Of a stretch of DNA of 64,000 nucleotides, positions 1 through 64,000 are shown piece after piece (position 1 is the stretch's first letter; each line of letters begins with the position of its first letter). The stretch covers positions 1,426,001-1,490,000 of the forward strand of contig JAHNUO010000011.1 in the NCBI GenBank assembly GCA_019787685.1. The letters run 5' to 3'. The notes under the pieces were generated by a model that had not been told where the DNA came from, made no database searches, and saw only the letters and a program-made list of their open reading frames with translations. Position numbers and translations under genes: made by a program. The DNA comes from Chiua virens (taxonomy: Eukaryota > Basidiomycota > Agaricomycetes > Boletales > Boletaceae).

Positions 1-3000
1 GTAAGTGTTGCTTGTTTGTTTTTGTCTTCATCCTTTTCAGGAATGTGTTGCACAGGAATCTTCTTCATAAACCTATGTCCTAGCTCAGTCCCCATGATCT
101 CACAACAAAACTGCACAGCCAAGGACACTTGTGCAACCCTCTTTGGAGGCACCTTGATGGTACCACATGATTCTCAGGCAGCTTGCCATGATCCTTGTCC
201 AGCTCATTTACCCTCTGTCATCTAGCAGTCTACATCAGTCACTCAATTCTCAAGGCAGATGAAAGGAGACACACACTTGTTTTCCTTGGCCCTGCCCTTG
301 CCCTTGGCATCCCCTTATGCTCTGCTGTACTAATAACCATTGTCTCGGTCATTATGCTCTTCAATTACCTACCCCTCTATTTCCTGATTAACATTTCCAT
401 TGTTGTGCATCCAATAACAACCAGTCACATGCACTGTTCCCACCCTCTCATCCTCAGCATCTCAATTTCCTTCCTGTTCAACTTAGACAGCAGTATAATA
501 TCATTGAAGAATTTGAACAACTTGCTCAGCTGCTTGAGTTGTCCATACTCTTGGACAGCTTCTCTCTGAGTATTTCTTACTGATTGCCACATAAAAATTG
601 CTGAGTGCATTGTGTGCAGACATTGAATGTTAGTCAATGTTGGGGCAATAAAGTGTCAAGATATCATATGTAAAGGGACCACAGTCATAGAACCAGAAGT
701 CAGAAGTATTAGTCCAAAATTCAGCAATCCAAGACACTGTTTATCTCACCTGGCATATCCACTGCTGGTTGGTGCTACAACAAATAACAAGCTTGGAACC
801 CTGATGCACAGCAAGGCTTGAATCTTTTCAGATTCTTCCCCATCAAGTCTGTAACAGGAACTTGATGACCCATTCACCCTAGCCATCAACAAAGGTGCCT
901 ATACACTGACAACAAAGATAAAATGCATCAAACAGAACATACTACAACTGCACACTGCCCAGGGACTTTGTGCACTGTGCAGATGCAGAAAATGACTTGA
1001 AACATGTGTGTCTTGAGTACTTCGGGGGAAGATCAGACTTGTGTGATGAAGAGCTGGAAGGAAGTAATGGCCATTCGGTAGTAATGTACACATCAGCAGT
1101 GTTCAATAAGTGTAAGCACCATTGTATGCATGCAATGAGAAACACAACCCAAGGCATACTGAGGCTGTCTTCACAGAGTGCGAGCTTGTGCTTGATGGCC
1201 AGAATGATCAATTCACCCTAGGTCCCTTCCAATGTTGTCTATAAGTGACCCTCTCAGGGTGGATAAATTGACTTATGCCATTTAGATGCTCCAACATCCC
1301 AATGCAAAGAGACAAGCACCAAAGATCAAGCATGTCTGCTCATGCCTGTTCTTCAGGACCAAGTTCCTTGGGAGCTTTTGGCACTGTGTATACCCTCAGT
1401 GATGGTACTTGTGCTTGTGCTGGCACTGTCTTCATTGCTGTCTGCTCCATCTCCATCTCCTTTGTCTCCAGCATCCTTTCCCTTCTCTTCCTCTTGCATG
1501 AGCTGAAACACTTTTTGCTGACTGATCCCATCCACACAGTTGAGGTTCACTGCAAGTTTGAGCATCTCCACATTGCGACTTGTGATGACAAACACAGTAT
1601 CCAGGAACATCCAGACATTTGTCCATGTCACAATCAGAGCATCCATCCATCAATGCCAAGACCTGCATAGCTTGTTCTTGGGCTACCACATTGAGATCTT
1701 GGAATTTGTAGATGTTTTGAATTTGATTTGATATGTGAGACAAGTTACAACAGGGTGGGATACCTCCAGCTTTGCTTGGTCATTGGTTGCAATACAGTGC
1801 TCCACACATACACACACCAAAAATGCCCTTTCTGGGGTCAATGTAGTCCAAAGATTGTCTGTGTTTTGGAGTCAGGTGAGTTTGTGTTATGATTTCAAGC
1901 AGACAGGTGCACACCTTTGAATTCAAGTGGTTGAATATATCAATGTGAGCAGCCAATATGCCAAGCAGGGTGGCTTCAGTGATTGTTTTCTCACTCAGGT
2001 TGAATCACTCAAGAAACACTAGTATGTCATCTATCTCACTACCACCCTCCTTTGCCTTGGTTGATCCTCTCATGACATCAACCCAGGCACCTAGGAGTGT
2101 GGGCTCATGATCTCCAAGTATATTATGGACTATGAACACCCTTTGCATGATGGTAAGCAGGTGTGATTGGAAGGGCCCCATAGTTGAACCGTCCTAGGTT
2201 TTTCTCGAAAATGGCAGAGTAGACAAGGTGACCTATGACAGTATTGGTATTGTGTGAATGGGCAAGGAGGGCGGGAAGAGAATGGTTTGCAAGTGGGACA
2301 TTGAGAGGAGCAGCATAACAGACTTCCTGCTGAAGGTAGTGCAGTTAGAGAAATAAAGACACCAAGTAGAAGGGCACAAACATGGCAGGATCATGGCTGA
2401 GGGTACTGAGAAGCATGTTGATGGTGATAGGTGCATCCACTTCAGCATTGAAGGGATCTTCTGATCCCCCAAACTTTCACAAACACAACAATTGCTTGAA
2501 TATGGATTTTCTTTGCCAAGTATGCACTCGATGAGGACTGTTCCCAGCAGAAGGTAAATGTCCTTATTGTAAAACATGAATTGAGCCAAGTTGTGTGTAG
2601 AATTTAAACAGACACACTCTATTTCATCGAGGTAGGTAACCATGGTCATGAGTATATCCACACAGTGGTATCTGACAACATTGTCCTTGCGATAAGTTCT
2701 TGAGAGGAAGTTGAGAAGGTGTGCAATGAACCAGGGTGAAGTGGTATTGTCATTGTTGTCCTTTGTTCTTTGCCTAAACCAGATGACAAAGCAGTCTGCT
2801 ATCAAAGAAAAGTACATGCATACATTTCAGACTGATACAGAAAACATATGCACTGACAAATTTGACAACTCTATGTGCTTGAGAAACATCCTTTTTCAGG
2901 ACAGTGGCACTACATATGTAGTAGCAGCTCAATAAATGTGTGTTTGAAGAGATGCTCGTCAGTGAGTTTGATTCTTCTCCCACCATAAATGGGTTCTGTT

Positions 3001-5090
3001 ACTTCTGCAAACATAATGGGTTCGAGCCTTCAATATGGACTTTGTGGGATGTGATAATGTTTTCTGATGATTTGAGGCAGTCATTTTCATCTGATCAAAT
3101 GTCATTGGGAGAGTGTCCATGACAGATGTTGTCCTGGACAGTATCAACATTGTTGGTTGTGACAATACTGATGAGGAAAAGGAAGCAGTGTTGAGAATGA
3201 AGCCGATGGATCACAGTGGCATACTAAGTTTTTTGTCTTTTGATGAATCGCCTGCCAAACCAGGACACATTTCCAAGGTTGTGAACAATGGCAAAACACC
3301 TGGTTTCTAAGTTACACATGATGCTAGAGGTAGATGAGTGTGCCATGTGTGGAGGAACAATAGAATATGGAATGTAGAACATACCTGCTTTGTTTCTCGT
3401 GTGTGGATCAGATATGCTATAAAACGCCACTGGCATCTTATAGCATGTCTGATCCAGGTTAAAAGCACAAGTCTCCCTCAGAGGAACTCCCACCATAGAC
3501 AACAGTTAGTAACAGGTTGGTCACTCTCCCTTGCCCCCATTGATCCACAGGTCTGACCCCTCATTTCAAGAATTTGATCATGGTTTCTTGCTGAACTCAA
3601 TCCAATGCCAAACCCATTGCCACCCCAGACTTGGCAAAAATGAATCCAAAGACCCTTTGAGATCTTTCCCAACCCAAGCTCCAAAAGCTCACAAAGGTAT
3701 GCAATGGTAGTTTTCCTTGTAGTGAGACTAACATCACATAGCCCAATGCCATTAAAGCCAATATGAAAAACGAGATGGTCAAACAGCTTTTGGAGTTACA
3801 AAGAGCAAACAGAACATGGTAAGTAATGGACAGCTGAAGGCATTGGAGGAGCACTGATGCACCATGCAGTCCTATTCACAAAAACTGACAAGAGGGTGTA
3901 TCAGGGAGAAGGACCATTGTGGAGGACCTTCCACCTTCTACTCCCCTTCCTTCATCCCTTTCTCTGTCACCACTCCCCTTGTATGAAGAGACATTGTATG
4001 TGGAGCTGGGAGGTGAAACACCCATACAGGTCAAAGACTCAAACATCAACATGGGTAAGCACCCACTCTCTAAGACCCACCCCTGATCTAACCTGCAGAT
4101 ACAGACATCACTGAGGCACCCATGCCCCAGCCAATCCAAGTCAGGCCCCAATGGCAACACTTGGTGAACCTTCCAAATGATGATGCCCAATAGGTGCCAC
4201 CAGGGAACAAAGATAAAGTTGTATTGGAAAAAGTCCTAAGGAAAGACCTAATGTTAAAGGAAAAGGTCATGGAAGATGATATCAAGGATGTCATCAAGAT
4301 GTTCACACAGATATTGGTGAGACATGCTGCCATCCTGGAAGAACAGCACATGCTTCACATCTGAGAGGCAGAAATTCACAAGAGGGGTGAGATGTTGTGG
4401 GTGGTGGCCCAATATGAAGCCTACCAATGTGGTCGGCTACAAGAGACAGCCACATTCCTGAATGACCACCTTGGTATGAACTGGAAGCACAACTGGATCT
4501 TTGATGAGCCCCAGTGAACTTTGGTTATTGTGTGGTGTGACTGGATATTGCCAGATCTCACCCATCTTGTTGCAGTTTTGTAGTTGATATCTGATGATAT
4601 TGTCTCTGTAGAATGTCCTGAATCCAAGATTTGTAATCTCATGGGGCATTGTTACTTATCATCTCATCTAAACATCAGATTAAAAATAAGATCTCATGAG
4701 ATCTGCATGTCCTAAGTAAGGATAATGCTAAAAAGAAGGTTTTTAGCACCCAGATGTCCCTGCAAGGGCTGCATGACATTGTCTAGGCTTATGCTAAGTA
4801 TGAATAAGGAAAAACAAAACAAAACAAAGGAATCCCAAGCAATACAAGCGCAGGTACAGCAATCTGGATGAGTTTATGCAAACAATTGAGCAAATAATGG
4901 TGGGGTTGAGTGGACAGATGGTCTGGATTCAGATTTGGATGATAGTGACAAGTGGTGGGAATGTGCTTTACATGCACAAGGAATATCTATTCCTTACACC
5001 ATTTCATATCTTGCTAGATCTCATCACATCACACCAGACATGTTATACTGCACAAAAAAATGATTTAGAATTACTAATATGTACATATTA
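1..5090. other. Unresolved decayed sequence
   Basis: I recognise no gene or element with confidence here. Several open stretches exist, for example plus-strand 970-1221 (acidic, ending at a stop before 1222), minus-strand 1353-1743, minus-strand 2233-2817 (194 residues) and plus-strand 3113-3310. None shows a family motif I know, and neighbouring frames break repeatedly. The sequence is poor in CpG and rich in TpG and CpA, like the other old transposon-derived parts of this window, so I infer decayed mobile or multi-copy sequence. Confidence 0.4.
4190..4560 (+). pseudogene. Unidentified coding relic, charged and helical
   Basis: Read on the plus strand from about 4194, the translation is rich in Lys, Glu and Val and looks amphipathic (segments such as DKVVLEKVLRKDLMLKEKV and DDIKDVIKMFTQILVRH). 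It runs into in-frame stops near 4362 and 4516. The character suggests a coiled-coil or helical segment of a real protein that has decayed. I do not recognise the family. The stops and lack of a start argue that it is no longer functional. Confidence 0.35.
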
Positions 5091-5099
5091 GGTGACTCT

Positions 5100-5560
5100 A
5101 AAACAAAAACAAAAAAAGTGGCAGTGGACAGGGATAGCAGCAGGTTATGGAGTGACTCAGATGACAGCAGGGTGGATGCTGAGAACAAAAACAGATGAAA
5201 ATAATAGCCTGAAAACGATGCAGACATGAGACAGTGGTCTAAAGTGGCAAGAATGAGGGTGGATGATGGGAGAGCAGTACAGAGAGGCAAGAATGATATT
5301 GATGAAGCCAGATGATGGGAGAGTTATGTAATGGCGAGAGTAAGAGCAGAGGATATGAGAATGAGACCATGCATGAGCGAGACCATGTACATAAGAGCAA
5401 GTGAGAGCAAGGATGAGACCATGCAAAAACAAGAACAGATGATGCAAGAGTGAAAGCAGGTGATGTGAGAACCAAAGTGATGTGAGAACCAAGGCAATAC
5501 GAAAACAACTTGCAGAGTGACAAAAATGAGAGCAGACGATGTGAAAATGAGAGCAATTTG
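5100..5560. repeat. Purine-rich degenerate tandem repeat
   Basis: The plus strand is strongly purine-biased and repeats variants of GATGATGGGAGAG, GCAAGAATGA, GAGACCATG and GATGTGAGAACC at irregular short intervals. The long Ser/Leu/His-rich open frames on the minus strand (5157-5492 and 5239-5646) are the complement of this bias and are not convincing genes. Confidence 0.6.
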
Positions 5561-5699
5561 GAGGTGTTTAGTGAATCTTTCTGACCAACATAGTCTTGTT
5601 CCAGTTGTTGTTTGTGACCTGGATGGTTGTCATTAACACATGCCACTATACAATCAATGACCTATCAATTCTGTTGCCTCTTTATCATATGCCTGTTCA

Positions 5700-6655
5700 A
5701 TACATAGCACGTTAGCACTGAAATCAATGATATAAACCTACTGTGTGTTGGGTATCATTCAGATTGACGTAATACTGATTGAATTCAGCCAAGGTTCCAT
5801 CAGTTGTGTCTTTGAAAGCTTTGAGCCAATGATGAGCACATAGGTTCCTAGAAGCAGGATCAATATATATTTTGTGACAATTCCAACACTTGCTGTCTGT
5901 TCTTCCCAGGACCAGGTTGCATTTTTGTTGGCTTCTTTGTCTTTATCATGGCTGGTTGTTTGGAGGTAGTGACTCCAAGTGAGTCATTGTTCTCAACAGC
6001 CAGAGTATGACCCAGACCTTGTGAAGCTGAGCTGTTTGCTTGTTCCACAATGGCATTGATGGCAATCTGCAACTCTGTTGAATCAGTGCTCTCTTGGATA
6101 GAATTTAGATTCTGATTCAGCAACAGCAAGGTTGAAGCAGAACCAGGTGTGGGTGAGTTATATTGTGTTGCTTCAGGGATCTCAATACCAAGCACAGAGG
6201 CAACATGTGCCAAGTCATTTCTAACACAACGTCAGTCAAGAATTCTGTATCTAAAAGAACTCACAATGGATTAACAGGCTTTGCATCATTGTCATCTTTG
6301 CCTGACATGGATGCTACTTTGACTGGTTCCAGTCCTCCGGAGGTACACATTTCAACTCATTGAGTTACTTGAGTATGCGTGAGTTGTGGTTCAGTTGTTG
6401 TGCTGTTATCTTCACTTGATAGTGCTAGTTTGACGGTTTTCTCTTGTTCAGGAACTGGAATTAGTTGATGAGTGACTTGTGCTTCAGAGGGAATCATCAT
6501 GCCTTTATCTTCAATTAATAGTACTGGTGTGATAGTCTTGTATCATTCAGACACTGGAACTGCCAGTGGTCAACATTAGATGGGAAAAGTAGAGAACAGA
6601 CATGCACCTTGTCGCTTTGATAGTAGCATGGCATCCTCCTCCTCCTCCTTCCCTA
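5700..6655 (-). pseudogene. 3' part of an unknown multi-copy gene interrupted by transposons
   Basis: On the minus strand the frame 6213-5860 (117 residues, Ser/Thr/Gln-rich, then a Lys-rich stretch TKKPTKMQPGPGKNRQQ) leads through a shifted frame into an ordered segment near 5870-5750 with the pattern Y-I-D-P-A-S-R-N-L-C-A-H-H-W-L-K followed by TLAEFNQYYVNLNDTQ. This resembles a multi-copy agaricomycete family I have seen only as hypothetical proteins. The upstream part of the same gene appears to lie beyond the Tc1 element (8247-8483) and beyond element A (15398-15850). Frame changes and two insertions make it a pseudogene. Function unknown. Confidence 0.45.
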
Positions 6656-6657
6656 TA

Positions 6658-6872
6658 CAGTGGCTCAAACAACTGTCCCAATGTTTGCATGTTTTTCACT
6701 AAATGCAATAAAATGTGGTAACCACTAAACCTTACCCAAACCTGTGGGAATATGAAATATAGTACCTATTCCTGGCTTTCTATTGGACCAAGGGTTAAAG
6801 GATTTGAATAGGATTTGATGAAATGGCAATCATTTCAAAATGATCACTCATTGGGACAGTTCTTTGACTTTA
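6658..6872 (+). repeat. Left terminal inverted repeat of the Tc1/mariner element
   Basis: 215 bp, about 95% identical to the reverse complement of 8031-8244. It carries the 13-mer AACTGTCCCAATG near its outer end (6671-6683) and the same 13-mer inverted at its inner end (6849-6861). Confidence 0.93.
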
Positions 6873-7069
6873 AGTTTGGATTACATATATTAGACCCTAA
6901 CATGTTGGAAAGTACTTACATACATTTGATAATGGTTCTATTATGTTATATTTATGTAACTATCATCAGCTAGCACCATATAAATCCCACCATTTCATAG
7001 TAACTTTCCTATCATCATTATGAAACCTATTTCCAGCTCTTAAGGGACAATACTGCCTCCTTTCCTTTT

Positions 7070-7990
7070 CTTAAGCTTTCTTCAAGGAAAATAACCTCTA
7101 AAACTGGTCTGGGCAAGTCTACAGTGTCTAGGGTCCTTCAGGAAATCCAGCTAGACAAGATTAAATATCTTGGTGGTCACCCTTCAAAGTTTTCATTTAC
7201 CAGCAAAAGGGCTATTGTACTATAGATTATTACTGGCAAGGCCAAAAATACTGTTCAGCTCACTATACTTCAATACCATTATTGATACTCCTCTCCACCT
7301 CAGACAGTCAGAAATACCCTCAAGGAAGCCTCTTTGAAAGCTATGATAGAGAACAAAAACCTCTTCTTTTCAAGAGTCACAAGAAGGATGGTTGGTCTAT
7401 GCTTTCAAATACTAGCATCAGGGTGTGGAGGGTGGGAAAAGGGTTGTATAGTTAAATGTGACTAAAGTCAATAGGATTGGGTCATATAAACAAGAGTATG
7501 TGTGGAAAAATGCAGGAGAGTAGTTGATTACTAGAGGTATAGTCAAGCATAGAGGAGGCTATGGGCCTATATAGGATGGAATGGAGTGGGAGTTTAGAGT
7601 GAGATGTACAGAAGAATGGATGCTGAGCAGTATGTGACAATTTGACAGCAGGGGTTGCTGGACAACATTGAAGAATTTTAAATTTCAGAAGGTGATATCA
7701 TTTTGCAATAAGATAATGATCCTGAACATACCTCTAAAAGAGTTCAGACCTGGGTCAAAGATCAAGAGATTGGATCTTTAGATTGGTCTGCACAGTCTCT
7801 AGACCTTACTTCCTTTGAACATACCTGAAATCATCTCAAAAAATGACTTTCAGCTTATAAAGGTGCCCCTAAAGGAGTTTATCATTTATAGGAGAGGTTA
7901 GTAGAGGAGTGGGGGAATATGTGTGCAGAATAGCATCAGAAATGGATTAAAAGCATGCATAGAAGGCTTTAAGCAGTTATCAAGACCAAA
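7070..7990 (+). pseudogene. Degenerate Tc1-type transposase
   Basis: The plus-strand translation, with many stops and frame changes, retains Tc1 hallmarks. An N-terminal helix-turn-helix-like stretch near 7100-7190 reads KTGLGKSTVSRVLQEIQLDK. Near 7710-7760 there is D-N-D-P-E-H-T-S, matching the family's QQDNAPCHTS block that holds the second catalytic Asp. Near 7785-7850 WSAQSLDLTSFEHTWNHLKK matches the family's WPPQSPDLNPIEHLW block with the third acidic residue. Stops such as those near 7228, 7490 and 7550 rule out function. A DD34E-type enzyme would cut and paste the element at TA sites. Confidence 0.85.
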
Positions 7991-8030
7991 GGAGGTCATA
8001 CCAAATATTAAATACTTACATTTACATATA

Positions 8031-8244
8031 TAAAGTCAAAAAACTGTCCCAATGAGTGATCATTTTGAAATGATTGCCATTTCATCAAATCATATTCAAA
8101 TCCTTTAACCCTTGGTCCAATGGAAAGCCAGGAGTAGGTACTGTATTTCATATTCCCACAGGTTTGGGTAAGGTTTAGTGGTTACCGCATTTTATTGCAT
8201 TTAGTGAAAACATGCAAACATTGGGATAGTTGTTTGAGCCACTG
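8031..8244 (-). repeat. Right terminal inverted repeat of the Tc1/mariner element
   Basis: 214 bp, inverted partner of 6658-6872. It carries the 13-mer at 8042-8054 and a one-mismatch inverted copy at 8219-8231. The element's only CpG is in this repeat (in gttaccgcat); the left repeat has TpG at the matching place. Confidence 0.93.
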
Positions 8245-8246
8245 TA

Positions 8247-8483
8247 CCCTTCGAATTCCTTTTCTGTTTGCATTCCTCTTTTGAAATAAGATTTCCCTGC
8301 TTGTCCAAATTCATTGCTTTCCATGCTGGGTAGGTAGGATGACTCAGCTTGTCGAGCTTCCATCCATCCTGAGCACATTTGAAAAGCAGGTGTGCTTCCT
8401 TGACAAATGCATGATAGAACTTGTGAGAGCTTCCTTCTAGTTCACCATATACTTGAGGAGCACAATGGGCATAGGCAAATTCT
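8247..8483 (-). pseudogene. Middle fragment of the interrupted unknown gene
   Basis: Minus-strand coding segment reading FAYAHCAPQVYGELEG, then a helical region with HAFVKEAHLLFKCAQDGWK and a charged tail ending in KEECKQKRNSKG at the Tc1 boundary. Its upstream end abuts element A. If element A and one copy of its 5-bp duplication are removed, the frame joins without a shift to the segment ending in CSAWQE just beyond 15398. Function unknown. Confidence 0.6.
8479..8483. repeat. Target-site duplication of element A, left copy (ATTCT)
   Basis: ATTCT at 8479-8483 matches ATTCT at 15398-15402, directly flanking the two LTRs. A 5-bp duplication is usual for Ty3/Gypsy insertions. Confidence 0.95.
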
Positions 8484-8915
8484 TGAAACAACCTAGAACA
8501 ACCTAGACTGTTAAAGTTGTAGTGGTGTAGTGAAGAGGGGGTTCAGTCCAGTGAAGAGGCGAAAACTCCAAGAGAACTTTGTTAGAGCTCTCTGGCTGAA
8601 ATTCATGGGGTTTATATACTACATGGATGTCGGAGTTCTAATCTGAGTATGAACTACGTAGATAAGAATAGTGTATCCTATTGGATGATAAGGTGTGAAT
8701 AGATATGAGTCATAGATAAGAGCATAGCCTTGCACTGCCGATAATGAGTCAGTGATAAGGGAAATGAATAGATAAGAACATGTGTTTGATGGATGCTGTG
8801 TTATTGTGGTAGCCAATTGGGTATGATCCTTTGGACAGCCTTTGCATGAGGCGTTTATGTTTAGAATCGATCAAAGGTTGAAGTTGTGAAGTGAGGAAAA
8901 GTTGGTATCGTAACA
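8484..8915 (-). repeat. Element A 3' LTR
   Basis: 432 bp. In element orientation it begins TGTTACGATACC and ends TTGTTTCA. It is identical to 14966-15397 except for one base. The last codons of pol lie inside it. Confidence 0.96.
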
Positions 8916-9799
8916 CTATCCCCCTTCTGTTGATCGGACTCCGGATGATCTATTTCATAATTGAGACGATGGAGACTATCCTCATCTTCATGTAAAGTTT
9001 TATCGTCATAGGTTCGGAACATGGAGTTGAATTCGGTTTGTGTGACTTTTAACTTTCTTGGGGCGTCTGGATGTGCCTCGTGGAAATCAGATATGAGATT
9101 CGGCGCATTCTTCAGATTCTTTAGTGGTTCCCAAGTTCTTTCGTCATCATCATAACCCTTCCAGTGTATAAGATATTCTAAGCGTCGTCCTTTCATTCGG
9201 GAATCGACAATATAATCTGCTTCGAATTCTTCTTCTTGGTCATCTCCGATTACGACAGGTCGCGGCTTATATACCGGCTGTTCTGGTAGATGTTCTTTAT
9301 AAGGTTTAACCTGAGAAATGTTCACGACTGGATGTATTCTCATAGTGCGTGGGAGTCGAAGCTTTAAAGCATTCGGACCATGTATAGAGATTATGTCATA
9401 AGGGCCAATCCATTTATCCATAAATTTTGGATGTTGTTTTATTTTTAGATTCGCTGTAGAGAGCCAGACCTTATCGCCAATTGAATAGGGTGGGGGTTCT
9501 GATCTCGATTTATCTGCGATGTTTTTCATATTTTCCGCGGCTTTATCTATGTTTGATTTGGTTTGCTCTAGAACTTCGGAGAAATCCGTAATGTAATTCT
9601 GAGCAGCCGGGTTTTTCATGGATTGTGGCATAATTCCCATTCTAGGAACGTATGAACGTGTGATTTCGAATGGTGAGAATTTAGTGGCAGTGTGTTTCTT
9701 GCTGTTGTATGAGAATTGTGCGAGAGGAAGCCAATCGGCCCATGTGTTATTCTTCTCAGCACAGAACATGCGAAGATACTGTTGCACTTCTCGGTTCAT
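8861..9799 (-). CDS. Element A pol, integrase C-terminal part with chromodomain
   Basis: 312 residues in the same frame as the upstream pol frame, from which it is separated by a single TGA (9800-9802). It starts at the ATG directly after that stop. Residues about 1-60 continue the integrase core, a GPY-type motif (IGPY) is near residue 131, and a chromodomain occupies about 190-243 with aromatic cage-type residues (ADYIVDSR, YLIHWKGYDDDERTWEP). Chromodomains of this class bind methylated histone H3 and guide integration to heterochromatin. About 17 codons at the end overlap the 3' LTR. Without read-through or reinitiation this part would be cut off from the catalytic core. Confidence 0.93.
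   Translation of the reverse strand: MNREVQQYLRMFCAEKNNTWADWLPLAQFSYNSKKHTATKFSPFEITRSYVPRMGIMPQSMKNPAAQNYITDFSEVLEQTKSNIDKAAENMKNIADKSRSEPPPYSIGDKVWLSTANLKIKQHPKFMDKWIGPYDIISIHGPNALKLRLPRTMRIHPVVNISQVKPYKEHLPEQPVYKPRPVVIGDDQEEEFEADYIVDSRMKGRRLEYLIHWKGYDDDERTWEPLKNLKNAPNLISDFHEAHPDAPRKLKVTQTEFNSMFRTYDDKTLHEDEDSLHRLNYEIDHPESDQQKGDSVTIPTFPHFTTSTFDRF
8916..8928 (-). promoter_or_regulatory. Element A polypurine tract
   Basis: In element orientation AGAAGGGGGATAG stands immediately before the 3' LTR start (TGTTAC). This is the expected plus-strand DNA primer site for reverse transcription. Confidence 0.9.
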
Positions 9800-9802
9800 T
9801 CA
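9800..9802 (-). other. In-frame TGA inside element A integrase
   Basis: TGA directly follows the catalytic Glu codon of the DDE core and is directly followed by ATG in the same frame. Related elements usually have Arg here (QSER or QTER), so CGA to TGA at a CpG is the simplest origin. Confidence 0.85.
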
Positions 9803-12643
9803 TTCCGATTGTCCGTCTGTTTGTGGGTGATGTGCGGTGCTTAATTTGGGTGTTATTTTCAACCCTGAGCATATATCTTTCATAAGTTGGGAAGCGAATT
9901 GTGGTCCTCTATCCGAAATGATAGTTTTGGGGAGGCCATGATGTTTCCATATGTGTGAGAGATATAATTTAGCGAGATCCATAGATGTACACGTTTTGTG
10001 GCAGGGGATGAACTCGACTTCTTTAGAGAAGCGATCCACAACTGTGAGAATGGAATCATAGGAGTGTGAAAGTGGGAGATCTGTGATGAAATCTGCTGAG
10101 ATATCTTCCCATGGTAATGACGGTGTTTTTAAGGGTTGTAGGAGTCCTGCTGTTTTCTGATTAGAACCCTTGAATCGAGCGCATCTTTCACAGTGTGAGA
10201 CATAATTTTTGACTTCTTCGTTCATTCGAGGCCAAATGTAGGTTCGAGATAGAAGTTCTAAAGTTTTGTCGTAACCGGGGTGTCCTGCTTCCGGTGTGTC
10301 ATGAAACATAGTTATAGATTTGGTGCGTAGAGCCTCCGGAATGAAGATCTTATCCCCCTTTCTAAGGAAGGCGTCCTCGACTTTGTATCCGATAGAAAGT
10401 AAGTGTTTCATGGCATTAGGTGATAGTTTCATAGTTTCGTGTTGTACGTCAGATAAGAATTGATCACCATTGTATAGGAGAGTGACAGCTGATCTGATCT
10501 TAGATGGATCCATGAGAAGGATTCCTTTGTTATCGTCTTCGATGCCGATCATGTGATCTTCTCGTCTGCTTAGAGCGTCTGCTTTTCCCATAGTGACTCC
10601 AGCCTTGTGGTGCCAAGTGAAGTTAAAGCGTGAGAGATATTGCGCCCATCTCGCTTGTCTTCGGTTAAGATCTTGGCGTGTCATGAACCACGTAAGGTTC
10701 TGGTGGTCATTCCATATTTCAAATTCATGTTTTGCACCTTCAAGATAGTGGCGCCATAGTTCTAGAGAGCGGATAACCGAGAGCATTTCTTTATCGGCTA
10801 TAGGGTAATTCCGTTCTTCTGGTGTCATAGAGTGGCTATTGTAAGCGACAGGGTGCCAAAGTCCTTCTTTTTCTAAAGATAGAACTGCTCCTGTAGCGAA
10901 ATCCGATGAATCGCATTCTAAGCGATATTTGGAATTCTGATCCGGATAAGCTAGGATAGGGGCTGTCGTAAAAGCTTTCTTAAGCATAGTGAATGCTTCG
11001 TCACAGGCAAAGGTCCATTCAAATTTCTGATCCTTTTTAGTAAGGTCATGTAAGGGTCGTGCTATTTTTCCATAATCTTTAATGAATCTGCGGTAGAAGT
11101 TGGCAAGTCCGAGGAAACTTCTGACGTGTTTGACTGAGGTGGGGGTTGGCCATTCGGCTACTGCTTTGGTCTTTTCGTTATCCATTTTAATCCCATCAGT
11201 TCCCACGATCATTCCGAGGAAGTCCACTTCTTTTACGCGAAAGAAGCATTTTTCTGGTTTTACGTATAGATCGTTTTCTTCAAGGCGTTTGAGCACTTCG
11301 AGTACGATTTTGTCATGAGTTTCATAATCATCTGTGTTTGTAAATATCATGAGATCATCGATGTAGACGACAACGACGCCATTCATATCGGCAAAGATTT
11401 CGTTCATCATGGTTTGAAACGTTGCTGGTGAGTTACATAATCCGAAGTACATGACGATGGGTTCGAAAGACCCGCGGTGACAGACAAATGCTGCCTTCCA
11501 TTCGTCGCCTTCTTTGATGCGTACGTTATTGTATCCCCATCGGAGATCCATTTTTGTGAAGAGCTTAGTGTCTTTTAATTTATCCACAAGCTGCGAAATG
11601 AGCGGCAAGGGGTAGTTATTTTTTGTTGTGTGTTCGTTTAGATATCGGTAATCCTGGACCATACGCTTCTTTCCATCTTTCTTTGGGACAAAGAAAACCG
11701 GGGATGTCTGTTCGGATTTAGAGGGTCTGATGTAACCTTTCTTTAATTGGTCATCGATAAATGCGGAGACCTCCTCTTGTTCTGTGACAGAGAGGGGTAT
11801 TAAGCGACCCTTCTTTGGAACGAAAGACTCTTTTAGGTCAATGTGGTGATCCCATGGTTTACGTAATGGTATCCTTTCGGATTCCGTCTTTCCAAATACT
11901 TTAGCATATTTCATATATTCTCGTGGGACCATCTCTTCAAGAGTGCGTTCCTTAGGAGGAGGAGGTGGAGTTTCCATGTTTGCGGTAAAAATACGAGATT
12001 CCGCGATAGAGTTTGCATAGTTAAGTTCTTCTGCGATAATGGAATCCAGGAAATTGTCTTCTTCCTGAGAATGACATGTTTCAGGGCACCTTCTCATCAC
12101 GACCGTTCCTGTGGACCAGTTAATATGTGGGTTATGGTGCTTTAACCAAGTGTATCCGAGGATAAGATCGTTCTTTCCGAGGTTGGTAACTTCTGCAACC
12201 ATTATTTCCCTGTGTCCTTTGTAATCGACCAGGATCTGGGTGGCGTGAGTAATGGAACCCGCTTGATTTTTGGTTCCGTCGACATTAAAGACCTGTATTG
12301 GGTGTGGAAGTGCATATGTGGGGATTTTATGCTTAGCGACATAATCTTCGTGTATGAAGATCGCGTTAGCTCCACTATCAAGAAGCGCTCTAGCTCCGAC
12401 ATAACCAATTTGGTTTACTGGGGATACCAAAATTGGTAAAATAATTTCTTTTTCTACCGATGTAGATCTAATGAAAGACCCATCGGGTATTTGTTTTGGG
12501 ACAGAATTAAGCACGGAACTATCGTGTCCGCCGCGCTCCGCAGAGACGCTGTCAACGCTTTCGTTTTCTGTTGTTTTTGGTGATTTAGGTAGTTTATCCT
12601 CTTGCCAGGGAGGTATTTCCGAATAGGTAAAATCGAATTTCAA
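9800..12643 (-). CDS. pol: Element A pol: protease, reverse transcriptase, RNase H, integrase core
   Basis: 947 codons counted from a TTG at 12643; there is no ATG start, and the frame is open upstream to the frameshift site at 12718-12724, giving about 25 more residues. Aspartic protease: LLDSGA near residue 88. Reverse transcriptase: KMDL near 366 and YIDD at 427-430. RNase H: ECDSSDF near 576. Integrase: zinc module H-H-C-C at about 781-821, catalytic Asp near 851 (SADFITD), Asp near 911 (SDRGPQF) and Glu at 947 (DGQSE). A TGA follows that Glu directly. The polyprotein copies the RNA into DNA and inserts it. Confidence 0.96.
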   Translation of the reverse strand: MKFDFTYSEIPPWQEDKLPKSPKTTENESVDSVSAERGGHDSSVLNSVPKQIPDGSFIRSTSVEKEIILPILVSPVNQIGYVGARALLDSGANAIFIHEDYVAKHKIPTYALPHPIQVFNVDGTKNQAGSITHATQILVDYKGHREIMVAEVTNLGKNDLILGYTWLKHHNPHINWSTGTVVMRRCPETCHSQEEDNFLDSIIAEELNYANSIAESRIFTANMETPPPPPKERTLEEMVPREYMKYAKVFGKTESERIPLRKPWDHHIDLKESFVPKKGRLIPLSVTEQEEVSAFIDDQLKKGYIRPSKSEQTSPVFFVPKKDGKKRMVQDYRYLNEHTTKNNYPLPLISQLVDKLKDTKLFTKMDLRWGYNNVRIKEGDEWKAAFVCHRGSFEPIVMYFGLCNSPATFQTMMNEIFADMNGVVVVYIDDLMIFTNTDDYETHDKIVLEVLKRLEENDLYVKPEKCFFRVKEVDFLGMIVGTDGIKMDNEKTKAVAEWPTPTSVKHVRSFLGLANFYRRFIKDYGKIARPLHDLTKKDQKFEWTFACDEAFTMLKKAFTTAPILAYPDQNSKYRLECDSSDFATGAVLSLEKEGLWHPVAYNSHSMTPEERNYPIADKEMLSVIRSLELWRHYLEGAKHEFEIWNDHQNLTWFMTRQDLNRRQARWAQYLSRFNFTWHHKAGVTMGKADALSRREDHMIGIEDDNKGILLMDPSKIRSAVTLLYNGDQFLSDVQHETMKLSPNAMKHLLSIGYKVEDAFLRKGDKIFIPEALRTKSITMFHDTPEAGHPGYDKTLELLSRTYIWPRMNEEVKNYVSHCERCARFKGSNQKTAGLLQPLKTPSLPWEDISADFITDLPLSHSYDSILTVVDRFSKEVEFIPCHKTCTSMDLAKLYLSHIWKHHGLPKTIISDRGPQFASQLMKDICSGLKITPKLSTAHHPQTDGQSE

Positions 12644-12702
12644 AGAAATAGAGTTTTCATATGATTTAGGAAGGGTGGCGCGAACGTGAGATCCCAGTTT
12701 AC

Positions 12703-13890
12703 TCAGTTCGCCTTGCCTTTTCCCTTTCCGTTTTTGTTTTCGTACATATCGAAGTAGTATGCTTGTACTTCCTCAGGGGACATCCCTCGGATGGCGGCAA
12801 AGGGGTCTTTAGCCGGTACAGATGGGGAAGTGGTGGAAGTAGAAGATATTGTTTTCTTCTCTTCCTTGTTTGTCGAGCGGACTTTGCGTGAACATTGCGT
12901 CTTATGAGATCCGCCGTACCACTTGCATTCACTGCACTGGTTTTTAGGTTTGGTGCAATCGTTGGTTCTGTGACCTGCACCGCCGCAGTTGTAGCATTTG
13001 TTTGAGTTGTTGGTCTTCTTCTGACCAAATGCTCTAACTTCTTTTCCTGTGAACCAGCCATCTTCGTCTCTTTCGGCGTAAGTGGCTTGGCCAATGTCCA
13101 TAGCGTTGGGATCCTTATACTTTTTGTAGCGGTCTGGTCGCACATAATTAAGTGCTTCCATGGCATTTCCCGCTGTTCGGATCCAGGAAAGGTAAGTGAT
13201 GACCGCGTGGTCACGGTCAGGTTCGTATTCTGCGTGTTTAGGGTCTGTGTACATGGCGTGGAACGGATCCACCCTGTGCCCGTCGCGGAATATTTGGTAA
13301 ATGATGGAGTGGGCGGTGTTTGCCTCAAGGAGTCTTATCGCATGGGTGGGATCAATGTGTGCTTGTAGCCACAGGGCCTCCCATTGGACGATATAGTCTT
13401 CTACTCTCATCGTTCCTTGTTTTAGATTTTCTAATTGGGATCTAGCCCAATCGACCTTGTTGTTTTGTCGGAACATTCCTTCGATGTCCTGCACTAGTGT
13501 TGCCCATGTGAGAGCGGAGCCTTTGGCTAAGCGCGTTTCTGCGAATTGCGCCGCTTTCTTTCCTTTTAACCGTGAGAGTACGGCTTGTACGGCCCTGTAC
13601 GAGCCCTTGGGAATGGCGAGATTGTTTACTTCGAGCCATCCTTTCATTTTGGCCCACCATTCTTCGAATTTGGCCATTTCTCCGTCATATGACCCTGGGT
13701 CTGCGAAGATTTCGACTTTAGAGGAAGAGACCGCGGCCTGCGGGGGTATTACGGGTAAAGCATTGAGTTGCCCCTCTAGGGCGGCTATGAGTGTCGCTTG
13801 TTCAGCAACGAGGGTGAAGGCGGCCATCAGTCGATCTCCATTTGTGCGAGAGGTATCGTTTAGGACTCCGAGTGCAGTGTGGTAGTCCAT
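12703..13890 (-). CDS. gag: Element A Gag capsid/nucleocapsid protein
   Basis: 395 residues from an ATG at 13890 in a strong context (A at -3, G at +4). A Ty3-type capsid region spans about residues 55-250 (DPGSYDG, FEEWWAKMKGWL, AAQFAE, WATLVQDIEGMF). A CX2CX4HX4C zinc knuckle lies at 299-312 and a second CX2CX6HX3C cluster at 319-333. It would form the particle that packages element RNA. The stop at 12703-12705 lies 13 bases past a slippery heptamer that leads into pol in the -1 frame. Gag is the third frame after the 5' LTR, 17 bases after the membrane-protein frame. Confidence 0.95.
   Translation of the reverse strand: MDYHTALGVLNDTSRTNGDRLMAAFTLVAEQATLIAALEGQLNALPVIPPQAAVSSSKVEIFADPGSYDGEMAKFEEWWAKMKGWLEVNNLAIPKGSYRAVQAVLSRLKGKKAAQFAETRLAKGSALTWATLVQDIEGMFRQNNKVDWARSQLENLKQGTMRVEDYIVQWEALWLQAHIDPTHAIRLLEANTAHSIIYQIFRDGHRVDPFHAMYTDPKHAEYEPDRDHAVITYLSWIRTAGNAMEALNYVRPDRYKKYKDPNAMDIGQATYAERDEDGWFTGKEVRAFGQKKTNNSNKCYNCGGAGHRTNDCTKPKNQCSECKWYGGSHKTQCSRKVRSTNKEEKKTISSTSTTSPSVPAKDPFAAIRGMSPEEVQAYYFDMYENKNGKGKGKAN
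12718..12724 (-). promoter_or_regulatory. Probable -1 frameshift slippery site (G GGA AAA)
   Basis: In gag frame the heptamer reads G-GGA-AAA, fitting X-XXY-YYZ. Slipping back one base moves translation into the pol frame, which is open from here (AGG CAA GGC GAA CTG). The gag stop is 13 bases downstream. I did not establish a stimulatory RNA structure. Confidence 0.7.
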
Positions 13891-13907
13891 TTTTTTTATT
13901 TATTTAT

Positions 13908-14153
13908 TTACCAGTTGTCAGCTGCTGGTTCTGGTGCTCCCCAAGCGTTAGTGGTTGCTGTGCCGTATTCTTCGTAAGGTGAGAAAAGGCCGAATGTGAC
14001 TGCAAAAGGGTAGTCTCGTCGTTTGATGGAGACGTAAATTGGTCTTTGTGATTCTTGTACCTTGTTTGTGAGGTAAAAGGCGATGTAGCCGAAGAAGTAG
14101 GTGGTGAGAGTGCAAGAGATGATGAATGCGATTGCAACGAGTTCCCAAGACAT
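13908..14153 (-). CDS. Element A upstream frame 2: small membrane protein
   Basis: 81 residues from an ATG at 14153-14151, lying 14 bases after the upstream frame 1 stop and ending 17 bases before the gag ATG. Residues about 4-28 form one strong hydrophobic segment (ELVAIAFIISCTLTTYFFGY), a probable transmembrane helix or signal anchor. The rest is a soluble tail with basic residues (SIKRRDY) and an acidic C-terminus. The ATG context is poor (T at -3, T at +4). In the unspliced RNA it would be the first AUG after the predicted cap site. I do not recognise the protein; a membrane-targeting accessory role is a guess. Confidence 0.65.
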   Translation of the reverse strand: MSWELVAIAFIISCTLTTYFFGYIAFYLTNKVQESQRPIYVSIKRRDYPFAVTFGLFSPYEEYGTATTNAWGAPEPAADNW

Positions 14154-14167
14154 AAAAGAGTTTCTAT

Positions 14168-14731
14168 TTAGAGGTATCTGGAAGGGATCCTAAGAGTATT
14201 TCTAGGACGTAGGGAGGGGTACTCGAAGTTATCGTATTGTGAGTAGGGGCGAATTCTAGTAGGTACTTGATTCGCCTTGTATCGTCTCAGGATTCTCTTT
14301 CTTTCGAGATCTGTCCTGGCGTTTCTTCTTTCAATCTCTCTGGGTGGGAGCCAATCGTTTGGGTCTCCTAAACTTTCCTCTGATGGTTCTCTCAAAGGAG
14401 CTGGTGGGAAAGGTGATGGTTCTCTTTCGGGAATGGGAGCGGGAAAATATTCGCGCTTGACCTCAACTTCCTCGGTTGGATACCTAAGCTCCGGGCTGTC
14501 GGACCGGGTTGACTCTCGTTCACTAGAGTAGTCTGATAAGGGAGTAGTTTCCCCTAAGAAGTGGCCTAATAAGGCGTGGAAAATTTCGGTGTCGGTGCGG
14601 TCTTCGGGATCAAGGTCCTCGAGAGCGACGACTTCTGCGAGATATGCTGCGTCGAAGACGTAGGGTTCGTCGACGAGGTCAGGGTAAGCCTCTGATGCTG
14701 CTGCGATGGCAGAGAGGGGTAGGTTCGACAC
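14168..14731 (-). CDS. Element A upstream frame 1: acidic, Pro-rich protein with a splice-made start
   Basis: About 187 residues. No ATG lies in this frame, and none lies in any frame across the region. Removing the intron 14870-14731 joins A (14871) to TG (14730-14729) and makes an ATG in frame. The N-terminal half is acidic (ALEDLDPEDRTDTEIFHALL), the middle is Pro/Ser/Glu-rich (PAPIPEREPSPFPPAPLREP), and the C-terminal third is basic (RRNARTDLERKRILRRYKA). No domain recognised. Start context is weak (C at -3, T at +4). It could also be part of a longer spliced product. Confidence 0.6.
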   Translation of the reverse strand: MSNLPLSAIAAASEAYPDLVDEPYVFDAAYLAEVVALEDLDPEDRTDTEIFHALLGHFLGETTPLSDYSSERESTRSDSPELRYPTEEVEVKREYFPAPIPEREPSPFPPAPLREPSEESLGDPNDWLPPREIERRNARTDLERKRILRRYKANQVPTRIRPYSQYDNFEYPSLRPRNTLRIPSRYL

Positions 14732-14870
14732 TGATTGGGCAGGTCAGTTAAGATCTCCTTTCTGGTCAAGGGGTGCGCTATCTGCTTCTGCGATTGCTAG
14801 ACCTTGAGTCTTTTGCAATTCGGCTTATTGGTAGCAAATGTTCCAACTACTTTTCAAACTTGGGACTTAC
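14731..14870 (-). other. Predicted 140-base intron in the element A leader
   Basis: In element orientation the donor is GTAAGT (exon ends gggcccaa), a CTGAC branch-type motif lies about 15 bases before the end, and the acceptor is CAG. Splicing gives ccaATGTCG, creating the frame 1 start codon. The intron holds no ATG. Confidence 0.65.
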
Positions 14871-14952
14871 TTGGGCCCGGTTGTGTTATTTTGTAGTAGG
14901 GGCTACGACGAGGTTGTGACTTGACAGTAGTCGATCAACGGCGAAGATAAAC

Positions 14953-14963
14953 AACAAAGTTCT
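14953..14963 (-). promoter_or_regulatory. Element A primer-binding site, self-priming type
   Basis: In element orientation AGAACTTTGTT begins 2 bases after the 5' LTR. It is the exact complement of AACAAAGTTCT at 15055-15065 in the LTR, which lies about 30 bases downstream of the TATA box and so would be the RNA 5' end. This matches Tf1-type self-priming rather than a tRNA primer. Confidence 0.8.
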
Positions 14964-14965
14964 AA

Positions 14966-15397
14966 TGAAACAACCTAGAACAACCTAGACTGTTAAAGTT
15001 GTAGTGGTGTAGTGAAGAGGGGGTTCAGTCCAGTGAAGAGGCGAAAACTCCAAGAGAACTTTGTTAGAGCTCTCTGGCTGAAATTCATGGGGTTTATATA
15101 CTACATGGATGTCGGAGTTCTAATCTGAGTATGAACTACGTAGATAAGAATAGTGTATCCTATTGGATGATAAGGTGTGAATAGATATGAGTCATAGATA
15201 AGAGCATAGCCTTGCACTGCCGATAATGAGTCAGTGATAAGGGAAATGAATAGATAAGAACATGTGTTTGATGGATGCTGTGTTATTGTGGCAGCCAATT
15301 GGGTATGATCCTTTGGACAGCCTTTGCATGAGGCGTTTATGTTTAGAATCGATCAAAGGTTGAAGTTGTGAAGTGAGGAAAAGTTGGTATCGTAACA
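14966..15397 (-). repeat. Element A 5' LTR
   Basis: 432 bp, TGTTACGATACC to TTGTTTCA in element orientation. It contains a TATA box (15093-15100) and the predicted transcription start at about 15065. Confidence 0.96.
15093..15100 (-). promoter_or_regulatory. Element A LTR TATA box
   Basis: TATATAAA in element orientation, about 28-35 bases upstream of the AACAAAGTTCT self-primer sequence. The 3' LTR has the same box near 8611-8618. Confidence 0.7.
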
Positions 15398-15402
15398 ATT
15401 CT
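15398..15402. repeat. Target-site duplication of element A, right copy (ATTCT)
   Basis: Direct repeat of 8479-8483 next to the other LTR. Confidence 0.95.
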
Positions 15403-15870
15403 TGCCAGGCACTGCACATACAAAGATGTATTGCCCTAATTTTCTCTGCTGAAGTGATGGTTCCTTCTTCTTCTTCTTCAATGTACATAGGGTACTTGTC
15501 CAGAGTGAAAAGTGGTGCATTGTGCCTCTGGGCTATCATACCAATCATCAAAGTCCTTCGCAGTCCAGAATTTGATCTTGTCCTGGGTTAATTCCCTTGT
15601 TGGACGAGAACCAGCCTGAGTGCTCATAGGAATCTTGGAGGTCATGGGAGAGACAAGCTCTGGGTTGATAAACATGTCAGTATTTTTGTAATTGAGTACA
15701 TCACTTAGATAGTTCTGTGTTAATAGTACAACCTTGGTTTGGAAGGAATAAAACTTACCAGAGGGTATCATACTCGTTACTAATCTTGAAGAGCTCTAAC
15801 TCAAGCCGTTTTATGTGTTCCTGTGCCATGTGGAGCTCATGCATGTAGTCTATAGGTGGCAAGTGGTGGC
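15403..15870 (-). pseudogene. 5' part of the interrupted unknown gene
   Basis: Minus strand. Near 15840-15775 it reads MHELHMAQEHIKRLELELFKISNEYDTLW, a helical, coiled-coil-like stretch. An open segment at 15771-15478 includes QAGSRPTRELTQDKIKFWTAKDFDDWYDS, followed in a shifted frame by a run of Glu and EKIRAIHLCMCSAWQE up to the element A boundary. The gene resumes at 8483. Frame changes between segments may be introns or damage. I do not know the function. Confidence 0.5.
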
Positions 15871-15879
15871 CTGAGTGGC

Positions 15880-16840
15880 TATATTCACCCTAGTGACCAG
15901 GTGTGAATCTATAATAAGATCAGCTGAGATTGATTACTTACCTTTACAAGAGAGTCAATAAGATCTGGGAAAATGTTTTGGGTCCAGTTGATAACAGTGA
16001 CACTGTTGCTGGTGTCTTTGATGAGTGCCATCAAAGTTGTGAAGGTGGTGATGCATCATTTTCCAATAGAGAAGGGCTGGAAGAAAGTGAAGGCACTTGA
16101 AATGAGTATCATGCAGGCAGTCACATGGTGGCAGGAAGAAAGAAGTGACACATCATGGCATCACATAAGAATCTGATTCTCAGTTATGTGAACCAGGTTA
16201 ACCCCAAAACTCTATCATGCCCAATACCCTTGAGATTGCAGTTCCTCTCAAACACCCTGAAGACACTTATTCATTCACATTCAAACCAGAATTCTCTGGT
16301 CGTTTGGTATGTTCTGCTTCTTTTAGATGCATACATTCACCCTATTCATACAGACAATACAAGTGACATTTGCTTGTGTCAGTATCGTCACTGATGTTGT
16401 CATTCCTCATGCTGTCAAGAAGGAACATGTCAAAGTAGCTGTTATCCCACCTCCTCAGGCTGCCAGTGTCCTCAGTAAATGTACATACCCTTCCGGTGTG
16501 TAATCCAAGCCATCTCTTGTACCTGTTCACTAACAATCATGTAGATCCTAATGATGGTAGCCTAACTAAACCCAAGTCCACAGAGCCTACTCCCAAAAAG
16601 ACTGTCATCATGTCTGCTTCTACATCCACTTCTATGTCCAAGCACAATATCAGCACACAGCCAACAAAGTGGCTTTAGGCTGGCACAAGTTCTAAGGCTA
16701 GTAATCACAGTGGTATCAACAAGGTAAGTACACACTATGCATACACTTGAGTAAACTCACATCTAAGTCATTTATACTAGGAGAACTTGTACAAATATGA
16801 GAAACTGGTTGCAAAACGTCACAAGTACATAGATGGAGCG
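15880..16840. other. Stretch without a recognised feature
   Basis: Contains short open stretches on both strands (for example minus 16342-16536) but no motif, repeat or element boundary that I can support. Confidence 0.4.
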
Positions 16841-16842
16841 AG

Positions 16843-17420
16843 TGTTAGAGACCGTGCAACTAGGAGGTAGCCAACTCCGGATCTCCGGAATTGTAGCATC
16901 AGATGGGACTTGGCTTCACCGTATGTGGTGCACCCATGTCACAGTCTGTCCCTATATTTCAGACATGCAGAGAACGGAGGTAGATATAAGACTCAACACA
17001 TAAAGTGAAGTCGAGCAGAGTAAGTCGTACAATAAACTAATATTCAGACTGAGGGTACAAAGTCAGGGTACTACAGTTTATATACTCGGAGTAGAATGGA
17101 GATTAGTAACAGAGTTGGTAAGAAACTGAGTAAGACAGGAGATCAGGAAACTACATAGCCAGAGGTAAGTTGGGTACTGAGAAAGCCAGAGCTGTGCTTG
17201 TAAGTGAGACTCAGGTTATGTACTAAAACAAAAGAGGAAACATATATATGTAATGGAGGTCCGGGGTCACGGAGTTGTGTCCTGAGGGAGATCAACCCAG
17301 AGTTATTGTCTAAGAGAACTGGAGTTATATCTGGAGGAATGGAGAACAGAGCAGTATATGACAGTGAGAGTCATGGTGATGGTCTGTAGGGTTAGCCAGA
17401 TTCATTTGGGATATGCTTGG
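16843..17420 (-). repeat. Degenerate solo LTR, same family as 29987-30554
   Basis: The reverse complement aligns along most of its length with 29987-30554, including the runs near the TATA (GAGTATATAAACTGTAGTAC), CTTTGTACCCTCAGTCTGAATATTAGTTTA and GGTGAAGCCAAGTCCC. It ends TGTTAGAG on the plus strand. The outer start is eroded and I could not find a target duplication, so exact limits are uncertain. Confidence 0.75.
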
Positions 17421-17439
17421 AGTACTAGAATAAATTGTC

Positions 17440-18600
17440 ATATTGTTTTTCTGTCTGAATGAATGTCAAAGCTACATTGGGGTGAATCTAATCTACATCC
17501 TCAACTGGATCTTGCTCATCTTCACCATCATCCTGGTTCCCTTCTGTATATCAAGAGACACTAAGCCTGGGCTTTTGAACACAAAAGAAAACCTGCTCCA
17601 TCTCAACTGTCTATGGAATCATAGCAACAACAGACACAATGTCTTGCACAAGTATGATAGAGACTTTGTTTGTGATTCACATTCTCACAAATGTTTGTCA
17701 GAACTGTGTCAAAAGAGCATCATCTGGTGGAGTAAAGATGGAGATGAGCACAACATTGGCAAACTCAAAAGCCCTGCCTTCCTGTTCCACAGCAATCCTT
17801 GTGAAGTACAAGACTTCACCAATTTGAAATCCATTGTTCTTTTGAACTGTCATTGCATGTTAGATAGATTATTGGTAGTAATAGTAAAATAAATGACTTA
17901 CCTTTAACATCCTTGAGATTCGTAATTTCTCTGAGGAAATGGTGTTTTCTCTCCAAGTGCTACATGCTATTTGACCATTTGGTAGCTGCAGTCATGCCCA
18001 GCACCAGATCTTGGGAAGCAGGACATCATGGCCTAAGAAGTCTTGAATCGCTTGAGCAGTGCCATGGCTGGGTTTCACAGGCACCTTGTCCTGCTTGTGG
18101 AGGAGCACATACCCATTGCCAGGGTCCTCTGCACCACTGGGAAGGTGATGGAATGGAGTACCAAGTGTTGGTAGTGTGGCGAGTAGTGCATTTACATGTG
18201 CTCTTTGTACACTTTGTACACCTTCCCTATAGAAATTGGCCAGATAATTTGGGGGTTGACAAATCTCTTGCTTAAGGTTCCCAATCATATGTTCAATTGT
18301 CCACTGTGCTGTACAAACACTTGGTCCTTTTTGAAAAGTTTCCAGGGCCAAATGAACAATCTGATGAACACATGGGTGAATAAAATGTAGGCAATTATTG
18401 TGACATTGATAATACAGCTCTTCAAATTCAAGTTCCCATGAGGCAAGAAGGGCACATGCCTCAAGTGTTGACAAATAATTTGAAAGCCATGGACAAGTTT
18501 GCACAAGTTCAACCAGTACCTTTCAGGGAGTATTCCATATAATAAACCTGGTGCAAGTCCAAACATATAGAGATAGAATTTCCAGGTTTTGTAGTCCATG
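17440..18600 (-). pseudogene. 3' half of a Tnp2-like (CACTA-type) transposase gene
   Basis: On the minus strand, segments in order: DYKTWKFYLYMFGLAPGLLY and LPERYWLNLCKLVHG (18599-18480), a helical block with FEELYYQ (18430-18410), then CVHQIVHLALETFQKGPSV and QWTIEHMIGNLKQEICQP (18370-18270), GAEDPGNGYVLLHK (18140-18090), and a tail with IGEVLYFTRIAVEQ, VVLISIFTPPDDALL and DIVSVVAMIP (17830-17640) ending in an acidic stretch. This order matches a multi-copy agaricomycete transposase-like family related to Tnp2 of CACTA elements. Stops (for example near 17682 and 17620) and a missing N-terminal half show decay. The upstream end is cut by the LTR at 18724. Confidence 0.6.
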
Positions 18601-18723
18601 CTGATTTTAGCAGTAATGTTCTATGGTTTTACATTGAATGAGCCAGGAAGGTATAATCCAGCTTCTTCAACAGCATGTCCATGAGCTTTCCAAATCTCTT
18701 CATCATGCAGAACTGCCCAGCCC

Positions 18724-19477
18724 TGTTACAATTCATCTTTTACTTTTACTTTTACTTCAATTTCACTATGCTCGGTACTACAGGTACCTCCTACATTCAA
18801 TCCACAAGGCTTACCCTTGCCTCAGATTACTCAGCAAGGGCTTAACCCTTTGCCCCATTTACCTTTCTCTTGTTGGTCCAATTATGCAACTTTGGCCCAA
18901 CCCATTGTTTCATTGTTGCTTGCTTGCTTCCACTTCCATTGATCCATTAGGGATCACCTTCACTTCCGCCATCATTCCAATGCCTTCCTCTTTTATCATT
19001 CTACTTTCATTCCATTTGTCACCTTACACACCTTACAACTCCTTTGGCCCCTTGACTGTTCTGCTTTTCCTGGTCACCCCTTTTGGACTGATGGTCCATG
19101 CTCATTTATCGACATACAAATACCTGCAGTGATACTCTGTATACTTTAGTCTTGATCTATGCAATCTAGCTAGTATCACCACTCTTTCTTGGGCTTAACC
19201 TAAGCCACCCTTCGTCGCTATGACCAATGACCAGCTCCTCAGTCCACCTTGATCACAAGGGGCTGTCTTTGGTCCTTCAGGTATAGATTCCCAACAGGAT
19301 GCTCTTAGCAATGCCTGAGTTCTACTTCGTCTCACTAGTAGCAATCCACTGACCAGTAATTCTCCTTGAACTCTTCAGTATGCCACATACCAAGTGGTGG
19401 TTGTTTGAGTTATCACAGCTGCTTGGTACTTAGTGCTTTTGCATCTATGCTAGGCCCTACCCAGGACTATCCTAACA
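18724..19477 (+). repeat. Element C 5' LTR
   Basis: 754 bp, TGTTACAATTCATC to CTATCCTAACA. Its 3' portion aligns with the LTR that starts at 63281, sharing TACCTCGCAGTGATACTC-like, GGTATAGATTCCCAAC, GTAGCAATCC-CTGACCAG and AGTGGTGGTTGTTTGAGTTATC segments. It is followed by a primer-binding site and gag, so it is a 5' LTR and not a solo copy. Confidence 0.85.
19148..19158 (+). promoter_or_regulatory. Element C LTR self-primer sequence / predicted RNA 5' end
   Basis: AGTCTTGATCT, about 33 bases after an eroded TATA-like TACAAATA. Exact complement of the site at 19480-19490. Confidence 0.7.
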
Positions 19478-19479
19478 TA

Positions 19480-19490
19480 AGATCAAGACT
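19480..19490 (+). promoter_or_regulatory. Element C primer-binding site, self-priming type
   Basis: AGATCAAGACT starts 2 bases after the LTR and is the exact 11-base complement of 19148-19158. Confidence 0.75.
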
Positions 19491-19585
19491 TGCTTCCTTA
19501 GCCTGCCACTGTGCAGTAGCTGCCCACCATTTCTTTGAGATGACCCCTCACTTGTCCAACCCTCAACCCTAGTTGGAGTCTTTGG

Positions 19586-20056
19586 ATGTCTAATACCCCT
19601 TCATCTGATTTATGTGACAATAACCCAGAACCCTCCTTACCTTCTTCTGAATATCAGGAGAATGACCTTGACATCAACATTGACCACTCTGACTCCAAAG
19701 ACAAAACTCAGCAACTAGCTGAACATCTTACTACCTCACTTGACATACTGAGTCTTGCCTTGTTCACATCACCTACAACCCCAAGGAACCCTATTCCTGG
19801 ACTGGCATCAATCCAGGGCCCAACCATTATCTACACTCTAGCACCACTCCTGCCACACACCCCCTTGTCTACTAGCAGCATGTCTAGTAAAGCCATCAAG
19901 CTTCACCTCAGCAAACCCTTCACCTTCAACAGGTCCTACAACCACACTGTACCCTGGCTCAATGACATAGCAACATACCTCTTCATCAACGACCCCATCT
20001 ATGACACAGATAACAAGTGTGTCATCTTTGCCCTGTCATTTATGATGGAAGGATCC
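19586..20056 (+). pseudogene. gag: Element C gag, 5' fragment
   Basis: Open from an ATG at 19586. An N-terminal Ser/Pro/Glu-rich region is followed near 19890-20055 by a Ty3-type capsid start (KLHLSKPFTFNRSYNHTVPWL, then CVIFALSFMMEGS), matching the usual pattern of basic patch, F-x-G-like loop, Trp and AFALSYMxEG. The frame is cut by the palindrome that begins at 20057, and no continuation of gag is found after 21462. The rest of element C is missing. Confidence 0.7.
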
Positions 20057-21462
20057 ATTCTATCATTCCCACTGCTTAGATAATGTGTTTTAGTGTCTTA
20101 AAAGGTCTAAACCAATAGTAGGATAAAAAAGAAAAACATATCCACATTTCTGACATGCTAGACAATTGTCCTTGAGAACCATATGATAAATTACTATTCA
20201 TATGTGTGTACAACATATCATCAGTGCAAGTGGCTTGGCAATGTACTAGTAATGTTATAACATATTCTCCAGATGCCCCTATTTTTGCTTCTGGAAGGTG
20301 TATGGGGTATCTCTGCTGCATGGAACAAGTATTGTAATTCCATTAGAATATATTATCTTGTATTTCTTCATTCCCCCATGTCTTCAGAGGTACTTTCATC
20401 CCTTCTAGAATGCTTTGGGTATATAAAATGACATATGACATATTATTGTTATTGTCACATATATCATCAGGGCACCTATATAGGATGCTAATATACCTTC
20501 TCATCCATTTGTAAACACACTCTCAGGTCTCTCTATGAAGAATTGAAGCTGTGGGGAGTCAAATGAACATTCTGCAAGTGTGGGAAATGTGTTGGAAACT
20601 TAGGAGACTTTGAAAAACATACTATTGTAGCTTCCGCAACACACATGTGGACATTCTAAGGCATAGAATGGGTTGGATACATTACACACAGTATGTCAAA
20701 ATATTTTCCTGCTGTCAATGTCATGTATGTCTCTGTTCCTGACTGAATACTGTATAAATCTCCTACCATACTTGACAAACAAAACATTTGGGCATAGATA
20801 TCACACTTGAAAATATTCTAGCCATCAATTCAGACATAGTATCCAACCCATTCTATGCCTTAGAATGTCCACATGTGTGTTGCAGAAGCTACAATAGTAT
20901 GTTTTTCAAAGTCTCCTAAGTTTCCAACACATTTCCCACACTTGCAGAATGTTCATTTGACTCCCCACAGCTTCAATTCTTCATAGAGAGACCTGAGAGT
21001 GTGTTTACAAATGGATGAGAAGGTATATTAGCATCCTATATAGGTGCCCTGATGATATATGTGACAATAACAATAATATGTCATATGTCATTTTATATAC
21101 CCAAAGCATTCTAGAAGGGATGAAAGTACCTCTGAAGACATGGGGGAATGAAGAAATACAAGATAATATATTCTAATGGAATTACAATACTTGTTCCATG
21201 CAGCAGAGATACCCCATACACCTTCCAGAAGCAAAAATAGGGGCATCTGGAGAATATGTTATAACATTACTAGTACATTGCCAAGCCACTTGCACTGATG
21301 ATATGTTGTACACACATATGAATAGTAATTTATCATATGGTTCTCAAGGACAATTGTCTAGCATGTCAGAAATGTGGATATGTTTTTCTTTTTTATCCTA
21401 CTATTGGTTTAGACCTTTTAAGACACTAAAACACATTATCTAAGCGGTGGGAATGATGGAAT
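20057..21462. repeat. 1.4-kb near-perfect palindrome (long inverted repeat)
   Basis: Left arm 20057-20680 and right arm 20839-21462, each 624 bp with no length differences, around a 158-bp loop. I found three mismatches between arms: two are CpG in one arm and TpG in the other (left 20635 versus right, and left 20073 versus right 21445), and one is a C/T difference near the outer tip. The arms are AT-rich and encode no protein I recognise; matching 81-residue frames at 20076-20321 and 21198-21443 are symmetric by-products. Outer flanks give no clear target duplication. It could be a foldback-type transposon or an inverted duplication. Confidence 0.93.
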
Positions 21463-21780
21463 ATACAATACATAGTATTTTATTACTGCTATATGTATTA
21501 TTTAACCAAGGGATGTGGCTAGAATAAAGGGGAGAGGCATGAAAACATTAGATTCCAAATTTGGATATGTTATGGGAGTAGTGGCTGCTTTTGGTCATCA
21601 TTAACATTCCTGTACTACCGCTTTCAGGTAATTATGTAAGCAGGCCAAAGCGCACAGATTGTCTTGCAATATTGTACGCTTTCAGTTGATTACATAAGCA
21701 CCCAAAACAACAGTACAGCCTTTCCTGCAAAATGGCCTAATGGTAACTACCCTGCTTTCTTGCAAGATTCTACCAGGATC
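21463..21780. other. Stretch without a recognised feature
   Basis: No coding pattern, LTR or repeat boundary that I can support between the palindrome and the 85-bp repeat array. Confidence 0.4.
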
Positions 21781-22850
21781 AGGTGGCAGGTCCACACATG
21801 TGATTTGATTTCTACCTGCAAAGCATGTATATACTTGCACATCACATGGAGGTGATGGTGTGATCTCATATTTGTCCACACAGCATGCATGGGCCTGCCT
21901 GCTTAATCCAAGGTACATCCACCATATACTTGTGGGCCCACATGTGTGATCACATTGCCATCCACCAGGCACACATGGGCCTGCCTGTGTCAGCCTGGTT
22001 GCAGCTAGCCTGCCCATATGGGCCCACACATGTGGTTACCGAACATGCATGTGCCTGCATGACTGATAAGTTGCATCCACCACATGCCCCTGCAGGCCCA
22101 CACGTGAGATTCAATGTCCATCCACAATGCATGTATGGGCTTGCCTGTCTCATCCTGGTGGCATCCACTATGCTCATGCAGGCCCACACATGAGATTTGG
22201 TTCCCATCCGCAAAGCATGCATGTGGGCCTGCCTGTGTCATTGATGCTGTGGCTACCATCCCATTGTGGGCCCACACATGTGATTCAATTTCCCTGCACA
22301 AAGCATGCATGGGCCCACATGTATCATCCAGGTTGTATCCACCATGCCTGTGCAGGCCTGCACATATGATTTGAGTTCTACCTGCGAAGAATGCATGGGC
22401 CTGCCTATATCATCATGGTTGCATCCACCATGCCCATGCATGTAATTCAAGTTCCACCTGCACAGAGTGACATGGGCCCACCTGTGTCATCGAGGTCGCA
22501 TCCACCATACGTATGTGGGAACACATGTGAGATCCAGTTGCCATCCGCAAAGAGGCCCGTCTGTGTCATCAATGTTATGGCCACCATGCCAATCGGGCCC
22601 ATACATGTGATTTGATTTCCATCTGCAAAGCATGCATGGGCCCACCTGTCTTATCTAGATCACAACTACCATTCCTGCATGGGTCCACATGTGAGATTTG
22701 GCTTCTGCCCACAAGGCCCACATGGGCCCACCTCGGTCATCAAGGCTGCAGCTACCATACCCAGTCAGGCCCACATGTGTGATCTCATGTTCATCCTCAC
22801 AGCATGCATGGGCCTGCCTGTCTCATCCAGGTTGTATCCACCACTGGCAT
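21780..22850. repeat. 85-bp minisatellite array, about 12 diverged units
   Basis: Units centre on AGCATGCATGGGCCTGCCTGTGTCATC, then GGTTGCATCCACCATGCC, GCAGGCCCACACATGTGAT and CATCTGCAA. The core recurs near 21882, 21967, 22041, 22127, 22214, 22303, 22388, 22465, 22551, 22629, 22716 and 22801, giving spacings of about 74-89 bp. Units carry palindromic cores (CATGCATG, CACATGTG). Open frames across it on both strands follow the repeat and are not genes. Confidence 0.85.
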
Positions 22851-22854
22851 GTCC

Positions 22855-23240
22855 TTTGTCAAAACTGAGAACTCCAGTTTACTCTGGTCACTCCTAAGCA
22901 ACTCCAAGCAGTAATTGTCCCCTACTCACACAAGTCTATCTCCAGAATACTCCGGAGATGCTCAGAGTTGATGTACACACCCAGACTTTCTATTCTTTGG
23001 TTCTTCCCTTTTCAGACTCACTTATTTTGGGTTTAGAGTTCTCTATCTTATTCAAGTATAGCTCCACCCATAGGTATTTATTCAAACCTTTATCTTTTCA
23101 CTCCTCAGTCATTTGCTACCACCTTGGGCAGTGGCTGACATCAGGAAACGAGTACTCTGCTTATTCACCCTTATTTGTGCTTTTTCTCACAAATAAAGCA
23201 GAATAAGTTAATCCCAACTAAACCAATAATTCAGCTCACC
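22855..23240. other. Unassigned spacer, LTR-like texture
   Basis: Pyrimidine-rich with phrases such as ACTCCGGAGATG and CACCTTGGGCAGTGGCTGAC. It may be an eroded LTR but I could not match it to any other LTR in the window. Confidence 0.3.
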
Positions 23241-23279
23241 AAGCATCAAGCAAGAGTAAGTACATATTTCACATTCAAG

Positions 23280-24465
23280 TATGTACATTCAAGCACAACA
23301 AGTACTACAGCAATTAATTGAGGAGTTACAGTAGATAATGGGTATTGGAGAGTGAATGACGCCATCTCAACATTTCCCATGGCCATTGTGAAGCAGGTGA
23401 GGGTGTTGGGGGTAAAATACCAACAGAGGTTATGAGAAGAATGGCATGACGGGCGTGCAAACAAGCAGTGGGTCACATTGGGGATGATGGGGAATGAGTG
23501 TTGGGAGTGGATGGTCATGTTTCATAGCTGTTGTATAGTAGGCAAGGCAGGTGGCATTGGAGGCAAAAGGACCGATGGGTTGTGAGGAGCACCTGGGAGA
23601 AACAAAAATGCATGCATGTAATTAAGGGGGCAGGTTGTATTTGGGAGTGAATGACACCGAGGATGCTGGTGGTTAGTACAACAGGAAATGGGCATTGGGA
23701 GTGAACATACCATCTCAATATTCTTCATAGCCGTTGTATAGCAGGCAATCGGGGCAAAATGATGATGGAGGGATATGTTGTATTTGGGGATAATGCAAAC
23801 GATGTTGGGAATATAGATGATAAGTACAATGGGGAGTGGGCATCAGAAGTGAACATACCATATCACCATGCTTCATAGCCATTGTATTGTAGGGAGAGCA
23901 GGTGACATTGGGATGAAAGGACCAACGGGTTATGAGGAGCACCTGAAAGAGAATGGAAATATGTGCACACGTCAGGTTGTATTGGGATGGTGCAAGTGAC
24001 ACTGGGGATGCCAATGGTTAGTGCAGCAGGGAATCAACATTGGGAATGAACAGTACCATCTTGGTATTCTTCATAGCTATTGTGTAGTAGGTGGTCATGG
24101 TGAAATGACAATGGAGGTTGTGAGGATCACCTAAAGAGGAGAGAAAAACATGCACATGTGAGGGACGCATTGCATTGGAGGATGACAAACAATGCTGAGA
24201 ATGAGAATTGTGAGTACAATAGGAGTGGAGGTCGGAATTGAACAGTACTGTATTGACATGCCTTATAGCCATTGTATAGTAGGCAGGGACAGTGGGGTTG
24301 GGGGCAAGGGCCACCTGGTTGGAGCATCTGAACAAGAATGGAAAAATGCATGTGCCTGTATGCATGTAAATAAGGGGTGGGATTGTATTGGGGATTGCGT
24401 GAATGACACTGAAGACACTGACAATTAGAACAACATGGAATGGACATCGGGAGTGAATGGTACTG
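23280..24465. repeat. 150-200-bp imperfect tandem repeats, about six units
   Basis: A core like TTCATAGCCATTGTATAGTAGGCA recurs near 23375, 23523, 23723, 23873, 24070 and 24253, each followed by a G-rich stretch, a cap such as CACCTGGGAGA with ATGCACATG, and a segment like GTTGTATTGGGGATGATGCAAGTGACACTGGGGATG. Alternating spacing of about 150 and 200 bp suggests a compound unit with deletions. Confidence 0.75.
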
Positions 24466-24619
24466 TCAAGCCAACTCCTCCATGCAATGAGCATAGAGTG
24501 AGAGTGAGATGCTGCTTATGATACAAGCAATCACAACTAGAAGGAGCATGAGATGGTTGTCTGGGTCTGACTTGAGAAAGTTTATCAGTATGAAATGATT
24601 CTCATAACCACATATGGAC

Positions 24620-25035
24620 CTGGACTTGTTGGAGTACGTATCACCGCAGATCACTCTCAAGGAGAGCATGAATGCCGATATAAAGAGACAGTGACCCAAT
24701 GATCTCCAAGCAGTCGAAAATTGAGCTTTGAGGTGCTGGAGAAGGACCAGTGTACAATATGTTACCAATGGAGTACATATCACCACAGATCACTCTCAAG
24801 GAGAGCATGAATGCCAATATAAAGAGACGGTGATCCAACGATCTCCAAGCAGGTTGGAAATCAAGCTTTGAGGCACTGGAGAAGGACCAGTGTATGATAT
24901 GTCACCGATGGAGCATGTATCACTGCAGATCACTTTTAAGGAGAGTATGAACACTGATATAAAGAGACAGTGACCCGACAATCCCCAAGTAGTTGGAAAT
25001 CGAGCCTTGAGGCACTGAAGAAGGGGAATGGGGGG
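24620..25035. repeat. 137-bp tandem repeat, three units
   Basis: AGTACGTATCACCGCAGATCACTCTCAAGGAGAGCATGAATGCC and the following TATAAAGAGACAGTGACC, ATCTCCAAGCAG and CTTTGAGG-CACTGGAGAAGGACCAGTGTA recur at about 24632, 24770 and 24907. Confidence 0.85.
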
Positions 25036-25049
25036 AAAGGCAACAAGAA

Positions 25050-27900
25050 GAGGTAGGAAGGTGTGGATCACCTAGCTCATGATCTCAAAGGCATGATGAT
25101 CTGCATACTTGTTGATGTAGAATGCGTGAAATGCGTCATAAGAATTGTGGGGCTTGATGTCATGGGAGATATGGTTCATCCGAATCATCCCATACACAGG
25201 TATTAGATGGGTGGTGCAGTAGATGGAATCCAGGTGTATCACAGCATTGTAAGGCAAGTGGTTTGGGAGACGTGCAGGACGGACCATCCACATCCCAGTA
25301 TCTTCGTCAGGAGAATCACCAATCTTGTCAAACCATCAAATGATGGCACAAGGGAAGTGCTGACCATCTCAGCAAGTGAAGGCAAAAAACATGAGAACAC
25401 ACACAATGTTGAATGCTTGCATGTCCATCACCTCAAGATCATCTGTGTTTGTGGTAACAAACATGCAATCCCTTTGACCTCCTTCCTTCCTCCAGACTGG
25501 CATAGATTGGATAAACTCCTTTTGCATCCCTCCAATGCCGCTCAAATCACTAGGTGCGAAAAATCGTGCACATGCTGAATTGTACCATTTATGCGCCCAT
25601 CATAATGTGGGCACTCAGAGAGAGGAATCTCTGTGGGATCACGGGCATTGTCAGGGTGGTACTGGGCAAAGAGAAAATGCCATGTCAGGTCAACAAGGTT
25701 GAGGACACGTATTTCAACTGCCAATGCTGGTAAGGTGTGTGAGCAACGGTGTTCTAGAATACCGTCTGATAAAAAGTGATTAAAACAATATCTTTGAACA
25801 AACTTATATGGCATGTGTGACAACTTCACACCTATCAAAAGACTTCCAACTGCTTGATCTGGCATGGGAGGTTCGTTATCACCAAAAATGCTTGTGGCTT
25901 CTCGAGGTAGATTCGAGTCTGTGTCATTGTGCATGCTAACCTCCTCAGAGTCAGACTTGGCACCCATCATTCGAGCTACACAAGTAAGTCATATAGAACT
26001 ACACTAAATAGATCAATACATACTGAGTATATCAATTGCTGATGAGAGGCAATTATTTTCCAGCATCTTTCAATTTTCAAAATCCATGTGAGCAGCAGCA
26101 AGCTTGTCAAGACATTGGTTTGTTCACAGCATTTGACTGAGGGCTTGAAACTTGCTTGAATGGCACCAATATGGTCAGCTTCTCTCTTTGTGTGTTTAGC
26201 TGAGATATGCGTGCAAATCCAATTGACCAAGTGATTCTTGAAGCAGCCCTTGATAAGCTGGTGAAGGATGTCAGGTGCGATCAATTGATGGATATCTGCA
26301 CACAGAAAGTCATTTGTAAACGGCTGAAATGGAAGAACATGAATGATTATGCTATCCGAAAATAATGAAAGAAATTTACCACAAGCTCCCCAACAACACC
26401 AAAATCTGACCACATTTCATCTTTGTCACCACCATCATAGAGCTCCTGGTTGAATTCACAACTGCAATCAAGGGCCTCTTTATCTAAATTTCCCTTTGGA
26501 GCATGACATCTATGAATTCCATGAAAACAGAAATTATTGCAATGAATGTGTGACAAACCTTGCACACCAGCCCCGCACAATACATGCAAGGAGAACCTGT
26601 TCTTCATGATCTGCGATATAGGGGCCAAGGCTGTAGATCATGCATCAGAAATGACCATCTCCATACTTGACGATTTCGGGGGTTATCATGGTGTTCTTGA
26701 GGGGTTGGAGGATAAAAGAAAAACTGTTATGAAACAGTTGCCTACGAAATAGACAAAAATCTGCATTGGTGGAGTGCTCATTTGTGGCTAGTGATAAACA
26801 ATGAGTTGAACAGTAATACAGGATGGAACGAAGGGAAAAAAAGAAAAGACATACTTTTCGGCATTGCTAAGAAACCAATGAGCACAACTGCGTCACGATG
26901 GGCACAATGGATATTGTTCTGTATGTTGCCAACTGAAAGATACAGTGGGTAATACTTGTTGTTACTGGTGGCAACTGAAACTGTTGTCTTATCGCTACCC
27001 AGAATAATTGGGACAAACGTGCTGCCAATGGTGTTCTCATCTTCCATGACAATCATATCCTACATACAGTCTGTTAGTGAACTCAGAATGAGATGGAATG
27101 TACATACTGCTTGTTCCGATGCCCAGTCACCCGACATGAAGTCCTTGTACTGTCAATTTGATCCTGTGTTGAATATTCCTCAAGTGGACATAGATCCATG
27201 TCGTTTGTAAAGCTTGGATTACCAAGGATTTTATGGACAACATGATGAGGGTCATGGAACCACACATCATACTTCTTGCACTTCCAATCCGAAGCTTGAT
27301 CAGCATTAGGGACCTCACCGTGATAGTAGGCAGAAAAGCACTGCCATTTTACATCTCTGATGACTGTGGTATCAATAACTTTGTGCAGATGGTGGTGATT
27401 TTGGACTGGGGGTGCCGCACTGCAGGGATACAATGAAGCTGCCCAGAGGTCAAGAGGAGTGTCAATCTTGTTGGCTGACATATAACATTTTGAGTAAAGG
27501 AATTCAGCCGTTTCGAAATGGAGCTGGCTTGTGTAAGGGGACCAGTTGTCTTGGTCATTGACTTGGGCAAGCAGTGGAGTGCCTGGAGGAAGGGGGTTGC
27601 CATACTCATCGCATGGTAGAGCTGAAGGAAATTAATATGGTCATCTACTGAGGGTAAAAAAACCTACCTGTGAGCTTGGGATGATAACAGTGATAATATT
27701 CATCCTGTAGACCATAGAACTCCGTGCTGGTGTCAGGTTCAAAGTCATTGGATGGCCCAGACAGATCATTGGTGTTGAAGTGTTCTCTCTCCCAGCCATC
27801 TTCATCAATCTTAGTTGGCACATTCGAAAAAGCTGGAGAAGATGGCGGCGGGGGTAGTGAAGCAGGTAAACAAGGTGGTAACATGTCTTGTCGACCTGGC
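25050..27900 (-). pseudogene. Plavaka-family (KDZ superfamily) transposase relic
   Basis: Minus-strand segments appear in the family's order. N-terminal YHPKLTGRFF (27690-27650); DTPLDLWAASLYP, VKWQCFSAYYHGEVPNA, KKYDVWFHDPHHVVHKILGNP (27470-27230); GSTFVPIILGSDKTTVSVAT and YYPLYLSVGNIQNNI, AHRDAVVLIGFLAMPK (27030-26870); a Cys/His stretch with HRCHAPKGNLD (26560-26460); FTNDFLCADIHQLIAPDILHQLIKGCFKNHLVNWI (26320-26200). The end carries YNAVIHLDSIYCTTHLIPVYG and FYINKYADHHAFEI (25240-25078). Plavaka enzymes are cut-and-paste transposases of basidiomycetes. Frames are interrupted throughout; some breaks may be introns, but stops inside conserved blocks indicate a relic. Confidence 0.85.
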
Positions 27901-29570
27901 AGACCACATGGTGGAGTGGCAAATAGCTACCCTTGATCGAGACTGTCTTTTTCTTAGTGGTTTCCCAGTCGATTTACAGTATGAGATTCGTCGACAGTTA
28001 GTGATTCTGTGACCAGATATCCACCCGGATGCCTCATATGCACTCGATGACGTTCGTGACGCAGCCAAGTTTCTTTTATCAGGATCACATTCTTATTTTA
28101 CACCTACACCTTCGCTTTGCCTTCAATCACCTTCACTTTCACTACCTGACACTTACAATCCACTTCCGTATAACCGACCCATCCCTTCATCTGTTTTTAT
28201 TTCACCATCAATCCAAGGTCCACCTACTAACTTGTCTAGTTCTGTGATTATTGCACTGGTTACGGACATCAACCCATGTGTTGCTCTGTCATCGTGACCG
28301 TTGGTTATGGAACGACTGACAGATTTCACTATCGACCCGACTGTGTTAACCAAACCGGTCACACCACTCTCAATCCCGATTGCACCTCACACGACCATCA
28401 TCATGACACCTCTCAGCATCACAGATGCATGGTCAGCCTGTCCTTGCGACCTACTTGACATTGAACCGGACACTCGGTCATATTTGGTAACAACTCGGCT
28501 GGTAGTACACGACACAGCACCACATCCAATTGAAACTGATCATGATTCGGATGATCCATACGACGGATTGGTCAAACCCATAATCAGCCCTGCCATTTCT
28601 CTGCTATGAAATACCCCCATTGTCGTGTCCGCACTTGGTCTCACATCCAAACCAGCCTCTTGTCCCATTCCCCCGAAATCACTCTCAAATGCTCCCTATC
28701 GACCCATCCCCCATTCACATCGATCATTTTCCCTTTTCCTACTAAAGCTGCTTCATCTGCAGACCGCTATTATACCGAGTCAGGCATTATCGGCCAATAA
28801 TATTGTTTCGATCCACAGCATACATGAGCTGCCTCAGCTGTACCCTGACCATCCCAGGCATTCATTTTTATCTATTTTTGTTTCATATCCATGCAAGACT
28901 AACATTTTAGGACGAACAAATGTCAGCCAGTTTGTAAGGGATCGTCATGATCCGCCAGCTGAGGCAGTCCTAACCGGTCGTATCCAGATTGCTGCCATTT
29001 GCATACCCCCAAGGCCCATGAAACATCTGAATGTTCATGCAGGCACCTTTCAACTACTCATTCTACCTACACACATGTCCTTACCTCATTTTAATCCACT
29101 TCCTTCTTGCATTCATTCATCTGCGTTCCTGTCATTTACTATTCAAGTTCCCCTCATTCACATCCGGTCTTCTGTTATGGCCACTTTGCCTTCGTTCTCA
29201 CCATCTGCCTTGGCAGCTGGTTTCACCGTGGCGCCTTTAAAACTTAATCTGCCTATTCCTCATCTGTCACTGCTTAATCTGCGAGTACATATAACACTTC
29301 CCTTGCATACTTTCAATGCCCAGGAGGTCATCATTTCAAGTTCCCCTCGGTGTGAGCTAGGTTGGTACCTAATACCAAGCTCAGTTTTTCATGTTTTTAG
29401 TCGCATAACACACACTTTCGATGCCATCCGCTCGTATATGGATCTGCTTCTGCGCATTACTAACCAGTTCATTGATTTTATAGTTCAACCTGATGATCCG
29501 CCATTGTTAGTCGATGTCACGACTACTTGGCAATGGTCCAAGCATTGTCTCAAAGCATAAATCAGACAGT
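27830..29570 (+). pseudogene. Retroelement gag-like relic
   Basis: Plus strand from about 27833: a segment LDRDCLFLSGFPVDLQYEIRRQL, a stop, then PDIHPDASYALDDVRDAAKFLL, a pattern I associate with gag-like proteins of basidiomycete retroelements. It is followed by long Ser/Pro/Thr-rich frames (28301-28609 and 28625-29560, the latter 311 residues) with few recognisable features. In-frame stops near 28010 and 28296 indicate decay. It overlaps the N-terminal end of the Plavaka relic on the opposite strand, so the boundary between them is uncertain. Identification is tentative. Confidence 0.4.
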
Positions 29571-29981
29571 CAGCCATATGATACATATCCATCTCTATCC
29601 CGGGATTTGATCCGGTGCCTCTAAAACAACGAAAACTGCCACTAAACACACAGACAATTCATATGATACACTCTTTCCTTCAATACAAGAAGACAGAAAA
29701 ATAAAACAATGAAACCATCCGTATATTGCCAGTTCCTTTGCCTTTGATCATAACCATTGCTATTTAGATATTCACTTTTGCTACTACTTTTATCTCATCT
29801 GAAACCGAATACCGTCATATGCAATCTGGCCACTCGGTGAAGCAATTCATGCAGGTATAGACTCGAAAGATGCCTGAAGAAGACAAGCCAGATGGACAAC
29901 CGCACCCCATATTAACTATTCTTGTTTCTTTCCACTTACATTTCATTTCATTAATCACTTTCCATTCGTTGCTTACTTAGG

Positions 29982-29986
29982 GATTG
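29982..29986. repeat. Target-site duplication (GATTG), left
   Basis: GATTG here and at 30555-30559 flank the solo LTR exactly. Confidence 0.85.
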
Positions 29987-30554
29987 TGTCATATCCCATA
30001 TATCTCATCAATCCAACTCCGAGATCTCTGGGTTTACTCCTTCATAACTCCGGTACGATCTCTCTCCGGACACAACTCCTGATCTCTGGACTTCACTTAG
30101 AACCTTCTCAATTTCCTCTTATGTCTTTTTGTACTAGTGTTACATTAGTAACAACCTGTGTCTCACTTAACAGCACAGCTCCAGCCTCTGTACATACCTG
30201 GCTCCACTCCAGTTACATACTTTCCCAATTTCTGTCTTACTCAGTTTCTTACCAACCCTGTTACTAATCTCCATTCTACTCCAAGTATATAAACTGTAGT
30301 ACTCCGACTTTGTACCCTCAGTCTGAATATTAGTTTACCTTCTATTCCCTCCGAACTCCATAAGACCTCGATGGTCTTATCTCTGCTCAACTTCACTTTG
30401 GTGTTAAGTCTCACCTCTGACCTCCGTTCTCCGTTCTCCGAAATAAAGGACAGACTCGTGACAAGGGCACACCACACATGGTGAAGCCAAGTCCCTCCAC
30501 AAGAATAACTCTGGAGTTCTGGAGTTAATACCCCGAGTAGACCTGGTCTTAACA
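29987..30554 (+). repeat. Solo LTR with intact target duplication
   Basis: 568 bp, TGTCATATCCCATA to GGTCTTAACA, flanked by GATTG on both sides, with no internal element sequence. It has a TATA-type motif (AAGTATATAAACTG, near 30280). A diverged inverted copy is at 16843-17420. Solo LTRs arise by recombination between the two LTRs of an element. Confidence 0.88.
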
Positions 30555-30559
30555 GATTG
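30555..30559. repeat. Target-site duplication (GATTG), right
   Basis: Matches 29982-29986. Confidence 0.85.
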
Positions 30560-30626
30560 CGACCGGATTGGACAGAGGACATGGATCAATTGCTATACTA
30601 CAACACAGCGGGAACAATGACTCTAT

Positions 30627-31901
30627 CTACAGAAGCCATAGTACGGCCTTCATCTTCTCCAACTCAGCCTCCTTTGACACAATTGCCGTCCCTTTATCCA
30701 CTAACTGCATCTCGAGCGTCTTGTACTTGGTTTTGGAGGTGAGCAGCTCTGCCTCCATAGCAAGCATGGCCCATTTGGCTGTGTTGACCTGAGAGTGCGT
30801 GGGTCCGTCTTGACCTGACATCTTCTGCTTCTTCTTGGGGCCCATATTCTCTTCCTCCTCGTTATCCACGATAGATGCCTTAGCCTTAGGACGCGGCTTC
30901 AGCCTTGCCTTGTGCGTATCCGGAACCGGATTGGATGGTTCCACGAAGAGTCGGTGTGGTGGTACAAATACCACTGGTTTTTGCAAAGCTAAACTGTGTA
31001 TTAATACATGCGGACTGATGAGCAATGCATTATTACTCACCTGGGACCCTCGTCACTTCTGCCTTCCCATCTGCCTTTGCCCTCTTGCCACCACACCTGC
31101 TTGAATATGTGCAGCTCTGGCGGTCCTTTCCGCAGTGTCTGCATACATGACTGGGGGCCCCAAAGCAGGGATACCCTGCACCTTCACACCACTCGCATGG
31201 CACCTCATGGTCAATGTTGCCTTCCTCCCGCAGCGAATCGGTATGGGTCGGTGGCATACTCTTGGCCATGCTGCTCTCGACGATGATCAGCTCATCCTCA
31301 TTCTCCATCACAATGGGATGCTGTGCGCATAACCTAGTTAGCATCGCGTGTACCGGATATGTATCCAGACATGCACCTTCCATTTCTCTCTCCCCTCTGG
31401 CGCATTCCTCTTCTCCTCACGCCTTCCTTGCGCCTTCTCGTCTCCCATGTCCTCTCTTTCCTCACTCTCGGGCACTGCCACCATTGCCTTTGCCACGTCA
31501 TCAGCCGCCTTTCATAGCTTCTTGGCCGCGTCCCACCGCTCCATTGCCTTCTGCGACTCTTGAATCGCGAGGGTGACCATGTTGTCAACCCAAGCCTTGA
31601 CGCTGGCGTCCCGAGCCTGTCGAAGGCAGTCGCTGAGATGTTTCTGTAAAAACAAATTGTTCGCGGTTAGTACACGACGAGATGTGATCAGTTAACTACG
31701 TACCAGGATCTCATCCCATTCCTCTCGCCACATTATCTGCTCCTTGGCCAGGTCCTCCCTATTGTCCGGGATTGTCTTCGCAAAGTCCCTGGTGCGTCCG
31801 TTCACATGCTTCAGCTCCGTCTCAGCGAAGATGCATGGTTTGTATGGATTGACCGCTTTCTGTGTGTCCATGTATTTGAGGATTGACTTGGCATACAACA
31901 T
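30627..31901 (-). pseudogene. Multi-exon Cys-rich gene of a multi-copy agaricomycete family
   Basis: Minus strand. The first segment (31901-31704) reads SILKYMDTQKAVNPYKPCIF and VNGRTRDFAKTIPDNREDLAKEQI, with EEWDEIL before a likely intron (31703-31648). A helical segment (31645-31515) follows, then an acidic region and a Cys cluster CEWCEGAGYPCFG, CRHCGKDRQSCTYS (31205-31110) with a basic tail. The last part (31040-30627) is Lys-rich (GPKKKQKMS) with a helical end (EAELLTSKTKYKTLEMQL). I recognise the layout from repeated hypothetical proteins; the Cys cluster suggests zinc binding. A TGA at 31512-31514 sits where CGA (Arg) is plausible, so the copy is probably broken. Confidence 0.5.
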
Positions 31902-32054
31902 AGTGGAAGTTTAAAAGATAAAAGGAATGGAAGAGCAGTGTGGACGCGATGCATTCAAGTAATGTCTGGTGGCACATTGTTCACTTTTCAAACCCAGCTT
32001 GCACGTACATCATGTGACTGACTGAGGACAGTCAGCATCCAAGTTCCCCTCGGG

Positions 32055-32636
32055 TGTAGGAGTTAGATACTCCCTATGGTTGTAGGATCCCCTTTTCCTC
32101 GCTCTTCATCATGTCCTATCACCTCCCATCTCATCCACCATTGACTTTGTGCCAGCCCAGTTTCATTCCTAGCGTTTACAGATCATCCAAATCCATCCAA
32201 ATCCATCCAAATCTAATCCGAGTCCAATCTGAGTCAATGCGATCCAATCCGGTTTCATCATACATATTCTGCTTCATCCGATTTGACTTGTTCTATTCAA
32301 TTTGGCCTTATTAAGGTTGTTACTATCCTAACACTTTTTTTTTCTTTGTCATCTACAAGGTTTGACACTCCTTCTTAGCATACTCACCCTACATTGATCC
32401 TGTACACTTACTTAGGGTCGGATTACCTTTAACAGTCCTGGGTTATGCCCAGGACTATAAAACCATGTTTCTAACACAAAAATATCATCTTTCTGCATTC
32501 AGGAGGTCTCCTGTTTACTCTCCTGTGTGTGAGTGAGCTGGATAGTTTTTCTTTTACCTCGTCCTATTGTTCCTCTGTGTCTCATCTACTCAAATCAATA
32601 CTCTCATCACCTCGACTCCACCCGGATACTTTTACA
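32055..32636 (+). repeat. LTR related to the solo LTR 57901-58514
   Basis: Starts TGTAGGAGTTAGATACTCCC, matching TGTAGGGAATAGGTATTCCC at 57901, shares the CTTACTTAGG and GGACTATAAA (TATA) region, and ends CGGATACTTTTACA, matching GGGATATATTACCTTCA. No target duplication found (TCGGG versus TTGGC). Near 32187-32213 the phrase ATCCAAATCC repeats three times. Confidence 0.65.
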
Positions 32637-32699
32637 TTGGCCGCTTTTCATTCCAGATCGTTCAGCAGCCTCTAGGACTCTTAGACAAACCCAAACCCT

Positions 32700-33990
32700 T
32701 CATTCCTTCAAATATAACCCCCCTTGGGACAAACTTATCACCCCACCTTTCTTCATATCACCTATTATTTGTCATCTACAACGGAACTATGATAAAGAAG
32801 GGTATATCATCAATGTCATTAAGAAATGGGCTGAGTATGTTAACAAGGATCTTCCCGTGCCTGTGGACCACCCCTTGGCTCCAGATCCATGGTCTCTCAC
32901 TGCGCAACCCACACGCACTCAAGCACCTCGAAACTCAAAGAAAAACAAAGACGCCAGACCATTCCCGAAGAATCTAGGATTCTACCCTGCTACTTGGCAG
33001 GACTGTCTCAAGGACACCAAACAAGAGTGTAGAATGGTACATCTACTGAGTAACAACCTATTCCTATCAAAATCTCACGATCTAAAGGGTTTGATTATGG
33101 AGGCCCTCACCACGACGGTTTCCAAGTTAAACAATGGTGATGCAGTCTTTGAGCTGGGTGCATGGCACATGAACACTTCAAATGCCAATGTTCATCCCTA
33201 GCATAGGTTACTGGCCAGACCACAAGACTGACATGGTATGTGTTGTATGTTCAACCCTCATTCAATAACCACCTACTTACGTGAAAATTTGTTAATACAG
33301 CTCCTTGGCGACATGTCGACATGGCGTTCAGAGTTAAAGACCACTGCATATGCCATTGCTCCTGTCACGTACAAGCTCATACCTCCACAGGATATTGCAG
33401 CTCAAGAGAAGACACAGTGGGTACAGAACACGGCATCCAGGCTACTGACAGATTCCTTGTTCCTTCGAGATGGTGTCGATGAACTGGTATCGTGGTGTTA
33501 CAACTGTTGATCTGAGCTGGCGATGCTTACTATTTTAACACTTAGGGGAAAACCAATAACTTCGCCCATCCAGCCCTCAAGGAACTTGTAATCAAGTTCT
33601 TCTATATGGGCAGCTATCAGATTGCAGACAAGTGCCCCAACCAATTCCATAAGTCAGTTCCTCTCATTAGTGTTGTGCTTGCTGGCACTGCAGTGTGTGG
33701 TTCTCTGTGTGTCTTCATCAATTATAATTGGTGCCTCACTGTAGCTCAACTGTGTCCTCGATGGGTTCACGAAGAATGGGGCATCAACGCTGAAGATGAT
33801 CCCTCAGTTTTCAGGCAAAGAATACCAGTCCACCTTTCAAGCAATGGTCAAGATGTTAAATGAGGTCCTTCATTATCCCTACCATGGTCAAAAGCTATGT
33901 AAGCAACTCAATCAATGGGCGCAGGAAGGATGGTTAGTATGTGGTAACTGCTGTGTTATTATTAACTATAACATGACCATTGCCGCTAAC
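32700..33990 (+). pseudogene. DUF6532-like multi-exon gene
   Basis: Plus strand. Exon-like segments: 32730-33201 (FHPTWQD-type segment GFYPATWQDCLKDTKQECRM and a helical part with SHDLKGLIMEAL), 33300-33510 (DMSTWRSELKTTAYAIAP, NTASRLLTDSLFLRDG), 33550-33700 (NFAHPALKELVIKFFYMG, FHKSVPLISVVLAGTAV) and, after an intron starting GTGTGT and ending near 33745, CVLDGFTKNG, FSGKEYQSTFQAMVKMLNEVL and GQKLCKQLNQWAQEGW. This matches DUF6532, a domain of unknown function repeated in agaricomycete genomes. A stop ends the third segment if unspliced. It may be intact when spliced, but I cannot confirm a start, so I call it a probable pseudogene. Confidence 0.5.
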
Positions 33991-34079
33991 ATTGAGACTA
34001 GGGCTGCGTTGCACCAGGTTGACACAGATGTGGAGCAAGGCAGCCATCTGCAAGTCCTCCTTGATTAGTATCATATTGC

Positions 34080-34660
34080 TACTAGATGTTCTACATTAAC
34101 TTTCCCCCCCTTTCTCTCAAGTTCTTTCTTTGTTTAAGTTCTTGTTTGAGTTGTTTGTTTTGTTGTGTTTGATTAGTAGGACCATGTTGGTTATTGCTAT
34201 TGACCTATGACTAAGTGTATGAGTTGTCATCACTGGCTAGTATCACCTAGCAAATTGTATGAGCAGAGTTGTCACAAATTATGAGACTCTGAAGTATTGT
34301 GCAATAGTTGACAAATTTTTTAATGTATACATATATAGTGCTAACATCCTCATATTCTATTATTCCCATAGCTGGTGCTAAACATCCATAGCCATGTTGC
34401 AGCTGGCTTAAGTTCTGGAGCCTGGACCTAGCTTGCTCACTAGAACACCTGTGGAGTGCTGTCTAGTGCTCTAGACCTCGATTCAATTTGCTGATGCATG
34501 TAGACACTAAATCTGGATATTTCATGCAGAGCGACTGGGACAACTCCAAAAAGTCTTCACAGTGATCATTTCGTTCTGCAACAGCTTCTTGTATCTTGGT
34601 TAAAATAGTAATCCCTGTTGCATAATGAGATGTCAATTCAAATTGGTTCTCTGCCAGTAA
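34080..34660. other. Stretch without a clear gene
   Basis: AT-rich. The minus-strand translation near 34660-34430 shows short stretches resembling the region downstream of the KDZ catalytic core (for example KVINLGMSYWQR) broken by stops, so it may be the 3' remnant of the KDZ relic at 34673-36060. Confidence 0.4.
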
Positions 34661-34672
34661 GACATACCTAAA

Positions 34673-36060
34673 TTAATCACTTTCAAAATGATCATCAATT
34701 GTGTCACACCAAGATCCAGGTCCTATTTCTTTCATGCTAGAAGCAGCAGGATTGATGTCAGCCCATCCTTGTTCCGGAGCTTTGCCATCCATTTGGCCTA
34801 CACCCCAGACAAGGTTGAAGGAAAATAGCCAATGACATTCTGCCATGTGAGTGGGAAGATGGAATTTGGGTACCAGGAACGTGACATCCTTGGATGTAGG
34901 ATCAATATGCCACACTTTGGGAACTCGCACCATCCTGCTCCACAAATGTTTGTACCATTGACATGCTATGTTGTATGAGATTTTGAACATGAGCAAGGGA
35001 GCAAAGATGCACAGCACAGAGAACACAAGATAATCCATATTAATATATCTATATAAGCATAGAATCAGAATGATCATAAACAACATTGCCATGACCACTT
35101 ACTTTTCTCCTTTCTGTAGATCCCCCACATCGCAAGGAAGCTTGAAGCCATGTTGGGCACAGTCAATGGTTCCGACACCAGTTGCAGCGAGCCCTGTCGT
35201 TGACTTGGTGTCTGCTGTGTTGACTGCACTATGACTAGAGCAGCTACTTTTCTAGAAACGAGAAGTGGTTAATACAACTGAATGGAATAAATCGGCAATG
35301 TACTGGCTGCCACCGGCTCGTTGAGGAGCTTGCTAAGATAGGATTTGTATCCCATTTCTTCAATGAAATAAGCCCATCTGCAACTCAATCTGGGATCAGC
35401 TGTGTCGCTTGACACTGCCTTTCACTTCATTCAGAAATTAGCATCAATCGCAATAAAAAGTGTGTACAGCCATCTGGACACAAGAGAGAGAAATTAGACT
35501 TGGATTAGCACATATTCAAGGGTTGGCATTGGGTGATCATACCTTCACATGGTGTAAGGGTGTCATCTGGTGTCTCTGGATCATACAAGCTGTGCACAGC
35601 ATCTCAGTACCAAGACAATCAGAACATTGCACCAACGCAGGTGCTGCATTGCAAAGAAAACAAATGGCACCACTTCCACATCTTCCTTCCAAATGTAAAA
35701 ACTTGTCAAGGAAGTCTTGTCATTCATCTTTTACCCACACCAACAGCGGGTGATCCTTCAAGACAAAGTTCAACTCAAAATGGGAAAGTTATCTGAAGAG
35801 GATCCACTCACTTATGCATACTGTCTCCTCGGGGGCTCTTCACCAAGGATAGCATTGATGTCGGAGTCGGGAGGAAGTGTATCCATAGAAATGGGCTCGA
35901 CATCATCGAAAGTGGGGTTTTCCATGGATGAGGAAGGTACCGGCAAGTCCTCGTTGGTAGGACCATCTTGAACCTTAATGTTGTACTTCTTCTTGCTGAG
36001 GTGTAGAAGTCCACTTGTATCCCTGCAGACTTTCATATGGTGTCCTTCCATTTGACCAAA
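34673..36060 (-). pseudogene. KDZ transposase relic, CxC2 type
   Basis: Minus strand. Near 36051-35812 an acidic N-terminal segment precedes, in shifted frames at 35760-35530, FLDKFLHLEGR, a Cys motif CLQCSTCVGA and YDPETPDDTLTPCEGM, the usual CxC2-type zinc region before a KDZ transposase. At 34990-34680 the catalytic region reads KISYNIACQWYKHLWSRM, VTFLVPKFHLPTHMAEC, FNLVWGVGQMDGKAPEQGW and INPAASSMKEIGPGS, the family's core. The Asp of the SYDIACQW motif is Asn here (34970-34972) and the Glu of DGEAPE is Lys (34781-34783), so the enzyme would be inactive even if frames were restored. Confidence 0.85.
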
Positions 36061-36710
36061 TGTCTTTCTCTCATGTACCTTGAAACCCTTTGTATTTTGA
36101 AATGGAGACCTTTGCCAATGTGAAACAAATTATTTGTATTCCATAACAACTGCATTGCTACATACCTTTGCGGCCCGACATGCGCCCAAAAAGTGTTCAG
36201 GTACCAATCACCATGACTGATAGGATGCATTGCAATGTAACCTGCTTATACCTCAAGTATACTGCATGTGGAAAGAAATGGGTAGGCACATGTTCCATGG
36301 CAAAACTCCTTGAAGCTCCATCGGGCGGCCACACATTGACCTTTTACCATAATAAGGCAGCGTTCTGCCACTAATTTACATATAAGGCTATACTCACTGT
36401 CGCCACATTCTGTACGATGACAAGGACCTCCCTTGTTTTACCTTATACTTGGAGTGTGGGGACCACAGGAACTACCAGAAGTACTGGCTTGGAAAGCTTA
36501 GATCTGTCGGGACAACTCACCGACTCCACTCCGATGAAGACACACAACCCAATGAACAACAGATAAGCATCCCTTTCTGCCTTCTGCTTGGAGTGCAAGG
36601 ACTAAAATATTCTGAACAGCCAGGACATAAAACCCACTCTCTGGTTCATGTGCGGCCAGCCTGACACTTGCCTGTGTCACTTGCTTCACAGTCAATTGCC
36701 ACTCTCACTG
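36060..36710. other. Unassigned spacer
   Basis: No gene recognised. Some phrases (TGTCGGGACAACTCACCGACTC, ACTCTCTGGTTC) have LTR-like texture, but no partner copy was found in the window. Confidence 0.35.
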
Positions 36711-36711
36711 T

Positions 36712-37460
36712 TTGCCATGACCACCCAATCCATTTCCAAATCCTCTGACAACAGCCCTACTTCTGTCTTGCTGAAGGATACGATGAGCAGTTCGTCCTCT
36801 ATCCGTTTTCTCTGTGCCTTCACTGATAGCATTGCTTTACATCAAGCTCTTGTGGAACTCCTTCAGGGGATTCAATTATCAAAGGAACATGCCAATGGAA
36901 TTGTCAGTGTGGTCCATGCACTCACATTGGAAGACGAGCCAACCAAATTATCTGGTAAGAAACATGTTTCATAACTTCTATTGGAACCTCTAATTGCCCT
37001 TAGATACCCAAGCAAACACCCCTCTGCCAACCTCGCCTTCATCGCTGCCTCTTGCTCTGTTCTCACCCACTGTAGAAGTGTCTCCATCTACCCCTGCACT
37101 GTCTCCCAGTACCAAAGACCCTGCTCCCTCACCTGAGGATCCAGGAACCAGAGAAGTCCATGCACTGGCCATGAATCCTGCAATTCCATCTGGCCACCAT
37201 GTCGCCGCCTATCACGGGGTTAAATTCATTATTCCCATTGACAGTGAATCCGAACCATTTTATATGGTTACCAAAGGCAGGTTGACAGGCATGATCTCAA
37301 GCTGGTAAGGAAGAGTTGACATTACCATGACAAGAGACTAATACCTTCTCAATGTTCTTAGGGAGAATGCTAGCCCCTTGGTTGACCATGTGAGCCACCC
37401 TTGGCAACACTTAGCTGAGATTCTTGTGACCTGTAGGGGTTTTTCTTTTGATGGTATGAA
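36712..37460 (+). CDS. Gene with an RNase H1 N-terminal (viroplasmin-like) domain
   Basis: ATG near 36718. The first segment is Ser/Thr-rich, then helical (FTDSIALHQALVELLQGI) to about 36955. After a likely intron (GTAAGAAACATG to CTTAG, about 36955-37002) comes a Pro/Ser-rich linker and FYMVTKGRLTGMISSW (near 37255-37305), the start of the small fold found at the N-terminus of RNase H1 and in caulimovirus viroplasmin proteins (a V-x-x-G-x-x-x-G-I-x-x-x-W pattern). After a second intron (GTAAGGAAG to TTCTTAG, 37306-37361) it continues ENASPLVDHVSH. This fold binds RNA-DNA hybrids in RNase H1. The end is unclear. Many agaricomycetes carry repeated copies of such genes. Confidence 0.45.
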
Positions 37461-37470
37461 AACACCTCTG
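37395..37470. repeat. 75-bp segment shared with 41396-41469
   Basis: CCACCCTTGGCAACACTTAGCTGAGATTC and the following GTGACCTGTAGGGGTTTTTC and ATGGTATGAAAA match 41396-41469 at about 85-90%. Confidence 0.8.
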
Positions 37471-37499
37471 AGGACCTCGTGTCTCCAAAGGATCCCTGC

Positions 37500-40400
37500 T
37501 AATTCTCAATATGGTACACATACCATTTGAGTCCACCTAGCGCATCATCTCTATGATGCTTTCACAAAGCTTCACCAACTCCATCCAAGCTCCTCAACCC
37601 CACCACAGGCCATGTGGCTCTACCATCTTCACTGCGCTTCATCTGCATCTGTCTGTGACCACCCTTGTCACTGTCTTTGTGCCGCAATTACACCCACTGT
37701 TTGCAAGCAGGTCTGTGACACTGTTGTCTCCATTTTATGTTGTTCCTGAACTGTCTTCCAACCACGTGTCACATTTTTCTAGACCGTTTTCCAGTGTCAA
37801 CCCTTTGGTATCATCTCCACCAGGATGGACAAGGGGCTGACAAAGCTGACATGCGACGATACGAGGACCTGCGTAACAAGTGACGTGGGCCTTAGTAAAT
37901 ATCTCGTGTGAGTAGAACACGATGCAGTCCGGAACTTCGGTGTTGATGATGCGTATCAGTGGTGAAAGAGCTGAAACTTGAAATACCAGCAGCAATCTGA
38001 GATAGATTAAATGGGAGTGTATAGAAGCACGGACTGGATTTGAAGTGCCTTGACACCCACTGGCATGTGATGAATTAGTGGCGATGAGAATGGAAGCCTC
38101 TAGAATAGAAGCAATGGTTGCTCCTATCCATGTGATTTGGGGAATGAACCTGCATAGTTAGACTCAGAGTAGTGTGACCAGCAAGGTGATGAAGGTGCAC
38201 TGATCGAAGGCCGAGGTTGTGATTCTCATGAACAGCCAAAAGAAGTTTAGAAATTTAAAAAATGGAAGTCATCATGGCTCACCTCTCACAATGGGACTGA
38301 CAGCATCAGATGATATGCCACATGGCTAGAGTTTGAAATGAGTTCAAGTGACCATATGAAAGGAGCATGATTGATCACCGACTTGGCTCATGACTCGGAA
38401 CTGCCAACAAGTTCTGTATTCAGAAATTGGAATTACACCGGCACACCACTCGATTGAAGAAACCACAACCCAGGTATTCATATTTGAGTAGCTAGCAGTG
38501 GATGAGAGTCATTGTAAACACATGTTAATTACTAGTGGTACCAACAAATGTTATTTATTCATTGTCAGCTAACAGTGCCCATCCCAGCATTCTACACATA
38601 TGATTAATATGAGGAGAGAACAGCTGCAATTGGATGAAGGTACATACTGGGTTAGCTCCAAAAGTGCTGCTAAAAAGTCGTCAGTAAGCATCCAGTTCAC
38701 TTGTGAGGATCTAGCGCAAAGGGAGAAAGTGCAGTGCTGATATTCTTTGATGGTCAATAGAACGTAGGGCGTTGTTGCAATGACTTGGTGAAAACCACCG
38801 GCTTGGAGTTCTTTGACAAGTATAGTGCCAGCGCTGCCTGAGTCGCTGATCACCCATGAGATGTTGGTAAACTTGAGGGGTTTGCCACACAAATAATTTC
38901 CATGGCCAAATTTTGATAGTAAGAGGGCAAGGGAACATATGCACAAAGGGTGGGAAATGGCGATTGCGAAGTGAATAGCATAGGTTGTCAGACCTGTATT
39001 GAGGCCAGGATGCAGAGTAGGCGAGAATTGCTCAATCACAAGTAAAGTAGGCACATTGAGTGCCTCTCGGAAAAGCGCCCTATTGCAGAGCATGGGTATG
39101 AATTCGGATGATTGGGGCTATAATGTTTTTATTAGTTGACATAAAAGGAGGGCAAGAACAAAATGGCTCACAAAAAGTAATGATGGGAGTGGGTAGAAGA
39201 AGTCAGAACCTGCCAGTAAGTCATCTGGGTACAGGAACATGACATTCATTAGCATAATCAGAGTCTTCGGAGAAAACATGGGGACTTCAGTTCCCCAATC
39301 ACAAGGGAAAGACGCTGATCGGAACTGTGAACATCGGCAAGAAAGAGGACGTGGAGAGCACTCACAGCAGGGTGAATCTGGAAATCTGGTTGTGAGTGTC
39401 ACAAACATTCTGCAGGGCGCAGGTTCACATGCCCATGTGTCAACTCCATCAAGACTCATGGGCACTGGCATAGTGGAGAAGGAGGTGGGAGGCAACTTCA
39501 AGTTGAAATGGATGCAAGAGGTGGAGAGGGACTGCAGAAATATTACATACATCAAGCCTCAATGGACTAGCCTCTGTAAAGCGGTCTCGAACGTAACGCT
39601 GTTCATAAATGACTGGTCGCATGATTTGCTGAGAACTCACTGCAATCGTTGGCAGTATCTTAGGTACACAAACACACAGCACGATGATGGGTGATCAGTG
39701 CATCATGCATCACAATCAAACACTGATCAATGATCGATGATCAGCAATGATATACACATAATATGATACATGTGTTACTGCGTAATTCAAGCTAGCTCAC
39801 CAAAGAATGCAAATGGGTTGCCTGAACGGCTATTCCAGGGTGGGTTGCAACCACAAAATCGGCTCTGGAACCTTGTTATCACATTTGAAATTGAATGATT
39901 TGAACGGTTGAACAATGGTGCTGACATGATGATTCGATGAAGTGCATGCAATGGAACACATTGTTACCAACTTTGTTCTACAGTACAAACCCTGTGTGCT
40001 TAACAGCACGGTACAATCACTCTATCAACAAGTACAAGTACCTTGCTTCTAAATATGCCATCCCACTGGCCACAAGTTGAAGTGCAAAGTTGTTCTTAGA
40101 GGAGGTCCTATCCCATGTCTCAATAATAGTTTGAATTGTGTCTGCCATATAACCGTGAGCTTTGAGGTACTGGGAAGTGCAATTCCCCAGCACCTGTGCT
40201 GAAGAATCAAATGTTTGAAACGTTGCTGAGTGGTTACGACTCTCTATAATCCCTTGTAAGGTACGAACATGCGAGAACACAAACAGCGATGGTGAGGATG
40301 ATGGTGGTCCATGGTCAAACTAACGCGATAGGATGATGTACTACTAGTAGGGACACTGGATGAGAGTCACAACGAACTTGAAATGGTGGAGTGACTTGGA

Positions 40401-40710
40401 GTTGCAGGGGGAGAAGAAACATGCAAGCAGGCACTGAAAGCGTGTTGCACTATGATTATGTCTGAGTCATCTGCTAAGACATGAATACACATGAATACAA
40501 GTCCAGTATTCACAGAGTCTGGAAAACAAACCTTGGACATTGACAGTCAACTCGCCAGATGCCAACAATGGAGGCATCTGACTTTTTACCCCCTTGACTA
40601 TTAGAAACACCAAGGCTTCCCAAAAGGTAGTCGTCCATCTCCAGGAGTAGCAAGTGAATGAACCTTGACTGCACACCGCACTGGCTCTGGGAGTATGTCA
40701 TGGTGAGTAC
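37500..40710. other. Unrecognised region with decayed coding segments
   Basis: The longest open stretches are minus 39093-38569 (174 residues, hydrophobic helices such as YAIHFAIAISHPLCICSLALLL), minus 39555-39118, and minus 40280-40017 (Ser/Gln/Ala-rich, ending FALQLVASGMAYLEARYLYLLIE). I cannot assign a family. The last segment looks like a helical domain seen in hypothetical agaricomycete proteins. Plus-strand open frames here lie opposite these and show no motif. Confidence 0.35.
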
Positions 40711-40722
40711 AGTGACTCGGAC

Positions 40723-41124
40723 TTACGAGGGTGGCAAAGTGGCATACTTCATGCAATGCATGCCAGGCGGTGTGCCAATGGCAATGGCATAGAATTTGGA
40801 ACAGGTGCTGGTGAAGAAATCTCGCACTCTTTCCGAGGCACTGAATACAGTGAGTAGGTCTTGCATGGTTGGATCAGAGGGCAGGGAAGCAATGATGGGA
40901 TTGAGGACCTTAAAGAGCCCCCTGGCCTTGTCCCTTGAGAGAGACTGAAAGGTGATTGGTAATGGTAGGGAGTGCCTTCCACAACAGATCTCAGGACTGC
41001 ACTCTTGGAGTTTTGTAAGCATATGTTCATCCAGTGTGAAGGTAACCCACCATGTTTTGTATACTCCGGTCGTGTTGGAATCTCCGACCACCAACCAGAC
41101 ATTACCATCGCTGTCAGACATCAT
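40723..41124 (-). other. Unidentified open frame, 133 residues
   Basis: Reads SDSDGNVWLVVGDSNTTGVYKTWWVTFTLDEHML at the start and FSASERVRDFFTSTCSKFYAIAIG near the end. The Trp-rich opening resembles a beta-rich domain, but I do not recognise a family. It is directly downstream of the KDZ/Ulp1 gene on the same strand. Confidence 0.35.
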
Positions 41125-41279
41125 TCGTGTGCCAGGGACTTGCAGATGGCATATTGTATTAATATAGACATAGCATTAGCATGGTGGAGAATGTGGCCCG
41201 AGTCGTGACTTGGTCTCACAATCATCACCTTGGCGCTGAATGTGTTGAGTTCCATAAAAGTATGAGTATGGCAAGTGGC

Positions 41280-41592
41280 TTTCCAATTGGTGCTATGATC
41301 TCAAAAGGTAAACAACGGTGATTGCACAAATAGCAGTGTACCTGACTTCTACAATGGGATGCAAAGCACAAGTGTTCATAAATACTGCCAGAAGTCCACC
41401 CTTAGCAACACTTGGCCGAGATTCTCATGACCTGTAGGGGTTTTTTTTTTATGGTATGAAAAACCTCTTTCAAATTGGTACTACTATGATCTCGAAAGGT
41501 AAACAATGGTGATTGCACAAATAGCAGCGTACCTTACTTCTACAATGGGATGCGAAGCAAAAGTGTTCATAAATACTGCCAGAAGTCCACCA
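41280..41592. repeat. 120-bp direct duplication around a 75-bp shared segment
   Basis: 41280-41399 and 41468-41590 match at about 90% (CTATGATCTCRAAAGGTAAACAAYGGTGATTGCACAAATAGCAG and on through AATACTGCCAGAAGTCCACC). Between them lies 41400-41467, which with its edges matches 37395-37470. Confidence 0.85.
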
Positions 41593-41594
41593 TG

Positions 41595-42345
41595 GATTCC
41601 TCTTGGCAACCTGTGAGGTCGCAGCCACGTATTATCACCACAATCTGTGCAAGGACCCACAACCCGCAGTCGACATTGTTCATTTGAAGTGGTGTGGTCT
41701 AATGAATATGGCGTGTTAGAATGGTACCATAAAGAATCTCTGCGGACAAACTATGACTGGTACGGCAATCCATTCATCACTGAGTTCACACGGAACACCA
41801 CACTTTGCTGCCGTGATATTGGAGAGGCAAATGACAAATGCAATAATATCCTTGCAGACATTGTTAGAAACTTAAGAGCACAGGATGGGTTGTGATAGAT
41901 GTCATCATACCAGTAAGTCATTCTGCCAAGGAACTTGCTCAGCAATGCTGTCGAATAACAACAAATGTCGAGAGTTGAAATAGATGCTGCATACGACCCA
42001 ATGTCCCCATGAGGATGGCCGATGGATGGGGAGAATCCAGACCTTCTTTTCCCAGTACTTGGTTCTGTGAGTGGCCTGCCATAAATCTTTGTCAAGCGCA
42101 TTGTAGTGCATGCGAAGTAAGTCATGTGTGGAAAAGATGGTGATGGTGGATGTGCTGGATGGTACATACTCCGAGTAGAGGAGGGCTGTGCAACCATTGA
42201 GGCATGTGTCATTTAGGCGCATTTCTGGGGAAGTCAGAATTTCAATGTCGTCGGCTTTGAAAACAAGTTGCCTGAACCCTTCACAAGCCTGGGGTGGGCG
42301 GGTCCATTCTGCAATGGGGCTATCAGTGGTGAGCATTTCTGTCAT
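41595..42345 (-). pseudogene. Ulp1-like cysteine protease domain at the end of the KDZ gene
   Basis: Minus strand. Segment 42345-41910 contains IEILTSPEMRLNDTCLNGC, STHDLLRMHYN, VWILPIHRPSSWGHWVVCSI (catalytic His) and HLLLFDSIAEQ (catalytic Asp). After a frame change comes KDIIAFVICLSNITAAKCG and DEWIAVPVI, then a likely intron (GTTTGT to TTCATTAG, about 41745-41702) leads to TTPLQMNNVDCGLWVLAQIVV with the catalytic Cys. The triad order His, Asp, Cys fits clan CE peptidases (C48, SUMO-protease-like). Such domains occur with KDZ transposases. Whether it is active depends on unverified splicing; I mark it pseudogene because the main gene carries a stop. Confidence 0.7.
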
Positions 42346-42408
42346 GATGTTGATGAAGTCAACGATAAGGTTCTAGGTACAAAAGGGGTTACATTGTGAC
42401 AACATGGC

Positions 42409-45400
42409 TTAGAAAGGAAGACACACCTCAGGTACAGTCCACTCAAACTTAACGGAGGGTGTGGCGACAGGGCAGTCTTCCTTGTCTTCCTTGTCTTCCT
42501 TGTCGCTGCCATCAAGGACATTGCTGAGTAGTACTTCCTCAGGGCCTTCATGATCATCATCATCTATGGGCTGCTGTGGATGGTTATCCTCAACGTCTTC
42601 TATGTGTGCTGCAAGAGGAAGATCATAGATGATGGGTGGGATCCAATGCAGCTGAGCACTGGACGGTGTGCCAGAACCTGACAACTGGTTTGCTACTCTC
42701 AAAGTGTCTTGGACACAGCTGGCGTAACGGGCTGCAGAGGCCAGTGGTGTGGGCCACTGAACTTGCAATTCAAGCATGGCATCGCACCGATGCTGTAATA
42801 GGAAATGATATGGCAAATCTAGACAGGCGTTCATATTACTACCAAGGAGCAAAACGATACTTACATTCTGGGAGCTGCAATGCCAATTCGAGGGCAGTGA
42901 GCTCATTTCTGAACCATCGGCACATGCTATCAGCTTCAATACCAAGCTGACGCTGCTCCTCACAACACCTGTCACGTTTCAGGAGCACTCTAATACCAGT
43001 GTGTACTTTGGCATCTTCAAGCCACCAAGGGATCTGGCTGTGAGATGGTGTGATCCACACATCTTCAAGTAGTGTCTGGTTGCTGCACAAGTCGGCAAGT
43101 TTAGTGGAAAGAGGGGTGGGTAATGGAATGGCGCAGGCCGGATCATATAGGCACTCAAGCTCTTCGCAATACTTGTTAAATTTTCGTATAGCGGACATGA
43201 GAGCTGGTTGACGCTGAGTGATAGCTTTGTGGGTCTGTTGGTGAAGCTTGGTACCTGGTGTTCATTTGGTCATATGAAAGACCTAAACGGATAAAACATA
43301 ATTTGCGGGTGCACCAAGGGATTTATCTTTTCCACCGACTGCCCAATCAAGCTTGTCCCACTCGAAAAAACTCCCAATTGCCCTCTTACATATGTTGATT
43401 TTGAGGTGATGGGCCAATAGAAGAACTCAGACAAAGTCCAAGTGGACCCCTTCTAGTTCTGGAAATCAGTCTTGAACGTTAAGTGAAGAATATAGACCCT
43501 CGATCTTCTGAAGGAGGCAGCTGTGTGTGTGCTCCATGCTATCCAGAGTCTCTAGTGCGCCATCTGCTCGATGGGCTTTTTCAATGGCAGTGCATGCCGT
43601 CTGCAATGCTCGTTCAGAGGCATCCAAGTCAGCTTGGAGCATCAGCACTACTATCTAATTCTCTCTTGAGTCTCACAGGTGCATCTAGGATAGTTCAGAT
43701 TAGTATATATTGGAATCAGAAAGCACCTACATGCTCATATGGACAACTGTGCCGCATGCTGGTCCGACCATTGTGATCGAAGATCATCAACAGAAATTCC
43801 ACAACTGTTGAGTACTTTTTGAGCAGCGTCTCCTTGCTCATGAACCCCTTTCTTCAGCTGACATCGGAGCCATAGTCCCAGATCCCACAACATTTCTGTG
43901 CCAACCGCACCAACTTGCCAATCAATCAGCCAGAGATGTTGCTGTTGCTGTAGTAATTGAGTAATCGAACATCTTGTTGTCATGATGACATATGGAGGAG
44001 GAACACTCAATGCCAATCAATTTGATGAGACGGGACCACAGCCATTCAGTGCCCTCGCTGTCCATCAGTCTGAGACCTTCAATGACTTGAGGGTTGTAGA
44101 CAAGCTGGCATGCCCATTCATGGCCATACGCATGCATTGCCATGGTGGCCAATCGAATGTGGGGTGCAATACCTTCACCAAGGATGTCATACTATTGTAC
44201 ATTGAGTGAGCTATGTCCATATGAAAAAGGATATTGTGCACACCTGAGAGATGGAATGCTCAATTACACAACCAATGTCATATAGCACAGCAACAGTGGC
44301 CTGTTGAGGAAGGAGCAAGAACAAGTGCTCCAATAAAGTGATACAGTATTTCTGTTGTTCTCCCAGGGTGTCGATATTCATGAAGAACAAGGGTATGTCA
44401 TGATGGCATATCAGTGCCATGAGTCCAGTGTTGTTGAAGCTCTCCATGGACATTTTTTGTTTCATCCCATCGGCGGCCTCGTATGATGATTTGCAGTGAT
44501 CCACTGCTTCGTCAGGAACACATGTCTGGTGTCGCTGTACTGGACACTTGCATGCTTTCTCAATGTGCTTGCCGACAGCGTCCACTTGCGTTTTGGGTAT
44601 AAAGTACTTTGGCTGGTAAAACATGGGTCCATCGCCCGCAGATTGACAGTGACGATGGTGAATGTCAGCACCTTCCACCGATGGCCGACCAAAAGAATTC
44701 CCTCCGAAACAGGCAGGACATTGCTGGCGAAGTATTGAATGACATGACATAAGGGGTGTCTGTATAGGTTCTGGACCTGATTGGCGTGGTTCTTGCACAA
44801 GATCAGCAGGATCAGATGGTGCAGGGAATTGATGCGAGGGGATGGCAGACACTTTTTCGTGACAGTGGGAGAGAATGGAATCAATACGTGTTTCAAGCTC
44901 AGCCATGAGCAAATCAAACCACAGAATCGCCTGTCCAAGACTGCATCAGAACGGCTCATGGATGGTGTTCCCCTGGGAAGACATCAGTAATGAGGTAACA
45001 CCCAACTCATCCTTACGTGTTTGTTTGTCATATGAAAAGCCCTGTGCAAGTAATGTGTGTTGAGGGCCAATGCCAATGCATTGACTGCATCACATGAGCG
45101 CTCGAACAGTGCACAGTAGAACCAAAGTAGCTCGACTGATATTGCCATGCATGGCTGGGAAGGAGCAGTTGGGAACAAGCCATGGTACAAGAGCACCTGG
45201 GGGAGCGAGCTGCAGTTGCAGGATTGGACTGTAATGGAGGTGAAGTCTATACATACCTTATCAGTAATCTAAGTGAGATGGGGAGAAGCGAGTGACATAC
45301 AGTCATAATACAATGCAAACAAGCCAGTTTCTTTCTTCTCACAGCTACCCCTGCAGTGTGAAAGGGTGAGAACGGGTGAAGGAGGTGGTTTTCCAAGCGT

Positions 45401-45700
45401 CCTTCATAGATAATCGAGAAATGGCACAATGAGGTCAGGGAGAATGCTCTTCCATTTGTCATATTGGTTGGAAGACGATGTCGTTTTCGCCGGTTCAGGA
45501 GCTTCACTGTCCAGTGCTGCATGCACATCATCAACAATGTCATATTCTGTGAGTTCAATCTCCTCCAGCATTAATTCGGGTGGTAACTCGAGATCCATGT
45601 CCAGAGAGGCAATAGTGGGGGCGGGTGCTGGTGGGTTCAGCAGGTCATTGAGTTGTGCAATGAGACATCGATGTTTCATCGCCTGGCCAGGGATATTTAC
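42409..45700 (-). pseudogene. KDZ transposase, CxC1 type, multi-exon, nearly intact
   Basis: Minus strand, in order: acidic N-terminal part (45679-45404), a Cys-containing part ending CNCSSLPQVLLYHGLFPTAP (45225), ELLWFYCALFERSCDAVNALALALN (45120-45050), an intron (GTAAGGATG to CTTCCCAG), LGQAILWFDLLMAELETRI, then the core: RQQCPACFGG, HHRHCQSAGDG, DEAVDHCKSSYEAADG, TGLMALICHHDIPLFFMNIDTLGEQ (first Asp), AVLYDIGCV (second Asp), AMHAYGHEWACQLVYNP and SEGTEWLWSRLI (Glu). C-terminal parts 43648-43466, 43198-42839 (AIRKFNKYCEELECLYDP, LLEDVWITPSHS) and 42975-42409 follow, ending in an acidic DKEDKEDKED stretch. A TGA at 44946-44948 interrupts the exon after the intron where family members have Arg. 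A frame change near 43980 and small losses near 43300 add damage. Confidence 0.85.
44946..44948 (-). other. In-frame TGA in the KDZ transposase
   Basis: The segment reads EPF-stop-C-S-L-G-Q-A-I-L-W. Family members have two basic residues (FRRSLGQA) here, so CGA to TGA and CGC to TGC, both at CpG, explain it. Confidence 0.6.
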
Positions 45701-46240
45701 GTAGGTCTGAGCCTTGATAGGATGCCTGAAGTTTCCAGGGGTGAAGTAAAATGTTTACCCAACCCTTTGCGGGTGCTGGGTAATGTGGGATGACTGCCCT
45801 GAGCTGGAGGCATGGATGGAAGATCCAAAGGGGGGAAAGCTGCGAGGAAATAAGGAGTTCACCATTGCAGATACCACATGGACCAGTGAGCCACAGCATG
45901 GTCGGCCATAAAGGAAGTGCCAGGTGGCATGTACTGATTCTTTCAGGACTAATTATGAAATTACATCACTACCTAAACCCCAGTCGCTGCTCGCATATTC
46001 GGAACTTCATTGCTGATCACCTAGCCATTGACAAACAGAAGCAGCGAAATGGTTGGAAGAGTGACTAAATGTGTTATTGGTCATGTAGTGCAGTCATGAG
46101 ACTCAACTCCATCACGATGAAGGTCAAAAATGCGGGCTCGAGACCAGTATGCAACTTACCAGTAACAGACGTGTGTGACCAAGTCACCCAAGTGGCTTAG
46201 CCAAGGTTGATGGCTGGGCATCAGCGGCCCATCACATAAG
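45700..46240. other. Unassigned spacer
   Basis: Possible 5' end of the KDZ gene or its terminal repeat; I could not identify a terminal inverted repeat or target duplication. Confidence 0.3.
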
Positions 46241-49000
46241 TGTGTGTACTTACATACTTACCAGAAGTGGCGACTTGAGATCATGGACGACTGAGCAAGA
46301 TCCAACGCCAAACCTCACTAAGCTAGTAAGTAGTATAATACACAACCAGCATGTCCCTTGTTTCCTTCTATACCACTGCCTTTATACTGAAGTTGTCAGA
46401 CACCACGAAAACTTAGGGAGATGTATGCATTACTGCACAACCCCCAACTCGGACGAAATGCAGGTGAGTTAATTACCTACTGTCCCAGACTCGGTCAAGT
46501 CATTAATTATTGGTGTGCGTTGCCAGACTGCATGCTCACACACTTTGGGATGCGAGTCCCCAACTGGAGCAAGTGGACAGTGCTGGACCTGATGCAAATG
46601 AGGTCAGATGCGACAGGAATGCATGAGATGTGGTATGATCTAATTTTTGCACTTCCTTCTCTGCTTTTTGTAAGTCGAGTTCCACCTTGAGACTGGTGCA
46701 TGAATTCACATAGATCTCTGACAGCTTGTAACAACCGAATTCCTTTCTGTCCTTGCCAGCGATTATCTATGGGGGGTCATGCTAGACGCGCCCACAGTCC
46801 TAGCCTATGAAAAGATACTACCCAGCACATCCCAATTAGGGTTGACCTCTCAGGGGACACGGGCTCTCCACATCGCCATCGCCACTCTGCGTCCAGCAGC
46901 AATTGTCTCTCTCGCGTTCTGCCTTGCCGCTATCTCCCATGCGAACAATGTCCTGGACAACATTATCTCAGTTATCAACATTGGGTACATTATCTGTGAG
47001 TGTGGCACCATCACCACCTTGATTATCAACGAGAAACACAGATCAGCCTTCAACGAGATTGCATCTATCTTACCACATGGCAAATATACCTCAGCTAATG
47101 AAGTCGATGGTCGCCGCTTTTCACTGATGTTTTTCACCCTCATTCTGCCAACTATATGACCACAAACAATTTTATACAGTCACTTGTAGAAGTCTGCAGG
47201 TGAGTTTCCCTTACACCATGTGAATCACACACAAACTTACCTCGTGCAGTGCACTCAGTTTTGAATGAAAGCTACTAGTAGAGTATTCCACATGCACTTA
47301 GAGTGAAAGTGATTACTAGTACCAGGTTTCACTGCTCTTGATTTAGCACGTGTATGATATATTAGCACTCCCATTGGCGTTTCTGCTCACACATGCCTCC
47401 ATAGTTTGTGGAGTTGAGCTAGGGGCCATCAGCACTCAGTGGGCATTTTTGACTTGGTATCATTATTCCACAGCAGCACTTTCCACTGACATGTGCTCTT
47501 GTTGGAATACATTTGGTACACGCCTTTCACCTCTCACTTCACTTGACATGTACTACGAGTCATGGGATGCTTAAAGAGTCGGAGCCTGAGGGATTCTCCC
47601 GATTCTCCTAACTGACACATTTCCTTCCACTTAACCATGCTTCAAGAAGCAGCACAATGGCACAAAACCACATAATACTTGGGTACAGACATTGTAGAAT
47701 ATGTGTTTAGATAGCTAACCCTTTGTTTCACTATGGACCTCAATGTATATGTTGATCACTTGATTTATTATGCTGACCTTTTTCCTTCATATTAGTATAG
47801 CTGCCATCATTCTAATGATCATGTGGTCGGGAGGCATCAATGGAAAAACGAATCAGAAGAGGTCCTAAATGGACTCATTTCAGAATCTCGGATGGATGAG
47901 TTGAGGTTTGCACTGGGTAAGTACTAGTGTTGATTGATGCTTGTATAGCTACTTGGAGTCAATCTATATACTTCTTCCATTTCCACACCATGCTTGCGAC
48001 CATGGGACAACCTAAGAAATATTCCACTCCCGAGGAACAAGTGCTGGCCACTCACTCATATCATGCAAAATACTATTTGAAGTATGTTGTTGACTTCAGG
48101 ATGTCCCACTCAGGCTGTGTCACTGCCAACCTACTTACACACTTTCATAGAAATCAGGTGCTCATAAACCAGAAGCTTTCAGACAAATGCAAGGAAAGCA
48201 AAGTACGTGTGCTTTCCAGCGCTTTGCAGTAAATAATTCTTCTGTTCATTTAGGTTCCAACCCATGACCTCGATGTTACCAGCTCCCCTCAGCTCATTGG
48301 AGAAGCTTCCTCAAGGAACACCATGCTGTCACAACGGTGAGTATGCCAAAAGTGTCCCTATGGGACATTTTTCTTACATACACCAAGTGCAGGCCGACCA
48401 AGGGGAGCGCACGCATACCACAGTTCTGTTCAATACCAGGCACAAAAGACTGAGTAAGTTCGATCCTCTCAGTCGCACGCCTCATTCAAGTTAATGATTC
48501 ACATGCAGGGTGGCTGAGCTTCAAGACTCAGTGAATGACATAGAATCCGCATTCAGAGCTATTATCAGAGAGTCCTCCCGAAAGTGACTTGAATCCTTGT
48601 GCAAGCAATTTATTACCTCAAATGATTATCGAGAAATTGACGACACACACACACTCGTCGAGAAACTCAATCAAAGGCTGTGCAAGTTGACACCATACAG
48701 CTGGATGCATCTGCTGCTGCCTGAGATTACACTTTCCAAAGCTATTTGTTCAGTCATCAAAGCTTTGGAAGATTTACTCATGAACGCGATGGAGGGTGTA
48801 GATATGAGCAACCTGGAGTGCCGGGAGATGTTGCTATTCCAGAATGCTCCAGATATTACATTATTTAAGCCAATAGTAGAGTGACTCACTTCATTGACTG
48901 AACCTCCATACCTATATCTCACCGAAAATATCATCTTCTCAGGCTCTTCGACCTGCATGCTTTGTTCGTGGGTCCTGCTATTATGTTCAAGTTAGGTGAT
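46240..49000 (+). pseudogene. Unknown agaricomycete gene family, copy 1
   Basis: Plus strand, exon-like segments separated by spacers with GTAAGT- or GTGAGT-type donors: 46421-46690, 46779-47159 (hydrophobic, TRALHIAIATLRPAAIVSLAF, then NEKHRSAFNEIASIL), 47927-48232 (MGQPKKYSTPEEQVLATHSYHAKYYLK, a charged segment common in repeated agaricomycete proteins), 48420-48890 (ELQDSVNDIESAFRAII, LEKLNQ-type helices and CSVIKALEDLLMNAMEGVDMSNLECREMLLFQN). The last block recurs at 53640-53800. I do not know the function. The STPEE...YHAKYY segment resembles short basic DNA-binding-like regions, which is only an impression. Confidence 0.4.
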
Positions 49001-52000
49001 TCTGGAGCTGCTCTGAGTCACCAGGGTTGTTCATTGGTTGCATTGACGCTCTTCTCGAACAGACATTGCCGATACCTCGTTTAGACTTGCCATGCTGTCT
49101 TTCTCCCTCAATATGAAGCTTAAGCGCGCTTGAGCTTCCCACCAGTTTTCTCGCCAGGTCTGACAATTTGCTGCTTCGACAATACACGGACCACCATTGT
49201 GATATTATGTGGCAACTTTGTGATGATCATATCATGATGCTTTGCGACAATGTCATAGCGGTCATGCTGTCACGACCATCATGGCATTGTCATGACCATG
49301 TCGTCATCGCAGTAGTGAGGGCAAACCAGTTAAAGTTGGCAAACAAACCTGAATTAGTTCCTCAGACATGGTGCTTCAACGTCTTATCAAACACGAGGAG
49401 AAAGCTTGGATTGGACAATAAGAGGGCAATTGAGTGCCTGAAACATATTTTTGGAGAACCAAACAATGACCAACAGGCTAGTGGGAAGATGGTACTCAGC
49501 TGAACTGAATCTCTGATATTGCCGATCAGGAAGTGGCAGCAACTTGGAGGAATGCGACATGATTGGAAACTGAATGCTGCAAGTTCAGCTTCTAATAATT
49601 GTGTTCAGGTCTGATGAGTTAGTAAATGATTGCTGTTGATCTGGAATGGCAAAAGGCTGAACAGCGGGTGAAAATGAAAAGGGGAAAAGTGGGACTAACT
49701 TGAAGTATGTTGAAGCTTCAGAATAGGGACTGCATACACCAAGTGGTTGTACATGCTCCAGAAAGATGCATATAATGTCTCGATATTCAATTCACTACCC
49801 ACGGAACGGGGTCGTTCTCATGCTTTCTCATGGGTATATACGAAGAACTCAATGGTTGGGACATTGACTGGGGTGATTGCTGGCAAGGGCAGTAGGGAGT
49901 TACTATAGATTTTTAACAGCACTCACTGAGGATCATTTACATAATTTGGTTTGTTCGCTATGGTCTTTCAGGCTTCTAGCAGTTCAACACAGACTGTTTT
50001 GCAATGGGTTATAGTGGTACAATGGTAGCACATTCGTCACTGAATTCATTACACTCGCTTCATGTACACACAATGCATCCCACACTCATAGTGCTAATCC
50101 TTCTTGACAGTCTTGGACATCTTTCGACATTTCAGGCTTGGAAGGACAATCTGATGGTCTAGCGGCATTCATCAGTTGGCCCTCAGCCGGTCGTTCAGCC
50201 AGAAGCCTCAGCTTCAACAGAGGAACATTTAGTGCAGCATTCCAGGGTAGGGGTGGAAAGGATAAATGAGCTGGTGGCAGCAGCAGTTGTGGGAAGTGGC
50301 CCAGTGGCTGTGAGTGCAAGTAAGGAGACGAAATACTACTCATCCTTACATATCAGACTTTGGAGGCTACAGAGTGTGTGTCAGTGTCTCACTAGCATTG
50401 AAAAAATAAGGAAAAATAGACCTTCACAGGCTGGCACTTACTGTCAGCACATTTCTGTCATTTGTTGTCACTGGCGGGCCTGAAGGTTTGGAGGAGGAAG
50501 AGGAAAAATTAACTGGTGCCGAGCATTCTTCCTTGATAATGTTGCGAGAAGGCAGTGGGCCATTACAAGCAGCAGTAGGTGCATTTTGGACAATAGTGGC
50601 TCTGTTTTGAACCTGAAGAAACAGTTATTAGTACATTACACATCACTAGACATTGAGTGCTCATGGGGTTTGCTGAAATTTCAGTGTTAGCAATTGAGCT
50701 GGATGATAACCTGCCAGTGACTCGATGAGTATTGAGGGACTGTGCCACATAGTCACCGTTCAGGCAGTCTCCCAGGCCGCTAAGGCTAAATAGAGGTTGG
50801 GTGAAGTCAGGAGAGGTTGAGTGAAAAGTATAACAGAGACTTGAAATTGATGCGAAACATGATGAAGTCGACAGAAACAACAAGGGAGCAACAGTGCAGT
50901 GAGCAGCCTCCTCGACAGTTTCAAAATGCGTCAGATTGGATCATCTATCTATGGAAGCAGGTCAGCACGGGCGAAGCAAATGAAATGCGGAAGTACACAT
51001 ACCTATGTACGAGAAATGAGAGAAATACACATGTACCAAATTGGCTATGTGAAGTTTGGTTCACATTTCAGTCAGTTGCATGCACAGTGATAGGAGATTT
51101 ATTCAAATGCATGTTATTCGCTCACCAAAAATTATCTTGCATCATACTCAGTTCTACTGTACTACAGTGTTATCATGCTATGTTATCTGGTACCGAGGAT
51201 GAGAGTTTGTGGGGAAAGGTTGAGTAAGGGAGAACAGCAAGAGCAATGATAACTCGGACGGAAGACCAGAAGCGACAGCAACATGACTGTGTTGTTGTGG
51301 CTGTCATGTCATCATCATTGTTGTCAGGGCTAGGATAGGGCGTGGCAAATGAGTGAGAGTGATGTGAGAGCAGCAATGACTGTGGCAATTAGTGCAAAGA
51401 CAATTGTGCAGCCTGAGTGATCATGGTCTTCATGTCAAGAGAAAGGTAAGGCGAGGAATCTGAAGATGCTGAGGGTGGAGGGACTGTGATGACAATGCAA
51501 CAATCATGCCCTCATCATTGTTGGAGTCATCATTGTGTATGAGTCTGTGGAGGCTGAGGGAGGAGGGTGAGGGCAACAAGATCACAACCAGACAATCGCA
51601 ATTCTCACATTGCCTTCATTGTGTCGAGGGTGGACGAGGACTAGAGTGCAGGGAGAGCAGGCGTGGCAATGATAGGCTCAACGATGATGATGACATGATG
51701 ATTGCTTATGGCGATCTTCGTGTCATCGTCATCATCATCATTGCATCTGGGACGAGGTGAGGATGACTCGGAGGGCAGTGAGAACCATGACAATAATGGA
51801 GCAATTGTGCTGCTAGCGCCAAGTACTATCCAGTTGGTTGAAGTCACCGAGCATTGTGTCATGATGGTGTCGTGGTGTCGCCATGTCATCGTTGTTGAAC
51901 ATTGAACATTGAGGTTGTAGTGGACAGTGGACTAGTGGAAGTTATAAAATTTGAGCTTGAAGGATACTACCTCACCTTTGTGAAGGCGCACGGATGGTGC

Positions 52001-52480
52001 ATGCACCGTATCCTGGGTAGCACAGGAAACATGCAAATGCATAGGAGAAGCGCTGGAGAAGTGCTTTCCGAAGGTTCGATTTAAGTTCAGGTACCCAATC
52101 ATAGTTATTAGTCCACTGCTGGGAGATGCCATGAGGTTGATGGGCCTCTCAGGCCAATTACACCACGACAAAAAACCCCCCCTCAAAGGCCACTATTGCC
52201 TCTGAGAAGTAGTGCCTGAAGTGGCGTGAGCAGGGTCACCTTTCGCCGACTCCCACAAGGCACTAGCCTTTCCAAGGCCATTATGATGGTATGGAGCGTG
52301 ATCGAAAATAAGGTTTTCACTGAGGTGAAACCTTTACCTGAGGCGACCATGTTTTTCTGAGGCCATTGTTGTATAATGTAGATATCTTGGTGCTTCAGAC
52401 GATGTAATTATCATGGTGTTGCAATCATATTCTTGGTCATTTTGGTCAGCTGTTTGGTACCGAAACCTAGTGATTATATT
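49000..52480. other. Unrecognised region, partly low complexity
   Basis: 49168-49503 has a plus-strand open frame with CDD and HDH repeats but no family match. 51280-51900 is rich in ATG/CAT and TGTCATCATC-type microsatellite. 52130-52400 repeats CTGAGGC- and GAGGCCA-type phrases. No supported genes. Confidence 0.4.
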
Positions 52481-53960
52481 CAACAATGTTTCCTGTCTCT
52501 GGTGAGTCCGGTCCAGGGGACTATAAATCTCCTATACAACAAACAAACATACTGATAGCGCCAAAAGTACTTGCTCGATGCCCCCAGACCCCACACAGAC
52601 TGGTCATGCACTTTGTTCCATGCAAGTTTGGTAGAAATCATTCCAATTTATCTCACTTGTGTACCATCTCACAGTTTGGACATGATAGAATGGTAGGTTT
52701 GTGTTAGCCATGCTATGTAGACCTCCTATATCTAAGCTCTGGATTCCCAGGATTTCCTTTCTGAGCAGCAGTAAATCTCCTATACATTCAACCCACCAAG
52801 TAACAGATGCTCCGAAAGCAGCTTGTTCTGTGTGTTTAGACATGACTCCAGTGATATTGCATGTTATGCCAGTGTGCTGTGGAAAAGAATTCCAAATTGG
52901 TGGTTTCACACTTATTAACAGGAAGAGTGGGTGAGTTTGCATTAGCAATCAGGTTTGTCCTGTAAACCTCGCATATACTAGGCAGGTTATGTAACTGACA
53001 CACGCTTCAAATTGCTACCACTGTCCCATTTACTTGAAACACCCCAATGGGCTGTCTGCAACTGTATCACTTGCCAGAAGAGCATGTACTTGCAGCACGC
53101 TCATATTGTGCAAAGTACTATGAATGGTATCAGGGTTTACACCAATTGATTATGTTGTTGGCCTAACTTGCCCCTGTAGTCACAAGAAAACAATTAATCA
53201 GAAAATTCAGGTGAAACATATCTACAACAGAGCGAATGGAATGTAAACCAATGGCATGTTTGTTTCCCTTAACATTGGTTGAAGTGTTTTCTCTAGGTCA
53301 CAGCATTCAAGTACACAGTCGTTACTTGGCCAACCATGTGCACCAAGCCCACTGACTTGTTGGTAAGTTGGTTTCAAGTTCACCTCTCTAGAAATTCATG
53401 CTCTCATATGTGGCGTCTGTAATAGTGCTGGAAGGCCAAAACAAACTATCATGAGGAACTTGAATTAAGACAGTACGAATCAGATTGAGCTTGATTTTCA
53501 TCATATCATCAGAGGCTCGTTGTGGGAATTTGCAGATTCATTATACAACGAGTATCTGAAGAGCAGCGACTACTCAAACATCAACCGCACCATTGACTCT
53601 AGAATGCATGAACTTGAATGTCAGATGCACACACTCCAGTCAACCTCACCAGGGAATAAGGGGACTGACGTAGCTCAAAAGCTGTGCATGGTGACTTGCG
53701 TTCTCAAAGATCTGCTACTCAATGCGATGGAGGAGAATGATATCTCAGATCTCCAATGTCACAGCATCTTACTCTATCAAAATGCCAATGATGTCTGTTA
53801 GAATCTCACCACGCTCACAATATATTCAGTTTTTTTCACTTTCTGTGCTTAGGTTGAAGAGATCCAAATCTGGTGGAGTGACTTTGTTGATTGTCTTTGT
53901 CGGACAGATAAGACTCAGGTCATTGGATATTAGTGGACCCTCACCTCCCTCCTGCTTGTG
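52480..53960 (+). pseudogene. Unknown agaricomycete gene family, copy 2
   Basis: Plus strand. The segment 53520-53801 (MHELECQMHTLQS, then DVAQKLCMVTCVLKDLLLNAMEENDISDLQCHSILLYQN) is homologous to 48720-48860 in copy 1 with about half the residues shared. Upstream segments near 52700-52934 are Cys-rich (CSVCLDMTPVILHVMPVCCG) and may belong to the same gene. Spacers start GTGAGT or GTTAGG. The copy is shorter and more damaged than copy 1. Function unknown. Confidence 0.4.
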
Positions 53961-54036
53961 ACATGGTCTGCTTTCATGTGTGACCATCTACGTTCATCTT
54001 CCCTCACCCTCACTAGTACTCATTTCCTATTTTACT

Positions 54037-55635
54037 ATGGCGCCACCTGGCTGGACAACCTTGGACCAGAAAAAGTTCCTTGAGCTGGAGTTGCCAGAAT
54101 ACATCAAGCTCGGCACCAAGGCATACAAGAAAAAGTGGCCCACATTGTACCAAAACTGGTCGGACCGCTGGCCTGAGCGGGCAACTGCTCTCCCTGACAT
54201 GCCACCTGACCAACTGCTAATGGACAACCAAGCGATCATCCTTTTGGGGACTTCTCAGATGTCTATGGGAAATTCAACACTGATTTTGTTGAAGCATATG
54301 GGACGTTCCTGAAGAGGGTTCATGGGAGTAAGTATCAGTTCTCAAGTCCATAAGTAATGGATGGCGCTAACCATTCATGTAGCTCCTGGTATGCGGGAGT
54401 GGGATGACATGTATTGCTCCCAGTTGAACGAGTCATCAATGGAGATCATTGAAGGAGCTGGGTCTAGCAATGAGGTAGATGAGGCACCCACCAACCTTGA
54501 CGAAGAGACGACAGGAGCACATGGAACATCTAAGGAAGGCAGTGATGAAGACATTGAGAAAGAGGAGCTCTGTGAGCGAGGGGAAGAGAACAAGGGAGAA
54601 GGTGATGGAGACTCTGCTCCTCCCCCCTCTTATATACCACCTAGCCCGCTGTGCATTGCATCGCCACCTAGTGTTGCAACAATCCCCATCCTTATGGCAC
54701 CTACAAACCATGCTTCTTAGTCTTCTGTCCCCCTTCACTGACAAGCTGCAGTTGCATCATTGCCCCATGTTGCAACAACTTGAATGTTCGTCCCCATGGC
54801 ACCCACTCCGGATCATACTTTTGAGTCTTCTGTTCCCCCTCAAGCCTCTGTTGCATCGCTTCCCAATGTTGCAACACCATTCAACACCATTCAATCACAC
54901 CCCCATCGCATCACCTCCTGGGGCTGGCGTTGCAATACCAACTTGCCTTGCAACAACAGCCAATACGGTTGCGGCACCAGCTCCACTTGCTCTCACAATG
55001 GTGACATCTCTGTGTCTCAGCGTCCCAGGACCCCCTTCAAACTTACTTGCCTTTGCCTTCTATACTACCATCCTCCCCCAATAAATTATTTTCCGGGCAC
55101 ACTGTGCCTATCTTTCCTTGGTCGTTCTCAGATCTTCTTGCACAGCCCATTGGGAATCTTGGCGATATTTCGATGGACTGGAATTACTGGGGGTATAATC
55201 AATCCCCCTCGGATTTGTCGGCTTGCATGCCTGTTTTCCCATCAACACTTGCTGGAGGAATTTTCAATACTCAATCCACTCAGAATCAGGCAGCACCATT
55301 AACGCCTTTTCAACCCCCAACATTCAATTTTGGAAATCAATCTTCTTTCATCAATGTTGATGCCTCAGTGCCTCAAGTTATTCAAGTCGGGGATGCTCCA
55401 AATACGCACATGCCCCTGTCTGAGGCTGTCTTAACCTCTGTGCCAGACCAGCCAAGAATGCAAACATCCGGCCCGTTGACGCCTATCCAAGTACTGTCTG
55501 CTTCCCCAAAATCACTGACAGAACCAGGTGTCGTCAATATCCCTCAGCAGACACCAGGGTCAAATATCAAAATCAGCAAAACAAAAGTAAGTCCCATCTC
55601 AGCGAGCTCAAAGAGACAATGCAATTGGTGACCTT
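54037..55635 (+). pseudogene. Unknown multi-copy gene with internal protein repeats
   Basis: ATG at 54037 in a good context. The first exon reads MAPPGWTTLDQKKFLELELP and KKWPTLYQNWSDRWPER, a Trp-rich opening known to me from repeated hypothetical agaricomycete proteins. After a frame change and an intron near 54330-54382 comes an acidic exon (54383-54718, EEDxxEKEEL-type). Then a degenerate repeat follows: MAPTNHAS-stop-SSVP...VASLPHVAT and MAPTPDHTFESSVPPQASVASLPNVAT (54690-54880, unit about 98 bp). A Ser/Pro/Asn-rich low-complexity exon runs 55050-55631 and ends with a stop. The stop inside the repeat suggests a pseudogene unless it is spliced out. Confidence 0.4.
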
Positions 55636-55639
55636 GGGA

Positions 55640-56060
55640 AGGAAAACCATGTGCCACTTCCCACAAGTAAGGGAAATTCAAGAGGGAAAAAGCCAGCAGC
55701 CCATAATGGTGTTACCGATGGTCAGAGTGCAACCAAGTACGTGCATTGTTGTTATTTCCCTTTCATCCTAGCTCATCCACCATTCAGAAAGCAAAAATCT
55801 AAAGTATAAGAGACTTGAGTGACACATATCTTGTCGACTTTCTTGGTATTAACATGTTTAACATGTACAATGTATATCGTTTAGATAATACAATATCCCA
55901 TGTTGCTCTAGAGAATACGGTCTCAAGACAAAGCAGATACAATATATCTAGAAGTTGAATGTATGCAAGACTTTCCAAAGGATAAGGAAAACTGTTGGTT
56001 GTGCACCGTCGTCGTCAGAGCCCTGCTCCCACCAGCGTCAATCGACATCATTGGAGTCTC
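55640..56060. other. Unassigned spacer
   Basis: No recognisable coding or repeat structure beyond AT-rich sequence. Confidence 0.35.
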
Positions 56061-56064
56061 ACCA

Positions 56065-56475
56065 TTGCGGAGAGAACTTACTGGCCCAAGCGTTGCAATA
56101 GAAAGAACAGGAGGGGGAGGCAAGGGTATGCATGTGTTGCAACCTAAATGGGGCCCGAGCGAGAGTGAGCACTGGGTGTTGCAACGAAAAAGGAGGAGAG
56201 GCAGATAACCTACTCAGTCCAAACATTGCAACAGAAACAATAAGGGGAAGGCCTGGAATACGCGTCATAAGCATGCCCATGTTGCAACCTGAATGTGGCC
56301 CGAACAAGAGTGAGCACTGGGTGTTGCAATGTGAACGGAAAGCGGTAATGGTGGGTGCAACCTACTCAGTCCAAATGTTGCAACAGAAACAACAAGGGGA
56401 AGACCTGGAATATGTGTTGCAAGTATGCTTGTGTTGCAATGTGAAAGGGACCGAAGGGTGAACGTGCATTGCAAC
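56065..56475. repeat. 147-bp tandem repeat, about 2.7 units
   Basis: Phrases CAACCTACTCAGTCCAAA, TTGCAACAGAAACAA, AAGGGGAAGRCCTGGAATA, GTTGCAACCT and AGTGAGCACTGGGTGTTGCAA recur at about 147-bp spacing (cores near 56140, 56285 and 56430). TTGCAA is repeated within each unit. Confidence 0.8.
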
Positions 56476-56723
56476 GTCTGCTATAAGGTGACCCACGATG
56501 TTCACAGTGAACGTCACCATTATTGTTGCATTATGTACAGCACAGTAGCTATAGACTTTTGATGCAATGGAACTCTGCTATAGCCTGTACATACATGTCT
56601 TTGAATCATGGTTCCCCAAGCGGTAGTCTTAGAGATCGAGTGCTATGTGGGTGCTGGTGGATGACCAAGACATATTCAGTCATTTCCATTCCGCTTTGCC
56701 ATATTGTCTTGGAGAAATCCCAT

Positions 56724-57039
56724 TGTTAAGACTCCCAGCCACCAGCAATCATTCTGTCCCTAATCCAGCCTCCCTGGCTGTCTTCGGTCTTAGCTTGATT
56801 GTTGTGACACATCATCACGACAACTCCCTCTCCTAATTGCCCTTGTCTATTGGATGTCTTAGATATCTCACAATATCAAGATGTCTCGTTTGTTATGGTC
56901 ATAGTGTAGACACCCACTAGTTATCCCGCACACATATAAGTAGTTGATCTTGCACCTGTACATTCCCTAGGTTTGGTATTATCATTCACTTGCTTGCATT
57001 GTGGCTCTTTTCGAGTTATCGCTAGTAAGGTTCCTGACA
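56724..57039 (+). repeat. Element B 5' LTR
   Basis: Ends GTTCCTGACA at 57039, fixed by the primer-binding site 2 bases later. The proposed start TGTTAAGACTCC resembles the TGTTA starts of the other Gypsy LTRs here but is less certain. It contains TATAAG (56935-56940) and the self-primer sequence at 56969-56979. It bears no resemblance to the LTR at 63281. Confidence 0.6.
56969..56979 (+). promoter_or_regulatory. Element B LTR self-primer sequence / predicted RNA 5' end
   Basis: AGGTTTGGTAT, 34 bases after the start of the TATA box, exact complement of 57042-57052. Confidence 0.7.
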
Positions 57040-57041
57040 TC

Positions 57042-57052
57042 ATACCAAACCT
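57042..57052 (+). promoter_or_regulatory. Element B primer-binding site, self-priming type
   Basis: ATACCAAACCT, beginning 2 bases after the LTR end CCTGACA; exact 11-base complement of 56969-56979. Confidence 0.75.
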
Positions 57053-57376
57053 GTCCAACTTTCGTCCTTACTCTTTTTGAGTACTGACAACCCTCTTGCC
57101 TTTTCGTCTTCGCCTTCAAGTTGGGCATCACTTTGTTGCTCCTCGTTGCACCTCAACAGTCCACTTGAGTCGCCATCATGCTTGTGGACCTTCCATATCC
57201 CATTCCCACCTTCGGTTGGTCGGATGTAGGTTGAGCCTTTAGCTCCCAAATCTGGTCGACACTGTGAATCATCCATCCACACACTGGTCCCTGTTACGAG
57301 GCTAGCTCTTCGCTAGACATCCTTGACAATCCGACACATCCCCTTTCCCACTATCCGTTTAAACCTGTGAGTGACT

Positions 57377-57900
57377 ATGTTGCTCAAAAACCTCAGAGAC
57401 CTTGCTGCAGCTTTGCTGTTGCTGGACAATCCGGACGCATGCCACCCTGGGAAGTCGGTTGTTGCTAAACCAGATCAATTCGATGGAGATAAGGAAAAGT
57501 ATGTCCAATGGAGGCGCCCTCTGCTGCTGTACTTAGCTGGTTACAAACGCCCTCCATCAGACTACCAAAAAGTTATGATCTCACTGTCCTACATGTGTGG
57601 ACCCAATGCTGCTGGGCGATTTGCTGACCTCTATGTAACTGCACACCTCGAGAACCTCCGCAATGACTCCTGGACTGACTTCACCAAAGAGCTCGACACC
57701 ATGTTCTTTCCAGTGGCCCTTTGTCGCCAGGCCGAACAAAAACTCCTCAATCTCAAACAGACTAAAACTGAAAATGTCAGCGATTACTTTGTATGCATGA
57801 AGTATCTCATCACCGAAGCTGAATATTCAACTGAGTCCAATGCTCAAGTCCTCATCAATATTGCTCACAATGGACTACAAAACAATGTCATTGAATACGT
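57377..57900 (+). pseudogene. gag: Element B gag, 5' part
   Basis: ATG at 57377. Capsid-type sequence: KPDQFDGDKEKYVQWRRPLLLYL, VMISLSYMCGPNAAGRFADLYV, WTDFTKELDTMFFP and QAEQKLLNLKQTKTENVSDYF. It is cut at 57900 by the solo LTR. Removing the LTR and one copy of ACGT joins it in frame (IEYV to KRSEPEL) to 58519, so gag was intact when the LTR element landed. Confidence 0.85.
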
Positions 57901-58514
57901 TGTAGGGAATAGGTATTCCCTGTGCTCGCATAGCACGTTTCCGCACCCTGTCATCACCCGATCCCGATCCTGATCTGTCTGCTTGTGCAAACTCATCCGG
58001 ATTGCTGTATCCACGCCCGATTTGCCTCGGACTCTTTTATTTTATTTTTTGATGCTCCTTATTCGTACTTAGCATTGGCTAGACCATGTCACGCAGCCCT
58101 TGCAGGGACATTCGGGTGCCTCTCGAACTTTATACCGTACGAAAACCTTCTTTTTATTATTATCCTTACTTAGGACGAGTCTGAGGGTATTCCTGAGGAC
58201 TATAAATTCACTGTATTGACAAAATACAGTAGCTTTTGCCTGTGTGCATCTGTCTCACATCGTTTTCAGTTGACGTTCGTTTTCTCTCGCTCTCCTCGTA
58301 TTTTCTCAATCCGGATCGGACTGCCGTGTCCGCTTTTCTATCCGTTTTAATCCGGATTCGCCCCGGATTCATCTCGGACTACTCAAAAACCACTATTCGT
58401 CGTTCACCAACTCAGTGTTGTCCCTGGGTCGAACGGAATCGCATTCCTTCACCCTCTTTCTAATTCTTTCAATCCCCCTGAGTATTGCACTACAGCTGGG
58501 ATATATTACCTTCA
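57901..58514 (+). repeat. Solo LTR nested in element B gag
   Basis: 614 bp, TGTAGGGAATAGG to TATTACCTTCA, flanked by ACGT (57897-57900 and 58515-58518). It keeps many CpGs, so it is young. Contains a TATA box in GGACTATAAATTC (near 58200). Same family as 32055-32636. Confidence 0.85.
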
Positions 58515-58518
58515 ACGT

Positions 58519-58993
58519 CAAACGATCAGAGCCGGAACTGATCAACAGCAATAATTTCAACAAATGGCACAGATCATTCCTCCATGCAGGACAAGTCCTC
58601 CTCAAGATCGCTGCCAGGAAGAAGGACATGGGACCCTCCACCACTCCTTGGCCTCGATGGAATGACCGATCCCGCACCACAGCACCATCTCATGCTACAG
58701 TCACTCAAAACCCTCAAGGTGCTACCGCCTTGCCAGCTACTACTGCGGTACCAGGGCCTAACCAACCCAGAGTTTTTGGAGGACAGGGCATCCCGATGGA
58801 TATTTCATGTGCTCGTGTGGAGGGGAAATGTTTCCAGTGTGGCAAGCCTTGGCCATGCACTGAGCACTTCAAACCATGTCCCAGGCAGGTCTGTGTCATG
58901 GAATTCCATGGACAGCAAATCGAGTACACGACTGTGGATGATTTAGCTGACTCCATCTCCCACATTGAAAAGGATTTTCCCAGCAGAGTGTAG
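58519..58993 (+). pseudogene. gag: Element B gag, 3' part with zinc knuckle
   Basis: Continues gag after the nested LTR: KRSEPELINSNNFNKWHRSF, a Thr/Pro-rich linker, IPMDIS and a Cys/His cluster CFQCGKPWPCTEHFKPC, a variant nucleocapsid knuckle. The frame ends at a TAG at 58991-58993. Nucleocapsid function would be RNA binding. Confidence 0.75.
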
Positions 58994-59423
58994 ACAGGTC
59001 AACTACAACTCCTGTAAAGTACATACTGAACAACAAATTCTCTGTTTTGAATGTTCAAACGTGCAAGGCCCCTGGAACCCCTTCTACTCTCGAAGCAAGG
59101 AAGGAAGGGACTACCCCAACAATTCTCAAATGACCAACGGGACTGTCGCTGGCTGATCACTGGATGGTTGTTGAAAGATCCCCCAGTAGTGAGTCAGCCT
59201 GGCCATGCCAAAAGTCGTCACAAACGAGTGCCTCTGTTCCTGGGAAGGTGGAACATGTGATCAAGTGACTCACAAAGGGATCCGGTAGACAGACATGGTC
59301 TAACACTATTGACCCTTGGTCCTGCGCCTGGATCAAGAAAGTAGTGGATGAGAAAGAGGAAGGGTGAGCTATCCACCACATCTTGTCCTTCATACATGAT
59401 CACGCCAACCCGAGGTAGACCCC

Positions 59424-60653
59424 ATGCTGGTCCAACAGATTCAGACAATGAACTCAGTTGAGGCACACTTTGCACTTCGTGAACTGCAGCAGAAACCTTG
59501 CTTTATCTGTTGGAGCCACCTCTCTAAAGAATCGCTAGACATTGATGTCTCGATCACCACTCCTGACATGAAGGTTGTCCCCACAAGGGCCTTGATCGAC
59601 TCAGGCTGCACAGGATTGTCCATGGATATTGCTTTTGTGCAAAAACATGGACTGGCCCGATACGAGCTACCTCGCCCAATCCCAGTTTACAACACTAATG
59701 GTATGCTTAACTCTGCTGGCAATATCACTGCCTTCATGACAGTTGAATTGTCGATTGGCCCTCACTCGGAGCAGATTGCACTCACTGTCACTAACTTAGG
59801 CACACACGACATTTTCTTGGGCTACAATTGGCTATGCACACACAACCCCTCTGTGGACTGGGTAACGAAGACAATCGCCTTTCATTGCAACGACGACCAT
59901 ACACTGGGTTTGATCAATGCCAAGGATGATGATGACAACCCACTGGAATGTGTTCAGAACCAGGAAGGGGGGAGGATCTTCCAGCTCAATGTTGACTCAT
60001 ACTGGGCTGCCTACGTCTCACGACATCTTCACAATGTCGTCACAGATATTGTCATCTCAGTCAACAAAGGTAAAGATGAGAAGACATTCGAAGATGCTGT
60101 CCCAGAAGCCTACCACAATTTCAAGGATATCTTTGCAAAAGAAACATTTGATGAACTACCCCCACACCGACCTTGGGACCATGCCATCGAACTCCTTCCA
60201 GGTGATCATGTCATCAATTGTAAAACTTACAACCTCACAGTGAATGAGCAGAAAGAACTAGACGTGTTCCTAGAGGAGAACCTCCAATCTGGATGGATCC
60301 GACCATCAAAATCGCCAATTGCCTCGCCATTCTTCTTTGTCAAGAAAAAGGATGGGAAATTGCGACCAGTCCAGGACTACCAAAAGCTCAATGCCATTAC
60401 TGTCAAGAATCACTATCCATTACCCCTCATATCTGAGCTCATCAACAAACTCAAGACGGCCAAGTACTTTACCAAACTCGATATTCACTGGGGCTACAAT
60501 AATGTCAGGATGAAGGAGGGAGATGAGTGGAAGGCAGCATTTCGCATGAATCGTGGCCTATTTGAGCCTCTTGTTATGTTCTTTGGACTGACTAACTCAC
60601 CTGCCACTTTTCAGACGATGATGAACCACCTGTTTCGCAACCTGATTAGCTGA
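59424..60653 (+). pseudogene. pol: Element B pol: protease and reverse transcriptase, 5' part
   Basis: 409 residues. Protease: RALIDSGCTGLSM near residue 53. A linker with DEKTFEDAVPEAYHNFKDIF precedes the reverse transcriptase (HRPWDHAIEL, GWIRPSKSPIASPFFFVKKKDGKLRPVQDY, FTKLDIHWGYNNVRMKEGDEWKAAF, MFFGLTNSPATFQTMMN). A TGA at 60651-60653 stops it six codons before the YMDD catalytic motif. Confidence 0.9.
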
Positions 60654-61661
60654 GGATGTGTCATCATCTATATGGATGACATCATGATTTTTACCAAAAC
60701 GCTGGAGGAGCATCAACAGACAGTCAAGGAAGTCCTACAAGTGTTACACGATAACAAACTGTCCCTGAAAAACACCAAATGTGACTTCGAGCAGGACAAG
60801 ACAGAATATCTTGGGTTGATTGTCTCGCACCAAACGGTCAAAATGGATCCTGCAAAGGTCAAAGGTGTTGTTGATTGGCCAGTCTCTACCACTAAACAGG
60901 ACCTCCATGCCTTTCTTGGCTTTCTAAACTTCTACCATCGCTTTATCCAGGACTTTGCAAAGATTGCTGGTCTCCTGAATGCCCTCACATCTGAGAAGCG
61001 TGACTTCCTCTGGACCGGTGACTGCCAATTGGCCTTTGACATGCTTAAAACGACAATCACTACCGCACCTGCCTTGGCAATGCCGAATGATGTAGGACAA
61101 TTCCATGTGGAGACTGATGGATCCAGCGTTGGCATCGGTGCTATCCTCACACAGGAGCAGGGAGGCTGGTGGCACCCCATCGCTTTCATTTCCAAATCAT
61201 TGTCAGACACTGAACCTAACTATCATGCTGCAGATTTGGAGCTGGGCGCTATAATCTTTGCATTGAAAGAGTGGCACCATTATCTGCTTGATGTGGCACA
61301 CCCTTTTGACATCCTAACAGATCACAAAAACCTCAAGTTCTGGCGACGTCCACAAGACCTGTCATGCCGCCAGGCTTGTTGGCACCAAATCCTACAGGAG
61401 TACCATTTTTCTATCTCTGATCAACCCAGTAGGACTAACCCTGTGGATCCTCTGTCCCAGAGGCCAGACTTCATGATGGGGGTGGCAGATGAGAACAAAC
61501 AGATCACTGTCCTACCTGACTCAATTTTCATTGCACAAACCTCATTAAATGCAGAGGCTATCCCCATGCAAAACCCAACCATTGACGAAGAAATTGATAA
61601 GGTGCAATACAAGGTGGAAAGATTCATGATGAAAGGATTAGAACGAGAGGGAACGGGATAG
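60654..61661 (+). pseudogene. pol: Element B pol: reverse transcriptase end and RNase H
   Basis: Same frame as the preceding part. Begins GCVIIYMDDIMIF (YMDD at 60669-60680), then thumb and connection regions (HAFLGFLNFYHRFIQDFAKIA) and RNase H (VETDGSSVGIGAILTQEQ, ADLELGAIIFALKEWHHYL, ILTDHKNLKFW). It ends at a TAG (61659-61661). Confidence 0.88.
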
Positions 61662-61667
61662 GAGAGG

Positions 61668-62280
61668 ATGGATGGATGGGTCTACTGGAGAAACGTGAAA
61701 TATGTGCCAAAGGACAACAAACTATGCGAGCGGATCATCATCACCCACCATGACCACCCACTTGCTGGCCATCCTGGAACACGCCATACCAGAGACCTCA
61801 TTGCTGAGAAATACTACTGGCCTACCATGCGACAGGACGTTGCTCGGTACATCAAGGGTTGTGATCATGTCTTTAAGCTCCATGGAACGCCCTGAAAGGT
61901 AGTGTCAGGGACCACAGTTCATATCATCCTTCATGGAAGACGTGTACAAACGACTCCAGATCGAAGGCAATCCCTCCACAGCATATCACCCACAGACAAA
62001 TGGGCTCATAGAAAGATACAACAAGGAGGTAGAGCAGTATTTGTGGATCTACACTAATTATCGTCAGACTGACTGGAGTGAGTGGCTTGCCCTCGCCGAG
62101 TTTGCCCACAACCAAACTACACACTCGGCCACTCGACATTCACCATTCATGTTGAATTATGGGCTGACACCTTGGATTGGACACGACAGAAGGAAGGAGT
62201 TGCAGAATCCATGTGCAGAGGACTTTGTAGAGACGATGAGGAAGCACAGGGAGAACGCATGAATGGCCCTCGAGCACACT
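61668..62280 (+). pseudogene. pol: Element B integrase with core deletion
   Basis: Zinc module HHDHPLAGHPGTRHTRDLIAEKYYWP to CDHVF (61740-61870), directly followed by KLHGTP, a stop, and, after a one-base shift, GPQFISSFMEDV. The part that normally lies between them, including the first catalytic Asp, is absent (roughly 90 residues). The Asp before GPQF is also lost, while the third acidic residue (GLIERYNKEVEQYL) remains. Cannot encode active integrase. Confidence 0.85.
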
Positions 62281-62400
62281 TGAGCTGACATGAAGAAGTT
62301 CCACGATAGGAAGGTTAGGCTGCCACACGAGTATAAGAAGGGGGATTTGGTGTTATTGAAGGCAACGAATATCCGCATGGAACAACCATCAAAGAAGTTG

Positions 62401-62865
62401 GACGATAAACGATACAGCCCATTTCAAGTGGAGGAGAAAGTCGGTAGGTCTGCATACCGACTCAAACTCACTCAGGGATGGAAGGCGGTTCACCCCGTCT
62501 TCAATGAATATTTGCTACATCCATACCACCAAGGCGACTTCCCATCTCAGAAAGTGACGATAAACAATACAGCCCATTTCAAGTGGAGGAGAAAGTCAGT
62601 AGGTCTGCATACCGACTCAAACTCACTCAGGGATGGAAGGCAGTTCACCCCGTCTTCAATGAATATTTGCTACATCCATACCACCAAGGCGACTTCCCAT
62701 CTCAGAAAGTGACGATAAACAATACAGCCCATTTCAAGTGGAGGAGAAAGTCAGTAGGTCTGCATACCGACTCAAACTCACTCAGGGATAAAAGGTAGTT
62801 CACCCCATCTTCAATGAATGTTTGCTACATCCATACCACCAAGATGACTTCCCATCTCAGAAAGT
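62401..62865 (+). repeat. 155-bp tandem triplication in element B pol
   Basis: Units start at 62401, 62556 and 62711 with GACGATAAACRATACAGCCC and are nearly identical. Each encodes the SH3-like tail of integrase (YSPFQVEEKVGRSAYRLKL, HPVFNEYLLHPYH). 155 is not a multiple of three, so the extra units shift frame. Confidence 0.95.
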
Positions 62866-63088
62866 GCCTCCACTGCCGCTGCCAGATGTCATCCATGGAC
62901 AGGAAGAACAGGAGATTGAGCAGATCTTGGACTCCAGGGAATGGAGAGGGCACATCAAGTATCTAGTTGCTTGGAAAGGCTTCCCACATGACGAGAACGA
63001 GTGGAAACACAATAATGAACTTCACAATGCACAGGACGCGGTTTGTGACTTTCATCGCCAGCACCCTGCTGCACCATGCCCACAATGA
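62822..63088 (+). pseudogene. pol: Element B chromodomain
   Basis: After the triplication: QEIEQILDSREWRGHIKYLVAWKGFPHDENEWKHNNELHNA, a clear chromodomain, ending QHPAAPCPQ and a TGA. The second aromatic block WEP-type is WKH here. Confidence 0.85.
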
Positions 63089-63267
63089 ACTATGAAGGTC
63101 CACTTCACTGACACAGACAATCCCTGTATCTGTCCCATTTGCAAGGGCATGCCACCACCCGAACCTGCAGGGGTCTTCGCAATGTCAGACTTTCTCACGT
63201 TCAGAAAGGATTTCAACCATCTTCCCAATCACTTGTTCAAACTTCCACCTTGTCCGGAGTCTCGCCC

Positions 63268-63280
63268 TTGAGGGGGGGGT
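63268..63280 (+). promoter_or_regulatory. Element B polypurine tract
   Basis: TTGAGGGGGGGGT directly before TGTTACAATT, the start of the 3' LTR. Confidence 0.85.
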
Positions 63281-64000
63281 TGTTACAATTTCTTTCTTTC
63301 GTCTCACTTGTACTTCTTCACTTTACTCGATACCTAGGTATCATTGTATGTTCATCCGTACTAGTTCTCTTTCTCCCTTGTAACCCCACACCGGCTTTAC
63401 CCGAGTGCCTATGTTCTTCTTTTCTCGTTATCATCTGATGGCATCACACTTACTCATTCTATTCTTGTCATCACCCGATGGCTTCGCATTTGTCATTTCA
63501 TCTTTGTCATCGTCCGCTGCCTTCGCATCGTACGATTCCCTTTGATTACTGCGCACTCCTTTTGGCCCTTTTGCCCTTCCGCTCTTCTGGCCTTCCCCTT
63601 TCAGCTACTTGGTCTGTGCGCAGTTCTCATAGTATAAATACCTCGCAGTGATACTCTTGTACCCTAGTCTTGATCTCCACAATCTATGCTGAGTATCTCT
63701 GCTCCACTTGGACCCTCCTTGTGACCACTCAACCAGGAACTTCTCTCGTCGTTCCTTGACCCAACACTTGGACTCATCGCAGTCAACCCTCGACTCTTGA
63801 ACTGTCCCTTGGGTATAGATTCCCAACCGGACAACTCTCAGCAACGCCTGAGTTTTCACTTGACTCTCTGGTAGCAATCCGCTGACCAGAAACCCTCGTT
63901 CAACTCTTCAGCACACCACGTATCTAGTGGTGGTTGTTTGAGTTATCGCAGCCACTAGGTACTTGGCGCTTTTGCGGCTATGCTAGGTCCTATCCGGAAC
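63281..64000 (+). repeat. 3' LTR following element B, runs off the window
   Basis: Starts TGTTACAATTTC. TATAAATA at 63633-63640, self-primer AGTCTTGATCT at 63666-63676, and its last 400 bases align with the element C LTR (18724-19477). It should end a few bases after 64000. Confidence 0.85.

Follow-up and report, generated by a model that had tools for sequence, protein, structure and literature searches.

The stretch of DNA analysed here (the window) comprises 64,000 nt of a contig of the basidiomycete Chiua virens [GenBank: JAHNUO010000011.1]. Its minus strand carries an LTR retrotransposon, designated element A, in which two open reading frames and a predicted intron precede gag. The features of the element, given in the order in which they would be transcribed, are the following.

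15398–15402 and 8479–8483: target duplication AGAAT, on both flanks
14966–15397, minus strand: 5′ LTR of 432 nt with TG...CA ends, differing from the 3′ LTR by a single mismatch (at 8810)
15094–15100, minus strand: TATATAA, a TATA-like box some 30 nt ahead of the predicted cap site
15055–15065, minus strand: self-primer AACAAAGTTCT at the predicted start of the transcript, with an exact complement 80–140 nt downstream in 72/74 copies
14953–14963, minus strand: primer binding site (PBS) AGAACTTTGTT, 2 nt past the 5′ LTR, complementary to 15065–15055 and paired with it in the predicted fold
14871–15065, minus strand: predicted exon 1 (R-U5, PBS and leader), with no ATG in any of 74 copies
14731–14870, minus strand: predicted intron of 140 nt, donor GTAAGT, acceptor CAG, branch-like CTTAACTGAC at 14752–14743
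14168–14730, minus strand: frame 1, 187 aa if splicing unites A (14871) with TG (14730), rich in Pro, Glu and Arg (dN/dS 0.095, 62 open copies)
13908–14153, minus strand: frame 2, 81 aa, type I, with an N-terminal hydrophobic segment (dN/dS 0.11, 39 open copies)
12703–13890, minus strand: gag, 395 aa, start context AAAATGG, with Retrotrans_gag domain and CCHC knuckle
9800–12772, minus strand: pol part 1 (protease, RT, RNase H and integrase), in a frame other than that of gag
8861–9799, minus strand: pol part 2 (SH3_Tf2-1 and chromodomain), divided from part 1 by one in-frame stop
8484–8915, minus strand: 3′ LTR of 432 nt, compared with the 5′ LTR

Element A is a young but interrupted copy, since its LTRs are one mismatch apart, the AGAAT duplication is present on both sides and pol contains an in-frame stop. 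The pol product matched in Pfam the chromodomain (PF00385, 4.2e-16) and the Tf2-1-like SH3 domain (PF24626, 1.5e-13), a combination found in elements of the Tf1/sushi type. Among the 120 pol matches listed in the homology search, two Lyophyllum proteins (43 and 46% identity) are named tf2-like. Gag and pol lie in different frames, and the element thus lacks the single gag-pol frame of Tf1, which is a trait of Tf1 itself and not of chromoviruses as a whole.

Other repeats and mobile sequences are present in the window. A second LTR-type pol (protease, RT and RNase H) lies at 59400–61658 on the plus strand, is split by an in-frame stop and does not appear in the lists of frame 1 and frame 2 matches; a KDZ (Kyakuja-Dileera-Zisupton) transposase domain is encoded at 44214–44945 on the minus strand. 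A perfect inverted repeat of 624 nt (20057–20680 and 20839–21462, spacer 158 nt) could give rise to an RNA with a long hairpin, or else be the trace of a recent rearrangement. The window further contains satellite-like repeats (83/169 nt) at 21848–22849 and three 155-nt tandem units at 62401–62865.

The reading of the sequence alone that preceded this work had placed the transcription start near 15065. This position fits both the complementarity of R and PBS and the TATA-like box, and because of these two features the predicted cap site may be regarded as well supported. Elements with self-priming of the Tf1 type have a PBS that can pair with the 5′ end of their mRNA, as described in the portion of the source consulted (PMC4600332). 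The same trait, relative to the predicted 5′ end, is seen in element A and its other copies, where the complement extends over 11 nt; in one of the copies with an exact match (L066) a changed base in the self-primer is accompanied by the matching change in the downstream complement.

Conservation was assessed within one genome (48.3 Mb in 136 contigs), which was searched for copies. The frame 1 protein gave at least 151 matches, some of them fragments of one copy, and the two types of frame 2 protein, which can match the same region, at least 98 (type I) and at least 58 (type II). Eighty-six leader loci were fetched, and 84 were retained after L057 (5′ end unparsed) and L059 (partial) had been left out; they form a subset, many weaker frame 1 matches lying outside it. 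ATGs were counted in 74 copies, after removal of those lacking a parsed cap site, acceptor, frame 2 start or gag start (L017, L062, L064, L071, L084, L091, L092, L095, L099 and L102). All pooled counts given below overstate independence, as the copies share kinship, and L013 and L014, with identical values, may be one duplicated copy.

It had been claimed that the element strand is free of ATG in any frame from 15065 to the frame 2 start at 14153, and again from there to the gag start at 13890. This was confirmed: between 15065 and 13888 ATG occurs at 14153 and 13890 only. The recount also reproduced the eight antisense ATGs (CAT) between 15065 and 14153, and gave 14 over the whole stretch up to gag. 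The ATG-free run of 935 nt (15088 to 14153) is the longest in the window on either strand, the runner-up being 478 nt, and only 1 of 5028 segments of the same length as the stretch, taken from both strands, contained one ATG or none. From base composition 14.6 ATGs are expected in these 1.18 kb, and none of 5000 shuffles fell as low as one; if the stretch is modelled as a first-order Markov chain, 6.6 are predicted (P = 0.007). The depletion is therefore extreme against base-composition shuffles and moderate against the Markov model, part of it being due to dinucleotide make-up, and the random expectation of 14–18 originally quoted for 910 nt proved too high by the composition of the stretch.

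Conservation over the copies is a stronger argument against chance than these statistics of a single stretch. Between the cap site and gag the 74 copies contain on average 1.7 extra ATGs in sense and 13.9 in antisense orientation; 26 copies have none and 45 have at most one. The 48 copies with at least one extra ATG count against the desert reading. The sense and antisense means are 0 and 1.9 for exon 1, 0.14 and 1.5 for the intron, 1.0 and 6.8 for frame 1, and 0.57 and 3.7 for frame 2 (0.45 extra and 3.6 in intact copies). Just upstream of the cap site the mean is 5.6 in the same copies, counted over the adjoining 197 nt or less, a part of the U3 of the 432-nt LTR; in element A itself the LTR upstream of the cap site contains six ATGs, the last at 15088, 23 nt before that site. 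The expectation that related copies would have few upstream ATGs was borne out most clearly in the 56 of 74 with both frames intact (mean 1.2 extra), the remaining 18 with broken frames being richer (3.2; P = 0.0017). An internal Met was found in 1 of 62 frame 1 proteins and 3 of 66 frame 2 proteins, and the gag product of the window has 11 Met including the start.

Codon usage has been compared with that of gag, and this comparison likewise speaks against chance. Where an NAY codon precedes G, a final T would create ATG; the share of such codons with T is 7% in the upstream frames (mean of 19 columns) versus 60% over codons 1–100 of gag (13 columns; P = 1.6e-6 over columns), and before other bases it is 27% versus 36% (P = 0.27). 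Within the upstream frames alone the difference between the two contexts (7% versus 27%) is modest (P = 0.025); taken by set, frame 1 alone gave P = 0.051 and frame 2 type II P = 0.055, and frame 2 type I showed no difference in this test (P = 0.84). In type I, third-position A was found at 3 of 160 positions before TG versus 164 of 728 before T and another base. When codons were permuted, ATGs were below expectation in all three frames (0.79 observed versus 1.98 expected, 0.59 versus 2.23, and 0.30 versus 0.78). The CAT control was 6.8 versus 6.0 for frame 1 and was also low for frame 2 (4.3 versus 7.2 and 2.2 versus 3.5), so the frame 2 deficit is not specific to ATG; for individual copies the permutation test was weak (P < 0.05 in 3/62, 11/39 and 0/27 copies). 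One could suppose that base or codon composition produces the desert as a side effect, as the Markov expectation, the low CAT control of frame 2 and the similar rarity of GTG (2 in the stretch) would permit. We consider this the least probable of the alternatives, given that the codon contrast with gag is limited to positions that would make ATG, that ATGs are more numerous in copies with broken frames and in the part of the LTR preceding the cap site, and that antisense ATGs are not rare.

Frame 1 has no ATG of its own. It had been proposed that its AUG would arise by the splicing of a 140-base consensus intron, and the predicted end of exon 1 at 14871 and start of exon 2 at 14730 agree with that proposal. 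The signals and the A/TG join proved to be conserved in related copies: the strict pattern A/GTAAGT...YAG/TG, followed by TC or AC, is present in 80 of 84, in which splicing would create an ATG. Two of the exceptions, L017 (acceptor AAG/TG) and L092 (TAG/TGAA), would by eye still yield it; L062 has a different upstream part, and in L102 the donor was not recognised. The predicted intron is 130–149 nt long over the copies. The two main leader types, L1 and L2, have introns of 48% identity, yet the donor is kept in both; the motif CTTWACTGA near the 3′ end of the intron occurs in 39/39 L1 ends and, for L2, in all those listed (24 of 32 ends). Three diverged L3 copies have other exon ends, still terminating in A. 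Within 60 nt of the 3′ end of the intron, a branch motif CTRAY was found in only 55 of 80 copies. In 77 of 80 an in-frame stop lies within the intron ahead of frame 1, which therefore would be unreachable from exon 1 without splicing. That A/TG is retained although its flanks have diverged so far can hardly be accounted for unless splicing occurs.

The weakest point of the splice-made start is that none of the 84 parsed copies is intronless, with exon 1 joined to exon 2, which suggests either that reverse transcription bypasses the spliced RNA or that the intron is seldom or never removed. A search of the genome with an 18-letter L1 junction pattern (up to three mismatches) gave 57 matches versus 27 for the control; recognisable element copies keep the 3′ end of the intron before TG, and L039, the one inspected among the matches outside such copies, is not an element copy. 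The uniform presence of the intron would also suit a start of frame 1 at GUG (14731–14729), made without any splicing from the G of the acceptor-like AG and the following TG, a triplet that exists wherever AG/TG does. GUG is a weak start in eukaryotes, here it has T at -3, and the A-preceded GTAAGT donor, kept across introns that are 48% identical, would be left unexplained; we hold such a start to be very unlikely.

Both upstream frames, judged by the selection acting on them, are genes. It had been anticipated that they would be conserved in related copies, and they were found to be under strong purifying selection, with dN/dS of about 0.1 as in gag. The values, calculated as ratios of means over open copies, range over 0.06–0.13 for the upstream frames (0.06 for frame 2 type II, beside those listed above for frame 1 and type I); gag types A and B gave 0.09 and 0.17 over their first 100 codons. 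Copies outside the length limits (12/74 for frame 1 and 8/74 for frame 2) as well as saturated pairs were left out, 1802 of 1891 pairs being used for frame 1. Of 82 copies in which frame 1 was read, 47 have a product of 187 or 188 aa; the structure model of frame 1 from the single sequence is of low confidence (pLDDT 58). Neither frame of the window had a Pfam match at E <= 1.

The frame 2 product is a predicted small membrane protein that exists in two divergent versions, both with a hydrophobic N-terminal segment (Kyte-Doolittle 19-residue maximum 1.5–2.5 and 2.5–3.1). A comparison of profiles suggests a common origin of types I and II (E of about 4e-5 in a single comparison; probability 45% in global and 69% in local mode). 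As to its role, membrane anchoring or an envelope-like function would be a guess. The types of leader, frame 2 and gag occur in the 74 copies in six combinations: L1-I-A (21), L1-II-A (18), L2-I-B (17), L2-II-B (10), L2-I-C (5) and L3-I-B (3). These combinations suggest that frame 2 has been swapped between element families through recombination.

The contexts of the three starts had been described as weak, weak and strong, and this applies to the window, where frame 1 has C at -3, frame 2 has T at both -3 and +4, and gag has A at -3 and G at +4. Among the 74 copies frame 2 has T at -3 without exception, in types I and II despite their unlike sequences, and gag has A in 69 and G in 5. For frame 1 the base at -3 is C in 64 copies and A or G in 10, the latter against its reading as a weak start; T stands at +4 of gag in 35 of the 74 copies (types B and C), which likewise counts against the proposed series. 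The stop of one frame and the start of the next are separated in the window by 14 nt (frame 1 to frame 2) and 17 nt (frame 2 to gag).

The best explanation of these data, and as a single claim a likely one, is that element A is one member of a large Ty3/gypsy family in this fungus, whose retrotransposons prime themselves and carry a chromodomain, and that these Tf1-like chromoviruses have an RTBV-like leaky-scanning leader, which would allow two extra proteins to be made from one capped RNA. The polycistronic leader proposed in the sequence-only reading is thus supported by the copies, by selection, by the splice signals and by the self-primer. Leaky scanning is favoured because the leader and upstream frames are poor in AUG, frame 2 has T and gag A or G at -3, and the gaps between frames are short. 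On the unspliced RNA ribosomes would scan about 910 nt free of AUG; some would start at the weak frame 2 AUG and produce the small membrane protein, and others would cross the AUG-poor frame 2 to the better AUG of gag. Removal of the intron would place the mostly weak frame 1 AUG, joined from A and TG, in front, converting a message with two starts (frame 2 and gag) into one with three. The depletion of AUG within the intron suggests that the unspliced RNA is translated as well.

Two other routes to the downstream frames deserve consideration. Ribosomes ending frame 1 or frame 2 might resume at the AUG 14–17 nt downstream, a termination-reinitiation scheme with which the short gaps agree, as does the distance of 269–283 nt from the end of frame 1 to gag in 37 of the 40 copies with a value. 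Reinitiation would have no need of AUG-free frames 1 and 2 or of the invariant weak context of frame 2, and it is usually poor behind an ORF of 187 codons; we regard it as unlikely. Alternatively, gag could be translated from another, shorter RNA, produced by a second intron or an internal promoter, the desert then serving frame 2 only or having some other cause. Precedents among plant LTR elements, according to the parts of the literature consulted, are the distinct RNA pools of BARE (PMC3735527) and the splicing for a downstream ORF in Bagy2 (PMC7264820). A separate gag RNA would not require frame 2 to be as poor in AUG as it is in intact copies, and appears quite unlikely. A shunt over a structured leader with a short upstream ORF has been considered and rejected, as exon 1 lacks ATG in all 74 copies and the predicted fold is unremarkable (z -1.0).

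Leaky scanning through such a leader has its closest parallel in the plant pararetrovirus rice tungro bacilliform virus (RTBV), for which, in the portion of the source consulted, scanning through ORFs I and II has been demonstrated over 900 nt (PMC5902531). As in RTBV and the badnaviruses (Caulimoviridae), element A has two long upstream frames without internal AUGs (none in the window) and a scanning distance of about 900 nt; the upstream starts of RTBV are likewise weak or moderate, its main polyprotein comes third and a spliced RNA exists (PMC5902531). The order weak, weak, better is found in the starts of element A too. In contrast to element A, RTBV starts ORF I at AUU and its leader is shunted past an upstream ORF and a secondary structure, and its splicing serves ORF IV (PMC5902531). 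Element A is an LTR retrotransposon whose first AUG would be made by splicing behind an ATG-free exon 1; the predicted fold is ordinary, and neither an AUU start nor a shunt has been found in it.

With Tf1/Tf2 and Tj1 of fission yeasts the element shares a PBS complementary to the (here predicted) 5′ end of its own RNA, as reported for them in the part of the source available (PMC4600332); it also has a Tf2-1-like SH3 domain and a chromodomain. Its two extra genes and predicted intron before gag set it apart from Tf1 and Tj1, as far as is known. A conserved ORF preceding gag is also known from the grass elements Retrosat2, RIRE3 and RIRE8 (ORF0 of Retrosat2); the likeness drawn here is one of position, and a single ORF0 is described there, as far as the excerpt of that report goes, versus two frames in element A (PMC3485330). 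The same excerpt makes no mention of AUG depletion or leaky scanning. Bicistronic loci of green algae resemble it in the weak Kozak context of ORF 1, the reduced number of AUGs before ORF 2 and leaky scanning supported by mutations; they are cellular and have two cistrons, and a splice-made start is not described in the section of the source consulted (PMC11892635).

Descriptions of LTR retrotransposons are usually confined to gag and pol, and we know of no frames before gag in Tf1 or Tj1. A review mentions additional ORFs upstream or downstream of gag-pol (PMC7264820), and a survey of LTR elements in fungi names gag and pol (PMC3248453), each as far as the parts consulted extend. The earlier statement that no description of such an arrangement was known for fungal LTR elements holds for the literature searched, among the titles and openings of abstracts listed and with few subscription journals, in which no account of leaky scanning or of a splice-made AUG before gag was found for any LTR retrotransposon. 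What would be new is the union of an RTBV-like expression plan and a splice-made start in a Tf1-like chromovirus.

Protein searches gave no candidate for frame 2, and none of the 183 candidates for frame 1 reached E <= 0.001. For pol 1494 of 7996 proteins scored had E <= 1e-30. Among the 120 matches listed, the best was 65% identical over 91%, the highest-ranked came from a bacterial assembly and from JGI and NCBI sources, and the named fungal relatives, with 43–54% identity, were from Lyophyllum, Pisolithus, Agaricus, Phellinidium and Pleurotus, all mushroom-forming fungi. Scans of genome and viral contig collections with the single pol sequence gave no relative; the scan with a pol alignment gave three contigs from bacterial assemblies among the genome contigs and none among the viral ones. 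None of these three yielded a three-frame leader: two start inside a gag-like frame and lack any leader, and at the start of the third, a distant relative (35%), no such leader could be recognised. Two contigs of Neobacillus and Shewanella assemblies (L103 and L104), with title coverage below 1 and a pol 61% identical to that of element A, are probably fungal contamination.

The relation between the two predicted RNAs permits a further and more tentative proposal, which we rate as somewhat short of probable. Retention of the intron may act as a switch, in which the unspliced RNA would serve as the genome for packaging and also as a message for two proteins (membrane protein and Gag-Pol), and the spliced RNA as a message for three proteins, barred from reverse transcription; frame 2, exchanged in its versions by recombination, would then be an accessory or envelope-like module. 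If this holds, the bar on reverse transcription of spliced RNA would explain why none of the 84 copies has lost the intron.

In this work we have described two further retrotransposon proteins that are about as conserved as gag, one of them a predicted small membrane protein. Expression of the upstream frames would reuse a device of plant pararetroviruses, and splicing would create the first AUG. Element A would provide a natural setting in a fungus for testing how ribosomes scan about 900 nt, and possibly a splicing switch between message and genome.
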